A stretch of 64,000 nucleotides of DNA, from NCBI GenBank assembly GCA_028822845.1, contig JAPKCS010000005.1, forward strand, positions 1 to 64,000, written 5' to 3'. The notes beneath the pieces are model-generated. The model searched no databases. It saw only the letters and a list, made by a program, of their open reading frames with translations, and had not been told where the DNA came from. This document shows positions 1 to 64,000 of the stretch, one piece after another; position 1 is the stretch's first letter, and each line of letters starts with the position of its first letter. This stretch comes from Candidatus Poseidoniaceae archaeon (GTDB taxonomy: Archaea > Thermoplasmatota > Poseidoniia > Poseidoniales > Poseidoniaceae). The position numbers and the translations under genes are program-made.

Positions 1-116
1 CCACTTGGAGGGCTGCTTGGAGGGCCCGATGGTGGATTGGAGGGTGGGCCACTTGGAGGGCTGCTTGGAGGGCCCGATGGTGGATTGGAGGGCGGGCCAC
101 TTGGAGGGCCCGATGG
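1..116. repeat. 48-bp tandem repeat, two full copies (1-48, 49-96) plus a partial third
   Basis: Unit ccacttggagggctgcttggagggcccgatggtggattggagggtggg repeated with one mismatch; encodes P/S/G/N repeats on the minus strand. Confidence 0.9.
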
Positions 117-392
117 ACCTGGTGGCGGTGTTTTGGAAACTTCTGGCTCTTCAGCAGGTTCCGCCTCTGGACCATCTTCTTCAACAGATTCCGAATCAGG
201 AATCTCAATTGGATCGGCCTCAGGAGTTTCGATCGGTTCTGGCTCAGCCGCAGGCTCAGGGGCTATTTCTTTCTCTTCAGGGGCAACTTGCAATCCCCCT
301 ACATCGCCAAATGCAGCATCGAGCATGTTGCCAACTTGTGCCAACTTCTCTTGTTCACGTGTCTGTTCTACAGAGGTTTTTTTTCCTGCCAT
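1..392 (-). CDS. Partial hypothetical protein (C-terminus beyond window); N-terminus MAGKKTSVEQTREQEKLAQVGNMLDAAFGDVGG, acidic linker, Pro/Gly/Ser repeat
   Basis: Reverse strand open from ATG at 392 to the left edge without stop; not in ORF track because no stop lies in the window. Confidence 0.75.
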   Translation of the reverse strand, partial: MAGKKTSVEQTREQEKLAQVGNMLDAAFGDVGGLQVAPEEKEIAPEPAAEPEPIETPEADPIEIPDSESVEEDGPEAEPAEEPEVSKTPPPGPSGPPSGPPSNPPSGPPSSPPSGPPSNPPSGPPSSPPS

Positions 393-460
393 GGACAACT
401 CCCCATTTGGGCCACACGGCGCGGCTTAAATAGCCGTTCCGTACCGGAGGGATTGCATAA

Positions 461-535
461 GCCCGCTTGGTGTAGAGGTTATCATGCAGGATTGTCATTC
501 CTGCGACCCGGGTTCAATTCCCGGAGTGGGCGCCA
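461..535 (+). tRNA. tRNA-Asp (GTC), 3' CCA encoded
   Basis: Acceptor GCCCGCT/AGTGGGC, anticodon arm CAGGA-TTGTCAT-TCCTG, T arm GGTTCAATTCC, followed by CCA. Confidence 0.93.
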
Positions 536-620
536 CACTTCTCTTCCAGGTTCCTTGGTTTTGAACCTAAAAATTCGAAGAAAACAGTTGTTCATATACT
601 GACGGGGACTTTTTTGATTC

Positions 621-1580
621 ATGCCCACCAGGCCAAAACTCGGAGTTTCGGCGTGCTTACTCGGCCAAAAGGTCCGTCACAACGGCGAACATGCAGAGGC
701 CCGGAACCTCACCGAATCGTGGTCCCGCCACTTGGACTTGGTCGGCGTTTGCCCAGAGGTTGGGATCGGCATGACCACCCCACGTGCAACCACCCGCCTT
801 GTCAAAAGGGACGGGCGAATCCATCTTCTTGACTCAAACAACAACACTGATCTTTCACAAGACATGATCGACTATGCAGAGTTGCAATCCGATGCGTTGA
901 CCAAAGCCGGCATTTGTGGATTCGTGTTCAAGAGCGGCTCTGCTAGCTGCGGCTTGGAACGCATAAAGGTCACCGAAGAGGGTCAGATCGAAGCAAGCAA
1001 TGACGGTACAGGCTTGTTTGCTCTTGTTTTCACGACGCTAAACCCTCACATCCCAGTCATCGAAGAAGTCAGCCTGAGCGATCCACTCCAAGCAGAGCAT
1101 TTCCTAGCTAGAGTCGAATTCTTTTCGCTGTGGCTCGAAGAGGCCCGTGGTGGTTGGACTGCAAATAAAATAGCGCAGTTCCACGACTCCAACAAATTGT
1201 TCTTCATCAGCCGTTCACCGAACGCAAAACGCAACTTGGGGCGTCTCATTGCTCAGGCCTTTGACCGCGGCGATCATCCAGAAAACGTGGCGTTCGAATA
1301 CATGGCGGCCGCCCAAAAGTCCCTCAACGTTCTCACCAAGCCAGGGCCAATCGCTCATGCCATGGAACGTGTGCTTGGCCGAATAAGCCCTAGCCTCTCG
1401 GGCGATGAACGCCAAGAATTGCTCGGAGTGATCAACGAATACCGCCGGGGGCTTCAGCCTCGGTCTGCCCCATTGACCTTGCTCCGCACCCATGTCCGAA
1501 ACTGTGGCATGGACAACGAAACCCACGCCCGCTTCATCACCCCAACCCCATTGCGCCTCGACTTGCTGGCAAATGTCTGA
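621..1580 (+). CDS. DUF523 + DUF1722 (YbgA-like) protein
   Basis: N-terminal VSACLLGQKVRHNGEHA typical of DUF523; C-terminal YbgA-like region. Confidence 0.8.
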   Translation: MPTRPKLGVSACLLGQKVRHNGEHAEARNLTESWSRHLDLVGVCPEVGIGMTTPRATTRLVKRDGRIHLLDSNNNTDLSQDMIDYAELQSDALTKAGICGFVFKSGSASCGLERIKVTEEGQIEASNDGTGLFALVFTTLNPHIPVIEEVSLSDPLQAEHFLARVEFFSLWLEEARGGWTANKIAQFHDSNKLFFISRSPNAKRNLGRLIAQAFDRGDHPENVAFEYMAAAQKSLNVLTKPGPIAHAMERVLGRISPSLSGDERQELLGVINEYRRGLQPRSAPLTLLRTHVRNCGMDNETHARFITPTPLRLDLLANV

Positions 1581-1599
1581 TTTTGAATCAAATTCAATT

Positions 1600-1607
1600 C
1601 TTTATAC
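1600..1607 (+). promoter_or_regulatory. Putative TATA element for the tandem beta-grasp gene
   Basis: AT-rich ctttatac in the DUF523/beta-grasp intergenic gap; GAGGAGA Shine-Dalgarno-like motif at about 1631 before ATG 1644. Confidence 0.45.
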
Positions 1608-1643
1608 ACTGTGAAATGTTTCTTCTCTCAGAGGAGATTACAC

Positions 1644-2081
1644 ATGAGTGAAATTTTGTATGAAGTGAAGATTGCAGATGCCTCGGGTCACACCGTCGCA
1701 CAAATGACCAAACCGGAGATTGTCGCCAAAGCGACTGCGTCCCCAGGAACATGGGTGTTCGTCAACGATCGCCTAGTTTCAGCCGCCGAACTCGAGCATA
1801 TGGAGCTCGATGCAGCGACTGAGTTCAAGCTGATGCCAGGCCTTGTCGGTGGCACAGACCAGATGTTCTCCGTTGAGATCGCTGACGCCAGCGGCCACAG
1901 CGTCGTTCAAATGACCCAAACAGAAATCGCCCAGAAAGCAAGCGAAAGCAACGCAGCATGGGTGTTTGTTGACAACACAATGGTTGCTGCCGACGACGTC
2001 GCAGCAATGGATTTCAGTGCAGTTCAGAAGATTCGCATGGTCCCGCCCCTTGTTGGCGGCATGGCCCAAGCGGAGCGCTGA
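1644..2081 (+). CDS. Tandem beta-grasp (ubiquitin/ThiS-like) two-repeat protein, each repeat ending LVGG
   Basis: Two about 70-aa repeats: YEVKIADASGHTVAQMTKPEIVAKA..TWVFVNDRLVSAAELEHMELDAATEFKLMPGLVGG and FSVEIADASGHSVVQMTQTEIAQKA..AWVFVDNTMVAADDVAAMDFSAVQKIRMVPPLVGG, then tail MAQAER. Confidence 0.75.
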   Translation: MSEILYEVKIADASGHTVAQMTKPEIVAKATASPGTWVFVNDRLVSAAELEHMELDAATEFKLMPGLVGGTDQMFSVEIADASGHSVVQMTQTEIAQKASESNAAWVFVDNTMVAADDVAAMDFSAVQKIRMVPPLVGGMAQAER

Positions 2082-2169
2082 ATTCCGAAACCCGCCTTGT
2101 TTCCCGATGTTCTCGCGACGGACAGGTTCAAGAGAGGGTGGTCGGTCGGAGGATTCGGAGTAGAACACT

Positions 2170-2319
2170 ATGGTTGAACTCGTTGATTACAAATGCGCAG
2201 TTTGTGGCAGTCTTGAATCGTTCCACCGCGAACGCAATGGTATCAGTTGCAAGGCATGTGGATCTCGTATCTTCATGAAACTCCGCCGCAACGGCACTAA
2301 GCGCCTCGTCGCAGAGTGA
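2170..2319 (+). CDS. rpoP: DNA-directed RNA polymerase subunit P (Rpb12-like)
   Basis: 49 aa MVELVDYKCAVCGSLESFHRERNGISCKACGSRIFMKLRRNGTKRLVAE; CxxC...CxxC zinc ribbon; too short for ORF track. Confidence 0.85.
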   Translation: MVELVDYKCAVCGSLESFHRERNGISCKACGSRIFMKLRRNGTKRLVAE

Positions 2320-2360
2320 ACCTCCTACACACGCAGGGTTGAAAGACCGCTGACGCTCAG

Positions 2361-3518
2361 TTGAATTCGATGTCGAGTTGGCTTGTCACAAAAGCACCGG
2401 TTCGTTTTGACGAACTGTTGTATCCTGACGCACTTAAATCGACGATTGAAAGGACTTCAATCCAGGCGAATCCGCCTCACTTGCTTCTTTCCGGGCCGTC
2501 AGGTGTTGGAAAAACTGCCACATGGCGCCTCATTGCCCGCCAAGTATTGGGACCTTCGTGGCAAGCCCGCACACACGTTCTCCAAGCGAGGGATCTGGCC
2601 CGGACGTCCGGAGCCATGACGAAATTCGAAGAGTTTTTGCGTCCTGAAGGTGCTTCCTCCAACGATACGTTGGCCGGGCGAACAAGTTTGGACGCCTACG
2701 ATGCCTCGTTTTCCGGCATAGCTTCCACAAGCCCAGCGCCGGCGGGAAGAGAGTCGACACCAGAAACCAACAATGGCAGAGCTCCAGTATCACGCTTAAT
2801 CGTCATTGAAGACGCAGATTACCTTGGCACGATCCGCCAGTCCTACCTTCGCAGAATGATGGAAAGCGCAAGCGGCAGCGCCCGTTTTATTTTCACATCG
2901 CACACCCCATCAAGGGTGATCGAAGCCCTTCGTAGCCGAACCCAACATATTCGCCTCCCGCCACCTTCACGCAACGACATTGAAAAGCGTCTTGCAGCCC
3001 TTGTCACCGAGGAAGGGTTGACCACGACGCGTGGTATTTTGGGTGACATCGCCCACATCGCCGACGGCAACCTCCGAAAAGCCATCTTTGTCACTGAATT
3101 GCTCGGTCATCGAAGCATGCTCGATGATCGGAAAAACCTCCAATCACTCATGGCTGCGACTTCCGTTCGGGAGATGCAACATGTGCTTGAAGAAGCCTTG
3201 CGCAACCGCATTCACGACTGGCGTTGGGAAAAGCAGGGCGCCAAGAACTCAAGGGTGCTCAAAGGCGCCATGGGAGCCCTCGATTTGGTGATGGGCGAGA
3301 ACAACCTCGAACCAGAAGATGTTGTCGTGCACTTCCACCGCCTGCTCACGGCGGGCCGAATGCAACTCGAAGAACACATGCTCACCGAACTTCTCGTCGA
3401 ACTTGCAGAGTGCGATGTTGCGTTGCACAAGACGACTCAGGGACGCATTGAACTTGAACGATTTTTGCTCAAGGTGGCAAAAATCGGGGAAAGGCATGCC
3501 CATGCGAAAGCATCTTGA
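2361..3518 (+). CDS. Divergent replication factor C small-subunit-like AAA+ ATPase
   Basis: Walker A GPSGVGKTA, Walker B-like LIVIEDAD, degenerate SRC motif (RSRT), C-terminal clamp-loader-like helices; TTG start or ATG at 2370. Confidence 0.75.
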   Translation: MNSMSSWLVTKAPVRFDELLYPDALKSTIERTSIQANPPHLLLSGPSGVGKTATWRLIARQVLGPSWQARTHVLQARDLARTSGAMTKFEEFLRPEGASSNDTLAGRTSLDAYDASFSGIASTSPAPAGRESTPETNNGRAPVSRLIVIEDADYLGTIRQSYLRRMMESASGSARFIFTSHTPSRVIEALRSRTQHIRLPPPSRNDIEKRLAALVTEEGLTTTRGILGDIAHIADGNLRKAIFVTELLGHRSMLDDRKNLQSLMAATSVREMQHVLEEALRNRIHDWRWEKQGAKNSRVLKGAMGALDLVMGENNLEPEDVVVHFHRLLTAGRMQLEEHMLTELLVELAECDVALHKTTQGRIELERFLLKVAKIGERHAHAKAS

Positions 3519-3541
3519 TTGAAGGGCCAACCGCACAGATT

Positions 3542-3615
3542 GGGCGTGTAGCATAGCTGGATAATGCGTTGGCCTCCTAAGCCGAAGATCCCGGGTTCAA
3601 ATCCTGGCACGTCCG
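3542..3615 (+). tRNA. tRNA-Arg (CCT), CCA not encoded
   Basis: Acceptor GGGCGTG/CACGTCC, anticodon loop CTCCTAA, T arm GGTTCAAATCC. Confidence 0.92.
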
Positions 3616-3702
3616 CTCCCCTCTCTCGCAGCAGCATCGAAACTCGCGTTCGAGTCTCTTTTTGAAAGGCAAGAGCCAAATTCAACGACGGCCCGTCCGT
3701 GC

Positions 3703-5241
3703 ATGAGGGCCATGGTTGACAGCGACGCAAAAGGCCCAGGATTTGAGAAAATCCTCTCCCTGCCAGACCCTTACGGAGAAGGGTTTGAACACGCTGAAGA
3801 TCCTTTGGAGCACACCAAACGGCAGTGGATTATTCTTGAGAAGCGCCGCTTACTGGTCGGGCAACTCGCTCGAAAACCATCGCTCATGCTTTGGCGCTCC
3901 CTCAACGGATTTTTCCTTTCCCTTTTCGCCTTCATCAGTTTGCTTGAACCTTCGTTGATGGAATCGACGGGAGGGTGGATCTTTTTCCTCATCATTCCAG
4001 TTGTCGTTGCTGTTGCACCGAGTGTGATTGCTGGTGAAGCTGCTTGGCAAGCCATGCAAGCGAGGATATCACTTCGCGAACAAGGCGGCGTTGAAGCGGG
4101 CAAGAAACATGCTCTGCGTGCTCAGCCGGGCATGGACCGCATCCTCGAAAGTCTTCGTGATCAGCGAAGAAACAACCTCATGGCCAGCGTGTTGTCTGGC
4201 GTCACATTCGCACTTTTGATCTTGGCCTCAGTGTTTCAGCCGAGTTCACTGGCCTGGAATTTGGCGCTCTTGGTAGCGATGACTGGGGGAATTGCTCAAA
4301 CCTTTCACTCTGTGTTCTCTTATGATTTCGTCCGTCAGCAAGGCGACACGTTCCCTTCACTTGTGTTCCACGCTCCAACGCACCACCCCACTCAACTTGG
4401 CAGCGTGTTAGGCGATCTTCTCGAGGCCCACTTGGATCCCGACCTCTCCCTCGAGTGGGAGGAATGGCGAAGTTCATTCAAGAAAGCCTTGATTCCTGGC
4501 AACATTCCCAAGCAAGCCCTCGAACGTTTGCTGTACATTCTTCACCTTCACATGGAAGAAGAAATCGGAGTCGACATGGCCATTGAGGAATTCAAGGCCT
4601 TCATCCTTGCCGACCGGGTTCCAGCGTTGCTGTTGAATGATGACAACCGCTTCAATTGGCGCAGCCTTCAACGATTGATCGCTCACGCCCGGGGATGGCA
4701 ACCAGGCGCTTTCTTGCTCTTAGATCGCTTGCAATATGACTTGCTCTCCGGTGCCCCGCCGCTGCTGCGCGCAGAATGGCGAATGGATGTGGCATTGGAC
4801 GAAACATGCCACGGAGGCGCTGGCAACCTGTTCATCCTCCTCAACAATCAAACGTTCACAGAGCGCCATGTTCGCGTCGAGGTTCTGACGCCAAATGGTG
4901 AGCCAGAAACACGAGACCACCGCTTTGAATTGAGCCCATGCCCACCGCCTCGTCAAGCAGTTAGCCTTTCGCACCCATCTGAAGACGATGCTCTGGATTG
5001 GATCCCTCGTTACCTTGAACGAGGCGTCGTGCTTTGGATTGGCGTTGCCTGGCCAAAGCATTTCTCTGGCTCGGCAGATGTTCAGGTTATCCTCAGGAGC
5101 GATGATGGAATTGTTCTGGAATCCCAAGTCGTGCGGACTGAAGTTCGCCGGAGTGGAGGCAGTCAAAGCAAGGTTCGTACCCGGAATTTAGAAATCGCTC
5201 GGCGCAAGGGTGAGTTGCCTTTGCCAAAGGTTGTAACATGA
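3703..5241 (+). CDS. Hypothetical membrane protein (several TM segments)
   Basis: 512-aa ORF with hydrophobic segments in the first 220 aa. Confidence 0.75.
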   Translation: MRAMVDSDAKGPGFEKILSLPDPYGEGFEHAEDPLEHTKRQWIILEKRRLLVGQLARKPSLMLWRSLNGFFLSLFAFISLLEPSLMESTGGWIFFLIIPVVVAVAPSVIAGEAAWQAMQARISLREQGGVEAGKKHALRAQPGMDRILESLRDQRRNNLMASVLSGVTFALLILASVFQPSSLAWNLALLVAMTGGIAQTFHSVFSYDFVRQQGDTFPSLVFHAPTHHPTQLGSVLGDLLEAHLDPDLSLEWEEWRSSFKKALIPGNIPKQALERLLYILHLHMEEEIGVDMAIEEFKAFILADRVPALLLNDDNRFNWRSLQRLIAHARGWQPGAFLLLDRLQYDLLSGAPPLLRAEWRMDVALDETCHGGAGNLFILLNNQTFTERHVRVEVLTPNGEPETRDHRFELSPCPPPRQAVSLSHPSEDDALDWIPRYLERGVVLWIGVAWPKHFSGSADVQVILRSDDGIVLESQVVRTEVRRSGGSQSKVRTRNLEIARRKGELPLPKVVT

Positions 5242-5379
5242 GTTGCAAAACCATTGCCCACTCCCCAGTGACCTTTTTTTATTGCTGAACGACCCTTCAT
5301 CGTCAACTGCTGAGCAACCCGGCGAAGCGAGCACCTTATGGACAAGTCATGCTTGGGCAGGGTTACCGGTTGTGGGTTC

Positions 5380-7002
5380 ATGGAAGCATGGGACATCATA
5401 GTAGTAGGCGACGGACCAGCAGCACTTCGTGCGGCTGCAGCTGCTGCCAAGCAAGGGGCCTCAACGTTAATGATCGCAGTAAACGCTCTAGGCAGCGTCA
5501 CAGACGCTGGTCGAGACGGCCTCGCAGCACCAATCCAAGAATCCAACAACCGCGGTCATAGAGAAGATACAATCCGGAACGGTGCGTTCCTTTCGGATCA
5601 AGACATCGTGGCACAACGAACGGCAGACGCCATTCGCCAACTCGATCTTATGGAACGCTGGGGTGTCAACTTCCGACGCGACCCAACCGGTCTCCCCCAA
5701 GTTGCCAGAGCCATGGGCCATGGAAAGCCACGGGTTGCAGACGCAGGCGATGCAACAGGCCGAGAAATGCAAAAGACACTCGAAGAACAATGCATGCGCC
5801 ACGGCGTCGTTCGCCGCGGAGATCACCTTCCTCTTTCACTCATCCACTCGAACCACACCGTGCATGGTTTAACCGTCGCCGATATGATCAACGGAAGGAT
5901 CCTTTCAATTCAGGCAAAGGCCGTTATTTTGGCTGATGAAGGCTTTGAAGGCGTCATCAGCCATGGTGCCATCGGTCTTGGCATGGACCTTGCCCTTCGG
6001 GCAGGACTCTCGTTGCGAAACATGGAATTTATGAGTCATTCACCTCTTGGAGTAACGGACACCTCGATGGTGTTGTCAACTGGTCTCTTGAGCGCTGGTG
6101 CAACCCTCCACGACGCCAATGGCTCAGAACTGGACATTGGTGATGGGAGCGTCTCCTCTGTCTGCGCCGCAGTCGAAGGCGCAACACAAGCCGTTCTGGA
6201 TGCCCGCCACCTTGGCGATGCATCCTCATGGTGGTCTGGCGCCTTCCGCTTGGTCGCTCAACGCACCGGCATTGACATGTCAAAACAAACCATAGGCGTC
6301 GAAGTTCGACCAACCCTTTCGATTGGGGGCGTCGCTGTTGATGAACACGGTCGCGCTGTCAACGGTGTTTGGTCCCGATGGTTCACCGGTTTGTACGCTG
6401 CAGGCAATGCATCTTGCTCAGGCTTCCATGGCGCCATGGCTCTGCCAGGAAATCAACTCCTCGACGATCTTGGCGGCGGCAGTGCCGCAGGAGAACACGC
6501 TGGCGAATGGGTCCAAAACAGAAGCCATAGCGGCTCAGAAACATCGCTCGAAGAAGAAGCACGTGCGCAATCAGATTACAGTGCCATGAACGGCTTGGAT
6601 GCAGAAACCGTTGTTCGAGTAGGGTCGGTCGTGACCAAACTCCGCGAAGCTGCCAAAGAAGCACTTCTTGGCAAGCGAAACGCCCAGTCACTGACCAGCA
6701 GCATCGAATCTCTTGACGCGCTTAGCATCATGGCAGAAACCCTTCACCTCGATCAGTCTTCCTTGATTGCCAACACCAACCTCGTTGAAATCAGCCGCGT
6801 GCAAGCAGGCATCCGACTCGCCCTTGCAGCAGCACAATCAGCACTTGCTCGCGAAGAGAGCCGAGGCATGCACACCCGCAGCGATTTCCCAGAACAAGAT
6901 GAAGCGTTCTTGCACCACACACTGGTTGATCAAACCGGAAGCACATCCAGCCTTGGTTTGCGGAAGGGCAGCACAGGCAACTGGGTCCTTCCCCCACAAT
7001 GA
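5380..7002 (+). CDS. FAD-dependent flavoprotein of succinate dehydrogenase/fumarate reductase family (divergent)
   Basis: Rossmann DIIVVGDGPAALRAA; GLYAAGNASCSGFHGAMALPGNQLLDDLGGGSAAG. Confidence 0.75.
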   Translation: MEAWDIIVVGDGPAALRAAAAAAKQGASTLMIAVNALGSVTDAGRDGLAAPIQESNNRGHREDTIRNGAFLSDQDIVAQRTADAIRQLDLMERWGVNFRRDPTGLPQVARAMGHGKPRVADAGDATGREMQKTLEEQCMRHGVVRRGDHLPLSLIHSNHTVHGLTVADMINGRILSIQAKAVILADEGFEGVISHGAIGLGMDLALRAGLSLRNMEFMSHSPLGVTDTSMVLSTGLLSAGATLHDANGSELDIGDGSVSSVCAAVEGATQAVLDARHLGDASSWWSGAFRLVAQRTGIDMSKQTIGVEVRPTLSIGGVAVDEHGRAVNGVWSRWFTGLYAAGNASCSGFHGAMALPGNQLLDDLGGGSAAGEHAGEWVQNRSHSGSETSLEEEARAQSDYSAMNGLDAETVVRVGSVVTKLREAAKEALLGKRNAQSLTSSIESLDALSIMAETLHLDQSSLIANTNLVEISRVQAGIRLALAAAQSALAREESRGMHTRSDFPEQDEAFLHHTLVDQTGSTSSLGLRKGSTGNWVLPPQ

Positions 7003-7059
7003 GCACAATTGCTGTGTTCGCCGGTGCATCACTGAAAAGGAGCAAGCGCTCGCACAACC

Positions 7060-7494
7060 ATGGGCCAGCCGACATTGTTCCAATCAATCGCAGCAGGCGA
7101 CACCCCTTCACACAAGGTTGCTGAAGGCGAATTGTGGTATGCTTTCTTGGATATTTTCCCTCGAACCCCAGGCCATACGCTGGTCGTCCCTCGGACCGGC
7201 AAACAACATCTTTCTGATCTCACAAAAGAAGAGCGAGATGCTTTGTTCGAGGGTGTTTCCATCGTACAGCTTCGACTTTCTGCCCTTTTCCAAACAGATG
7301 ACTTCACCGTTTGTGTTCATGATGGCCCACTTGCCGGCCAAGAAGTGCCACATGTCCACGTCCATGTTCTCCCTAGAATCCATTCTGATGGTGGAAAAAC
7401 TTTGCAAGCCATGTGGCCGCGAGCACCACCCATGGGGGGCGACTCAGACCATGTGGCCCTCGGGCAACTTGCCACAACCCTGAGAGGTGCGTAA
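7060..7494 (+). CDS. HIT family hydrolase
   Basis: HVHVHVL histidine triad. Confidence 0.88.
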   Translation: MGQPTLFQSIAAGDTPSHKVAEGELWYAFLDIFPRTPGHTLVVPRTGKQHLSDLTKEERDALFEGVSIVQLRLSALFQTDDFTVCVHDGPLAGQEVPHVHVHVLPRIHSDGGKTLQAMWPRAPPMGGDSDHVALGQLATTLRGA

Positions 7495-7495
7495 A

Positions 7496-9121
7496 ATGAT
7501 GCCATCACAAAGCACAGAGGACGGAGCAGTCGACCATCACGGGGAAGCGCTGACAGTGTTGTCAAAGTCGGCAACCAAGATGAAAATGAGCAAATTATTG
7601 TCCACACCCCTGCCGAATTACGACGGTTCAACACCCGGTTCTTTCTTCTGGACTCATGCAGCATGGTGGATTGCACGGCGAGTGCGAGCCGCACAATTCC
7701 GCACCAGGGAAGTGTCTGGGCGCAACACACTCCCACTCGACCGAGGGAACCTGTGCTGTGCTTGGCACACCAACGGTTTGCAAGATCCATTGGCCATCGC
7801 TCTGAACCATTCCCGCTTCTTCGTGCTCGGCGCCCGGCATGATTTGGTTACCCGCCCACTGCTCAGTTGGTGGACCCGTCGAATGGCTGTACAACCGGTT
7901 GTTCGTAAAGCAGAATTGCTACGCGGTGGATGTTCTGAAGAAGAAGCAACCCAAATCAACGGCCGTTCACTCCTCATGCTCGCCACGGGTATTTCACAAG
8001 GGTTTGGCTGCGTGTTGTTCCCTGAAGGAACGAGCCACAGCGACTCCTCCATGCTCCGTTTCCGCACCGGCCCAATGCGAACCGTTCTCGCTGCGGGAGC
8101 CATCGCCAAGTCGGAAGGTTTGCCGCTTCCAGCGGTCATACCAATCGGTTTGCATTTCCGTGATCGGGCGTTGTTCCGTACCGATGAGTGGGTCGAATAT
8201 GGTGCACCATTGCAGTTGACTGATGACGACATTCCAGATGAACTGGTCGAGGCCGTGAAGGGCGGCCAGTGGAGTGAACCACCGGCTGAAAAAGTCACAG
8301 CACTCCGCGACAAACTTCGGCTCGAACTCGTCCCATTGACGCCAAACACAGCTGATTGGGCTGAATACGATGCGTTGCATTTGATGGGCCATGTTGAAGC
8401 CCGTCGCCTAGGCCAGCCACTCAGATCATGGCGCGAAGAAGTCCTGTCTGCACGAGCGCTTCGCGACGCTGTGCAGCCTTCCGACCTTTCGTACATGAAC
8501 ACCGAAGTTCCAGCGATCGAACACCCTGTTCTCCCGCCAGCCAAAGCCGCTGCGACCCTGCTTGGTGATCGCGGTCTTGATGGTAGGGATTTGAATGCCA
8601 ACGGGACCGATATCCGTTCCTTCAATCCATTGAAGGCAATCAGCCCCCTGCTTCGACTCCCATTCTCTTTGCTGATGATACCGATGTGCCTGTATGCTCT
8701 CGGTGGTCAAATCATCATGGGACGCTTGCTTGGTGATTCGACCGATGAAGGTCAGGATGCTCGCACCTCCTATCACTTCCTTGCTGCCATGTTTGGTTCG
8801 CTTATGTTCTGGCCCGTTTTGTCAGCGTTTGCGGTGTGGCTGGCATGCTACAACGCCGAACCCCTCCACGATCTCATTGGTTTCGATTGGACCGTTGCCT
8901 TTGGAACAGGGGCCTTTTCACAGGCCCTAGCCACCACCGCCCTCGGCATTTCTATGCTTCCAGTGTTTTGGTTAAGCGGGCGCGTCGTCTCCAAATTCTG
9001 GGACGATTGGTCTGATTTGAAAAGGGTGATTGCCCGGCTGACAGTTCGGGGCGCTCAACGTCAAAACATCCGAGGAGCCCTCGCTACCTTGAACTCTGAA
9101 ATGAACAAAATGAGTCTTTGA
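7496..9121 (+). CDS. PlsC-like glycerol-phosphate acyltransferase domain with C-terminal TM region
   Basis: HTNGLQD (H...D motif region), FPEGTSHSDSSMLRFRTG (FPEG motif); GTG alternative start at 7487. Confidence 0.75.
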   Translation: MMPSQSTEDGAVDHHGEALTVLSKSATKMKMSKLLSTPLPNYDGSTPGSFFWTHAAWWIARRVRAAQFRTREVSGRNTLPLDRGNLCCAWHTNGLQDPLAIALNHSRFFVLGARHDLVTRPLLSWWTRRMAVQPVVRKAELLRGGCSEEEATQINGRSLLMLATGISQGFGCVLFPEGTSHSDSSMLRFRTGPMRTVLAAGAIAKSEGLPLPAVIPIGLHFRDRALFRTDEWVEYGAPLQLTDDDIPDELVEAVKGGQWSEPPAEKVTALRDKLRLELVPLTPNTADWAEYDALHLMGHVEARRLGQPLRSWREEVLSARALRDAVQPSDLSYMNTEVPAIEHPVLPPAKAAATLLGDRGLDGRDLNANGTDIRSFNPLKAISPLLRLPFSLLMIPMCLYALGGQIIMGRLLGDSTDEGQDARTSYHFLAAMFGSLMFWPVLSAFAVWLACYNAEPLHDLIGFDWTVAFGTGAFSQALATTALGISMLPVFWLSGRVVSKFWDDWSDLKRVIARLTVRGAQRQNIRGALATLNSEMNKMSL

Positions 9122-9162
9122 GAAAGGGTGCGGTTCAAACGAGAGAACTTCCTCCGCTAATC

Positions 9163-9810
9163 ATGAACCCCAGTGCTGTTGTCCAACAGATTCAATCTTG
9201 GATGAAGCAAGAGCGTCTTACGGTCAAAGAGCAACAAGACCCTCGCGCTGAAGCTCATTTCCTCATCAAATACCCCTCGGGAAACCAAGGCCATATGTTC
9301 GCAGTTGTCGTGCCAAAGGGACGCGACCTCGTCGCCATCTCAAGCATGACGCGGGTGGATGAAGGCCAACAAAAAGAGATGGCCAAACACATGGTCGAAG
9401 ACGGTGAAGAGTGGCTTGAGTGGATCCATGAAGGCAGGTTGCAACTCATCCGGTCGGCGGTCGACTGGGGCATACACATGGGGCACGATGGCAAAGAGAA
9501 ATCCGGGCCGTTACAAGCGTTTAACGTGAGCCTACCAATTTGGTTTGACGGCCTTACCAAGAACGAATTCATGCATGCACTGCGACGCCTTTGGCTGGCA
9601 AAACTCGGTGTGATCCACGAAATCAAATATTCATACGGCCCAGGCGTAGGCACGCCGGGACCAGTCGATGATTGGGCCAAAGCCAAAGGCGCAACTTCCA
9701 GTAAAAGTGCACCCTCGAGCGCGGCGAATGAATCCTCCACAGAACACGAAGTCGAATTCGATGAAAAGATGACATTTGGCTCCGGTTTCGACCCTTCAGA
9801 ATGGGCTTGA
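9163..9810 (+). CDS. DUF2299-like hypothetical protein
   Basis: Approximately 150-aa N-terminal domain resembling archaeal DUF2299. Confidence 0.55.
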   Translation: MNPSAVVQQIQSWMKQERLTVKEQQDPRAEAHFLIKYPSGNQGHMFAVVVPKGRDLVAISSMTRVDEGQQKEMAKHMVEDGEEWLEWIHEGRLQLIRSAVDWGIHMGHDGKEKSGPLQAFNVSLPIWFDGLTKNEFMHALRRLWLAKLGVIHEIKYSYGPGVGTPGPVDDWAKAKGATSSKSAPSSAANESSTEHEVEFDEKMTFGSGFDPSEWA

Positions 9811-9920
9811 ACACCCCGTTTAGCGACCACCGCCCCGCAGGTCTGAAAATGACATGGGGCAGGCGCGGTTAAGTACCATAACAGTGAGGAAAAGATGGTC
9901 TTACCACTGGATGTGTACAC

Positions 9921-12900
9921 ATGGGTCAAAAAATAAAGTCAATTAGCCTCGTATCAATCATGATGCTGTCAGTTCTGTCAACCTTGTTGATGGCAACCGT
10001 CACCGTCACTGCAAACACCGTCGTCATCACCGATGCCATCCAGGTCGTCGATGGTGGAACAGCCGCAGATCAACAAGCAGCTGTTTCTTCTGACAGCGAA
10101 GGAAACGTTCACGTGGTCTGGACTCGAAACAACCTCCACCTGTACTACTCCATGATTTCACCCCGTGGTGAAACACTCATTGACACAACCCAAATCACCA
10201 ACCCAGGACTTCACAAGATTTGGCATCCAGACATGGTTGTCGACGATCTCGACCGCCTTCACGTTGTATGGACTGACAAATCCAGCCAGCACAAGATTGT
10301 CTACACGGTGCTCAATCCATGGGCTACACCTATGGATGGCTCTGCAAGCGACGACGGTTCAATCAGTGCCATCGACGACCACGTCGTCTCCATGCGCTCC
10401 CAAAACCGCGACTGGCCAGCCATTGACCTCGACAGTCAAGGCAACGCCCACATCGTTTGGGAAGACTCCTATGACGAATTGTCCCGTTTCTTCAATCAAC
10501 CTCAAATCTACTACACCATGCTCCAACCCGATGCATCGACAGGATCTGTAGTGACTCTGTTTGATGACACCCTGTTGACCCCAATCATCGGCCACAAAGG
10601 CCACCCGGATGTTGTGGTCGATGCAAACGACTACGTCCAAATTGCGTGGGACGACACTCGCGGTGGAAAAGTCGAACTTGCTTTCATCGTTGACACCTCA
10701 GGTTCGATGTACTCCGAATGGGCCGACATCTGCACGGTCGTTTACGGCGGAAACTTTGCTTCTGGCGGTTACTTCCAAGGCATCAAACCAATGCTCGAAA
10801 CAGCAAACATGACCGTGTTTGAGACCATCTATGGACTCGGTACATCCCTCCCAGGCGCTGCAAGTTCCGGCAACTGCGCTGGATACAACCAAAACTCCGG
10901 TCCTCGAAACACAGCTCTTGGACAATTCGATGGTGACAACTCTGGTGGTATACGCACCCTCCCTGCAACCGTTTACAACGGCAACAGTTACTCTGGATTC
11001 TCCGGTGAAGACTGGGGCCCTGGATCGAACTGGGCTTGCCTTTCATGGAAGGATGCTTCCGGCTACGTCCCTGGAAATCCTCCAACTCAAGATGATCACA
11101 AGTGGAATCCAAACGCAACCAAGATCGTCATCCCTGTTTCCGATGAAGGACCAAAAGACGGCGACCCATCACAACAAGCCGATGACTTGACTTCAATCGA
11201 AGAAGCACACGACAACTGCCTCACTGCCGGTGTCATCCCTGTTGGATTGTACGGGCAAGGCTACGGTGGCGCTGGAAACATCCAATCTCACTTCATGGAT
11301 CTCGCTCAATGCCCGAACGGCGTTGTTTCAACTCAAACTCGCAACTGCCCAGGCAACACCCTCCGCTCTTCCGATGCTGGCGGTCAAGCCTACGAATTCC
11401 CATCCGGAAGCGGTGGCGCAAACGCAATGGCTCTCTTGGTCGAAGCGATGGTTTACATCTCAACCAACAACTCACGTGAGATCTACATGTCCGTCTTGGA
11501 CCCATACGGCAAGATGAACAACGATCCGACCTGGGTTCCTGGAGGCACTGGTCACTCCGTCATCCAAGGCGATTACTCAGAAGACACAGGACTTGGCTCC
11601 GAAGGCCACCTCGTCGTGGTCAACGACACCCGTGTCACCATTGATGACGCATACTCCTTCCACCCTGCAATCGGTGTTGACATGCAAGGCAACACCCACA
11701 TCGCCTGGATGGATGGACGCGATTACGGTTTCGAAAAGGCAGTCAACTACGAAGTCTACTACACCAAGCTGCGCTTGCAAGGTGCAGGTGTTTGGGACGG
11801 TGCAGATGAAGGTTTGTCCACCTACGCCATCAAGAAGATTCAAGACACGCCAATCTCCACAGTTGAAGGCCCTTCAGGGATCTCTGGAAACACCCCCTAT
11901 GGCGGGAATTCAGTGTTCCCAGCCCTCCTCACTGATGACCAAAACAACGTGCACATCGCATGGGTTGACTCTGGAAACACAACAGCGGGTGAAGAAGTCC
12001 TCTACACGCGCCTCAATTCAACCGATTTGACCGGGGAGGGCGAAGTCGCTTTGGATCCGTGGGAAATCGCAGCAATCACGACGTGGGCGAGCAACAAACT
12101 TGGTCCAAATGCAGGCAGTCAACCGAGCATCGGTATGCCACCCGCTTTCGCCAACGATCTTGGTAGCGGTGCACACGTCGCTTGGTCTGACACCAACAAG
12201 TGCAGCCAAGAAGCGAACAACAACCGGTTCACCATCTGTTACTCTCACGTTTTGACTGGACAAGTCGACGTTGAATTCCAAGACGGTGAAACCTTCTACC
12301 ACGTGATTGAACCAGGTGAACAAACCATCTACAACATGTCGATGAACAACTCCACGCCTGGTCCAAAGGACCTCGTAGCAGACACCTTTGGCCTCAACAT
12401 CTCCGGTGTACCTCAGAACTGGACAGCCACCTTGTTCTTCGCTGACAACCACACCTCAATCATGCCAGATACGCAAATCTTCCTTGAAGGTGGAGAAGAC
12501 ATCCGCTTCTACATCCGCGTTCGAGCCCCATCTGTCTATCAGGCAGATGGCGACCAACTCGCAGACATTCGAGTGACCGCTAAGTCTTACAAAGATCCAG
12601 CCATTCAGTCTGATTTGACCACGCGTACCCTGATGGACGTTGTCCACGGTATCAACCTCGATACGTCGCATAGCATGGCCGACATTGAGCAAGGTCAGAC
12701 GGCGATCTTCTCGATCACCATCACCAACACTGGAAACGTGTATGACCGGTTCATCTTCTGGGACCCTTACACCCTTGAAGGTCAACAAGAATGGTTGCTC
12801 CCATTCAACTGGGCTGTAAACTTCCCAATCAGCGTCGAACTCGACCCTGGTCAGTCGGTAACAAAGAACCTCGAGGTTCTCGTCCCGACATCTGAAGATC

Positions 12901-15014
12901 CGGGTGCGTTCGTGATTTACCTCAAAGGTTGGTCGGAAGGCGAACCGATCAAGTCGATTGAAAAAGGGACGTATGACGTCCTTGAACTGGGTATCTTCGT
13001 ATCCATCCGTTCCACAGGGAACATTGTGATGGAAATTTTCGATACCAGCGAATACGTTGACCCAGGTGAATGTGTGAGCTACCCGATTGATGTCACCAAG
13101 AACTTCGACTCCGGCAATCTTGTGTTCACCACTCCCGGTGCACCAGATATCAAGCCAGACACCATTTCTCTTGATGCATGGCGTCAGGACAACTGGGTTG
13201 TCAACATTGACTTCTCGAACGCTCCAGGCGGCAACAACATCGAACTGGACGCACCACGGGCCTGGAACATTCCTAACGGTGACGATTACGTCACCTACGA
13301 AGTTAGTGTAGAAGTGTGTGCACCAACCCTTGCATCAGCCGGTCTTGGACCTGCTGTTGTGTTGAAGGCGTACCTTGAAGGCTACCCGAGAATCTCTGCC
13401 TCAAAGATCCTCTCAACCAACGTCAACCACGTGTACTCTCTTGTAGCGGATGCTGACATCGATGACGACGACATGATGACCATTGGCGGACAAGATGTTG
13501 TTGCAGTCAACCCTGGCCAACAAATGTTCATTCCGACCACCGTTACCAACTACGGAAACGGTCCAGACCGCTATGATTTCCGCCTTGCTCGAGTCACAGA
13601 CCCTGCAGGCGTTGACGTCATTTGGGACATTGAAATCCCTCGTGAAAGTTTGACAGAGTTGTCCCGAGACACTGAACAATTGTTTGATATCGAAATCAAC
13701 GTGCCAGATCAGGTTGAAGCCGGTATTTACACCGTGGTCTTCCAAACCTTCTCTGAAGAAGCATATCCGGATGCCAGCGGTCGTTTGACCCGTCTGCGCT
13801 ACACTCAAGAGATCCCAATCTATGTGCAAGAGTTCTACGACATGAAAATCTCCATGGATGAAACTGTGGATAACGCAGTCAAGACTTCTGCTCCCGGCCG
13901 AATTGTTCGCTTTGAAGTGAACATCACCAACAACGGAAACGTCCCTGATTGGGCTCGCCTCGATAACCACACCTCGCAACGCGATGGTGAGGCACTGATT
14001 TGGTCCGAACTCCCAGGCATGGGTACATTGAGCGGCTGGAACGTTGAATGGCGCATGGTCAAGCAACTTGGTACCGACCTCACAACCGAAGAGTCGTGCC
14101 AAATCATCGAATCCGTTCCGACTGAAACTGGCAACGAAGATGCCATGCTCAACCCAGACGTTGTGTTTGCAGATGCCATTGACGACCAGTGCATCTACGT
14201 CACCTCCCTCGACAGTTACTACATGCCAAAGATGGCTCCATACACGACCCATCAGATGGTATCCATTGTGACCATTGCACCATCGGCGAAACTCGACACT
14301 CGAAGCCTCGGCCTCAAGGTTGTATCCAAGATGGGGAACATGAACGACGGCGGGGACCATGACGATTCACCTGCATGGGATGGCGATTCACTCGATTCAA
14401 ACGAGTTCATCCTCACCCTCCGCTTGCGAGCTCCAAACTTGGACATCACCGAAGTCAAGGCCTCGATCACTCAGGCTGCTGTTGGAGAAACCATTCCAAT
14501 CAAGGTCATCCTTGAGAACAATGGAAACACACATGCAACGGACATTGAAATCATCCTATGTGAGTACCCTAATGCACAGGATGCTGAAACAGAAGCCGAG
14601 ATCAAGAAGAACGGCTGTGACGAAGACCGCATCGTGATGCGTCAAGTGATTGGTGCTTTGCTTGCCCCAGATGCTTCTGAAGAATCGAAGTCGATTGAAT
14701 TGTACCTGCTCTACCCAGTGAGTGCAGGAAGCCACGGCATCTATGTCGTTGTTGATCCACTCAATGAAATCGTTGAAACCAGTGAGCGCGATAACGTGCA
14801 AGCTGTTTCGACCTCGTTGCAATCCGAAAATCCATTCATGGACGTCGCAGGTGAAGTGATCGGAAAGACCGCTTTGCCGTTTGCAGTGATTGTGCTTACA
14901 TTCGCCCTCCTTGGCGTTGTTTACCTGGTTGGTAAGGGCCGTCGAGATGATGTCAACAGGCGCTTGGCTGAACAATCATCCTTGATTTCCGTTCTCGGTA
15001 AGGACAACCTGTGA
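9921..15014 (+). CDS. Giant surface protein: signal peptide, beta-propeller blades interrupted by VWA domain, CARDB/NEW3-like Ig repeats, C-terminal TM anchor
   Basis: Blade motifs VHVVWT/IAWDD/IAWMDG; MIDAS DTSGSM; C-terminal FAVIVLTFALLGVVYLVGKGRRDD. Confidence 0.85.
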   Translation: MGQKIKSISLVSIMMLSVLSTLLMATVTVTANTVVITDAIQVVDGGTAADQQAAVSSDSEGNVHVVWTRNNLHLYYSMISPRGETLIDTTQITNPGLHKIWHPDMVVDDLDRLHVVWTDKSSQHKIVYTVLNPWATPMDGSASDDGSISAIDDHVVSMRSQNRDWPAIDLDSQGNAHIVWEDSYDELSRFFNQPQIYYTMLQPDASTGSVVTLFDDTLLTPIIGHKGHPDVVVDANDYVQIAWDDTRGGKVELAFIVDTSGSMYSEWADICTVVYGGNFASGGYFQGIKPMLETANMTVFETIYGLGTSLPGAASSGNCAGYNQNSGPRNTALGQFDGDNSGGIRTLPATVYNGNSYSGFSGEDWGPGSNWACLSWKDASGYVPGNPPTQDDHKWNPNATKIVIPVSDEGPKDGDPSQQADDLTSIEEAHDNCLTAGVIPVGLYGQGYGGAGNIQSHFMDLAQCPNGVVSTQTRNCPGNTLRSSDAGGQAYEFPSGSGGANAMALLVEAMVYISTNNSREIYMSVLDPYGKMNNDPTWVPGGTGHSVIQGDYSEDTGLGSEGHLVVVNDTRVTIDDAYSFHPAIGVDMQGNTHIAWMDGRDYGFEKAVNYEVYYTKLRLQGAGVWDGADEGLSTYAIKKIQDTPISTVEGPSGISGNTPYGGNSVFPALLTDDQNNVHIAWVDSGNTTAGEEVLYTRLNSTDLTGEGEVALDPWEIAAITTWASNKLGPNAGSQPSIGMPPAFANDLGSGAHVAWSDTNKCSQEANNNRFTICYSHVLTGQVDVEFQDGETFYHVIEPGEQTIYNMSMNNSTPGPKDLVADTFGLNISGVPQNWTATLFFADNHTSIMPDTQIFLEGGEDIRFYIRVRAPSVYQADGDQLADIRVTAKSYKDPAIQSDLTTRTLMDVVHGINLDTSHSMADIEQGQTAIFSITITNTGNVYDRFIFWDPYTLEGQQEWLLPFNWAVNFPISVELDPGQSVTKNLEVLVPTSEDPGAFVIYLKGWSEGEPIKSIEKGTYDVLELGIFVSIRSTGNIVMEIFDTSEYVDPGECVSYPIDVTKNFDSGNLVFTTPGAPDIKPDTISLDAWRQDNWVVNIDFSNAPGGNNIELDAPRAWNIPNGDDYVTYEVSVEVCAPTLASAGLGPAVVLKAYLEGYPRISASKILSTNVNHVYSLVADADIDDDDMMTIGGQDVVAVNPGQQMFIPTTVTNYGNGPDRYDFRLARVTDPAGVDVIWDIEIPRESLTELSRDTEQLFDIEINVPDQVEAGIYTVVFQTFSEEAYPDASGRLTRLRYTQEIPIYVQEFYDMKISMDETVDNAVKTSAPGRIVRFEVNITNNGNVPDWARLDNHTSQRDGEALIWSELPGMGTLSGWNVEWRMVKQLGTDLTTEESCQIIESVPTETGNEDAMLNPDVVFADAIDDQCIYVTSLDSYYMPKMAPYTTHQMVSIVTIAPSAKLDTRSLGLKVVSKMGNMNDGGDHDDSPAWDGDSLDSNEFILTLRLRAPNLDITEVKASITQAAVGETIPIKVILENNGNTHATDIEIILCEYPNAQDAETEAEIKKNGCDEDRIVMRQVIGALLAPDASEESKSIELYLLYPVSAGSHGIYVVVDPLNEIVETSERDNVQAVSTSLQSENPFMDVAGEVIGKTALPFAVIVLTFALLGVVYLVGKGRRDDVNRRLAEQSSLISVLGKDNL

Positions 15015-15028
15015 AGCGAAGGAACCAA

Positions 15029-15790
15029 TCAGCGTTTGCTGGATTTGGTGCCAAAGGCACCAAGCCAGTAGCGAAGGTTGGTGTTGGTAGGTGCCGCAAC
15101 GATGTGCCCTGCTCGTTCAGATAACTGACGTTCGAGTCGCACCTGGACTTCTTCCAATAAGGTCGACATTTGCGTCTTACCAAGTTGGAACTCCTGGCTT
15201 AAGGCAGCCAAGTCAATCCGAGTTTGTGGTGCTTCGATGAGGTTGTGAACCATGCTGCGTTGTTCATAATCTTCAAAATCAGAATCGACGCCAGCCGAAA
15301 CTCTGTTTCGGATGTGCTGATGCAAGGCAATCAAAGCATCGCGTTGTCGATCGAGGTTTTCGAGCACCTCACCAATTTGTTGAATGTGGGCTATGCCTTC
15401 ACCAACGGATATTTTCTTCCGCCCACTGATTGTGTTCACCACAGCATCCACGCCTTGTGGAAGACGGTTCGAGAGGCGCATAGGGCCACCAGCAGGCAGC
15501 GTTCGCTGTTCACAGTGAAACAAGTCTGGACCCAGATCAATTCGCAGCGACATGGACTGCTGAACGCTGTAAATCGTTCGGGGCGGTCCACCTTTTTCGC
15601 TTGGTACTTTCATCTTCATGACAAACTCACCTCGCTCCAATTCCTTCAGATGCTTGACAATGGCTTGCTGACTTACACCCAAGATTTCAGCCAATTGCAT
15701 TGGATAGTGAGGTTCCCGAACGAGGCGTTCGAGGATCTGCCGCCGGAGCTTGTTTTGGAGCAGGGTAAGGGCGGTGTCGACATCGGTCAT
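15029..15790 (-). CDS. Winged-helix (ArsR-like) transcriptional regulator
   Basis: QNKLRRQILERLVREPHYPMQLAEILGVSQQAIVKHLKELERGEFV. Confidence 0.8.
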   Translation of the reverse strand: MTDVDTALTLLQNKLRRQILERLVREPHYPMQLAEILGVSQQAIVKHLKELERGEFVMKMKVPSEKGGPPRTIYSVQQSMSLRIDLGPDLFHCEQRTLPAGGPMRLSNRLPQGVDAVVNTISGRKKISVGEGIAHIQQIGEVLENLDRQRDALIALHQHIRNRVSAGVDSDFEDYEQRSMVHNLIEAPQTRIDLAALSQEFQLGKTQMSTLLEEVQVRLERQLSERAGHIVAAPTNTNLRYWLGAFGTKSSKR

Positions 15791-15875
15791 ATTGCTCAAC
15801 CTGAGGTTAACTAGACAAAGCCCCCATTTGAAGGCGTCGGCCCCATTGACGCCAAGGAAAACAGATGTTCGCCCT

Positions 15876-16466
15876 TCAGAAGAAATCGATAACGCGATCG
15901 AACACCCGTTGCCAACCAAGAACCGCTGCAAGACCAAACAGGACCCCAGCGATCACCAATGGCCATGCAGTTGTCTTTGGAAGTGAAGCCTCATATGTCC
16001 ATTCAACATCGAATTGTTGGAGTGTTTGAGCATCTTCGCCACCAGCGACAAACCGGTATTCACCGCTGTTTGCTTTCCATGTGAACTGTCCATCGGCACC
16101 TTCGCCACCAGCGATGAGGTTGACGGACGATTTTTCACATTCATAATAACCATCTTTTTCGGTGCATTTCGCAGCTTCGGAGGCTTCAGCAACACCGATC
16201 CATACACCACTCTTCACCCATGTAATCTCAACTGAAACATCAGCCAAATCGACTTCTGATGGGAGGTTAACAATTTCCATGGACATGCCCCAGTAGCACG
16301 TGACCTCATCGTCTTGGATCAATGGGATGCCTTGTTCAACGGTACAAGGCGGGAGCATGGCGCTCTCCACGCTGTCATCAGAGAGTCCTTCAGAGCCGAC
16401 AAAGGCGATGATTAGGAGCACAACTGCGATGATGGCACAAATGCAACGAGCAACGTTGTTCCACAT
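15876..16466 (-). CDS. Hypothetical membrane protein, two TM segments
   Basis: N- and C-terminal hydrophobic helices. Confidence 0.7.
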   Translation of the reverse strand: MWNNVARCICAIIAVVLLIIAFVGSEGLSDDSVESAMLPPCTVEQGIPLIQDDEVTCYWGMSMEIVNLPSEVDLADVSVEITWVKSGVWIGVAEASEAAKCTEKDGYYECEKSSVNLIAGGEGADGQFTWKANSGEYRFVAGGEDAQTLQQFDVEWTYEASLPKTTAWPLVIAGVLFGLAAVLGWQRVFDRVIDFF

Positions 16467-16475
16467 GGCACACCC

Positions 16476-17513
16476 TCAAACTTCGTCCCATGACTTCCAA
16501 TCGTTGTTGGATTGTTCTTTTGACTCGGTGCGTTTCAATGATTGGATTTTTGGTCGCTGTTCTGTGGTTTCGGGTGCGGTCGATGATTCGCTCGCACCTT
16601 CATCCCACGAGGCGATGGTTTTGGTGTTTGGATTTTTGATTGGTGCAACGGTTTGAGGTTTGGTCGGGCTGTCTGCAAAAGGATCGCTCACAACTTTCGA
16701 AGCCTGGTCGACATCGCCTCTCATCAACGCATAGACCTGTTCTGTGGTCAACAGGTTTCCACGCATCACGCTTTCCTTCCCATCGATGAACTCTTCTGTC
16801 TCAGAAAGTTCAGCATCGGCAAATGGTGCGTCGACTTTCGGTTGGAGTGGGTTTTCTCCGCGAGCGAAGGCGGCCACCATTTCCGGCGTGATTTCCGCGG
16901 CTTGGGTCATGGTGCCGTCAGGATTCATCATCACGACTGAGGTCGTCTTGCGGCTTGCTCGAGTCAGTCCCAAGACCACTGCGGCCAAAGGTAAAACGAA
17001 CAAACCAAGGCAGCATGAAGCGAATCCGAGCAAGAGCCCGGGGTTTGAAAAGGCAGCGTATTGGTAACGATCTGTGTGGACGAGGTACACTGTTTCATCG
17101 GCACAATCGTGGCCATCTTGGCAGGTGCTGTCCAGGGCATATTCGCCCTCTTCAGTGACGGTCCAACCACTCGTGATGAGGAATTGTGTTTTGTCGGTCG
17201 CCATTGGAATCCAATCAGATTTGCAAATCTTGTTCTCAAGGGCAGCATCGACTCGAGCGGAGCCTTCGATTTTGGTCAGGTTGAGGTCGACGTGGTTCTC
17301 ACCTTGTTCAGTGATGGCAAAGTAGCACCCAGGTTCGAGCAACGCAACTTCGCTTCCCTGGCCGGTGGCTTCGAGCGTGGCAACTTGCCGAGCGTCGTAG
17401 GCTTCATCGATGGTGTTTCCTTGGGCGTTGAGCAAAAACGCAGCTAAGACCAGCAGGAGTGCACCAACAATGGCCAATCGCACGGGCCAAGGATTGCGGG
17501 TGGGTGCGACCAT
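16476..17513 (-). CDS. Hypothetical membrane protein with cytoplasmic tail
   Basis: Start MVAPTRNPWPVRLAIVGALLL; second TM GLLLGFASCCLGLFVLPLAAVV. Confidence 0.7.
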   Translation of the reverse strand: MVAPTRNPWPVRLAIVGALLLVLAAFLLNAQGNTIDEAYDARQVATLEATGQGSEVALLEPGCYFAITEQGENHVDLNLTKIEGSARVDAALENKICKSDWIPMATDKTQFLITSGWTVTEEGEYALDSTCQDGHDCADETVYLVHTDRYQYAAFSNPGLLLGFASCCLGLFVLPLAAVVLGLTRASRKTTSVVMMNPDGTMTQAAEITPEMVAAFARGENPLQPKVDAPFADAELSETEEFIDGKESVMRGNLLTTEQVYALMRGDVDQASKVVSDPFADSPTKPQTVAPIKNPNTKTIASWDEGASESSTAPETTEQRPKIQSLKRTESKEQSNNDWKSWDEV

Positions 17514-17550
17514 GAAGCCACCTCCCACTCTTCCCCAATGAATCCTCGCT

Positions 17551-18651
17551 TCAAGCCAAACCGAGTTCAGAGAGCTTCTCCGGGAGGTATGTTTCGGTGA
17601 CGAAATCAAGTCCGTACTTCGCCAATGATTGTTGTTCAGCCTTCTTTCCAAGTTCCAACATCATGTTGATTTGTTCTTGCCACCAACCGTCAGCGAATCT
17701 TGGATCTGTAAGTTCAGCCTTCAGTGCCTCAATGTCCTTCTTCGACAGGTCATCGTTTGGCAGATCGTAGGCGACAATGTCGTCGGCGGTGATGCCAAGA
17801 TAGGTTGCACTCGGTGTGGCAAGGTACTCAGAAATGTGAGCGGTCTTGATGGCACCATAGGCGATGGAGGCGAAGATACGGAACGACCACGGATCACCGT
17901 CGAGGAAGACGACGACAGGTAAGTCCCATTCTTCGCTCATGCGTTTCATGATCCGTCGAGTTGATCGAGCAGGTTGCCCCTTGAGGTGAAGCAAACCACA
18001 GCGGTATTGTTCATCGAACCCATTCTCAATCAACCGGTCGAACATACCACCGGTCTCGATGGCCATGATGAAATCAATGTCATGTTCGAGCAATTCGATC
18101 TTCTCTGCTTCAACGTTGTAAGGCACGCCGTAGCCGGAATCGCCAACATCGTCGCGGGCGTTAATGCGCATCCATTCGCCCCTTCTGTTTCGCTCACGTA
18201 GGGTGAGGTTCCCAATCATTCGCGCACCGTCTTCTTCAGGACGCAACTTGAAATCCTCACGCAGGCACTTTGTGACAATTTCCAAATCTTCTGCAAGGTT
18301 GTTGGAGTCATTCTGGCTGCCGAACTTTCCGAGCCCCCATGCCTCTGAAATGTAGTACATTTCTCTCAGGGTTGAAGATTTACCAGCGACGAGCATTTCC
18401 TCGATGAATTCAACGACGTGGAGCGCTCTTAGCAACTGTTTGGCTGAACCAAGGCTTGTCGCATCTCGGATGGACTGCTTTTTCCCGTATTTGTAGACGC
18501 CTAACTTTTTGTCAAATGCGATGTTGTTTTTGGTTCGTACGGGCAGCGTCATTGTCGGTGGTTCCCCTTTCACCATTCGATCGTACATCTCTCCGACGAT
18601 CAGGTGCATGGCTGCTTTGGTCTCTTCAGGTGTGTGACGGCGCGTCATCAA
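17551..18651 (-). CDS. top6A: DNA topoisomerase VI subunit A
   Basis: Spo11/Top6A motifs [10 protein letters not shown], Toprim [21 protein letters not shown]. Confidence 0.95.
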
Positions 18652-20726
18652 GCCTCACCTCCAAACAAGGTGGTTTGGCCACTCGGAGGGGCCACTGCGG
18701 GTTCGCCAAGTGGTTCATTTGGTTCATACTCCTCTTCATCTTCATCCTCGTCTTCATCCTCATCTTCGGATGAATTGTGAGTGAGCACCTGTTCGAGGCG
18801 TCTGATTTCTTCGAGGAACTTTTCATCCATTTTGCTGGCTCCAATCACATCTTGTGAGCCGCGGAAGAAGATGTCAGTTTCCGTCCAATCGCCTCGTTCA
18901 AGGTTGCTAAGGCTGTAAGAGATGACTGTTTTCTCACCTGGCTGCAATGATTCAAGCTTCCACGCCCACACACCCGTTGCTTCCTTTCGCCCACCGGTGT
19001 CATTGTTGATCATGGTGCCTCCAGACTTTTCGGGCCATGTTGCAAGAATGGTGTAAGCCCTGACCCGGGTGGTGTAATTGAACAAGGTGATCGCAACATC
19101 GGTTTGTTTTGTTTCCTTATTCCACACGGTTTCCGTTTCAGAAATCACCGCTGACATGATTTTGGTGATGGAGCCAGACAAATCTGGAACCGGCTTTCCA
19201 AGAATATCGGCAGATTTCTTAGCGATGGCTGGAAGAATGTCGTTGATGAGTTCGAATTTTTCCTTGGTTTTTGCCATCTTTTTCTTCCTTTCCAAGTGCT
19301 TCCGCAAGCCTCTGCCCATCTCGAGCATTGCTTTGCGGGCTTCTTCGATCACTTCGGCGTTGTCAGCCAATGCTTCCTTTGCTTCTGAAGTGAATTGAAC
19401 GTTGGTGCTTGCAAGGTGAACCAAGATGGCAGCGGGGCCTTTTGGCACCCCTTTGGCACCAGGTTGGTCGAGGCCATATTGTCGCCAATCAACGCTTTCA
19501 ATCGCCTTTGTCAACAGGCAGCCGCCTTGTTGGTACATCAATGGGACGCGGTTTGCAAACCGTAGAATCTCAACCGGTTTGTCAGCAGGCATGTTGCCAC
19601 CAAAAATGAGGCCAACTTCAACTTGGTACGGGTTCCCTTGGGTCACTTCTGGTGCCCGTGTCAGCGTTGCTATGAACCGAGAGTCAATGGTTTTCGACAA
19701 TCCCTTTTTGATGAGCAGTTCTTCGATGGGAGAAAGGCAATTTGTAGGCGGATTAAGCAGTTTGACAGGCTTCCCATTGACCAAACGTTCTCCTTGGAAC
19801 GCTTCCAAGAGTGCGCGAATTTGATCGGGGTTCATCGATTTCGGTTTCGTCTTTTCATCAACGTCCGCGGCCACACAAAGTTCCTTGCTGGCTCTGGCAG
19901 AAACGCCTGAGAAGTTCATTCGCAAGAACACGGTCAAACGGGAATCTGTTGATTCAGAAGTCATGCGCTGAAGTTGCCCCAATTCAATGCCATGAGGATG
20001 TGGCTTGATGGCTTCAACCTTGGTTGGCAGTCGCTCAGTCACGCGAGGCCAATGATGCACTTCGCCATCAGGGTCGGTGAAGGTGATCTGGGCGTGAGGG
20101 TTGACGATGCTTGTCATTCGAAGGTATTGCCAAACGCTTTGCCGTCCTTTCTGATACTTCGCCTTCAACTGAGCCGTCACTTCAGTGCCGTGCTCTTTAG
20201 CGGAACCGTCAGCATTGTACCACATTTCACGCCCTTGGTTTGCTTTCGTAGCCTTGTTCTTTCGGGTGTCGAGGCCAATGTCAACGACAGCGGCTGTTGG
20301 CTCACTTGCAATCTTCGACCGAACATGCGTTGTTCGACCGGTTGTTAATTGACAGTACATGACGACCCCGGTGATTCCAATCCCCTGCTGCCCTCTCGAT
20401 TGTCGAATGGCGTGGAACCGAGAACCGAACAGCAACTGTCCAAACACCTTCTCGATGCTCTTCTGAGGAATGCCAGGCCCGTTGTCTTCGACGATGAGTT
20501 TGACGATGTCTTTCTTTACATCCATTTTTTCGATGGCCACGTTGATCGTTGGAAGAATACGCGCTTCTTCACAGGCATCCAGTGCGTTATCGACGGCTTC
20601 TTTCACTGCGGTGATGAGGGATCTGGCAAGGGAGTCGAATCCAAGAAAGTGCTTGTTTTTCTCGAAAAACTCAGAAATTGCAACTTGCTTTTGATTCGAT
20701 GCGAGTTTCTCTGCGATTCCAGTCAT
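18648..20726 (-). CDS. top6B: DNA topoisomerase VI subunit B
   Basis: [49 protein letters not shown]; overlaps top6A by 4 bp. Confidence 0.96.
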
Positions 20727-20952
20727 GAGGCCAATCCTCCACCACGGTCCTCCTTCGTCCGGATGACGAAGGGCCAATGATGTTCTCAGTGGTTCTCCGA
20801 CGGTACTTAATCCCTAAGATTGCTTGAGGTTGAACAATCCCCTTTCTCAAAGGGTTCCCGCTGACACGAACGGGTCGTCCAGCAGCTGGCCAAGGCGTGG
20901 AGAAAGAAAGGGCATGACAAATGGTTAAGAGAAACGGCGGTGTGCTGAAATC

Positions 20953-21408
20953 ATGGCAGAAATTTTTCCTACAATCACTGGAAAAAATTTGAACAAACAG
21001 GTCACAGCCATCCCCGATGATTTTTCAGAGCAACCGCTGATCGTGATTGCAGCCTTCCAGCGCTGGCATCAGAACCTTGTCGATGAATCAATGGAAAATC
21101 TTGACAAAATGAACATGAACGACACCCACACGGTCATCGAGTTGCCCGTGATAAAAAAATCCTCAATGCTTCAGAGGATGCGCTTGGACGGACTGATGCG
21201 GGCAGCAATTTCAGACTTCGGCGTTCGTCAACGCACCATCACGGTTTACCTTGACAAACAAGCGTTCAGGGACAGCCTCAACATCCCAAACGAAGATACA
21301 ATGTATTGGTTCGTGGTCGATCACACCACCAAAAGCATTCTTTTGAGAGGATCAGGCATTATGACTCCAGAGGACATACGTCAAATCAAAACTCGAACGG
21401 TTGCTTGA
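20953..21408 (+). CDS. Hypothetical protein, possible thioredoxin-fold
   Basis: 151 aa ORF; PLIVIAAFQRWHQNLVDESMENL and C-terminal VDHTTKSILLRGSGIMT pattern. Confidence 0.65.
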   Translation: MAEIFPTITGKNLNKQVTAIPDDFSEQPLIVIAAFQRWHQNLVDESMENLDKMNMNDTHTVIELPVIKKSSMLQRMRLDGLMRAAISDFGVRQRTITVYLDKQAFRDSLNIPNEDTMYWFVVDHTTKSILLRGSGIMTPEDIRQIKTRTVA

Positions 21409-21451
21409 TTGCTGCTCAAGTCTGTAAGAGCAGCGCCAAAAGCCCGTTTGC

Positions 21452-23440
21452 TCAAGCAAACAATCCAGTGCGCCACGAGGTAATCACGCCAGTGAACGCA
21501 GAAGCAGCCACAGTGAGTGGGCTAGCAAGGTACAGTTTACCCGGTCCTGAGCGGCCCTGGAAGTTTCGGTTGATTGCTGAAACGGTGACTTGTTCTGGGG
21601 TGATGGAGACGCCAGGGCCCGCACCAATGCAGGCGCCGCATCCCGGATCGATGAGGTTGACACCAACGCGACCGAACAAATCGTGCCATCCTTTGTCGAC
21701 GGCCAATTGCTTTACGGGGCCAGACCCGTATTGAATGAAGAATTCCACACCTTCCTTGACGACCAAGCCTGCGTCTTCCGCAGCTTGACAGACTTGTGCG
21801 TAGTAGGCAATGTCATCTTCTTTTCCAGCAGTGCACGACCCACCATAGGCGATGTCAATTTCGACCTGGCCAATATCGGCGATGTCCGCTCCATTTGTTG
21901 GATCGCTTGGAATACCTTCGTCAGGGTTGCCTGGGTGGGCGACCATTGGTTTGATCTCATCGAGGTTGATGACGTGGACCCCACCGGTGTACTCAGCGCC
22001 TTCATCAGGTGCGACAGCGAGTGCCTTTTGTTCTTCTCGAACGAGGTGAGGTTGCGCTTTAAGCATCCAATCGAACAGCGAATCATCAGCTTCGCAAATA
22101 CCAGTTCTGCCAGAGCATTCCGTGGCCATGTTGCACAGAGTGGCTCGCTCGTCGACCGACAGGCTTGCAAGTCCAGAGCCACCAAACTCCATGCTTCGGT
22201 TGAGGGTTAATTCCTCTCGAGCGTGATCTGCTAAGATAAACAAGATGACGTCCTTTGCCGTGCAGCCATCTCGGAGGTGACCAACGAGTTCAAACCGAAT
22301 TGATTCAGGGACCTTGACAAAGGTGAATCCAGCACTCACAAGGTTGGCGTACTCAGTGGCGCCAACACCCCAAGTGAGGGCATTGGAAGCCCCACCCATG
22401 CAGGTGTGCGAATCAGTGGCTTGGATGAAATCACCCACTTCGATGAATTCTTCACGGGCCACTTGGTGACAAATACCGGGTGAAACACCATTTTTAGCAG
22501 AGTAGTCTCGTACACCAGTGTGCTTCTGGAAGGCCACTTGTAAGTCGCGCAAGGTCTGAACCTTGTCCATAAACGGTACGAATTTTGGATTGTGGTGGGC
22601 GTAGAGCAAGTGGTCTTCAAACACAGCAAACTTGGCTGGGTTGAGCAAGGTGTATGCTTCGCCGTATTCTTCTCCGAGGAAGGTGTGAACCTGTGCAGTG
22701 GTGAACTCATGCGAGTACCCACCTTGGACTTGGGCGATGACTGGGTCATCAGGCTTGACGCACTGGCCTTCAGCTTGGCCAACGAGGTTCCGGGCGATGA
22801 TTTTCTCAGCCATGGTCATCGGGCGAGGCGGCGTGTCCATTGGCGGCAGGACGATCTCCTTGCTCTTGAGCGCCTTTGCAAAGGGAAACAAACCACCCTT
22901 CTCGAGGATGATCTGGGTGACTTCATCGTAGCGAGACGTGAATGCTTCCAGTTCGATGTGTTCACCGTTTTGCAAACGCTCGAGCATGGCATGGGTGCCC
23001 ATGAGTTGGCCGAGGTTGATGTTGTTGCGTTCGTGGATTGGGGCAAAAGACGCTGCAATCACGATGTTGATCCCTGCCCAACGTTCGCACTGGGCAGCGG
23101 TTTCCCGAGAGGAACCAGTCCCTTTTCGTTGGCCAGATACAATGACTTCGAAGTTGCCATTTTTGAGAGCGTTCTCGTTGAAGACGCGAAGGCCATTGTG
23201 CATGAGTCCTGCATAGGCATTTTTGGCAATCTCAGCCGGGTCGTGGTCGAAACAAACCCAAGCGGGCGTCATGACATCGGTGTTGATATCGTCTAACAAT
23301 TCCTCAACGGTCAAGTCCTCCATTCTCAAATCGAGGCCGTCATAGAGTTGACGCCTGATCAAATCGAGGTCCTTGGTAAGGAATAAAACCCGTTTCCCGG
23401 GCCCGAGGGCAACTTTTTCAGGGGGCCAATTTGTTCGCAT
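21452..23440 (-). CDS. Fused aconitase/3-isopropylmalate dehydratase, swivel (small) domain N-terminal to large catalytic domain
   Basis: Swivel GQRKGTGSSRETAAQCERWAGINIVIAASFAPIHERN; catalytic TDSHTCMGGASNALTWGVGATEYA, GGSCTAGKEDDI, PGCGACIG. Confidence 0.88.
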   Translation of the reverse strand: MRTNWPPEKVALGPGKRVLFLTKDLDLIRRQLYDGLDLRMEDLTVEELLDDINTDVMTPAWVCFDHDPAEIAKNAYAGLMHNGLRVFNENALKNGNFEVIVSGQRKGTGSSRETAAQCERWAGINIVIAASFAPIHERNNINLGQLMGTHAMLERLQNGEHIELEAFTSRYDEVTQIILEKGGLFPFAKALKSKEIVLPPMDTPPRPMTMAEKIIARNLVGQAEGQCVKPDDPVIAQVQGGYSHEFTTAQVHTFLGEEYGEAYTLLNPAKFAVFEDHLLYAHHNPKFVPFMDKVQTLRDLQVAFQKHTGVRDYSAKNGVSPGICHQVAREEFIEVGDFIQATDSHTCMGGASNALTWGVGATEYANLVSAGFTFVKVPESIRFELVGHLRDGCTAKDVILFILADHAREELTLNRSMEFGGSGLASLSVDERATLCNMATECSGRTGICEADDSLFDWMLKAQPHLVREEQKALAVAPDEGAEYTGGVHVINLDEIKPMVAHPGNPDEGIPSDPTNGADIADIGQVEIDIAYGGSCTAGKEDDIAYYAQVCQAAEDAGLVVKEGVEFFIQYGSGPVKQLAVDKGWHDLFGRVGVNLIDPGCGACIGAGPGVSITPEQVTVSAINRNFQGRSGPGKLYLASPLTVAASAFTGVITSWRTGLFA

Positions 23441-23603
23441 CTTTCCCCCTCAATTAGAAACACAAGCCAAGCGGATATAATCGGTTCGGGCGCTTGCCAT
23501 GCCTGATAGTTCGGCGAATGGGACGCATATCGCGTATATGTGGCGCGATTATGACTGGATTCCGCAGTTTACTCCCGTTTTACGGAGGTCTGTTCTGGCT
23601 CAA

Positions 23604-23633
23604 TGTTTAAATACTATAGTCAAGGCGACTATA
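23604..23633 (+). promoter_or_regulatory. TATA-like element and 7-bp-arm palindrome upstream of tfb
   Basis: gtttaaatac followed by tatagtc-aaggc-gactata (23615-23621 / 23627-23633). Confidence 0.55.
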
Positions 23634-23692
23634 TCAAGGTTCTCCTAGCAAGTTGAGTTTTTGCTCGACAAGGAGGCGCATGAGGGATACAG

Positions 23693-24619
23693 ATGGATGA
23701 ACAGCAAGTAGAAGATATCGTGAAGTGCGGCGACTGCGGAAGTCGTAATTTAACCCGTGACGAAACCCGCGGTGAAGTGGTCTGTGAAGACTGCGGCCTG
23801 GTGCTGGAAGACAACGTTATCGATCAAGGCGCAGAATGGCGTGTGTTCTCCCCAGAACAAGGCGACCAAAGAGCCCGAACTGGTGCTCCAATGACCGTCA
23901 TGCTCCACGACAAAGGATTGTCCACGGACATCGACTGGCAGAACAAGGACTACTCTGGAAAGACCATCAATTCCCGATACCGATCTCAATTTTACCGCAT
24001 GAGGAAATGGCAGAAGCGAAGCCGTGTCAGCAATGCTACCGAACGAAACTTGGCCATGGCTTTGGCTGAACTCGATCGAATGGCAAGCCGTCTGGAACTT
24101 CCAAAGTCTGTTCGTGAAGCAGCAGCCGTGAATTACAAGAAAGCGGTCGACAAGCGTTTGATCCGTGGTCGTTCAATCGAAGGTGTCGCAGCAGCATCTC
24201 TGTACGCAGCTTGCCGCCAATGTGGTGTACCACGTACACTCGATGAAATCGGACAAGCCTCGAGAACCGGGCGCAAGGAAATCGGACGTACCTACCGTTT
24301 CATGGTCCGAGAACTCAAGATGAAAATCATGCCAACAGGGCCTGAAGACTACATCTCCCGATTCTGTTCAGGCTTAGGCTTGGATGCTGAAGTGGAAGCA
24401 AAAGCCTACGAATTGATCAAGGCAGCTCAAGAAAAGGAATTGACGAGCGGCCGTGGACCAACAGGAATTGCAGCCTCGATCATCTACATCGCTTCCGTGC
24501 TCTGTGGCAAGCGCCGCACTCAACGAGAAGTCGCAGAAGTTGCAGGTGTCACAGAAGTGACCATCCGAAATCGATACAAGGAACTGATTCAGAACCTGAA
24601 CATCGAACTCGATATTTGA
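23693..24619 (+). CDS. tfb: Transcription initiation factor IIB
   Basis: Zn ribbon [24 protein letters not shown]; two cyclin-like repeats. Confidence 0.96.
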
Positions 24620-24655
24620 GCAGTATGCACACCGCTCTAAACTGGAGGGTAGGGT

Positions 24656-26119
24656 ATGAGTAAACCACGCAATAAATTGTCTGAAGTTACGTTTGAAGCG
24701 GTTGCCCGAGGGCTGACTGCAGCGCTTGAGCGTGGCACACAATCATGGCCATTGCCTGCACCTCCGATTTCCGATCCCGACTTCCCACCTCTCCCACCCA
24801 AGTCTCCTCAATCATTGATTGATCAGGCCACAGGACTGCTTCAGGTCGACCGAGGCATGTTTGAACGCAACCTCAACACGGTCGTCGACTTGATTGTCCC
24901 TCACCGGATGAACCTCAGCGACGACCCATACGAAGTCCATGAACGGTGGTTGAAAAAGCGCGTTCCGCAAGTTGCAGAACGCCTTCTGTTCGCCATCGCC
25001 ACCGATTGGCTTTCTCAAGCCTTCGATCAGCAAGCACCCAACGTCGATCGCTGGTGGCTCGCTGTTGCTCTGGTCAACGGTCTTTCGACAGTGCCGAGAG
25101 GACAATCAGTTCACCAAGGCTACCACTTGGTGGAATCAATCGCCCTCGCTGAGCGCCCCGGTACCTGGCACACACAACCAGACACCGGCCCTCATCAAAT
25201 GGAATGGAATCCCCATGCATTCCTCCCTCGCCAAGGTGGAGTTGTTGCACATGATGTTGGTGTTGAAGCCGCAGTGTGGCTGCTCACTCGATTGGAGAAT
25301 GGTCCGCTTGAACGCCGCCTTCTGCTCATGGAGTGGACGCGCCTTCTGCTCCAACGTCCGAACCTCATCGAACCGCTTGGTATCGATCAAATTCTCATGC
25401 GTCGCGCCCTTGATCCGGAAGCAGAAGTTGCTTCCAGAGTGTGCCTCTGCCTGGCCAAGGCCATCGAGTATGACCGCGATGTCGGGCTTGCTCTTGCCCA
25501 ACGCCTTCACACCAGAACCGAGATTTTGATTCGCCGAGGTATGGCAGATGTTCTCACCCGTTTGTTCCGAAGACTCACTTGGGATGCAGTGCCATTTTTG
25601 GATGCCATGCTCAAGGATGAAGACGAAGGCGTTCTTGCTGCAGCGAGTTCCACAGTGGGCGATTTGCGGTTCCTCGATGTTGAAAAGTGGGCTGATACGA
25701 TGGCGGAATTATCCAAGCATCCACTGCCTGTTGTTCGTCGAAACCTCGTGCCTTTCCTGCGCGATTACCTCGAGCAATTCTCAGATGATCAACGTGGAAT
25801 TCTCCCCATGCTTTGGGTTGACGGCGACGAAGTCGTTCGTTCCAGAATGCGTGAATTATTGATGCGAATGGAAGAGGTAGCACCCGATCATTTTGCAGCA
25901 CGCTTAACCGATTTCATACGCCAAGGTTGCGACCTTGAATCTCTTTGGGCTCCTTTGGCGGTTCGTCGACCTGAACGATGTGAGGCTTGGCAGGCTTTCC
26001 TCAAAGGCGAAGGCGAGCAACCCAAGCTCCCAGAACGTCCGCCACCAGCGGAAAATATTCTTGACGGCGACATTGCTGCAAACGGACAAGTCGATCAGGA
26101 ACTCGGTTTCTTAGATTGA
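24656..26119 (+). CDS. HEAT-like repeat hypothetical protein
   Basis: 487 aa, helical repeats such as MLKDEDEGVLAAASSTVGDLRFLD. Confidence 0.7.
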   Translation: MSKPRNKLSEVTFEAVARGLTAALERGTQSWPLPAPPISDPDFPPLPPKSPQSLIDQATGLLQVDRGMFERNLNTVVDLIVPHRMNLSDDPYEVHERWLKKRVPQVAERLLFAIATDWLSQAFDQQAPNVDRWWLAVALVNGLSTVPRGQSVHQGYHLVESIALAERPGTWHTQPDTGPHQMEWNPHAFLPRQGGVVAHDVGVEAAVWLLTRLENGPLERRLLLMEWTRLLLQRPNLIEPLGIDQILMRRALDPEAEVASRVCLCLAKAIEYDRDVGLALAQRLHTRTEILIRRGMADVLTRLFRRLTWDAVPFLDAMLKDEDEGVLAAASSTVGDLRFLDVEKWADTMAELSKHPLPVVRRNLVPFLRDYLEQFSDDQRGILPMLWVDGDEVVRSRMRELLMRMEEVAPDHFAARLTDFIRQGCDLESLWAPLAVRRPERCEAWQAFLKGEGEQPKLPERPPPAENILDGDIAANGQVDQELGFLD

Positions 26120-26121
26120 AC

Positions 26122-26541
26122 CTATTCTTCTTCGTGAATGCGAAAAGGGCCTTGAACAACAAGTCCGACATAGACGCCGTTCAACACCACCAGGCATCCA
26201 ATCAGGGTCACCAGCAAGCCGGTTGGTTCAGGAAGATGAGCGTCGTATTCCAGCCAAGTGATGAGTTTGACTGCCAACAGGCAGGCAAGTCCGAACAACA
26301 CGACATTGATCCAGCTCTGTTGAGGGTCCTTCCATCGATCCATCGTTGGTGCAACACCGTTGAGGTCGAAGGTGTACCTGAACCAGGCGAGGTACAAGCA
26401 CACCAAACCGCACAAGCCGAACACGCCGCGGGAAAAAGAAGAGGAATCCCACGGGCCAGGCGGGGTAATGTCGGCAAAGCCCTGAGCGATGCCGAGCACA
26501 CCAAGTGCGGCGAGCCAACGCCACGGGTGAGTTCGCTCCAT
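26122..26541 (-). CDS. Hypothetical small integral membrane protein
   Basis: Start MERTHPWRWLAALGVLGIAQG; about four TM segments. Confidence 0.7.
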   Translation of the reverse strand: MERTHPWRWLAALGVLGIAQGFADITPPGPWDSSSFSRGVFGLCGLVCLYLAWFRYTFDLNGVAPTMDRWKDPQQSWINVVLFGLACLLAVKLITWLEYDAHLPEPTGLLVTLIGCLVVLNGVYVGLVVQGPFRIHEEE

Positions 26542-26594
26542 GACCTGACGAGGGAGGGCCACGCTTGAAAGCCTGTGCCATCCACCGTGTTGCC

Positions 26595-27458
26595 ATGGCG
26601 GCAATTCAAGACGCACTCTTGGTGGCTGGTGGTCTAGGCACTCGAATGCTTCCAACTAGCGCCTCTGTGCCGAAAGAAGCCCTGCCACTTGTTGATGTTC
26701 CAGCTCTGGTTCACCTCGCACGGGAAGCAAAGGCAGCAGGCGTTCAACGCTTGCACATTGTCACATCTCCGCGCAAGGACCTCTCGAACCTTCTTGCTGA
26801 CCATACGTGGCTAAGCGACAAACGTCCAGACCTCGACTCCACCTTGCTGGCGCCTTTTGCCGATGTTGAAGTTCATATCCATGTGCAGAAACATCCGCTT
26901 GGTCTTGGGAATGCCATTCAAAGCGCGCTCCATGCGATCGACGGCCCCTTCCTCGTTTTATTGGGCGATAATTTACTGATCGATACGCATTCCACACTGG
27001 AAGACTTTGTCCCATCTCAAGCCAGCGCTGCGTTGGTGGCATCCTTCGAACACCATGGTCGCCCATGCGCTGCTCTTTTGCCAGTCGGGGCTGATGAAGT
27101 GTGCAACTATGGCGTCGTCCGCCTTGAAGACTCAAAAATAATGGAAATCGTTGAGAAACCAAAGGTTGGCGAAGCGCCTTCAAACCTCGTGTTGTGCGGT
27201 CGATACGTGTTCACTGCAGACACATCAGCCTTGTTGGAACTCTACGATGTCGAAACACACGGTGAATTACAATCGATCGCTCTCCAACAACATTGGATGG
27301 CCAATGGTGGCATGTACGGGGTTGAATTGGATGGTTACCAATGGTATGATTCCGGTAAACCTCTTCCTTGGCTGAAGGCACAAGTCGATCATGCACTGCG
27401 CCGCAGTGATATGGAACCAGAATTCCGCTCTTGGCTGATTGAACGTCTCACGAAGTGA
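26595..27458 (+). CDS. UTP-glucose-1-phosphate uridylyltransferase-like nucleotidyltransferase
   Basis: LLVAGGLGTRMLPTSASVPKEALPLVDVPALVH. Confidence 0.88.
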   Translation: MAAIQDALLVAGGLGTRMLPTSASVPKEALPLVDVPALVHLAREAKAAGVQRLHIVTSPRKDLSNLLADHTWLSDKRPDLDSTLLAPFADVEVHIHVQKHPLGLGNAIQSALHAIDGPFLVLLGDNLLIDTHSTLEDFVPSQASAALVASFEHHGRPCAALLPVGADEVCNYGVVRLEDSKIMEIVEKPKVGEAPSNLVLCGRYVFTADTSALLELYDVETHGELQSIALQQHWMANGGMYGVELDGYQWYDSGKPLPWLKAQVDHALRRSDMEPEFRSWLIERLTK

Positions 27459-28004
27459 TCAACGCTGGCCAGGTTTCCAGAACGACAAAGGCGCTGGGTT
27501 CTCATTGTTCGCTTTTCGCAATGCCAAATGGTCCGCTCGTTCATTCCAGCGATGGCCTCTGTGGGCTCGAACATGCTCCCAAGACAACGGACGAAGGGAA
27601 CTCACAGCGGTCCAGAGTTCCTGGACGTGGGCGACCAGTGCTCTGTTTGCTTTTGCTTTCCATGCTCCTGAGGCAAGGTTACCTGCGTATTGAGAATCGG
27701 CTCGGATGATTGCTTCATCACCACCACCTTCGGTGAGAAGCCATCGAAGTGCTTCGCCAATGGCGGTTAATTCGGCCGTGTTGTTTGAACCAACTTCAGC
27801 ACCGATGTAGTTTGGTTGATCGCTTTGAGTGATGACGTGGCCAGCGAACTCTTCGACCAATGACCCGGTTCCTCGACCGAGTCCAGTGTCACCGGTGATC
27901 ACGACGACGGCCCAAGCGGCCGGCGTATCGGCATCGACGTTTTGGTTGCCTAAGCATGATCCATCAACATAGATGGTCCACGGGGCAGAGGACAAGAGGT
28001 TCAC
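27459..28004 (-). CDS. Ribonuclease H family protein
   Basis: YVDGSC, NNTAELTAI, ADSQYA, HRGHRWNERADHLA. Confidence 0.88.
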   Translation of the reverse strand: MNLLSSAPWTIYVDGSCLGNQNVDADTPAAWAVVVITGDTGLGRGTGSLVEEFAGHVITQSDQPNYIGAEVGSNNTAELTAIGEALRWLLTEGGGDEAIIRADSQYAGNLASGAWKAKANRALVAHVQELWTAVSSLRPLSWEHVRAHRGHRWNERADHLALRKANNENPAPLSFWKPGQR

Positions 28005-28384
28005 TCGCCGATTTCAGCCTTGTAATCTGCCGCGCTCATCATTCCTGTGATCGCTTCTGGCGTGTCTAATTTCATTCGAATGATCCAGCCTTCGCCGTAG
28101 GGATCGGTGTTCATCAATTCAGGTGCGTCTTCCAAAGCATCGTTCACAGCGACAATCTTTCCAGCAAGTGGAGCGAAAATTGGCGATGCGGATTTGACAG
28201 ATTCGACAATCGCAAATTCGTCCATTTCTTCCATGATTTCGTCTTCACCAGGCAGTTCGATGTAGACGATATCGGTGAGTGCATCTTGTGCGTGGTCGGT
28301 GATTCCGATGACAATTTCATCGCCTTCGACTCGCATCCATTCGTGTTCTTTCGTGTAATACAGTTCTTCAGGAATTAGACTCAT
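28001..28384 (-). CDS. gcvH: Glycine cleavage system H protein
   Basis: KEHEW, GITDHAQDALTDIVYIELP, VESVKSASPIFAPLAGKIVAVN. Confidence 0.95.
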   Translation of the reverse strand: MSLIPEELYYTKEHEWMRVEGDEIVIGITDHAQDALTDIVYIELPGEDEIMEEMDEFAIVESVKSASPIFAPLAGKIVAVNDALEDAPELMNTDPYGEGWIIRMKLDTPEAITGMMSAADYKAEIGE

Positions 28385-28471
28385 TGCTTTCGACCCGATT
28401 GGTTGCACGTGGTCGCCTTAGATGAAGGCACCGCTTATGGTGGACTACAGAAACCATCAGAGGGCCAAGTT

Positions 28472-28813
28472 TCATTCTTCTTCGGACAATTCGTCTTCCA
28501 AGATGTTTGCTTCAAGCACAGCCCAGGCAGAACCAACGCTCGCATCTTTGATCGAAGTGTTGATGTCATCCTTTACTCGAACCGCGAGTTCACTCGGTGT
28601 TTCATCGGGGAAGGCTGCAGAAAGAGGCCCATTCCCCTTCGTTAGGCTTTGAGCAAGCCCGAGAAGAATCAAACCAAGCAAGGCGAAAATCCAACCGATG
28701 TTGAGGTCATTGACGGTCATACGCCCCTCCATTAGGCCAAAGCCTGCAACGAGCAACAAGCCGACGCCAGTTCCAAACAACAGCTTGGTTGCAGCATCGG
28801 ATGGTTTAGCCAT
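28472..28813 (-). CDS. Small two-TM hypothetical membrane protein
   Basis: 113 aa, two hydrophobic helices. Confidence 0.65.
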   Translation of the reverse strand: MAKPSDAATKLLFGTGVGLLLVAGFGLMEGRMTVNDLNIGWIFALLGLILLGLAQSLTKGNGPLSAAFPDETPSELAVRVKDDINTSIKDASVGSAWAVLEANILEDELSEEE

Positions 28814-28878
28814 GATGTATGCACGGAGGGTTCACGGATGAAACCAGCGGCTTGCTGAGAATGAGTTGAATGAAAACC

Positions 28879-29460
28879 TCAGTAGGTTTCTCGCATCAAC
28901 TTGTGAATCTTGTAAGGGAGCAAAGCTCGGTTGACCGGCGTCACTTCGAGGATTCGACCATCGTCACGCCGTCGAATGTCTTGCAGCAACGGGTGACGGC
29001 TCTTTTTGTGGAGGGTGAGCAAGGTAGGTTTGTCAATTTGGAGAGCGCTTCGTACAACGCTCACAAAGAGTTCACTTTCGACAGCAAACTTTCCAATTTC
29101 GTCGATCACGATGACTTCGCACTCATCTCGAGCGTACTCGATGGCAGGGATTGCAATGCGCTCCAATGCTTCGGTGTCAATGCCGTAACCAAGCACCCGG
29201 AGGCGTGAATCGATGTCTTTGTGAGCCATGATGGCTTCTTCCTTGGTGACAATGTTGATGACTTTGTAACCCATACGTTCGCTGCCTTCGAGGATCGGCA
29301 TGGTTTGCATGCCCCCGATGATTGGTGCGTCGGTCAAACTTCCACGAACGCGAATTTCTCGCTCGCGCTCGTCGACAAGCATTTTGAGGACTTTTTCCAT
29401 CACGGCAGATTTACCGCTGCGCGGCAAGCCGGTGATACCAATTTTTGGATGAACGCCCAC
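28879..29460 (-). CDS. THEP1-like nucleoside-triphosphatase
   Basis: P-loop GITGLPRSGKSAVMEKV, Walker B VIVIDEIGKFAVES. Confidence 0.9.
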   Translation of the reverse strand: MGVHPKIGITGLPRSGKSAVMEKVLKMLVDEREREIRVRGSLTDAPIIGGMQTMPILEGSERMGYKVINIVTKEEAIMAHKDIDSRLRVLGYGIDTEALERIAIPAIEYARDECEVIVIDEIGKFAVESELFVSVVRSALQIDKPTLLTLHKKSRHPLLQDIRRRDDGRILEVTPVNRALLPYKIHKLMRETY

Positions 29461-29582
29461 AATATCACCTCAGTTAAACCCTGATGGTCGCACCAGTGGC
29501 TTGTCATAGATAAACCATGTTCTTCATGTTCTCTGTATAACGCGCTTATAAATCCGGAGAAAAGACTCCAGAAAGGGACGGA

Positions 29583-31652
29583 TTAACGAATGAGGGGCAG
29601 TAATTCCGGAATTGTGTTGCCCAAATCAAGGGGTAACATTTCCAATTCGTAATTGTTGACGTTGTTATTAGCAGACCACGAACGAGCCCATTCATCGAGG
29701 TCTTCATCGTTCAATAATCGGCACATCCATTGGAGGGCGGTTTCCAACGAACCATGAATCGAGACAAGGCGTTCTTGAATATCAACGTGGAGTTCAATGT
29801 GGTTGACGCTGTTTCCGAGGACGCAACCAGCAGGGATCACTGCCCAGCGCAGACGTCGGTCTTGGTGAGCGTTGACAATTGCTTGGCATGCAAGACGAGG
29901 TCCGAACTTTGGATCAGCAGATCCGCACCACATTGCGAGTTGCCGCTCATTGGCTCGGGATGGAATATCTGTTCGGAACGCAGGGTGCCGGACAAACACG
30001 GCCCCGTCAGCGTCTTCGGAGAAGTGAACACCACGGATGAAAGGTCGAGAAGTTCGTCCCTTGACCCATGTTTCAATGCTCTTCGAATGTGCGGTTTGGT
30101 CGATTTCGCCAACACGAACACGAACGGTGTGGCCGTTGGTTGCCAGTGCATGCTGTTCGTCACCAAGGCGTGGGAGAAGCGCAAGGCGATCCAACACTGC
30201 GAGCGTCTGCTTTCGCTCCACTCGGTCCCTCGGCAAGCGTGGAATCGCCCAGGTATCCTTTGCCCATGCGACCCACCGTTCAGTGGTCATTTCGAACGCA
30301 GGTACACGGTTTGAGAGTCCATTTTGGTCGCGGCGCAAATCTGCGCGACTGATTGGTCCATGCATCAACAATTGCCCGACCGCTTCTTTGGCGGTGATGC
30401 CGAGGACAGCAACGCCTTGAGTCATTCCGGGGAAGAGGTGGTTTGCTTCTTCAATGGCCCAAATATCAGACCAGCCATGTTCCTCAACCAACAGGGTTCG
30501 CAGAGGGTGAGAGGATTGTTCCCGCAGGATGCTATCGGGGGCAATCAAGCGAAGTCGACCGCCCTTTTCGAGAATCTGGAGGCTTCGTTCAATGAATAAG
30601 CGGTAGAGGTTCACGTTTCCTCTCATGGTCGAGAAGCGAGGTTTCCCGTCATCGCTGAGGGCGCGCAGATGCTCACCCAATTCACGGCGAAGCTTACTTC
30701 CATCTTCCATGCCTCTAAACCGGTCCTTGATCCGGAGCCATGGAGGGTTGGTGACGACAAGTTGAGGTGCAACGTCCCAAGGCCACAGACCTTGGAGTGT
30801 GTCACCTTTTTGCACGGCTTGTTCGAGCAAGCGTTCTGCTTCTTTGCGGGGAAGGCAGCCAGGTTTGTCGGTTTTGAGACTGACCAACCCGAAGCGAATG
30901 CATTCGAGAAGCAAACGGCGACGTGTCGAAGCAACCACCAATTCATCGACATCCAAAAGTTGGAACGCTGTAAGCAACAAGCGTGTGTCTTTGATTCTGC
31001 GTTCTTCAGTGCTGTCTTCATGGTGTTCGGAATGGCGACGAATCAGGCGAGCATGGAAGATTCCGCCACCGCATGAAGTATCGGCGATGGGCAATGGAAT
31101 GCCACTCAATGTGCGTCGGCCTTCTTGGACCCGCTTCAATTCAATTTCATCATCGATCTCAGTCTCTTGACTGTGTTGAGGGAGGTTCAACTTCTCAATG
31201 TGCTGACGGAAGCCAGGGGGAAGGTTGCTGAGGTGCATGGTCGAGGACTTCACCGGTGTTTTAGGGCGGGTGAGGCTCTCTAACAATTCTGAGGCAATGA
31301 CTGCATCAGCCAAGCGGGGGGGTGTAGGATGGGCTCCACGAGGGGAGCGTCCATCAGTTTCAGCATCATGACGTGCGAGGAGGTGATCGAGAACATGACC
31401 GGGATCGGTCAACAAATTGGCTGGAAGGGTCGGCCAATCTTCGGGTAAAAGCGCCGCTATTGGTTGGTGAACACGAAGCGATTGCTCCCAGGCCTGAAGC
31501 CAGATTTCAATCTGTTCAGGACGGTTTTCAAGGCATCGGTCCAACCGAGCATACCAGCCACTTACTCCGCTTTGCACAACCCCACCCATCTTGGCCGGTT
31601 GGTCCAATTGTTTTGAATGTGACCCTTGGAAGAAGGGCCCAAAAAGGAGCAA
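29583..31652 (-). CDS. N6-adenine DNA methyltransferase (gamma-type, TaqI/Eco57I-like)
   Basis: Motif X/I region GAHPTPPRLADAV, DTSCGGGIFHARLI; motif IV LVVTNPPWLRIKDRF; C-terminal target-recognition-like region; alternative start 31589. Confidence 0.85.
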   Translation of the reverse strand: MLLFGPFFQGSHSKQLDQPAKMGGVVQSGVSGWYARLDRCLENRPEQIEIWLQAWEQSLRVHQPIAALLPEDWPTLPANLLTDPGHVLDHLLARHDAETDGRSPRGAHPTPPRLADAVIASELLESLTRPKTPVKSSTMHLSNLPPGFRQHIEKLNLPQHSQETEIDDEIELKRVQEGRRTLSGIPLPIADTSCGGGIFHARLIRRHSEHHEDSTEERRIKDTRLLLTAFQLLDVDELVVASTRRRLLLECIRFGLVSLKTDKPGCLPRKEAERLLEQAVQKGDTLQGLWPWDVAPQLVVTNPPWLRIKDRFRGMEDGSKLRRELGEHLRALSDDGKPRFSTMRGNVNLYRLFIERSLQILEKGGRLRLIAPDSILREQSSHPLRTLLVEEHGWSDIWAIEEANHLFPGMTQGVAVLGITAKEAVGQLLMHGPISRADLRRDQNGLSNRVPAFEMTTERWVAWAKDTWAIPRLPRDRVERKQTLAVLDRLALLPRLGDEQHALATNGHTVRVRVGEIDQTAHSKSIETWVKGRTSRPFIRGVHFSEDADGAVFVRHPAFRTDIPSRANERQLAMWCGSADPKFGPRLACQAIVNAHQDRRLRWAVIPAGCVLGNSVNHIELHVDIQERLVSIHGSLETALQWMCRLLNDEDLDEWARSWSANNNVNNYELEMLPLDLGNTIPELLPLIR

Positions 31653-31666
31653 ATTAGCGGGTTAAA

Positions 31667-32092
31667 TCAAACCAATTTGAGGTGCCCAAAACTTTGCTTA
31701 TGCCATTCCCATCCTGCTTTGACCCACTCAAACAAAGCAGACAAGTCGGCTTTTTTAACACCAGCCGATTTCGCGATTTGCTTTAGAATCTTAATCTCCT
31801 CCGGATCGTATTCGCCATCGACGGCGGCCACAAGGATTGCATCGCGGAGGGCAGTTTTGAGCACGAGGGGTGAAAGTCGTTCCATCACCAAATTCAACTT
31901 TGGAGGATCTTCAAGCATGTTTCTCAAATCGACCCGCATTTCTGGATGCATCATGCACCGGCCCATGAGCGCTTCAATGATGGCCAGTTCTTCTTTGACC
32001 AAGGCACCGTCAGCCGATGCGACAATGATCATAATTTGTGCATACCCTTGCGCCTCATCGGGCGTGAAATCAACCGTGAGGTCGACGTACAC
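31667..32092 (-). CDS. TerB-like protein
   Basis: Helical repeat IVASADGALVKEELAIIEALMG and LVAAVDGEYDPEEIKILKQIA. Confidence 0.65.
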   Translation of the reverse strand: MYVDLTVDFTPDEAQGYAQIMIIVASADGALVKEELAIIEALMGRCMMHPEMRVDLRNMLEDPPKLNLVMERLSPLVLKTALRDAILVAAVDGEYDPEEIKILKQIAKSAGVKKADLSALFEWVKAGWEWHKQSFGHLKLV

Positions 32093-32098
32093 CTTGGT

Positions 32099-32530
32099 TC
32101 ACTCCGAGAGTGTGTTGAGCAGGTCGAAACCTTCCTGCATCCATAGGTTGCCCTTAACGGTCCAGTCAAGCAAGCGCTCAACTGAGTTTTCAGCCAACCC
32201 TAGGTGTTCGACAATCGTTTCCAACACAGCAAGCTCATCTTCATCGACCGTGCCATCTGCTGCGGCCATAAGTGTAGCATCTCGAAGTGCCAATCGGCCA
32301 GCTTCAGGCCCCAAGCCACTGAGGCATTCTTCCAACGAAGGGGGCGTCTTCAAAGCGGTTCGAATCATTTCACGCTGCTTTGGAGAAAGCAGAGCGGTAC
32401 CGAGTCGTTGCTCGAACATTGCCATTTCATCGATGGTGAGTTCGTTATCAACCCGTGCCATAAACGCAAGAAGGCGTGCGTAAGCATAGCGTTCTTCACG
32501 AGGGAGTTTGTGAACTGTATCGGGGAGCAT
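32099..32530 (-). CDS. TerB-like protein, paralogue of the adjacent gene
   Basis: FMARVDNELTIDEMAMFEQRLG and LMAAADGTVDEDELAVLETIV. Confidence 0.65.
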   Translation of the reverse strand: MLPDTVHKLPREERYAYARLLAFMARVDNELTIDEMAMFEQRLGTALLSPKQREMIRTALKTPPSLEECLSGLGPEAGRLALRDATLMAAADGTVDEDELAVLETIVEHLGLAENSVERLLDWTVKGNLWMQEGFDLLNTLSE

Positions 32531-32653
32531 GAACCTTCGGTTGGCGACCTTACCTTAGAACCCAACGCCGTCGCGAGCCACAATCATGTTTGTTTCCGAT
32601 TGCATCAACGCTTCGGACAAGCCTTCATCAGCAACAAGGTCCACCCTCGATTC

Positions 32654-33016
32654 ATGTACCCAAGCCTCAACGTGCTCGGCCAACCTCTTGACGACTGCTC
32701 TTGTGACCCTATGACGGGGTGGTACCGAGATGGTAAATGCAACACCGATGAGCAAGACAGGGGCAGCCATACGGTGTGCTGCGTGGTCACGGAAGGTTTC
32801 CTTGAATTTGCAAGCAGCCAAGGTAATGATTTGGTCACACCAGCGCCTCAGAATGGATTTCCCGGTCTGAAACCTGGCGATTCATGGTGTGTTTGTGCCC
32901 GAACTTGGCTCGCTGCAGTCAACGCTGGCTCAGCATGTCCATTGGACCTCGAAGCGACGCATGAAGCAGCGCTGGAAGTTGTTTCTCTTGCACTGATGGA
33001 AACCCATGCAGTGTGA
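32654..33016 (+). CDS. DUF2237 family protein
   Basis: MYPSLNVLGQPLDDCSCDPMTGWYRDGKCNT...GNDLVTPAPQNGFPGLKPGDSWCVCARTW...LEATHEAALEVVSL; internal start in ORF 32204-33016. Confidence 0.9.
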   Translation: MYPSLNVLGQPLDDCSCDPMTGWYRDGKCNTDEQDRGSHTVCCVVTEGFLEFASSQGNDLVTPAPQNGFPGLKPGDSWCVCARTWLAAVNAGSACPLDLEATHEAALEVVSLALMETHAV

Positions 33017-33463
33017 TCACTCTTCTTCAATTTTGGAGTATCCAAAGACAAACCATCGCATGCTGGCCCATGTGAAAAGGCCCCAAATCACGATGTTGGC
33101 CAAAAACAGCAACCTGATGGGAACTTCTTCGAGCAACACCAGCATCCCATCGAACGTCAAGGTTGACCCCATCATCCCTACAGCATAGACCGAAAGGGCA
33201 CCAAGGGCTGTTTTCTTGATGTTTCGCCGTCCATCGAAGGTAAAAATCCGGTGAACAAAATGAGCGAAAAAACTTGAGCAAACCCACGAAATCGACCAGA
33301 ACAGTGTTTCGTTTGATTCAGCATAAAGTGGGCTGATTCGTAAGAGTTCCCAGATGACCCAGAAAAGAAAGGTGTTGAAACCTCCAGCAATTCCAAACCG
33401 CTGAAGTGTACCACGTGGCAAGACTTCGGCTATGCTTGGTTTGGACATGGACTCCCTCATCAA
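33017..33463 (-). CDS. GtrA-like membrane protein
   Basis: Four TM segments, [17 protein letters not shown] and TFDG. Confidence 0.7.
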
Positions 33464-34284
33464 TCGTCGTTGGTGACTACGTCACTCGGCTTTCCAGTTA
33501 GAATTCCTCTCAGAGCAGCGTTATCGGCCTGAAGGGCATCGAGGAGGTTGTACTTCACGCCGTGTTCTTCTGCCAAAACTCCCAGGGCCATGGTGTCCTT
33601 TGGCAAACATTTGCCACCAAAGCCACGGTTGAGTCCAAAGATCGGATCGAGGTGTGAAGGTCCAATTGGCTGAGTTTGCTCGGCTGTGATCATGTCTCGA
33701 ATGGTGTACCAATCTTGGCCCATTGCTTCACAAAGGTCGTACATCTGGTTTGCAAAAATAACCTTCATGGCGTAAAATGTATTTTTGGTGTACTTGACCA
33801 ATTCCGCTTGAGTCGGCGTTACATGGAACAAATTTTCTTTGCGAATCACGCCTGCCTGCCTGTGTTGTTCGAAGACCCGCTCGGCCACATCAGCATGATG
33901 CGTTCCACAGACGAGTAAATCTTGATTTGCAAAATCTTCCATTCTTTGCCGTTCAACAAGGAACTCAGGAGCGTAAGCAATCTTGAGATGAGGATAGCGC
34001 TGATGGTATTCTTCTGTTGTTCCGGGTATCACGCTGGATTTGATCACTGCGGTGAAACCCTCGGGCAGGGCGTCTAAAACACCCTCGACAATTCGGGTAT
34101 CACATGCACCGGTTTCGGGGTGCGGTGGCGTTGGGACTGCGATGTAGGCGAAGTCGACATGATCGGTCACATCGCTCAATTCAGTTCCTCGGGCAGGGTC
34201 GTGAACAAACAGTTCATGCGCATGGGAAAAGCATTCTTCGATGGCCCCCCCCACCATCCCGGCTCCAATGATTCCGACCTTCAT
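33460..34284 (-). CDS. UDP-glucose/GDP-mannose dehydrogenase-like protein lacking the C-terminal domain
   Basis: [47 protein letters not shown]; 274 aa. Confidence 0.85.
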
Positions 34285-34326
34285 CGAGTTAAGCGAGGGG
34301 TTGGTTGGCTTTGTTAGTTGCCGTGA

Positions 34327-35076
34327 TTAGGTTCTGAAAGGGCGTGGATTCAACTTTCCTTCCTTCGCCATCACAGATGCTTGCAAGAGCGAATCTGGTG
34401 TGCCGCAATCGACCCATGTTTCCTCACCGACCGTAAGCAACCTTGCCGCTCCGTTCTGGACATAGGCGCTTGTCACATCGGAAATAGAGAACGTCTCCCC
34501 TTTTGCCGCCACACCAGCATCGACATGGGACCAGAAATGCTCATCGAACAGGTAAATACCACCTATGGCAAGGTTTGAAGGTGGTTTTTCTGGCTTTTCG
34601 ACCACATCGATCACGTTTCCTTTCTCATCGAGGACGGCGACGCCAAACGCCTCGGGGTTGTTCTCGTTACGAGCCAAGAGCACACACCCAGGTGCTTCTT
34701 TTGCCTGATAAAAGCGCGCAACTTCTGCTTCGAGTTCCATGGTTGTGATGTTGTCTGAAAAGTAGACGAGGAGCCTGCAATCTTCATTGTAGACCCTTGC
34801 TAAGTTCAGTGCGTCAGCAACGCCCGTCGGTTCTTCTTCGAGAACATAATGGATTCGTTCATCAGGAAAACCAGCTCCAACATGTTTCGTGATTTGACCG
34901 ATGAATTGGTTTGAAACGATGGTGATGTCTTTGATGCCTGCACGGCGGATGGTGCCGAGGGCGTAATCGATGACGGGCCGTTCATGGAGCGGCAAGAGCG
35001 TCTTTTGGGTGTATTTGGTGAAGGGATAGAGGTGACTGCCATGGCCGCCAGCAAGCAAAATCGCTTTGACCTTCAT
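34327..35076 (-). CDS. Glucose-1-phosphate thymidylyltransferase-like nucleotidyltransferase
   Basis: AILLAGGHGSHLYPFTKYTQKTLLPLHERPVIDYAL. Confidence 0.9.
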   Translation of the reverse strand: MKVKAILLAGGHGSHLYPFTKYTQKTLLPLHERPVIDYALGTIRRAGIKDITIVSNQFIGQITKHVGAGFPDERIHYVLEEEPTGVADALNLARVYNEDCRLLVYFSDNITTMELEAEVARFYQAKEAPGCVLLARNENNPEAFGVAVLDEKGNVIDVVEKPEKPPSNLAIGGIYLFDEHFWSHVDAGVAAKGETFSISDVTSAYVQNGAARLLTVGEETWVDCGTPDSLLQASVMAKEGKLNPRPFRT

Positions 35077-35092
35077 GATTTGTGGGGTGGCG

Positions 35093-35779
35093 TCATTCCT
35101 TTTGGCCTTGTCCCATTAGTTCGTCCAATGCCCCGTCCTTTGCATTTTTTTCCAACCAATCGGTGCGGACCAAATCTCCAAGACGTTCCACACCAGCCTC
35201 AATGAGGTCCAGATCCGCTTCCTCAGCCGCCTTCCAGCGTTCATTTGCGACCACTTCATACTGTGCGTTTGCTTCACCGACCAAGTGTTCTGATCGGCTC
35301 AATTCACCTTCTAAACCATCGTAGATGCCCTCTGATTCCTTTACATCTCGACGTGGTGCAATGCCACCATCAGCGTTCACCTCCACGCCCCCAGTGAATC
35401 CTTTTTCGTCATGACCACGGATGCTTCCGGTGTTTTTCTTGACTTGAACTTCATCAAACCGCCCTGTTTCAGCAGCCAGGGTTAACCGCTGACGAAAGTC
35501 TGCAGTCTCAAACAGATCAGGATCGACTTCGAGCAACCTGAGCAAGGCCTCTTCTCGACTTAGCGCTCGAGCATTCTGATTCATTCGAACCAGCATGACC
35601 GCCGAAAAAAGCACAAGGAAACCACCGCTGACACGAAGTGAGTCGAAGCCCAGATACAGTGCTCCTGCGACCCCAAGCCCCCCCATCGCCAACACGACCA
35701 CGATGAGGCGAGTCACGTTGCCCTGCCGAACTTCGTCTGATTCGACGAATTCGAGGTATTGGGCAGCGTCAGTTTGCAT
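35093..35779 (-). CDS. Hypothetical membrane protein
   Basis: 228 aa, N-terminal TM pair and charged C-terminus. Confidence 0.65.
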   Translation of the reverse strand: MQTDAAQYLEFVESDEVRQGNVTRLIVVVLAMGGLGVAGALYLGFDSLRVSGGFLVLFSAVMLVRMNQNARALSREEALLRLLEVDPDLFETADFRQRLTLAAETGRFDEVQVKKNTGSIRGHDEKGFTGGVEVNADGGIAPRRDVKESEGIYDGLEGELSRSEHLVGEANAQYEVVANERWKAAEEADLDLIEAGVERLGDLVRTDWLEKNAKDGALDELMGQGQKE

Positions 35780-35790
35780 TCCTCATCACA

Positions 35791-36099
35791 TCACGAAAGA
35801 ATTTTCTCAGCCTTGTGACGAAGGGCATCGTCTGTTTGGTCATCATCCGACCAACCGAGTATTTTGAGTGCTTCAAGGCGGCTTGCCTGAATGCTGTTGG
35901 ACATTCGTTCAAAGGCAAATTGAATCAATAAGAGAAACACTAGCACCGCAGCTATACCAAATTGCCATTGTGTGAACCAGGCAATAGCAACTGAAAGAAC
36001 GATTGCTTGAACGCCTGCCATCCATAACCGACGTTGAATTCGAGCACCAGAGTCAAGGCTGTCGATCAGCCGTTGAGCGCCTTCCTTCTTTGTCGCCAT
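35791..36099 (-). CDS. Hypothetical membrane protein
   Basis: 102 aa with TM hairpin. Confidence 0.6.
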   Translation of the reverse strand: MATKKEGAQRLIDSLDSGARIQRRLWMAGVQAIVLSVAIAWFTQWQFGIAAVLVFLLLIQFAFERMSNSIQASRLEALKILGWSDDDQTDDALRHKAEKILS

Positions 36100-36138
36100 G
36101 GTGCCTCCAGTTTGTTTTCATTGGTCAATATGTCGGAA

Positions 36139-36753
36139 TCAGTCAAACAAATCAGTCAGCACTGCAGCGTTGAATTGTTCAGTTGCTTGCCGGCTCAACA
36201 TCTGCTGAGCCAGGTTGGAAGCGGGGGCGTCTTGAACGAGGACACTGTCCTGAAGCATCAATTTCTGCCTGGGCTCCATGGCTAATTTACGCACCACGTC
36301 AGTAAGGGTTTGCTGAATCCGAGAGGTCTGTTCTGATTGCATTACAAGCAACCGCTCAAGACTGTCAAGCAACGCTACGTTGCGGTCACTGCGGTCTTCG
36401 ATGGCTTTCGATTGGGCCTTCATCGCCATTTCCTGGCGATTCAACAATTCTCGAGCAGCGGGGCTCCCCACGGCGTCGCGCCGGTTGATTTCTTCAATCG
36501 CTTCATGCAATTCTAGGTTTGTCTTTTGGAGGTGAAACTGCAATTCGTCGATGTGCAGTGTTGATCGTTGAAGGTGTTGCTTTAACCCTCGACTTTGATC
36601 CATTAAACGATGTTGCCTCGCTCGGTGTTGAGCGGATTCAATCAAGAATGCTGTAGCAACAGCGCCCCCAAGCGCAAGTTCCTGATCCATTCGTAATTCC
36701 ATTAAAAAGATCCATGCTAACATTCCGAACACAAGTGAGCGTACGATTCCCAT
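36139..36753 (-). CDS. Hypothetical membrane-anchored coiled-coil protein
   Basis: N-terminal hydrophobic helix then heptad-rich region. Confidence 0.65.
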   Translation of the reverse strand: MGIVRSLVFGMLAWIFLMELRMDQELALGGAVATAFLIESAQHRARQHRLMDQSRGLKQHLQRSTLHIDELQFHLQKTNLELHEAIEEINRRDAVGSPAARELLNRQEMAMKAQSKAIEDRSDRNVALLDSLERLLVMQSEQTSRIQQTLTDVVRKLAMEPRQKLMLQDSVLVQDAPASNLAQQMLSRQATEQFNAAVLTDLFD

Positions 36754-36831
36754 AGTGAAACATAGGTTGGCACGGTATAACCAATTGTTGCTCGGGGGCC
36801 CTTGGGGCCCACATATTCCCTCTGTAAAACT

Positions 36832-37479
36832 TCAAGCTGATGGGACAAAACAATCATCATCAATCTCGAGCAATGACCCGATTGTAAGGAGATGGTCGAT
36901 CGCTTCGTCGATTTCTTCAGTGGAGACACCGTGTTCCTTCATGCCCTTGAACATCACATCGAGGGTGGCGTATGGTTCGCCTTTGCCCATTTCCGTTTCA
37001 ACGACCACGAGCAACATCTGACAGGCCACTGCAAGCAATGGGTCATCGCCCTCATCGTCGGGGAGGAGATCGAGGAAGGTCGCTGCAGGATGCATCGATT
37101 GATCAATCTGGCTTTGGGGTAAGGTTTCGGAAATAGGTTCGGCAGCGCGTGAGCCTAAGCGCTTCAACCCATCAACGATGTTGAGGTTGAAACAATCGAA
37201 AATATTGCGCTGCAATGGATCCAGTGCCTCATCCGCTTCTGGTTCGAGTCTGCGAGCGATGCTTTCCAAGCGGTGCAACCGTTGTTCCACAGCCATTCGT
37301 TCCCTTGCGAGGTCGAGGGAAACAAGGTCCAATGCCATTTTGGATTGTTCGACGAGCCAAGACTCCAGCCTCCAATTTGGGTCGACGCTTTGCATCATCT
37401 CTGCAAGTTTTTGCACCTCAAGCGGCAATGAATCCAGACGAATATGGCCTTCCGACACCTCGTTTTGCTTGTCGCTCAT
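36832..37479 (-). CDS. Hypothetical protein with possible C-terminal winged helix
   Basis: 215 aa; STEEIDEAIDHLLTIGSLLEIDDDCFVPS resembles a wHTH end. Confidence 0.6.
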   Translation of the reverse strand: MSDKQNEVSEGHIRLDSLPLEVQKLAEMMQSVDPNWRLESWLVEQSKMALDLVSLDLARERMAVEQRLHRLESIARRLEPEADEALDPLQRNIFDCFNLNIVDGLKRLGSRAAEPISETLPQSQIDQSMHPAATFLDLLPDDEGDDPLLAVACQMLLVVVETEMGKGEPYATLDVMFKGMKEHGVSTEEIDEAIDHLLTIGSLLEIDDDCFVPSA

Positions 37480-37709
37480 GTTCTCTACTCTCCCCCATGA
37501 CAGCCTATGAAGCCTTTCTCACTCAACCGACCATCGTTTCCATTCTGCAACCGGTTCACTGCGTTCATGCTTGCTCGAAGAAGAACTTCCACTGGACACA
37601 AACCTCTGTGCTTTGCCAAATGCAAAGCAAGCCCCTTGTTCTCTAAAAGTGACGCCATAAATCCGAAGGGGTCGCGTTCATGTAGGGGTTGCCCTTGGCG
37701 GAAAGCATG

Positions 37710-38891
37710 GGAAATTATCGGATTGGAGTTCTTCCCGGAGACGGCACTGGTCGCGAAGTTGCGCTTGAGGCTCAACGTATTCTCGACGCCATTGAGGCCA
37801 ACACCAACCATGGTTTTGAACAAACCGTCATTCAATGCGGTGGCCAACATTACCTCGAAACCGGTGAAGAATGGGCCGAAGGCTCCTTTGAATTCTGCCG
37901 CGATGAAGCCGATGCGATTTACCTCGGCGCAATTGGTTACCCCGGGGCTCTTTTGCCCAACGGCGACCTCGCCGGCGGATCGGTGATTCTTGGAATGCGA
38001 AGCGGCTTAGATCTCTATGCCAACCTCCGCCCAATCAAACTCTACGAAGGTGTCCCGCACAAGGTGCACGGCCGCTTCACTCAGATTTGGGAACCGGGCA
38101 TGGTCGACATGACGGTGCTCCGAGAAAACACAGAAGGTCTGTACCATTCCTTGCTACGACGCAGTGCAGATCGCGCCCAAGGGCGAGAACCTTACGAACC
38201 TCCATCCATGGAATTCCCAGGATTGAAGGGCGAAGTTGCTTACGACCCCCGTCCGATTTCAGAACACGGCAGTGAACGCTTGATTCGAATGGGCTTTGAA
38301 ATCGCAGAGACACGAAACGGTGCACCAGTTGATGGTGTGAAGCGCGTTTCATGCATCGACAAATCCAATGTCACTCGCGGCTGTCAACTGTTCCGCCGAA
38401 CCTTCGATAAGGTCGCCGACCAGTACCCAGGAACCGAGAAGGATTACGGCTACATCGACGCTTTCATGCAGTGGCTCACCCGCTCACCAGAATCCTACGA
38501 CGTCGTCGTTACTTCGAACATGTTCGGCGACATCGCAACCGATTTGGGCGCTGTTCTGCAGGGAGGAATGGGTATGGCCGCTTCAGGAAACATTGGCGAT
38601 CACCACGCTTTCTTCGAACCCGTCCACGGATCTGCTCCAAAGTACGCTGGCATGAACAAGGTCAACCCGATTGCAACGATCAACTCCATCCAGCTGATGA
38701 TGGATTGGTTGGGTCGCAGAAATGGTGAGGACGAACTCATTCAAATCGGCCGCCTAATCGATGAAAGCGTTGGCGACCATCTTCGTGAAGGCAAAGGCCT
38801 CACCTACGATCTTGGTGGCGATGCTTCGTGTTCCGCAGTTGGCCAAAGCATCTCTTCTCGTTTGGTCGCCAAACTCAGTGAAGAATTCTGA
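37710..38891 (+). CDS. Isocitrate/3-isopropylmalate dehydrogenase family protein
   Basis: [56 protein letters not shown]. Confidence 0.9.
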
Positions 38892-38927
38892 TTTCAGAAC
38901 CGACACATCGGCCAACAGGGCTTTGTT

Positions 38928-39683
38928 TCAAACCTCAGGTGTGCCAAATTTAGTCGATATATGGCGCAATGCGTCGGTTAAAACCGCTTCATTATCATAG
39001 GCCAGTCCACCATTGTCATGAGTGGGTTGTGAAAGAAGTTCCAACATGTTCGTGACCACTCTGGTCAGTTCATCCACGATGGTGATGTTGCCCATTTTTG
39101 CTGAACGTGAAAGAGGATTGAGGTCGATGACAATCACGGTCTTTCCCATCGACACCAAGGCTTCGCATCGATCGCCGTCTTCCAAAGGAACCATGATGAC
39201 ATCCGAGTCGAGGATTCCTTCTTTGGTGCAGTTTGCGCGCGGCCCTTCCAAACCAGGGATTTTGGCGTTTGGTTTGGCTCCGAGGATTTTGACATCGATG
39301 CCCTCTGATGATCTGATGGCTTCGAGGTGGCTCAATAAGGCCTCCATCCGTTCGGGGGTACGGTAGAAAATATTGATTTCAACTGGGCATTCCAGCACTG
39401 CAGCGAGTTGAAGCATTTCCTTTCCAGCCAGAGCAACCACGTTTCCATTCAGGCTCAACACGGGATGAGATGCCCCTTTTAGGGCTGTGAGTGCTTCCTT
39501 TGTCGCATGCAAAGCACTTGGAATCGTTTGTTCGCCAAGCAGGTAATCGTATGCTTCACCGCGACCGTGGGCGATCATCGCACTTCCAGCGAGCATCCCC
39601 TTTTTTTCAGCTTCTTCCAACCGATGCCGGAGCAAGAGCGACTGGTACCGCGGGTGGCTCGGGTCTGCAGCAATTTCATCCAT
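38928..39683 (-). CDS. Archaeal phosphopantothenate synthetase (4-phosphopantoate-beta-alanine ligase)
   Basis: HPRYQSLLLRHRLEEA, IAHGRGEAYDYLLGEQT, PLEDGDRCEALVSMGKTVIVIDLNPLSRSA. Confidence 0.88.
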   Translation of the reverse strand: MDEIAADPSHPRYQSLLLRHRLEEAEKKGMLAGSAMIAHGRGEAYDYLLGEQTIPSALHATKEALTALKGASHPVLSLNGNVVALAGKEMLQLAAVLECPVEINIFYRTPERMEALLSHLEAIRSSEGIDVKILGAKPNAKIPGLEGPRANCTKEGILDSDVIMVPLEDGDRCEALVSMGKTVIVIDLNPLSRSAKMGNITIVDELTRVVTNMLELLSQPTHDNGGLAYDNEAVLTDALRHISTKFGTPEV

Positions 39684-39696
39684 TGAAGCACCCCGA

Positions 39697-40638
39697 TTAA
39701 GCGCTGGTGATCAACATCGAAACATCCAGTGGAGGGACGCCTCTGTTGATGGCACTGGTTGACAACACATCCAAACCGCATTCATGCCAGAGTTCGAGAT
39801 GTTCGAATTCGATGCCACCACTCGCTTCCAGCACGACATGTTCGCGCAGTCCCATTTCGGTGAGTTCCGCTGCAACTTCCTGGCAACGCTCAGGTCCAAA
39901 ATTATCGAGCATCACAACGAGTTTCTTGACGCCCTCTTCGCGTCGTTGAGCCCACACAGCAGCCGCAATGACCGCTTCCTTGTTCTCTCTAACTTCGATT
40001 TCGAGGAACGCTCCGGAGGTTGAAACATCAACTTCTTGTAAAAATTGAGCGATTCGGTTTGAATGCCCATCGATGTCTTGGAGCATTGAAGCAAGGTCGT
40101 TTTCTTTGATCATCAGTGCGTCGTTTTTTTGCAAACGGTGGGTTAAACCACCGCCAAGGTGCACTGCCCATTTATCCATCAAACCCCAGATGGTTTTGCG
40201 AGTGCATGCAATTTGACCAGGAGCGATGGCCGACCAGCGCTTTGCTTCTGTGGCAATGCCGGAGAGTTGACCAAGAACGTTGAGGATGCTCCGTTCCATT
40301 GCCAACAATGTGTCGCGATCACCAGAAAGCGATGCGATTTCATCGTCTTTTACAACCTTCTTTCCATCGCTGGCCTGCCAGGAGATTTTCAGAGAAGGCG
40401 CCCAAATTTGCAACATGTGATCGATGGCAGCGGTTCCAACAACGATGCCATCAGCGCGAGCAACAATCGTTGCTTCCACGGCGTCGTTTCCGCCCATGAA
40501 CGGCATATCGATACCGTCGTCAGCAAGCACAGCACCGACCCACCGGTCGAAACTCGCTTGAAGCATTCGCGTGGGGCCGTCTTCAGCAGACCACAGGAGG
40601 TGGCCACGGTCGTGTGGAGGTCGCCGTGCATCTGCCAT
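39697..40638 (-). CDS. nadC: Nicotinate-nucleotide pyrophosphorylase
   Basis: ERSILNVLGQLSGIAT, CTRKT, GGGLTHRLQKNDALMIKEND, LEASGGI. Confidence 0.93.
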   Translation of the reverse strand: MADARRPPHDRGHLLWSAEDGPTRMLQASFDRWVGAVLADDGIDMPFMGGNDAVEATIVARADGIVVGTAAIDHMLQIWAPSLKISWQASDGKKVVKDDEIASLSGDRDTLLAMERSILNVLGQLSGIATEAKRWSAIAPGQIACTRKTIWGLMDKWAVHLGGGLTHRLQKNDALMIKENDLASMLQDIDGHSNRIAQFLQEVDVSTSGAFLEIEVRENKEAVIAAAVWAQRREEGVKKLVVMLDNFGPERCQEVAAELTEMGLREHVVLEASGGIEFEHLELWHECGLDVLSTSAINRGVPPLDVSMLITSA

Positions 40639-40740
40639 GGACGGCCGTAGGGGTTCATCGACTTGAAACCAAGTGCTGGAGATAAAATCAGTTTCCGAAG
40701 CAGTACAAGTTTTGATAAGCCAAAAGGGAAGGAAGGGTCT

Positions 40741-41442
40741 ATGGACGCAGGAGGGAATTCATCACTTGCTCCTTTGCAACTGCAAGAACGTGTGGTCGCC
40801 AGCACTTCCATCCATATTTTTGGGGCAGGGTTGAATCAAGAGCGCCCTGCACATCAAGCCGTCAAGGAAGTGTCGCAGCGCGGTTGGGCTTGCAGCCCGA
40901 TCCATCCAAACGATGCCGGCGCGACGGTGGCAGGTTTCCCAATCCGCCCTTCCCTCGACGAAGGGCTGGTCCCCGAAATCGTTGTGCTCTTTTTGGCCCC
41001 TGAACGGGCAAGAGCTGTGGTCCGCGACTTGATCATGCGGCTCGATCATCAACACTTCCCTCTGGTCTGGTTTCAGCGCGGTGCCGAAGACCCTCCTTCA
41101 ATCGAGGCGCTTCAATCGATGGGTGCTGCTTTCGTTACCAACGATTGCATTGTCGAATACACAAACCGCTGTGACCTTCGATGTGCATCTTCATCTCTCC
41201 CTCAGATGTTCTGTCTGCAAACCGCCTCCGAGGATGGGGACGGGTGTTCCGTATGGACCGTCCATTCCACTTCAGACGCCGTGTTGGCCAAACCGACATA
41301 TGCCCTTGAGTGGGTCGGAACATTGGATGATTTAGAACATTCAAAGCACACCATCCCGCGATACATCCGATCCCTACAAACAACAAACGAATCTCTTGCT
41401 GCATTGGCACAGAGGTTGACGCAATCCGAGGAGACGGCATGA
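40741..41442 (+). CDS. CoA-binding domain protein
   Basis: Rossmann IHIFGAGLNQERPAHQAVKEVSQRGWACSPIHPN. Confidence 0.7.
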   Translation: MDAGGNSSLAPLQLQERVVASTSIHIFGAGLNQERPAHQAVKEVSQRGWACSPIHPNDAGATVAGFPIRPSLDEGLVPEIVVLFLAPERARAVVRDLIMRLDHQHFPLVWFQRGAEDPPSIEALQSMGAAFVTNDCIVEYTNRCDLRCASSSLPQMFCLQTASEDGDGCSVWTVHSTSDAVLAKPTYALEWVGTLDDLEHSKHTIPRYIRSLQTTNESLAALAQRLTQSEETA

Positions 41443-41478
41443 TTCTCTATCGGCAGCGAACGAGGCAGGGGTAGCATT

Positions 41479-44400
41479 ATGACGGTACGGGCGGAGCAGA
41501 AATCAATGCGTGTCAAAGGGATGTGCCTCATGTTGCTTTGCTCCATGCTGATGCCCATGATTGGAACCGCTCTGGCAACACCACTCGAATCCGTTGAGCA
41601 AGGAGCCCCCCTCTCGTCATCAGAGCATCATCCAATCATCGATGGCTATTCAGCCACCATTCGCGCTTCAATTGCCTTCCACAGTGACCTCGGACAGTAC
41701 GATGATGACGATATGGCCACAGTTGAGAAGTGGGTCGTCTTTTCCAATCAAGCGATTGGCCAACCGGCCGAACACCTTGACGGCGCTCGCATTGTGGATT
41801 TGATGCCCAGTGAAGCATTTGAAACACTCCATGAATGGCAGACATCAGGGGTCATCGAAGCGGCTTACCCTCTTGTAGAACGGTCAATGGAGCCAAGATG
41901 GACCCCGAACGATCCCAAATTCGACGAACAATGGCATCTTGTCAACACCGGTCAAACCGGTGGCATCAGCGGCGAAGATGTCAACATCACAGGCGCATGG
42001 AACAGCTACAAGGGCGCAGGGGTTGTCATAGGCATTGTTGACGACGGACTCGACTGGAACCATCCAGATATCTTCACAGATTATGATTCCAGCCTCGATT
42101 ATGATTTTTGCAACGACGACGATGATCCCACGCCCACTTCGGGCAACGCTCACGGCACCGCTGCTGGCGGCGTAGCCGCCGCAACTGGCAACAATGGCGT
42201 TGGTGTAACCGGCGCTGCACCAGAAGCAACCCTTGTCGGGCTCCAACTCATCTCATGCAGCACCACAGACGTCCGTGAGGGCAATACCTTGGGCCATGAG
42301 CAACAAGACATTGATATTTATTCGAATTCGTGGGGCCCCAGTGATAATGGAATGACTCTTGAGGGGCCTGGTCCGTTGATGCTTGCAGCTCTTGAAGCAG
42401 GCGCGCTTCAAGGGAGAAATGGTCTGGGTAACATCATTACATGGGCAGCAGGAAACGGACTTGACGACGATGACAATTCGAATAAGGACGGCTATGCGAA
42501 CTTGCGGTACACCATTGCAGTTACCGCTGTGGATCACAAGGGCCAGCAATCATACTACGCTGAACCGGGCGCAAATGTGCTTGTCGCATCGCCCTCAAAC
42601 GGCGACGGGGAGAGCATCACCACCACTGACATCGAAGGATCAGGCGGTTACAGCAGCACCGACTACACCAGCACATTTGGCGGCACCTCCTCTGCAACAC
42701 CGCTCGTATCAGGCATCATCGCCTTGATGCTCGAAGCAAATGCGAACCTCACATGGCGAGATGTCCAACACATTCTGGTCGAAACTTCCAAACAAAACGA
42801 TCCAACTGACACTTCCTGGGCCACCAATGGAGCAGGCCACCTCGTGAGCCACAAGTACGGCTACGGCGTGATTGACGCTGGAGCAGCGGTCGCAGCGGCG
42901 GTCAATTGGGAAACCGCCGATGAAGAAATATCACTTTCTTCGGGGACCATTCAGACCGATCTCGATATTCCTGACCGGGACGAGGGGTACATCGAGGTCA
43001 ACACAACAGTGACAGAAGCGATTCAAATCGAAAACCTGGATGTCATCGTCGACATCCCGCATTCATTCCGTGGTGATCTGGCGCTCACGCTGACAAGCCC
43101 ATCGGGTCACCAAAGCATTCTTTCTGAAAGACACGATGACGAAAACAGCGACTACAACAATTGGCGCTTTGGCTCCGTTCAACACTGGGGCGAAGACAGC
43201 CGAGGCGTGTGGACCTTATCGGTTGAAGATCAAGGCTATGGCGACACGGGGATCCTCGAAGAATGGGAACTGATTCTCCACGGGACACAATTGAACCTCG
43301 ATTCAGACGGCGACAACCTCAGCGACGCCAATGAAACAGATGTCTACGGCACCGACCCCTACGACATTGACACGGACGATGATGAACTGAACGACGGCCT
43401 TGAGGTGCTCGTGTATGGGACAGACCCCCTCTCGGAAGACACCGATATGGACGGTCTTGACGACGGCACAGAAGTGCTCGTGAACGGGACAGACCCCCTT
43501 GACAACGACACGGACGACGACCTTCTTTCTGATGGCGATGAAGTGTACATCTATGGCACGAACCCGCTTGTTTTCGACGCTGACGGCGACTCCGATGGGT
43601 TCTATTGGTTCCAAGATTGCAACGATTCAAACCCAGATGTCTATCCGAATGCTCTCGAGGTGTTGAATGGCATCGATGACGACTGTAACGGCTCTTGGGA
43701 CGAAGGTTTCAACCTCACAGATGCCGATTCAGATGGCCTGTATGATTTTGAAGAGTACCATGGCTATGGCACGGATTGGCAAAACAGTGACACCGATGGC
43801 GACGGTCTTGAAGACGGTGCAGAAGTGGTAATTTACACGACTGACCCACTTGTCAAAGACAACGATTCGGACATGGACGGGTATTATTGGTTCGAAGACT
43901 GCGACGATACCAACGCTTCGATCAACCCCGGCATCGATGAAACATTGGATGGCTTGGACAACAACTGCAACGGAGAAATCGATGAAGACTTCCTCGATAC
44001 AGACTCGGATTTTGACGGGCTGTTGGATATGGAAGAATACCTGACACACGGCACCGATCCGTTTGATCCAGACACCGACGGTGACGGCTTACTTGACGGA
44101 ATCGAACTGCTCGCAACCAACACAGATCCATTGTACCCTGACCTCGACCGCGACGGCGACAGTTACCGCTGGTTCAACGACTGCGACGACAACAACAGCC
44201 TGATTTCACCGAGCGCAACAGAACGCTGGAACGGCATAGATGACGACTGCGATAACCAGATTGACGAAGACATCGACCGCTCCGCTTACATTTCGGCTTC
44301 ACCTCAATTTAGAAGCCTTACATTGAACGCTACCAACGACACCCTCCAACTCTCGCTTTCGATTTCCCTTGATAATCAAAGCCTCGATAGGATCGATCCG

Positions 44401-44916
44401 ACCATTCAGTGGTACAGGAACAACACGTTGATTGGGACAGGGCTCACCTTCGAAGAACAAGCCTTTGACTGTACGTTCCCGGCTTCGGAGTTTGGACGAT
44501 ACCTCTGCGACACCAACGGCACGGTTGGTCCAGAGTTCATCACCGCCACACTCATCGATGAGCGTGGACAAATCAGCGTCAGGTGGTCCATCACATACCT
44601 CGTTTGGAACCCTCCACCACCAGTGGAGCCTCCGGTGATTGAGGAAGATCAATCCAACGCCACAGAGGTGAGCGATTTGATTTCAACGCTCACTTCCAAT
44701 ACGCTGTTAGTGTTTTCAGGCGTGGTTTTTGTCATAGCATTGCTAGCGTTCATAGGAACGCGTAACTCCGGACCGAAGCAACCCAAAAAGAGCGCCTTCT
44801 CATCCCAGCCAACAGCCTACAGTCCCCCCCAATATGCAAACGTACCATCTGCACCTGATTTGTCAAATGCAGGAGCGCCCCCAGCGCCGGATTACAATCA
44901 AGACCGCTGGGGTTGA
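41479..44916 (+). CDS. Secreted subtilisin-like (S8) protease with P/homoB domain, TSP3-like and MopE-like Ca/metal-binding repeats, C-terminal TM anchor
   Basis: Asp VIGIVDDGLDWNHPD, His HGTAAGGVAA, Ser GGTSSATPLVSG; repeats DCNDSNPDVYPNALEVLNGIDDDCNG etc. Confidence 0.92.
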   Translation: MTVRAEQKSMRVKGMCLMLLCSMLMPMIGTALATPLESVEQGAPLSSSEHHPIIDGYSATIRASIAFHSDLGQYDDDDMATVEKWVVFSNQAIGQPAEHLDGARIVDLMPSEAFETLHEWQTSGVIEAAYPLVERSMEPRWTPNDPKFDEQWHLVNTGQTGGISGEDVNITGAWNSYKGAGVVIGIVDDGLDWNHPDIFTDYDSSLDYDFCNDDDDPTPTSGNAHGTAAGGVAAATGNNGVGVTGAAPEATLVGLQLISCSTTDVREGNTLGHEQQDIDIYSNSWGPSDNGMTLEGPGPLMLAALEAGALQGRNGLGNIITWAAGNGLDDDDNSNKDGYANLRYTIAVTAVDHKGQQSYYAEPGANVLVASPSNGDGESITTTDIEGSGGYSSTDYTSTFGGTSSATPLVSGIIALMLEANANLTWRDVQHILVETSKQNDPTDTSWATNGAGHLVSHKYGYGVIDAGAAVAAAVNWETADEEISLSSGTIQTDLDIPDRDEGYIEVNTTVTEAIQIENLDVIVDIPHSFRGDLALTLTSPSGHQSILSERHDDENSDYNNWRFGSVQHWGEDSRGVWTLSVEDQGYGDTGILEEWELILHGTQLNLDSDGDNLSDANETDVYGTDPYDIDTDDDELNDGLEVLVYGTDPLSEDTDMDGLDDGTEVLVNGTDPLDNDTDDDLLSDGDEVYIYGTNPLVFDADGDSDGFYWFQDCNDSNPDVYPNALEVLNGIDDDCNGSWDEGFNLTDADSDGLYDFEEYHGYGTDWQNSDTDGDGLEDGAEVVIYTTDPLVKDNDSDMDGYYWFEDCDDTNASINPGIDETLDGLDNNCNGEIDEDFLDTDSDFDGLLDMEEYLTHGTDPFDPDTDGDGLLDGIELLATNTDPLYPDLDRDGDSYRWFNDCDDNNSLISPSATERWNGIDDDCDNQIDEDIDRSAYISASPQFRSLTLNATNDTLQLSLSISLDNQSLDRIDPTIQWYRNNTLIGTGLTFEEQAFDCTFPASEFGRYLCDTNGTVGPEFITATLIDERGQISVRWSITYLVWNPPPPVEPPVIEEDQSNATEVSDLISTLTSNTLLVFSGVVFVIALLAFIGTRNSGPKQPKKSAFSSQPTAYSPPQYANVPSAPDLSNAGAPPAPDYNQDRWG

Positions 44917-44919
44917 ACT

Positions 44920-47052
44920 TCACTGAGGGGATTGGATAAGACTCCATCCAAGCAGCCGGCCTTCATGTGCATCTGTGATTAAGTTCAGCTGGTTGCTCCA
45001 GCCATCGTTTCCATCCCATGTTCGTGACATGTCGATTGAAACAGCTCCGTCAGCATCGCTGGCAAGGTTGCTCAAGATCGAATTGATGTCACCACCTGGT
45101 ACAACTACCAAGTAACCAACTTGGACGTCATTTTGGTAGGCTCCGTTTGCAGTAAAGAAGAGACCATCGCCACTTAGTTGGTCGAACAGAACATCATTGG
45201 CAAGGCGTTGTTCCATGCTAGAAATATTCATTGTTTCAGGGATTGCTTCTCTGTTGAAAGCAACGCTGTCATCAAAGACGCCCTTTTCTGTGAACTCACA
45301 TGTGCTTTCACTCGGTGTTCCAGTGAGGTTGAACTTGACCCATCCAGCGCTTTCATCAGGGGCGACCCAGGACATGTTCCATTGGCTCCCTTGTTCGGGG
45401 TTTTTGGTCGTGGCTCGCCAAATGTATCCATTGTCATCAAGGGCGTTCGCAGCGCCACTTGCCGCTCCCTGGAAATGATCAAAGCACTGGATTGCTTGTT
45501 CGAAGGTGTGGGTTCGCATCTCACTTCCATCTGGCATGTGAAGGTCATTTGAACCCCATGCGACAAGTTCGGAATCATCGATTTGCAGTTGATTGGCCTG
45601 AGGCCTCGAAGTGTAGGAACGGCCGAGGTCCAACTGCTTTTGTCCCCGAGTGATGGAGGTTCTTTCGAAGACATGATGCAGTTCGAGTTCCCCTTCAGGA
45701 AGGACCAAATCATTGAGAATTTGCGAGGTTGCTGAGCAATCTTGTTGATTTGATTGTGAACTTGAGATGACCACATCGACCTTTTGTTTTGCAGCCCAGG
45801 GGTTGCCTTCCTCGATCCAGAGTTCCATGGTTGCAGAGCCGAGGCAGTAAGTTCGGATGTCTTGATGGGTTGCGACAACTTTCCACGCGGGGGTGTTGGA
45901 AAATTCATCGATGCCAATGACGCGCCATTCCCATCCATTGCCGCTCCCAGTTGCTCCGGCCTCAATCATGCTGTTGCCGAGTAAATCTTCAACTTCGATC
46001 GGTTGCAACATCATGGCAAAACCCGGTGCGAGTGATTCCAATCCACCGAGCAGGCCACCAACGCCGTAACTCACCGTCGTGCCCCGGTATTGTCCAATTG
46101 GTTCAGGCAAATCCACTTCCCAATCTGCATGGGTTGAAAGTGAGGCTTGTTCCCTTAATTCGGTGTATTGCTTCGTGACAATAGACGCACTGCCGTCAGC
46201 GCGAATGAAGGTCGAAGAACATCCATTGAAGGCGTTTGTTAAATGGCGTTGAACGGTGAAACTGTCGAGGGTATTGCTGTTGACGCTTTCCACAGCCAAC
46301 CATTGACCGCCCATGCCGCCCTTGGCGTTCACGGCACCTAAACGGTCCAACGAACCTTCTGCAAACAGCTGACTGCTGCCGCCTTCGGTGATTGAAAGGG
46401 CTCCATCGCCCTCAAACAACAACGAAATTTTACAAATTTCATCGTCGGTATCGAGTTGTTCGAGTGCTAATTCAACAAACCCCTCGGTCGCCAAGAAAGT
46501 TCCATCTTTGACCGTGTAGCGCATGTCGTCACCGTAGCGCAATTGGTCGGCAGTGAATGGGTCAAGTTGGTTGTTGATGAAGTAATATCCACCAGCACCC
46601 AAGATGATGATGGCCATCAGTGCGGCAGCGACCTGTGGGCGTTTGACGATTTCAACCAAGGTTGCTGGTTTCGCATTTTTGGCCGAAGCCTTGGGCGTTG
46701 ACACAACCTTTGTCTTGACCACGTCGGGAACCAAATCTGCATCGAGGATTTCTGCCTCAAGAACGCCATCATCCTCTTCTTCAGGTGTTGGGGCTTCCTC
46801 GAGCTCTTCTACCGGTTCAACTTCGGGCGTGAGGGTGTCCTCATCTTCCATTGAGAGAACAACTTCTTTCTCCGCTTTTTTGGCAGGTGCCACAGTTTTG
46901 ATTTCTTTGAGGCCGACTTCGCCACGGGACAAGCCAGATTCCAGCAACCGATCGACCAATAGACTCTTTTTTCCAGAGGCTGACAAATCGTTAATGATGC
47001 ACAGGGCCTTCAGTTTCGCAACCGTCAAGGTCGATGTGACATCATCGCTCAT
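44920..47052 (-). CDS. Single-pass membrane protein with N-terminal SAP-like domain
   Basis: LTVAKLKALCIINDLSASGKKSLLVDRLLESGL; acidic linker; TM VAAALMAIIILGAGGYYFI; about 540-aa ectodomain. Confidence 0.75.
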   Translation of the reverse strand: MSDDVTSTLTVAKLKALCIINDLSASGKKSLLVDRLLESGLSRGEVGLKEIKTVAPAKKAEKEVVLSMEDEDTLTPEVEPVEELEEAPTPEEEDDGVLEAEILDADLVPDVVKTKVVSTPKASAKNAKPATLVEIVKRPQVAAALMAIIILGAGGYYFINNQLDPFTADQLRYGDDMRYTVKDGTFLATEGFVELALEQLDTDDEICKISLLFEGDGALSITEGGSSQLFAEGSLDRLGAVNAKGGMGGQWLAVESVNSNTLDSFTVQRHLTNAFNGCSSTFIRADGSASIVTKQYTELREQASLSTHADWEVDLPEPIGQYRGTTVSYGVGGLLGGLESLAPGFAMMLQPIEVEDLLGNSMIEAGATGSGNGWEWRVIGIDEFSNTPAWKVVATHQDIRTYCLGSATMELWIEEGNPWAAKQKVDVVISSSQSNQQDCSATSQILNDLVLPEGELELHHVFERTSITRGQKQLDLGRSYTSRPQANQLQIDDSELVAWGSNDLHMPDGSEMRTHTFEQAIQCFDHFQGAASGAANALDDNGYIWRATTKNPEQGSQWNMSWVAPDESAGWVKFNLTGTPSESTCEFTEKGVFDDSVAFNREAIPETMNISSMEQRLANDVLFDQLSGDGLFFTANGAYQNDVQVGYLVVVPGGDINSILSNLASDADGAVSIDMSRTWDGNDGWSNQLNLITDAHEGRLLGWSLIQSPQ

Positions 47053-47150
47053 GCTTGAACCCCAGCCATAGCGTGACGCCTATCCCTTTCAAGGGTGGCG
47101 CTCGATGAGCATCCTCAAAGTACGGTTTCTGTACCGCGAACATGGGGCGT

Positions 47151-48206
47151 TCATTCTTCATGCGGGGCGTAACTTCCATCTTCATTTTGAACATAGACGG
47201 TCTGTTCATACGATCCATCTGCTAATTTAGCAAAGAAGAAACCATTCTCAGTCGGCTCATAGGTCACGCCAGTTTCACCAACCGGGTCAACAGACACTGG
47301 TTGCTCCACGGCTGTTTCCTCCACGGCTGTTTCTTCCACCTTGTGTTCTTCTGGTGGTGAGGACGGCGTTGCTGCTTCAGGGGGGCCACTTGGGCCTGAT
47401 GCCCCTGGTGGGCCAGAGGGGCCAGAAGCACCTGGAGGTCCTGCTGGGCCAGCGGTAATTCGCTCGTTTGAAATCGATGCAAGCACCTTGGTTTCAGTGG
47501 TTTCAAGATCGCCTTCAAGAAGTTCCTTGACGGATCCACCGTGCCTTTGCGCTCCAATGAAGGCAAAAGCAGAGAGGCCTAGGCAAATGAGGCCAAGGAC
47601 TCCGGCAATGACTTGGTTTGGATAGACGGCGCCTTCGATGGCCATGCTCGTGCGGCTGTCTCCAATGTTAGCACCATTGCTATCGACGAATTGAACGATG
47701 ACGCAATAGTGGCCAGGATCCAGTTTGAAATCAAACGTGTATTCTCCACCCGCCACAGGTGTTTCTTCATGCAATTCGTATTGGTAACTGTGGTCTGCTC
47801 CACCTCGGGCAAGTTCAGTCTGGGTGCCCAAGTTCTGTGCGCAGTCTTTCTCTTCTAAGGCATAGGCTGCAAGATGAACATCGAGCGCCGCCGGTGGATT
47901 TTGCACCTTTGCGTCGACCGTCAATGGGACATCCATGAAGTCTTCACCTGGCAAGGAAGGCCCCCAGACAAGGCCGATGTCTTTCTCAGCCGAGTTTGTA
48001 AATCCATCATAGTTCTCATCAAATGACATTGGGAATAAAGCAAAGCCAAACATCAAAACAGCGATGCCCAGCCATAAAAAAACATTCCAACGTGACTGTT
48101 TCAAAGCCTCTTGGCGCTGTTCAAGGGTCATCGCTTCCGCTTGCACATCTTGGTCTACGTCAACAGCGGGCTCGGCCGCAGGGACCTCGACCTGTTCTTC
48201 TGACAT
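47151..48206 (-). CDS. Two-TM membrane protein with collagen-like Gly-X-Y tract
   Basis: GPAGPPGASGPSGPPGASGPSGPP; TM WNVFLWLGIAVLMFGFALF and VIAGVLGLICLGLSAFAFI. Confidence 0.75.
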   Translation of the reverse strand: MSEEQVEVPAAEPAVDVDQDVQAEAMTLEQRQEALKQSRWNVFLWLGIAVLMFGFALFPMSFDENYDGFTNSAEKDIGLVWGPSLPGEDFMDVPLTVDAKVQNPPAALDVHLAAYALEEKDCAQNLGTQTELARGGADHSYQYELHEETPVAGGEYTFDFKLDPGHYCVIVQFVDSNGANIGDSRTSMAIEGAVYPNQVIAGVLGLICLGLSAFAFIGAQRHGGSVKELLEGDLETTETKVLASISNERITAGPAGPPGASGPSGPPGASGPSGPPEAATPSSPPEEHKVEETAVEETAVEQPVSVDPVGETGVTYEPTENGFFFAKLADGSYEQTVYVQNEDGSYAPHEE

Positions 48207-48261
48207 GAATCGCCCTGTTCCGGGCGAGCACTTGAAAGGCGCGTTCCTTCGTCGGCCGGAT

Positions 48262-49503
48262 ATGAGCATGGGTGACGGAGGTCATGACGCCAACGAAGCG
48301 TCAGATTCCGGACTCAGGCTGGCGATACTTTCCCGAGGGCCGCGATTGTACAGCACCCGGCGCTTGGTTGAGGAAGCTCGAAAGCGTGGACTGGACCCCT
48401 ATGTTGCGGACCCGATGAAGTTCTCGTTGTTTGTAGCCGATGGTCGAATTGATGTGTTGCACAACGGTGAACCGTTCAATTTCGACGCCGTCATTCCCCG
48501 CATTGGCCACTCGATCACCAAACACGGTGTTGCTGTTTTGCGCCACCTTGAGCAGTTGGGCATTTGGACGGCGAACAGCGGTGGCGGTATTCTACAGAGC
48601 CGCGATAAATTGCACGCATCACAAATTCTAGCACGGAACCGACTCCCTGTCCCAAGAACAACCTATATTCGGGACATCATCGATGTTGAAACAGCTGTTG
48701 ATTTCGTTGGTGGGCTTCCCGTTGTCATCAAGGTCACACAAGGCACACAGGGGCAAGGCGTGTTCTTGCGCCATACACTACGAGAGGCGATCAACCTCGT
48801 GCAAGGGCTGCTGCTTACCGGGCGTTCTGTGCTTGTCCAAGAGTACATTGCAGAATCCCATGGCAAAGATGTGCGAGCCTTGGTTGTCGGTGATCGCGTT
48901 GTTGCAAGCATGCGCCGCAAAGCACGTGGCCGGGAATTCCGTTCGAATTATCACTTGAATGGGACGGTCGAGAAGGTGGATTTAGCTCCCGATTTTGTCG
49001 AAGCAGCGTGCCGAGCAGCCCGTGTTCTCGGCCTCCATATTGCTGGTGTCGATCTGCTTGAATCAGAGGATGGACCGCTGGTGCTTGAGGTCAATTCCTC
49101 CCCAGGTCTCGAGGGCATTGAGAAAGCCAGTGGCGTCAACGTCGCCGGCGCAATCATCGATTATGTGATGAGCGAAACTGAATTTTCAGAAGTGGACCTC
49201 GACCAATTATTACGAACCGTTCCCGGTGCAGGCGTTCTCTCACTTCAAATTCGAAACCATCCAAACGTGGTCGGGAAACCGCTTGCAAGTTTGTTCAACT
49301 CAGAAGCCGAAATACCCGTCTTTGCCCTGTCAAGAGATAACAGCTTGATTTGGAACCCTCCGAATGAAATACAGTTGCGCTGGGATGACATACTGGTTTG
49401 CTATGGTGAACTCACAAAACTGAGAGCATCGCTTCGTCAAGCGATCCTCGATGTTTCATCCGATGCACTCAGCATTGACGGGCGCGAAGAGACCAACGCT
49501 TGA
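48262..49503 (+). CDS. RimK-like ATP-grasp ligase with C-terminal RCK_C/TrkA-C-like domain
   Basis: LPVVIKVTQGTQGQGVFL, LVLEVNSSPGLEGIEKASGVNVA; C-terminal VVGKPLASLFNSEAEIPVFALSRDN..LRWDDILVCYG. Confidence 0.85.
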   Translation: MSMGDGGHDANEASDSGLRLAILSRGPRLYSTRRLVEEARKRGLDPYVADPMKFSLFVADGRIDVLHNGEPFNFDAVIPRIGHSITKHGVAVLRHLEQLGIWTANSGGGILQSRDKLHASQILARNRLPVPRTTYIRDIIDVETAVDFVGGLPVVIKVTQGTQGQGVFLRHTLREAINLVQGLLLTGRSVLVQEYIAESHGKDVRALVVGDRVVASMRRKARGREFRSNYHLNGTVEKVDLAPDFVEAACRAARVLGLHIAGVDLLESEDGPLVLEVNSSPGLEGIEKASGVNVAGAIIDYVMSETEFSEVDLDQLLRTVPGAGVLSLQIRNHPNVVGKPLASLFNSEAEIPVFALSRDNSLIWNPPNEIQLRWDDILVCYGELTKLRASLRQAILDVSSDALSIDGREETNA

Positions 49504-49644
49504 CTCGGCGAAATTGAATCACTATCAAGGCGCTTTTGGCAACCGCAACATCGCGCGGTGGTTTGATATGGGACCATACGTTACTGAAATCGCTCTTCGG
49601 AGCACGGGATGCACGCTCGCTTCGGCGAGAGGCGGTGAACGCCA

Positions 49645-50754
49645 ATGGAAAAGCGGAGAACAGAACTGCGGCAACGCAAGGCACTGAGACCAAGCCAATC
49701 CAGGCTTGACGCGTCCAGCGTTGATCTCCCTCCTCGTTTGGTTCATCTCGCTGATCTTCCATGGGTGACATGTTACCGTCAAGCCCTGCGTGCTGAAAAT
49801 AAATCCAAAAACACTCAGAAGTCCTACGCAAGTGGTTTGCGTGCTCTGGTTGAAACCACGCTCCCTGGTGAGCAGGTCCTCGATCAAACGGCTTACGACA
49901 CCATGAGCGTTACAGAATTGGCTGACCGCATGGAACCGCTGAATGGGCGCCTTGACCGTTGGACCTTCTCCCTTTCCGAACTCAGACCGACGACCTACAA
50001 TGCTCGCCTCGCAGCAGCAAGGCACCTGCTCAAATGGCTTGGCCATCGCTGGCCAGATCATCTCGTTCGAGCTCGAACGGGTCGCCGTCTTCCTCGAACG
50101 CTCACTCGCCGAGAGATGTCGATGGTCCTCGAAGCCTCTGCTATCAGTGAAAACCCGGTTGCTTCGATCGTCGTCACAATGATGCTCGATACGGGCCTTC
50201 GTGTCAGTGAAGTGTGCAACCTCGACATCAACGACATCGATCTTGAAGATGGTTCAGCAAGGGTGTTTGGGGGCAAGGGCGACAAAGACCGACTGGTTTT
50301 GTTCACCCGCCGAACGCTTGAACGAATCCATGCGTGGATCCCAGTTCGGGAAGCTCGCCGCAAAGGCGACGACTACGCTTTCTTGCTTAATTCAGCAGGC
50401 CGTCGTCTTCAACCTCGCGGTGTTCAACGTCTTATGGATGACCTCGCCGTTGATGCAGCGCTCCCTAAAGGAAAACTCACACCTCACGTTCTTCGCCACA
50501 ACTTTGCGACAGGCCTCTTGGAGCGGGGGGCGGATCTTGTGACCATCCAGCGGTTGTTGGGCCACTCCAGCATAGCCACCACTCGCGTCTACCTCGAAAT
50601 TTCGGATCAAACACTCCGGGAAGTCTACCACCGAGCTCAAGCCACCAGGGAAACACTCGAAGCTGCAGCCGAAGCCAGTGAGAATGTGCACGCTGTCGAA
50701 GAGGTCACACCTTCCACAAGTGCTTACGGTGTTGAAGAATCACATTCGCTTTGA
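49645..50754 (+). CDS. XerC/D-like tyrosine recombinase (XerA-type)
   Basis: TGLRVSEVCNL, GKGDKDR, HVLRHNFATGLLERGADLVTIQRLLGHSSIATTRVYLEI. Confidence 0.92.
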   Translation: MEKRRTELRQRKALRPSQSRLDASSVDLPPRLVHLADLPWVTCYRQALRAENKSKNTQKSYASGLRALVETTLPGEQVLDQTAYDTMSVTELADRMEPLNGRLDRWTFSLSELRPTTYNARLAAARHLLKWLGHRWPDHLVRARTGRRLPRTLTRREMSMVLEASAISENPVASIVVTMMLDTGLRVSEVCNLDINDIDLEDGSARVFGGKGDKDRLVLFTRRTLERIHAWIPVREARRKGDDYAFLLNSAGRRLQPRGVQRLMDDLAVDAALPKGKLTPHVLRHNFATGLLERGADLVTIQRLLGHSSIATTRVYLEISDQTLREVYHRAQATRETLEAAAEASENVHAVEEVTPSTSAYGVEESHSL

Positions 50755-50786
50755 TGTGCGTTAAAGCACATCAAAGGGACCGAACA

Positions 50787-51305
50787 TCACTTCTTCGGCT
50801 TGAACCAAGGCATGTCACGAACGCTTCGTGGAACCTTGAGCGTCGATCCTTTTCGGTCGCTGCTCTTTTTGCTTGGAACGGTTTTGCTGCCAGCGCTCGT
50901 CGCCTTTGCAGCAGTTGCTTTTGCAGCAGACTTTGCTTTTGCAGCGGTCTTTTTGGTTGCTGAGGCCGCTTTCTTGGCGGTGGATGTGGCGACAGTTTTT
51001 GCTTTGGAAGTTGATTTTACAGCGACCGTCTTTGCCTTTGCAGCGGTCTTCTTGGTTGCTGAGGCCGCTTTCTTAGCGGTTGATTTGGTGGCCGTTGTGG
51101 CCTTTTGTGCTGCCTTTGCAGCCGAGCTGACCTTGGTAGCGATGGCAGCGCTCAAACCAGCGTCTTGAAGCTTCTTTGCGCCGGCACCAGCGATCTTACT
51201 CACGCTGTCCAATTTAGCAGCAATGAGTTTCTTTGCTGTTGCTGCACCAACACCGGGCAATGCAGTCAATGTTTCAATCTTAGAGGAACCCTTCTTCGCA
51301 GCCAT
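50787..51305 (-). CDS. Helix-hairpin-helix protein with Lys/Ala-rich histone-H1-like C-terminal tail
   Basis: IETLTALPGVGAATAKKLIAAKLDSVSKIAGAGAKKLQDAGLSAAIATKV then TAKKAASATKKTAAKAK repeats. Confidence 0.8.
   Translation of the reverse strand: MAAKKGSSKIETLTALPGVGAATAKKLIAAKLDSVSKIAGAGAKKLQDAGLSAAIATKVSSAAKAAQKATTATKSTAKKAASATKKTAAKAKTVAVKSTSKAKTVATSTAKKAASATKKTAAKAKSAAKATAAKATSAGSKTVPSKKSSDRKGSTLKVPRSVRDMPWFKPKK
50941..51080. repeat. Two copies of a 41-bp near-identical unit at 99-bp offset (50941-50981, 51040-51080)
   Basis: gcagcggtctt(t/c)ttggttgctgaggccgctttctt(g/a)gcggt read in both places; lies in the Lys/Ala tail. Confidence 0.85.
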
Positions 51306-51408
51306 TGTCTCACTTACCCGACCATAGGAGGCGACCCACTTCAATTCTTCTCCCACTCCCACTCGACAAAGGGGTCGCATTGATGGGTCGGTCGACCAAC
51401 CGACCACC

Positions 51409-52293
51409 ATGACAGAGGGGGGTTCAGCCAACATGACGACCCGAATTTTCGCCCAAGTCCTGCGCGCAAGTGCGAGTCATAAAGTGGAACAGGAAAGTCA
51501 ACTTCTGCGGCCAAAGGGATACACACTGCCAAGCAATGCAGTTTACCTTGGCGATGTGATGACTGCGCTTCTGGCAAACCTGTCCCAACCCGACACCCCT
51601 CATTTCCCTCAACCACCTGGGTTTAACGAGCAACGGTGGACCTTGACAACTCAAAGCGGCCCGCTCGGCCTTCGGGTAGAATCTCACGCCTACTGGGGCT
51701 TCGGTTTATTCAATTCTGGTTATCTGAACGTCATCGAACTGACTGGACCATACAGCCAACGAATGCGATTAATGTTTGACTTAAAAGCCTCGATAGGGCG
51801 GAATCCTTGGGAGTTTCAACACCGCAATGCTGCTCTGAAATGGCTTGCTAAGAACCACCCAACTTCAACCGTTGAGACCAATGAAGCACATTGGCGAGAA
51901 AGCTTGTCGGCTGCGCAACGGGAGTTTGAAGCTTCGATCGAAGTGATCGAACAACGTTCCAAAATTGTTGAGAAGCGAATGAATGCTGAGAAAAACAGCC
52001 AAGAGTGGGTGTTGGAAAAAGCGCAGGTCGCCTTTACCTCTGCCCAATGTGATCTGGACATCGCCCGCAACGCTCTGGCGGATGAGAACGCTCCGGGATT
52101 GGAACGAGCGCTTGCTCGCGTCGAGGCCGCTCTCATTGAAGCAGATCCGGGCACGGGACTTCTGTCCTCAGACTTTGACGCTTCAGCCCCAGAAGAACTG
52201 CGGCTGAGAACCAAAGCCAATGAAGCACATGCACCTTCTTTTTCTGACTTGGAAATCGTCGACCTCACCAGCCCGGGTGAGGAAGAAGAGTGA
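51409..52293 (+). CDS. Hypothetical protein with central coiled coil
   Basis: 294 aa ORF; alternative ATG at 51433. Confidence 0.65.
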   Translation: MTEGGSANMTTRIFAQVLRASASHKVEQESQLLRPKGYTLPSNAVYLGDVMTALLANLSQPDTPHFPQPPGFNEQRWTLTTQSGPLGLRVESHAYWGFGLFNSGYLNVIELTGPYSQRMRLMFDLKASIGRNPWEFQHRNAALKWLAKNHPTSTVETNEAHWRESLSAAQREFEASIEVIEQRSKIVEKRMNAEKNSQEWVLEKAQVAFTSAQCDLDIARNALADENAPGLERALARVEAALIEADPGTGLLSSDFDASAPEELRLRTKANEAHAPSFSDLEIVDLTSPGEEEE

Positions 52294-52360
52294 TTTTACA
52301 GCGGATTTAGTCGCCGCGTTGCGTTGATAAAGGGGAGCCGTCTCGCAGAGATTGATTCAC

Positions 52361-52552
52361 ATGGCTTCCAAGAAGAAATCCGACGGCAGTGGAATTCAAC
52401 AGGCTGCAGGTCTTATTCGATACTTCGATGAGGAATCTGAAGATGCTTGGAAGATTACACCAGGACAGGTTTACTTTGCCTGCATTGGACTTGCACTCTT
52501 CTTTTACCTCGTTAACCAAGGCGTCGTCGGCGCCATCATGGGCCTCTTCTGA
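52361..52552 (+). CDS. secG: Preprotein translocase Sec61-beta (SecG)
   Basis: AAGLIRYFDEESEDAWKITPGQVYFACIGLALFFYLVNQ, single C-terminal TM. Confidence 0.82.
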   Translation: MASKKKSDGSGIQQAAGLIRYFDEESEDAWKITPGQVYFACIGLALFFYLVNQGVVGAIMGLF

Positions 52553-52566
52553 GCCCCAAAACCGCT

Positions 52567-52935
52567 TCAGAGCGGTTGAATCATAACGATTCGGTGTTCT
52601 TTTATTGCCATGCACTTGGCAACTTTCATTGCAGTTTCCATATCGGTTGTTGCTCCAATGACTTTCTGACCATCCTCTTCGTGAAGAATGAGTTTGTGTG
52701 TAAGATTGTGAAGTGTACCTTCTTCGATTCGTTCAAAAACCCAGTGTTCGTTTTCGATTCGAACCATGGCTGGAATTTCGACCAATGGGCCCATGGCCTC
52801 ACCGATTCGTTCAGTCCGTGTCTTCAGGCCGCGCAGATCCCGCAGTGGACTCCAACTGCGTCGTCGTACGTTCGTTTTGACTCGTTTTTTCTGCTCAACG
52901 CCTTCTCTAAATGCTCGTGCCATTATGGGTCCCAT
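52567..52935 (-). CDS. Hypothetical protein
   Basis: 122-aa ORF, basic N-terminus. Confidence 0.6.
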   Translation of the reverse strand: MGPIMARAFREGVEQKKRVKTNVRRRSWSPLRDLRGLKTRTERIGEAMGPLVEIPAMVRIENEHWVFERIEEGTLHNLTHKLILHEEDGQKVIGATTDMETAMKVAKCMAIKEHRIVMIQPL

Positions 52936-53020
52936 CCCGTGAAATCCTGAGATTCCAGTCGGAAGGCTTCCTCAATTGCTAATAAGAAGCGCGACGGCGA
53001 ACAGGCCCAAGAACCCGTTT

Positions 53021-54394
53021 TCAAGAGGTCGCGTCATTTGCTATTGGTTTGTGCATCAAGAGCCCAATTGTAGCGATGCACAAAGGAGGGAATGCGAAAC
53101 AAATCGCCGCCAAAAGAGCATTGCTGGAAAGCAAAGGCAGCATCAGAGCGGCAAGCGTTGTCACAGTCATTGGAGCGATGATGAACCCTCGAGATGGTGA
53201 CCTGACGTCAGATTCAATCATCCAGGGCACAACCATGGTCCAAGCCAGTCCTAGCCAAACGCCTGGAAGAAGATACACGCCAAGCGGCGTCATGGCCATC
53301 ACAATCATGGGAGTGAACACGCCCATGGCTCGAAGCCACCATGTTTCCGGGCGTGGTGCAGCATCGAACCCAAGCGTCGGCATCAACTGAACAAGAAGCA
53401 TCGACCCAACGACGGCTGTGCTCAACCAGAAGCCATACAGATTGGCCCCTGCCGATTTGCTGAAGACAGGTGTCGTTTGGAGCAATGTGCACACGCTCAC
53501 CACCATGAGGACAGTGACGCATGCGAACGTAGCCAAGAGGGCAAAACTCCGCTGCTCCCCGTGCAAGAGGCGACTCTCGATTTTTCGTGAGGGTTGTAAA
53601 ACAAGCGAGAGCAGGACCGTTGCGTGCAGCACCATCAGCAACACCACGATGTGCGTTGGTGAAGTTGGATCATCAATCCAAGCCTGCCATGCCTCTGGAC
53701 CGCTCGCAATCCACGCCAGGCAAACCACGATCAGAACAACGCATTTGATCGAGGCTTTTTGTGCTAGGTTCGCAAGATCTACATCGATGGAATACACGCT
53801 TGATGCAGCGAATAATTCGCCACCAAACATCACCATGAGGGCGAAGAGCATTGGCAGCATTGCGTTGGAGAGCGATGGCAATCCAGCGATGCTTTGTTCG
53901 GGCAAAGGGCTCGAAGCAGTGTAGGCCTGATCGGGAAACAAGACACGTGCAGCAAGAAGCAAGCACAGGGCACAGTACATCATCATGCGTTGACGAACAG
54001 CGATTGAAGCATCTTCTCCCAGCGCCTTCACAGCCGGAAGACGGTGGGAACAGACTGCAAATGTAGCTGCGGCAAAGGCAGCAATTTCGATGCCACCTTG
54101 GCCGCCGAGCAGGAGGGTGATGCGCTCAAACAACGATGCGCTTTCTGGTAACGATTGAATCACTTCCATGTGAGTGGAATCAGCCAACAGAACCGCCAAT
54201 GCTCGGTGGAGAAACAGCCAAGCGAGCATGAAGGGGGGCGACCATCGAAGCAGAAGTGAGGGGAGGTCGCCTGAACTGCTTTGAACTTCGGAAGCCTTCT
54301 TTTCGATGGAGGCGATGACAATCCAAAGAGTGAGCAGGAGGGCGAGTACGGGGAAAAACCACGGCATGGTGTCTCCCAACATGATTTCGACCAC
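53021..54394 (-). CDS. Polytopic hypothetical membrane protein
   Basis: About a dozen hydrophobic segments. Confidence 0.75.
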   Translation of the reverse strand: MVEIMLGDTMPWFFPVLALLLTLWIVIASIEKKASEVQSSSGDLPSLLLRWSPPFMLAWLFLHRALAVLLADSTHMEVIQSLPESASLFERITLLLGGQGGIEIAAFAAATFAVCSHRLPAVKALGEDASIAVRQRMMMYCALCLLLAARVLFPDQAYTASSPLPEQSIAGLPSLSNAMLPMLFALMVMFGGELFAASSVYSIDVDLANLAQKASIKCVVLIVVCLAWIASGPEAWQAWIDDPTSPTHIVVLLMVLHATVLLSLVLQPSRKIESRLLHGEQRSFALLATFACVTVLMVVSVCTLLQTTPVFSKSAGANLYGFWLSTAVVGSMLLVQLMPTLGFDAAPRPETWWLRAMGVFTPMIVMAMTPLGVYLLPGVWLGLAWTMVVPWMIESDVRSPSRGFIIAPMTVTTLAALMLPLLSSNALLAAICFAFPPLCIATIGLLMHKPIANDATS

Positions 54395-54453
54395 AGGGGT
54401 TCACTCCTTGAGCATGGCGGAAGCAAGATAGTGAGGCGGCCGAACCCCGTTGC

Positions 54454-56238
54454 ATGTCGCGGGGTGAATGGCAAGACCAAGACCTGCTCGCTGTGGCACG
54501 AGATACGCCTCTGGCAAACCTCGCATTGAACCTTGGATTGGACCTCGATGCTTGGTTGGCTTCAGCGACAGAAAGTCTTCCTGAAACCCTCCGCATCACT
54601 CCAAATCGTTATGATCGCTCATGGACGGAAGCAACCCTGCGATCAATCGGCGGCGCTCCGCTCCCTTGGGCGGAAGACGACTTTGCATGGCAGATGCCCT
54701 TTGCTCGAGGCCAAGCGCCAGATGCGCGAGCAAAACACATCCTGGCGCTCATGCATGAATCTGGCCGCATCACGCGGCAAGAAGCAGCGAGCATGCTTCC
54801 TGTCCTCGTTCTCAATCCTTCTTCAGGAGAGTTGGTGCTCGATATGTGCGCAGCGCCCGGTTCCAAAGCGACTCAAATTGCAGAAGCAATTCACCCGGAA
54901 GGCGTTGTTGTCGCCAATGAACCAGTCTCGGGACGGGTCAACATGCTTGTGTCCAACCGCGGTCGTTTGGCCATTTCAAACATGCTCATCAACCAACAAG
55001 ACGGTCGCCATTTGGGGCGAATCCCCCCGCCTGGCTATGATGGAATTGTTGCAGATGTCCCGTGCACAGGTTCGGCAACAACCCGGAAGAACCGCAACGT
55101 GTGGTGGAAATGGTCGCCAAAAAATGGACGAAGCCTGTTCAACCTCCAAGTGGAGATTGCCTTCCGAGGTGCGACATTGTTGCGCCCGGACCACAACCTT
55201 GTCTATTCGACATGCAGCATGGACCCGTGTGAAAACGAAGCTGTTGTCGCTGAACTTCTAAGGCGAGCTCCATGGCTCGAACTTGTGCCAATCGACCGGG
55301 CCAACCTCGAGGGTTTGGTGCTTCACAATGGATTGAGTCAATGGGATATCCTTGACGAAGAAGGCCGACCTTGCGTCGGTCTCAAAGCCCTTGAAGTCCC
55401 TTCAATCCACGCCTCTCATTTTGCTCCAAAGCAACGCTGTTCAATGGCCGAGGCCCTCGGTATCGAAGTCGATGAAGCCTTAGAAACCACCATCGAAGCG
55501 ACGTTGCCCCACTGCCTACGCCTGTACCATCACGACAATGACACGGGTGGATTTTTCGTAGCCCAGTTGAGGCATAAACCCGAATCAACCCCCGGGAACG
55601 TCGCTCGAACCTTTGTTCCAAAGCGCTATCAAAATCCTGAATCTGGCTGGGTGCCAATGGTGCTCGATCAACCACGCCCCAACCGCCATTCGATCTACCC
55701 CGCTCCGCAGCCGATCGTCGAAGAGGTTCAGGAACGCTACGGGCTCAACGACAGCGATTGGTCATGGTGGCACCGTGGAAAACGTTTGAACATCGCACCG
55801 AAATTAGTCGAAGAGCGAATTTTCAGCCGCCAGTGCCCGAACAAAAAAGGAAACTTGTGGCCAGGAGGCACCTTCCATCCGCTGAAACTCATCCACGTCG
55901 GTCTGCCAGCATTCACTCAGAAGCGAAAGATCTGGCGTTCACGCCAAGAGTCGGTTCCAGCGTTGCGTCACCTTATCACCGCCTCAACACCCGCCATTTC
56001 TCCAGAAACACTCGAACGAATGCTTCGCGGCTGGGCACCGCTCATGGAAGATTACGCAGAAGCCTTTGGATCGATTGAGGAAGAAGGGCCAGTTCTGCTG
56101 TCGTGCGCTTTACCATGCGGTGAAGCACTGGTCTCAGGATGGGTTGGAGCCCGTCTCACGCTGATGATCGACCGAGTCGGACGAGATGTCTTACGAATGA
56201 AACTCGGTATGCCGACAGAAGCTGACGAGGAAGAATGA
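54454..56238 (+). CDS. RNA m5C methyltransferase (NSUN/RsmB family)
   Basis: LDMCAAPGSKATQIAE, DVPCTGSATTRKN, YSTCSMDPCENEAVV. Confidence 0.92.
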   Translation: MSRGEWQDQDLLAVARDTPLANLALNLGLDLDAWLASATESLPETLRITPNRYDRSWTEATLRSIGGAPLPWAEDDFAWQMPFARGQAPDARAKHILALMHESGRITRQEAASMLPVLVLNPSSGELVLDMCAAPGSKATQIAEAIHPEGVVVANEPVSGRVNMLVSNRGRLAISNMLINQQDGRHLGRIPPPGYDGIVADVPCTGSATTRKNRNVWWKWSPKNGRSLFNLQVEIAFRGATLLRPDHNLVYSTCSMDPCENEAVVAELLRRAPWLELVPIDRANLEGLVLHNGLSQWDILDEEGRPCVGLKALEVPSIHASHFAPKQRCSMAEALGIEVDEALETTIEATLPHCLRLYHHDNDTGGFFVAQLRHKPESTPGNVARTFVPKRYQNPESGWVPMVLDQPRPNRHSIYPAPQPIVEEVQERYGLNDSDWSWWHRGKRLNIAPKLVEERIFSRQCPNKKGNLWPGGTFHPLKLIHVGLPAFTQKRKIWRSRQESVPALRHLITASTPAISPETLERMLRGWAPLMEDYAEAFGSIEEEGPVLLSCALPCGEALVSGWVGARLTLMIDRVGRDVLRMKLGMPTEADEEE

Positions 56239-56247
56239 GGTTTTGCT

Positions 56248-57447
56248 ATGCGTGGCGTCTTGTTTTTGATCACATTTGTTGCGCTTCTCACCTCATGTGC
56301 AGCACCTCTGGCGCTGGCAGCAGAAGATTCACTAAGCACCGTTTCCAAGTCGATTCCTGCGCCTGAGGCTCAAAGCCAGATGCTCATTGAATCGTTTTTG
56401 CAGGACAACGGCGACGCCCCAATTGGCGCTGATGAAGGCGAAGGTATTCGCTTGTCGTGGTGGTCATGGAGCGATGAAACCGGATCGGATTGGCCAGACG
56501 ATGATGCCAAAGCTCGCTACGGCCAACTCGGGTTGGTCGGAGAACCAAAAACGGTGTACAATGGGCAGCCAGAGGCGTCCACGGCACGCAGTCTTCAACT
56601 CGAACAACCCTTGCTCGACCTTCAAGGCCAGATTGAATTGGTGCGCGACGAATCAGGAGGCATCGGCATTTCGCTGCCCGTTGCATTCACACCCAATGTC
56701 AACTTAAGCGACTCAACGGTGTTATCCATTTTCATCAGTGAAGACCGGGCTGTGGATCAGCACGGTCGTGTAGCCCACCACCTTGTTCGAGACATGATGC
56801 CTCAAGTTGGGTTTTCAATCCAAGCAAACAACACCACTGAAACAACGTGGACCGTTCCTTCCACGCATCTGCTTGCGGCAGGCATTGATTTCGATGAACA
56901 ACCCCACGGGTGGCACATCACCCTCGCGTTCTTCGGAGGGGTTGAAGGCGAAGAGGAAGAGCGCTTGATCAGCCTCCATCACACCTCGATGCCAACCTCG
57001 TGGGATGGCGTTTCTGCTGGTGATTTCTTCCTTCCGGGCTTTCTTTTGCTGCTTTGTGTGGTCATTGCTTCAGGGGCCGTCATGGGTTCATTCAAGCGGG
57101 AAAAAGGCATGCCGAAAATCGATGCACAGTGGACATCTTCTGACCCTCCATTGCTGCAATTTAGGATCCTCGCTGGTAGCCAACAAGTGACGCTCAATGG
57201 GTGCGCATGCATCGAGCCATGGGCGATTCGAGGCGGCTTCAAACGGGTCAAGATTTCAGCCGAGCACCATCACGAGTTCACCATTCGTTTCAAACGGGTC
57301 GAACCTCAAGATTGCCATCTTTCATTGAATGTGGAAGTGGATGAGTTGGGGTCATGGACGCAGTACCTTCGCCTTCCATCATCCCGCGATGGAGTCCGAA
57401 GCGTTGAAGACGATGGGCATGAAGCAACAGTCGGTGATGAAGTATGA
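56248..57447 (+). CDS. Secreted/membrane hypothetical protein
   Basis: Signal peptide and TM FFLPGFLLLLCVVIASGAVMG. Confidence 0.7.
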   Translation: MRGVLFLITFVALLTSCAAPLALAAEDSLSTVSKSIPAPEAQSQMLIESFLQDNGDAPIGADEGEGIRLSWWSWSDETGSDWPDDDAKARYGQLGLVGEPKTVYNGQPEASTARSLQLEQPLLDLQGQIELVRDESGGIGISLPVAFTPNVNLSDSTVLSIFISEDRAVDQHGRVAHHLVRDMMPQVGFSIQANNTTETTWTVPSTHLLAAGIDFDEQPHGWHITLAFFGGVEGEEEERLISLHHTSMPTSWDGVSAGDFFLPGFLLLLCVVIASGAVMGSFKREKGMPKIDAQWTSSDPPLLQFRILAGSQQVTLNGCACIEPWAIRGGFKRVKISAEHHHEFTIRFKRVEPQDCHLSLNVEVDELGSWTQYLRLPSSRDGVRSVEDDGHEATVGDEV

Positions 57448-57899
57448 ACCTCGATGAGACCGACCGAGCCATCCTCGAAGTGTTGCTTGAGGACGCACGC
57501 ACCAGCCAACGTGCGCTCGCACGAAAAGTTGGCATCGCACAAGGCACCGTTCTCAACCGTCTTCGACGCCTCGAAGAAATGGGTGTCATCAAAGGGTACA
57601 GCGTGATGCTGGACCCCGGTGCAGTAGGATGGTCGATGACCATCATGGCTGGTTTACGAATCATGAAGGGTCAGATGATCGATGTCCAGACTCAAATCGC
57701 TGCCGACCCGCGCGTCTTTGCCGTTTACGATGTCACTGGCGATTGGGATTCGATGGTGCTGGCGCGCGTTAAGGACCGCGCTGATTTGGATGACTTGACC
57801 AAGACGGTGTTCACCCTTGACGGCGTCACTCGTTCCTACACCCACGTCGTTTTGAACACGGTGAAAGAAGACGGACTGCCTCGCCCTGTGTCGGAATGA
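57444..57899 (+). CDS. Lrp/AsnC family transcriptional regulator
   Basis: LDETDRAILEVLLEDARTSQRALARKVGIAQGTVLNRLRRLEEMGVIKGY. Confidence 0.93.
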   Translation: MNLDETDRAILEVLLEDARTSQRALARKVGIAQGTVLNRLRRLEEMGVIKGYSVMLDPGAVGWSMTIMAGLRIMKGQMIDVQTQIAADPRVFAVYDVTGDWDSMVLARVKDRADLDDLTKTVFTLDGVTRSYTHVVLNTVKEDGLPRPVSE

Positions 57900-57909
57900 A
57901 GCAGAAGTT

Positions 57910-58401
57910 CTACTTCGAGTTGTGATCATCGTATTCATCGATGAATGGTAGCAATTCATAGGCCATGCTTTTGAGCGATTCAACCACCCTTGTTTCCGGT
58001 TTAAGCGACTTCATCAGCACCGTACGAGCCTCTTCGGAGATCTTGACATCCATGCTTTCTAAGCGTCTGCGGAGTTCAGACTGAAGGCGTCCACCCGTGC
58101 GGTCCCAATCCATCAATATGCACAGGGACGGGCCGTTGTCAGCGGTGCGGCGAACGCCGTAAGTTTCGTACAAATAGGCGACGAGCCGCTCGATTGGCCA
58201 GCCGCGATTCAGCATTTCAATCGGCCCTGAAAAACCAAGCGCTGTGAGTGCCATTTTGTCTCGTTTCCCTTCGACAAGGATTGGCCAATCAAGCGTTCGA
58301 TTCAACATGCGTGCATTGGCCAACGCTTCACCAGCGAGGCGAAACCGCAGAGCTGCATCGCCCGAACCAAGCGGTGAGCGATGCTTCGAATCTCGGGTCA
58401 T
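57910..58401 (-). CDS. Toprim domain protein (UPF0292-like)
   Basis: PILVEGKRDKMALTALGF; LCILMDWDRTGGRLQSELRRRLE. Confidence 0.8.
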   Translation of the reverse strand: MTRDSKHRSPLGSGDAALRFRLAGEALANARMLNRTLDWPILVEGKRDKMALTALGFSGPIEMLNRGWPIERLVAYLYETYGVRRTADNGPSLCILMDWDRTGGRLQSELRRRLESMDVKISEEARTVLMKSLKPETRVVESLKSMAYELLPFIDEYDDHNSK

Positions 58402-58718
58402 CGATCCTCCATGGCGTGCTCAAGGGCAGTGAGTATGGTGGCGCATTCGCTGGCCTCAATTCGCACGGTTTTCTTCCTCGATGTAAGTCCATTCGTGATG
58501 CTGAGCGACGCCTTTGGCACCTTCAAGGTCCGACTTAGAAAGGCCAAAACCGCTTGGTTTGCCTGACTTTTTTGAGCAGGTTCAACCACCGCTATGCCGA
58601 GGCGAGACCGCCAAGGGTTGACTTCGAGCAATCGCTCAGTGTGGGCTCCAGGCTGAACTTCAACCGACAACAAGACCGCTCCGTCAAGCGTTGCTTGGAG
58701 GCAGGAATGCGTTGCCAT
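58398..58718 (-). CDS. DUF167/YggU family protein
   Basis: LSVEVQPGAHTERLLEVNPWRSRLGIAVVEPAQKSQANQAVLAFLSRTLKV. Confidence 0.8.
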   Translation of the reverse strand: MATHSCLQATLDGAVLLSVEVQPGAHTERLLEVNPWRSRLGIAVVEPAQKSQANQAVLAFLSRTLKVPKASLSITNGLTSRKKTVRIEASECATILTALEHAMEDR

Positions 58719-58916
58719 GGCGTTCCATCCGGCCCGCCGTTTATCAACCTGACACGATGAAGTTGGCATCATAAAAGGAACCTAAAAAGCCACAAAAAGG
58801 CCCTAAAACGGGGTGGCTGAAACGCGCGACTCAAGCGGTGAAAGACAATGATGACGAAGGTGGGCTCGACAAGGGTTTAAGTCCGGTCCCATCGGCCATG
58901 AGTTTGAGGATATACT

Positions 58917-59906
58917 ATGCCTGCTGAAGACACTGTTTTCAACGTCTTGTATGACAAGTTCATGTTTTGGAGTATCGTCGTGGGGATTTTCACCTTCGGC
59001 TGGATGTTCATCGCTATGCTGCGCTACCGCGACGGTGTCGAGCCCGTGGAGAACATGGACAAGTACCACATCGAGGTGGGGTCGTTTCCTGTCGACTCTC
59101 ACAACACAAAACTCGAAGTTTTGTTTTACGTGCTTCCAACCGTCATTGTCGTTTGGTTGACCATGATGGCCCTTGCTTCAAACACAGCGGTCTGGAGCGT
59201 CGATGAAAATGAACCAACCTACAACATCGACATCGTAGGCAAGCAGTGGTTCTGGGAATTCCATTACACAGAAGCCTTGACGTGGGAAGATCCGGGAACG
59301 GGCATCGACGTTGACTGGCAAGGCAACATGCTCATGGTCCATGCGCAAAACACCACTGGGGTCAATGTCACGGTGGCGATTGACGGCGTGGAAACCGATT
59401 ACCAACTCAACGCTTCAACGGGCATGTTTGCCCTTTCAGGCGTCATGTTTGACGTGGAACTTCATTCGAAGGTCACCGTCGTTGATGCTGATGAAAACCT
59501 GCTCCACACATGGGAACACCTGCCAGTTGGAACAATCCTCTCAAGCGCCGGCGGTCAACACCTGATTTTGCCCTGTGACAAGATCAGCATCCTTTCCCTT
59601 CACTCCCGCCCATCCGATGCTTCGAACCCGAACTACGTCGGTGTCCAGCACTCCTTCTGGCTCCCTGAATGGGGCGTCAAAGAAGACTTGGTCCCTGGAC
59701 TTGAAGCTGGTACAGTGATGTACGCTCAACCTGATGACTTGGGCACCTTCCCAATCCGATGTGCCGAATACTGTGGCATGGATCACTCCAAGATGCAAGG
59801 GAACGTCGACATCGTCGCAACTGAAGGCGAGACATGTGAAAAAGACACCGGGGTCAAGAAGCAATCCTCCCAAGACGGAGAAGCAGCAAACGGAGGTGGG
59901 TATTGA
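58917..59906 (+). CDS. coxB: Cytochrome c oxidase subunit II
   Basis: VQHSFWLPEWGVKEDLVPG and CuA CAEYCGMDHSKM. Confidence 0.95.
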   Translation: MPAEDTVFNVLYDKFMFWSIVVGIFTFGWMFIAMLRYRDGVEPVENMDKYHIEVGSFPVDSHNTKLEVLFYVLPTVIVVWLTMMALASNTAVWSVDENEPTYNIDIVGKQWFWEFHYTEALTWEDPGTGIDVDWQGNMLMVHAQNTTGVNVTVAIDGVETDYQLNASTGMFALSGVMFDVELHSKVTVVDADENLLHTWEHLPVGTILSSAGGQHLILPCDKISILSLHSRPSDASNPNYVGVQHSFWLPEWGVKEDLVPGLEAGTVMYAQPDDLGTFPIRCAEYCGMDHSKMQGNVDIVATEGETCEKDTGVKKQSSQDGEAANGGGY

Positions 59907-62236
59907 TGCGAACACGTGCACTCACACTCGTCGCCCTCATGCTCCTCATGCTTGCAGCCGCACCTCAATTTGAGGCAATGCCCACAGGTATTGGCTCAGC
60001 AGGTGACAACGGATGTACATGCCACGGTGGCGCATCAGCGGACACCTCGGTCATTGTCGAAGGACTCCCTGACAGTTTCAACGCCAGCGAGACCTACCCG
60101 TTCACCGTGACCGTCGTCAATGACGTCATGGAACTTCACAATGGTGGCAGCACCGAAGGAGCAGATCCGTGGAACGGTCACGCAGGCGGATTCCGAATCC
60201 TCACAACCTCAGGCATGGTCTCAACGGTCAATGAATCGTTAAGCCATGACATGGACGGCGGACTTACCCATACGGCTGATGCCAACGGTGTTCGCACCTG
60301 GGACTTTGAATGGGTCGCTCCAGGCGATGACGGCAAGGTCGTCGAAATCACCGTGTACGGCAACGCAGTCAACGGCGGCGCTGGACCTGGTGGCGATTAC
60401 TGGAACCAAGCAGACTTTTTCATTCCCGGTGCCAACGCTGGTGATATTGCACCAAGCGCTCGTGCTCTTGTTGTGCTGATTACCGCAATTGGCCTTGCTC
60501 TGGGCCTTGTTTTGCTCGGCGTTTTGTATGTGTTTTACGCACGCTCCCCGTCCACGTTCACCATCGAGCATTTCTGGTCGTACCTCAAGCCATGGCTCAC
60601 CACCACCGATCACAAGCAAGTTGGTATTCTCTACTTCTTGTATGGATTCACCTTCTTCTTGGTTGGTGGCGTGCTTGCCTTGCTGTTCCGTATCCAGCTG
60701 GCGCTGCCTGAGAACACCTTCCTCACCGAAACAGAATACAACTCCTTCTTCACCCTGCACGGCACAACCATGATTTTCTTGGCAGCCATGCCAATGATTG
60801 CTGGTTTCATGAACTATGTTCTTCCGCTCCAAATCGGTGCGAAGGATCTGGCATTCCCCCGCATCAACGCAATGGGTCTGTGGCTTCTTGTCTTCTCGAG
60901 CCCTCTGATCTACGCTGGAATCTGGTCTGGTGAGGGTGCTGACATCACATGGGTGATGTACCCTCCTTACTCCTCACTGACCGAATCAAACCTCGGTGCT
61001 GAACTGGCTCAATACGGTTCAAACATCGGTACAACAGCGTTCATCTCTGGAATCCTGATGCTCGGCGCCTCCTCGACGCTTGGTGGTGTCAACTTCATCA
61101 CCACCGTGTTCACAATGCGCGCCCCAGGTGTCGGCTTCATGAAGATGCCATTGTTCGCTTGGTCTGTCTTCGTCAGCGTCTTCATGCTCTACATGTCGCT
61201 GCCTGCCTTCATCATCGGTGTTGCTTTCTTGCTCTTCGACCACACGCTTGGAACCGTGTTCTTCACCGCAGGTGGGGACAGTTTACTGTTCCAACACCTG
61301 TTCTGGTTCTTCGGCCATCCTGAAGTCTACGTCGTCGTTGTGCCAGCGTTCGGTATCGTTTCAGAAGTGCTTGCAACCAGCGCCCGAAGATCGATCTTTG
61401 GTTACAAGTCAATGGTCTTCGCAATGGCTGGAATCGGTGTTGTTGGCTTCATCGTTTGGGGCCACCACATGCTGACTTCTGGAATGGATCCATTCTGGCG
61501 AGCAGCGTTCATGATCACCACGATGGCTGTTGCGATTCCGACAGGAGCAAAGGTGTTCAACTGGTTGGCAACCATCTGGGGCGGTAGCCTCGTCATGCGA
61601 ACCCACACCCTGTGGTCGCTTGGGTTCCTTGTCACCTTCACCCTTGGTGGCATCTCTGGTATGTTCTTCCCAGTGGCAGGTCTCGACGTCCACTTCCACG
61701 ATTCATACTTCGTTGTCGCTCACTTCCACTATGTGTTCATCGGCGGTACTGTCTTCGCATTGTTCTCCGGTGTCTACTACTGGTACCCCAAGGCAACAGG
61801 TCGAAAGCTCAACGAAACGCTTGGACTCTGGCACTTCTTGATTGGCTTTGCTTCCTACAACGCAACCTTCTGGCCCATGCACGCTCTTGGGATCATGGGT
61901 ATGCCTCGCCGAACCCACAGTTACACGACTGAAAGCGGATTTGCCGAGTACAACATGGCCATCAGCACATTCTCCTTCATCTTTGGATTAAGCCAACTCC
62001 TGTTGGTTTGGAACATCATCCGTTCCAACCGCCACGGAGAACCTGCAGGAAACGATCCATGGGGCGGCTGGTCCCTTGAATGGATGACCACATCGCCACC
62101 TCCAACACCTTCCTTCCATGACATCCCAACACAGGGAGACATGAACGAACTCTATGGCCACCACGGCACAGGCCAAAAGAAGGAAAGCCCGCTGAAGAAG
62201 TTGGCAACACCACTTGCAAAGGGGGTCGAAGAATGA
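59903..62236 (+). CDS. coxA: Cytochrome c oxidase subunit I with N-terminal signal peptide + CxCH secreted domain
   Basis: TTTDHKQVGILYF, WFFGHPEVYVVVVPAFG, HDSYFVVAHFHYVFIGG; N-terminus GDNGCTCHGGASAD. Confidence 0.95.
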   Translation: MMRTRALTLVALMLLMLAAAPQFEAMPTGIGSAGDNGCTCHGGASADTSVIVEGLPDSFNASETYPFTVTVVNDVMELHNGGSTEGADPWNGHAGGFRILTTSGMVSTVNESLSHDMDGGLTHTADANGVRTWDFEWVAPGDDGKVVEITVYGNAVNGGAGPGGDYWNQADFFIPGANAGDIAPSARALVVLITAIGLALGLVLLGVLYVFYARSPSTFTIEHFWSYLKPWLTTTDHKQVGILYFLYGFTFFLVGGVLALLFRIQLALPENTFLTETEYNSFFTLHGTTMIFLAAMPMIAGFMNYVLPLQIGAKDLAFPRINAMGLWLLVFSSPLIYAGIWSGEGADITWVMYPPYSSLTESNLGAELAQYGSNIGTTAFISGILMLGASSTLGGVNFITTVFTMRAPGVGFMKMPLFAWSVFVSVFMLYMSLPAFIIGVAFLLFDHTLGTVFFTAGGDSLLFQHLFWFFGHPEVYVVVVPAFGIVSEVLATSARRSIFGYKSMVFAMAGIGVVGFIVWGHHMLTSGMDPFWRAAFMITTMAVAIPTGAKVFNWLATIWGGSLVMRTHTLWSLGFLVTFTLGGISGMFFPVAGLDVHFHDSYFVVAHFHYVFIGGTVFALFSGVYYWYPKATGRKLNETLGLWHFLIGFASYNATFWPMHALGIMGMPRRTHSYTTESGFAEYNMAISTFSFIFGLSQLLLVWNIIRSNRHGEPAGNDPWGGWSLEWMTTSPPPTPSFHDIPTQGDMNELYGHHGTGQKKESPLKKLATPLAKGVEE

Positions 62237-63609
62237 GCGGACATGGAAATGACGTTGCGAACAGTATCTGGCTGCGTGCAGTCATGATGGCTGGAATAAT
62301 CCTCACCGTTGGTGTGATTGGATTTGCTGTGCTTGGTGTTGCAATTGCAGGCCAAAAGCATCACACATGGGAAGAAGAACACCATCACTACGAAGATGCC
62401 AAAGAAGAATGGCAGACTGCAGTCGCAAACACAGATATCTCTGGCGACGATCACTCTGCAGAACTCTACATCGCAAAGGAAGAGGCGCACAACACCGAAG
62501 TTGCAGCTCACCTTTCCTACCTGACCTACCGTGTTGCGGGCATGACCATGCTGTTCCTCACCATCGCTTACACGTCCTTCATCGGTCTAGGTGGGTTCTT
62601 GAACGCAAGCAAACCAAAGGCAGGCGATCACGGTGACGATCACGGTGATGGCTATGGCGACGATCACCACGGCTCAGCCTCCCCGATCATCTTCGCGTTT
62701 GGTATCATGGTGTTCTTGACCGGTTTACCCGATTTCATCATCGCTTGCAAGGCCTTGCTCGATGAAACCGTCGCAGCAGAATTGGGCATGCTTGGCGTCA
62801 GCGTCTCAGGATTGCTGATCATCGTTGTCGCAGTGTCCAACTGGTGGTTCGAAGACCTGCCGTTTATTGGCCACGGTGAACAAATTGCGACCTCGTATCC
62901 GTTCGAAGGTGACCACATCCGTAAGGTGGGTCTCTGGGTGTTCATCATGTCTGAAATCATGGTGTTCGCAACCTTCTTTTCTTCCTACCTGAGAATGCGC
63001 ACTGAATGGTGCACAAAGTGGGCTTTCGAAAGCAGCGATGGCGGCTTTGAAGGCTGTGCTTCCCAAGACGATTGGGTCCTCACAGCATCGGATTACCTTC
63101 GACCAGGCGGTGCTAAACTCGATGGCCTTGGAGAATCCGTTGGTGACTTCTGGACGCTTTTACCTGGTGGAATCAACACCTTTGCCCTGATCATTTCCTC
63201 TTACACCATCGTCTTGGCGCTCAAGACGGCGAAGAACACGCATTGGGAACCATCGAACGGCATCATGGGCAAATTGATGCCATCAAAGAAAGTAGCGATT
63301 CGGAACTACCTCATCGCAACATTGCTTCTTGGTTCCCTGTTCATCATCCTCAAGCTTGTTGAATGGAGCCACCTGGTTGCAGAAGGCTTCACCATCGGTA
63401 CAGTGCAAGGTTCCATCTTCTACATCGCCACAGGCGCTCACGGTCTTCACGTGTTCGTTGGCTTGATCATCATGCTCTATCTCGTGTTCAAGGCCAATAC
63501 AATTGGCTTTGATGAGAAGAATGCACAGGGCATCGAGTACTTTGGTCTGTACTGGCACTTTGTTGACCTTGCTTGGGTGGTTATTTTCCCAGCGTTCTAT
63601 TTGTATTGA
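62233..63609 (+). CDS. coxC: Cytochrome c oxidase subunit III
   Basis: HIRKVGLWVFIMSEIMVFATFFSSYL, GAHGLHVFVGLIIMLYLV, YWHFVDLAWVVIFPAFYLY. Confidence 0.94.
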   Translation: MSGHGNDVANSIWLRAVMMAGIILTVGVIGFAVLGVAIAGQKHHTWEEEHHHYEDAKEEWQTAVANTDISGDDHSAELYIAKEEAHNTEVAAHLSYLTYRVAGMTMLFLTIAYTSFIGLGGFLNASKPKAGDHGDDHGDGYGDDHHGSASPIIFAFGIMVFLTGLPDFIIACKALLDETVAAELGMLGVSVSGLLIIVVAVSNWWFEDLPFIGHGEQIATSYPFEGDHIRKVGLWVFIMSEIMVFATFFSSYLRMRTEWCTKWAFESSDGGFEGCASQDDWVLTASDYLRPGGAKLDGLGESVGDFWTLLPGGINTFALIISSYTIVLALKTAKNTHWEPSNGIMGKLMPSKKVAIRNYLIATLLLGSLFIILKLVEWSHLVAEGFTIGTVQGSIFYIATGAHGLHVFVGLIIMLYLVFKANTIGFDEKNAQGIEYFGLYWHFVDLAWVVIFPAFYLY

Positions 63610-63615
63610 GGTGAG

Positions 63616-63960
63616 ATGATGAGTGAACATGCAGAATTTATGGGCAAAGACGTCTACTTTTGGAACTTCATCGTTTTGATGTTTTTCACGCTGTTTGAAG
63701 TGGGTGCTGTTTTCTTCGAGCAGATCCCAAAGAACGCAGTATGGGGCATTCTCATCGTTGTCGGTCTCATCAAAGGCTTCGGTATCGCAGCCTTCTTTAT
63801 GCACTTGCGCGATGAACACAAGTGGTTCAACATCACGTTCATGTTCCCTTGGATCTTCGTAGCATTGATGATTTGGGGCATTGGGCTATCAAACCCTGAA
63901 GGTGTTTCAGGACTTCCAAGCTGGTGCACACCAGATTGGACTTACGCCACCGAACGTTGA
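63616..63960 (+). CDS. Cytochrome c oxidase subunit IV-like
   Basis: Three TM helices, LIKGFGIAAFFMHLRDEHKW, last gene of cox cluster. Confidence 0.82.
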   Translation: MMSEHAEFMGKDVYFWNFIVLMFFTLFEVGAVFFEQIPKNAVWGILIVVGLIKGFGIAAFFMHLRDEHKWFNITFMFPWIFVALMIWGIGLSNPEGVSGLPSWCTPDWTYATER

Positions 63961-63982
63961 ACCGAGTAGGATAACATTCAAA

Positions 63983-63998
63983 CCCCTCGCCCGAGGGG
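63983..63998 (+). terminator. Possible stem-loop after the cox operon
   Basis: cccctcg-cc-cgagggg perfect 7-bp inverted repeat; window ends before any T-run can be seen. Confidence 0.4.
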
Positions 63999-64000
63999 AT

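Follow-up and report, generated by a model that had tools for sequence, protein, structure and literature searches.

The window analysed here is a stretch of 64,000 nucleotides from a Candidatus Poseidoniaceae archaeon, whose assembly comprises 1.92 Mb and is 92% complete. An open reading frame on the forward strand, from the ATG at 1644 to the end of the stop codon at 2081, encodes a protein of 145 amino acids that contains no cysteine. From its translation, its orthologues and the AlphaFold and Foldseek results given below, it is annotated as a putative tandem ubiquitin-like modifier (Ubl) precursor with two beta-grasp units and a C-terminal cap. Unit 1 (1644 to 1853) ends in LMPGLVGG, with the glycines at residues 69-70. 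Unit 2 (1854 to 2060), whose limits follow from the unit alignment, the AlphaFold tandem and the residue positions, ends in MVPPLVGG, with the glycines at residues 138-139. The GG ends at residues 70 and 139 correspond to bases 1853 and 2060, and the second is followed by the six-residue cap MAQAER (2061 to 2078). The two units share 45% identity over 66 amino acids (BLASTP, E = 9e-23), with LVGG aligned to LVGG.

A putative TATA-like promoter element lies at approximately 1598 to 1610 and a Shine-Dalgarno-like GAGGAG at 1631 to 1636, both on the forward strand. In most orthologues, a TTTATA/TTCATATAC element is found about 40 nt upstream of the start, and GAGG or AGGTG is conserved about 8 nt upstream of it. 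The reading frame with its two homologous units, the GLVGG and PLVGG ends of which the first is internal, the MAQAER cap and both upstream signals had been proposed in a preliminary description of this DNA, and all of them held on closer analysis. No Pfam or NCBIfam family was assigned to the protein. A match to PF14186 (E = 5e-4) was set aside, as it was under the cut-off of that model and spanned part of one unit.

The Ubl gene adjoins genes that resemble, by the look of their sequences, those for RNA polymerase subunit P and a clamp-loader subunit, and the region is flanked by tRNA-Asp(GTC) at 461 to 535 and tRNA-Arg(CCT) at 3542 to 3616. Positions 1 to 392 hold a minus-strand gene that starts near 392 and has a Pro/Gly/Ser-rich tandem repeat at its C-terminal end; in other genera, relatives of this gene are found close to the Ubl locus (loci L091 and L092). 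Further along the window, the open reading frame at 9921 to 15014 encodes 1697 amino acids. Its N-terminus is signal-like, one stretch is possibly VWA-like and a transmembrane segment lies at the C-terminus; the product has the look of a large surface protein.

Each unit is predicted by AlphaFold to have the order beta-beta-alpha-beta-beta-(short helix)-beta, which is the ubiquitin-like order. The pLDDT was 91.7 for unit 1 (58 aligned units) and 77 for the tandem (24 family members). In Foldseek searches, the best PDB match of the tandem was ISG15 (E = 5.5e-6); OASL was matched too, through its tandem ubiquitin-like domain. A single unit matched mostly ubiquitin-like proteins, including MoaD, ThiS, SAMP1, SUMO and Urm1, none of them below E = 0.01. 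In profile comparison, the unit met ubiquitin with its GG in register with Gly75-Gly76, at single-domain E values of about 0.2 to 1.8, which are not significant. The values of E = 1e-15 to 1e-16 obtained against engineered polyubiquitins were discounted, since weak repeats are summed in such matches. The beta-grasp fold suggested in the preliminary description is in agreement with both structure-based methods.

Orthologues of the Ubl gene were present in 88 of the 196 genomes searched, including the window genome. Because the frame is kept in these genomes, it is not a chance open reading frame. When 395 genomes of the phylum were searched with a profile, matches were confined to genomes of the same order, in which many members lack the system. 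The family of which the gene is a member is found in Poseidoniales (Marine Group II) and has one to four units per gene; among 102 distinct genes, 34 had one unit, 51 had two, 16 had three and one had four.

The last unit ended in glycine in all 102 distinct genes, as GG in 85 and as AG in 17, and in the units read the internal GG (or AG) was no less conserved than the terminal one. The conservation of GG across orthologues, on which the preliminary description depended, was found for the terminal glycine, which is invariant; the preceding position changes in one subclade of the window genus, where LQAG or LLAG replaces LVGG. In this subclade (L020-L023, L026, L028, L029, L039 and L068-L070), both units end in LQAG or LLAG and the E1 and JAMM genes described below are kept in most genomes, which provides a natural test of the change from GG to AG. 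Residues past the last glycine (1 to 19, and exactly one in 46 genes) were carried by all 95 short-tailed distinct genes, none of which stops at the final glycine. Such universal extra residues look as expected of a precursor that needs a peptidase.

Homogenisation of units within a gene was detected in 5 of 25 dereplicated genes, with identities of up to 100%, compared with 45% in the window gene; in some lineages, the units inside one gene were more alike than the units of different genes. The divergence to 45% in the window genus could mean that the units have distinct roles rather than simply supplying copies. Other arrangements were also seen. Two genomes of the same genus, G025 (contigs C6, C17 and C20) and G035 (C28 and C43), have two Ubl loci each, a three-unit Ubl gene standing alone and a separate operon of cysteine-motif protein, Ubl, E1 and JAMM genes; a second E1-JAMM-orfX set was also read in G025. 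At L042/L213 (G066, C109), a single Ubl unit carries a fused C-terminal domain some 290 amino acids long, with E1 and JAMM genes following.

The preliminary description reported no E1 or JAB-like partner in the window. This is correct for the window but not for the genome, in which both are encoded on contig C53; they went unseen because they lie outside the window. The window genome has two E1/ThiF proteins. One is a compact, single-domain E1-like enzyme of 218 amino acids (C53:4153-4809; PF00899, E = 4e-18), and the other is a MoeB-type protein of 387 amino acids with a rhodanese-like tail. The PF00899 match and the nucleotide-site residues of the compact enzyme place it in the E1/ThiF superfamily. 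Its invariant residues are G18, G20, G21 and G23 of the GxGGxG motif, the ATP-site residues D47, N55, K70 and D111, and C160, which sits in an SCQ motif. The best PDB match of its profile was MccB (E = 3.5e-13). Uba1 and UBA6 came within some two orders of magnitude of this value and ThiF and Uba4 within four orders, and MoeB was also matched. The scores against models of specific families were 26.2 bits for UbaA (cut-off 450), 52.9 bits for PRTRC_ThiF (cut-off 144.75) and 18 bits for BilD (PADLOC).

Overlapping the E1 stop codon is the start of a gene (C53:4806-5363) for a protein of 185 amino acids, which is assigned to the JAMM/MPN+ metalloprotease family by the pattern E-x(n)-H-x-H-x7-S-x2-D; its motif HTHPGFDAYWSGTD reads H-x-H-x7-S-x2-D. 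The five motif residues (E, H, H, S and D) are conserved in 51 of 51 homologues. All 21 PDB matches of the JAMM profile were JAMM deubiquitinases, the best being the Caldiarchaeum Rpn11 (E = 0.005); taken singly, these matches are weak. A second protein with a JAMM motif (HTHPNAPAIPSGAD; 252 amino acids) is encoded outside the operon of the window genome, on C20 (L073, 1186-1944), and might have a role in the MoaD/ThiS pathway or act on conjugates.

Two more genes follow on C53 in the same direction. The first, orfX (5360-5599), overlaps the JAMM stop codon and encodes a small conserved, helical-looking protein of about 79 amino acids with no family match. The second (5609-6559) encodes a protein of 316 amino acids that has a cysteine motif at its N-terminus and a conserved domain, I.V.G.SG..Y.I ... 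CI ... P.GD ... VLAL.ND, in which the Cys is invariant. This cysteine-motif family has about three members per genome, one of them in the Ubl operon; the window genome has further members at L230 (1317-3707, C27) and L231 (1062-1829, C33). The operon protein is a possible transfer factor or substrate. The ICID of its domain resembles the E2 motif ICLD, and it was considered as a hidden E2. The similarity to E2 was not significant: hhalign gave a probability of 1.4%, and only one of 18 members matched UQ_con, at E = 0.16. A degenerate SWIM-like domain is an equally loose idea. No E2-like protein was found with PF00179 in five Poseidoniales genomes, and no RING E3 or CEHH-type E2 was recognised. 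Beside several of the Ubl operons (L088, L081, L086, L087, L080 and L078) stands a gene for a protein with an N-terminal zinc-ribbon-like motif, possibly a TFB.

Relatives in both families of the order encode the Ubl beside its partners, in the arrangement cysteine-motif protein, Ubl, E1, JAMM and often orfX, mostly in one direction, and single-unit forms share an operon with E1 and JAMM in the same way. The JAMM is usually a separate gene and is fused behind the E1 in some genomes of the second family. Four genomes of two genera encode Ubl-Ubl-E1 fusions. The neighbourhood of the fusion locus, with GDP-mannose dehydratase-like and glycosyltransferase-like genes, is also that of the stand-alone E1 of the window genome, so that the simplest view of the unlinked modifier and E1 in the window genome is that of a pair that has been split.

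E1-like enzymes were found in 83 of the 88 genomes that carry the Ubl gene, and the JAMM in 82. The co-occurrence of Ubl and E1 was significant overall (P = 1e-33; 196 genomes, mostly incomplete MAGs, with phylogeny partly controlled) as well as within the genus (P = 3.5e-6), in the rest of the family (P = 5e-13) and in the second family (P = 1.5e-11), and it holds even where the two genes are unlinked. The phage and plasmid records searched gave zero matches, indicating no sign of a mobile or viral origin in those records. A defence-island reading was rejected as well, as PADLOC returned generic E1 similarity only and the neighbours look like genes of glycosylation, transcription and replication.

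The nearest known kind of system is the bacterial polyUbl or Multi_ubiq operon (PF14452; row 6e of Iyer et al. 2006, PMC1779556), which encodes beta-grasp units of about 70 amino acids in tandem (one to three), an E1-like enzyme, a JAB domain and a Zn-finger protein of possible treble-clef type. Tandem units, E1 and JAB are common to both, whereas the Poseidoniales system is archaeal and its JAMM is usually a separate gene rather than the N-terminus of the E1. PF14452 did not match the units at E up to 5, nor did it match in 60 relatives; the latter is a weak test, as the control genomes gave no match either. An RWD or E2-like domain as in polyUbl operons was not found in the Poseidoniales system with PF00179 in five genomes. 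The Bil system (BilABCD) is alike in having an E1 and a two-domain Ubl whose C-terminus is exposed by a JAMM peptidase (PMC11354881). It differs in that BilD has paired inactive and active adenylation domains, compared with the single 218-amino-acid domain here, in its CEHH-type E2, which has no recognised counterpart here, and in unit number, which is one to four here.

Like the SAMP system (SAMP1-3, UbaA and HvJAMM1), the Poseidoniales system is archaeal and combines Ubl, E1 and JAMM with no recognised E2 or E3, but its E1 falls under the UbaA cut-off and the window genome also has its own MoeB-type E1 and MoaD. SAMP units are single, with no tandem. The ubiquitin operon of Caldiarchaeum and Asgard archaea (CsUb, E1, E2, RING and CsRpn11) shares residues after the GG of the Ubl precursor, but CsUb is a single unit, and the E2 and RING of that operon are not recognised here. 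Eukaryotic polyubiquitin also has head-to-tail units in variable copy number, residues past the last glycine and units homogenised in some lineages. Here, in contrast, sequence similarity to ubiquitin is marginal, the units of the window genus have diverged, no E2 or E3 is recognised here, and processing is predicted to be by JAMM, not by USP or UCH enzymes. The E1 aligns to the ThiF of PRTRC systems (ThiF, Ubl, E2 and JAB) at 53 bits, under the cut-off, and PRTRC neighbours were not recognised. The ThiS model PF02597 did not match the window units and matched one of 29 units at E = 0.016. As judged by these sequence models, the system falls outside all the families tested (Multi_ubiq, Bil, PRTRC, SAMP and ThiS/MoaD).

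The family has the features of a ubiquitin-like modifier, namely an invariant terminal glycine and a cognate E1 and peptidase in the same genomes, and those of a polyubiquitin-type precursor, namely head-to-tail units, variable unit number and residues after the last GG. We consider it probable that the gene encodes a polyubiquitin-like precursor of a reversibly conjugated modifier, with a JAMM of its own for cleavage behind every GG and an E1 of its own for activation. The two-unit, peptidase-dependent precursor of the preliminary description is in this respect supported by the predicted fold, the variation in unit number, the universal cap and the co-inherited E1 and JAMM. The gene product would be a head-to-tail multimer, and cuts by the JAMM behind each GG may release single modifiers and take off the cap, by analogy with the archaeal CsRpn11, which cuts its ubiquitin precursor CsUb precisely after the GG (PMC6043591). 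The same peptidase would probably also strip the modifier from its targets. The E1 is predicted to adenylate the exposed glycine and probably to hold the modifier as a thioester on C160. The modifier might then pass to target lysines in the absence of a recognisable E2, straight from the E1 or assisted by the operon cysteine-motif protein. The trypsin remnant computed for such lysines is LMPGLVGG (+724.39 Da) or MVPPLVGG (+750.41 Da), not GG.

The preliminary description had also offered a sulfur carrier and an unprocessed scaffold as alternatives, both of which we judge less likely than a modifier precursor. As a sulfur carrier, the processed units would be adenylated by the E1 and converted to thiocarboxylates, and the sulfur would be given to a metabolite or tRNA as by ThiS, MoaD and TtuB. 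The window genome, however, already has a separate MoaD/ThiS protein and the MoeB-type E1 with the rhodanese-like tail, and in the loci read no gene recognisable as one for a rhodanese, a cysteine desulfurase or a sulfur pathway recurs next to the operon. A multimeric precursor is also more expected of a modifier that is consumed than of a carrier that is recycled. We therefore hold sulfur transfer to be unlikely, even though the E1 sequence resembles ThiF and MoeB, the unit fold matches MoaD and ThiS, and some prokaryotic E1-JAMM-Ubl sets also serve sulfur transfer.

An uncut di-domain acting as a scaffold or noncovalent binder, with the E1 and JAMM acting on another partner or only on the C-terminus of the intact tandem, is improbable too. 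In the units read, the internal GG or AG is conserved to the same degree as the terminal GG or AG, genes vary freely between one and four units, and the occurrence of single-unit forms in the same operon with E1 and JAMM indicates that a single unit is sufficient. The tandem does match ISG15 and OASL, and ISG15 is conjugated as an intact two-domain protein. The divergence of the window-genus units to 45% identity favours a scaffold as well, and with such divergence the intact tandem may have an additional role, like that of ISG15. A C-terminal cap would fit equally, and in BilA, which has two domains, a peptidase exposes the C-terminus before activation (PMC11354881). Far less credible is a chemistry in which the substrate of an MccB-like E1 is a peptide or small molecule, with the Ubl as its carrier or leader. 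MccB was the top PDB match of the E1 profile, but Uba1 and UBA6, and then ThiF and Uba4, came close behind it, and biosynthetic neighbours were not recognised. To our knowledge, MccB loci do not typically conserve a JAMM peptidase along with a folded beta-grasp partner.

The modifier-precursor reading can be extended to a self-contained conjugation system that Marine Group II evolved independently, with a true polyubiquitin-type precursor, a single-domain E1 and a JAMM for processing, in which the cysteine-motif domain with its invariant Cys would be an unrecognised E2- or E3-like transfer factor and orfX a new small helical protein. We put this forward tentatively, as a possibility with the balance against it. 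The operon of E1, JAMM, orfX and cysteine-motif protein also gives two uncharacterised families a likely role.

The Poseidoniales system is real and has largely been reconstructed, and it is an archaeal variant of ubiquitin-like systems that has apparently not been described. A literature search whose reach ended before preprints and most subscription papers gave no report of this kind of system from Poseidoniales or Marine Group II. UCH and RING genes, a different gene set, have been reported from a marine group II single-cell genome (PMC4327156). Tandem forms are known from bacterial operons, and a description of a polyubiquitin-style precursor in euryarchaeal plankton was not found. Such precursors are a hallmark of eukaryotes, and Marine Group II are among the most abundant archaea of the surface ocean. 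If confirmed, the system would indicate that a minimal E1, in the absence of a recognisable E2, can serve a multimeric modifier that is processed by a JAMM, and how conjugation proceeds without an E2 could be tested directly with four or five small proteins.
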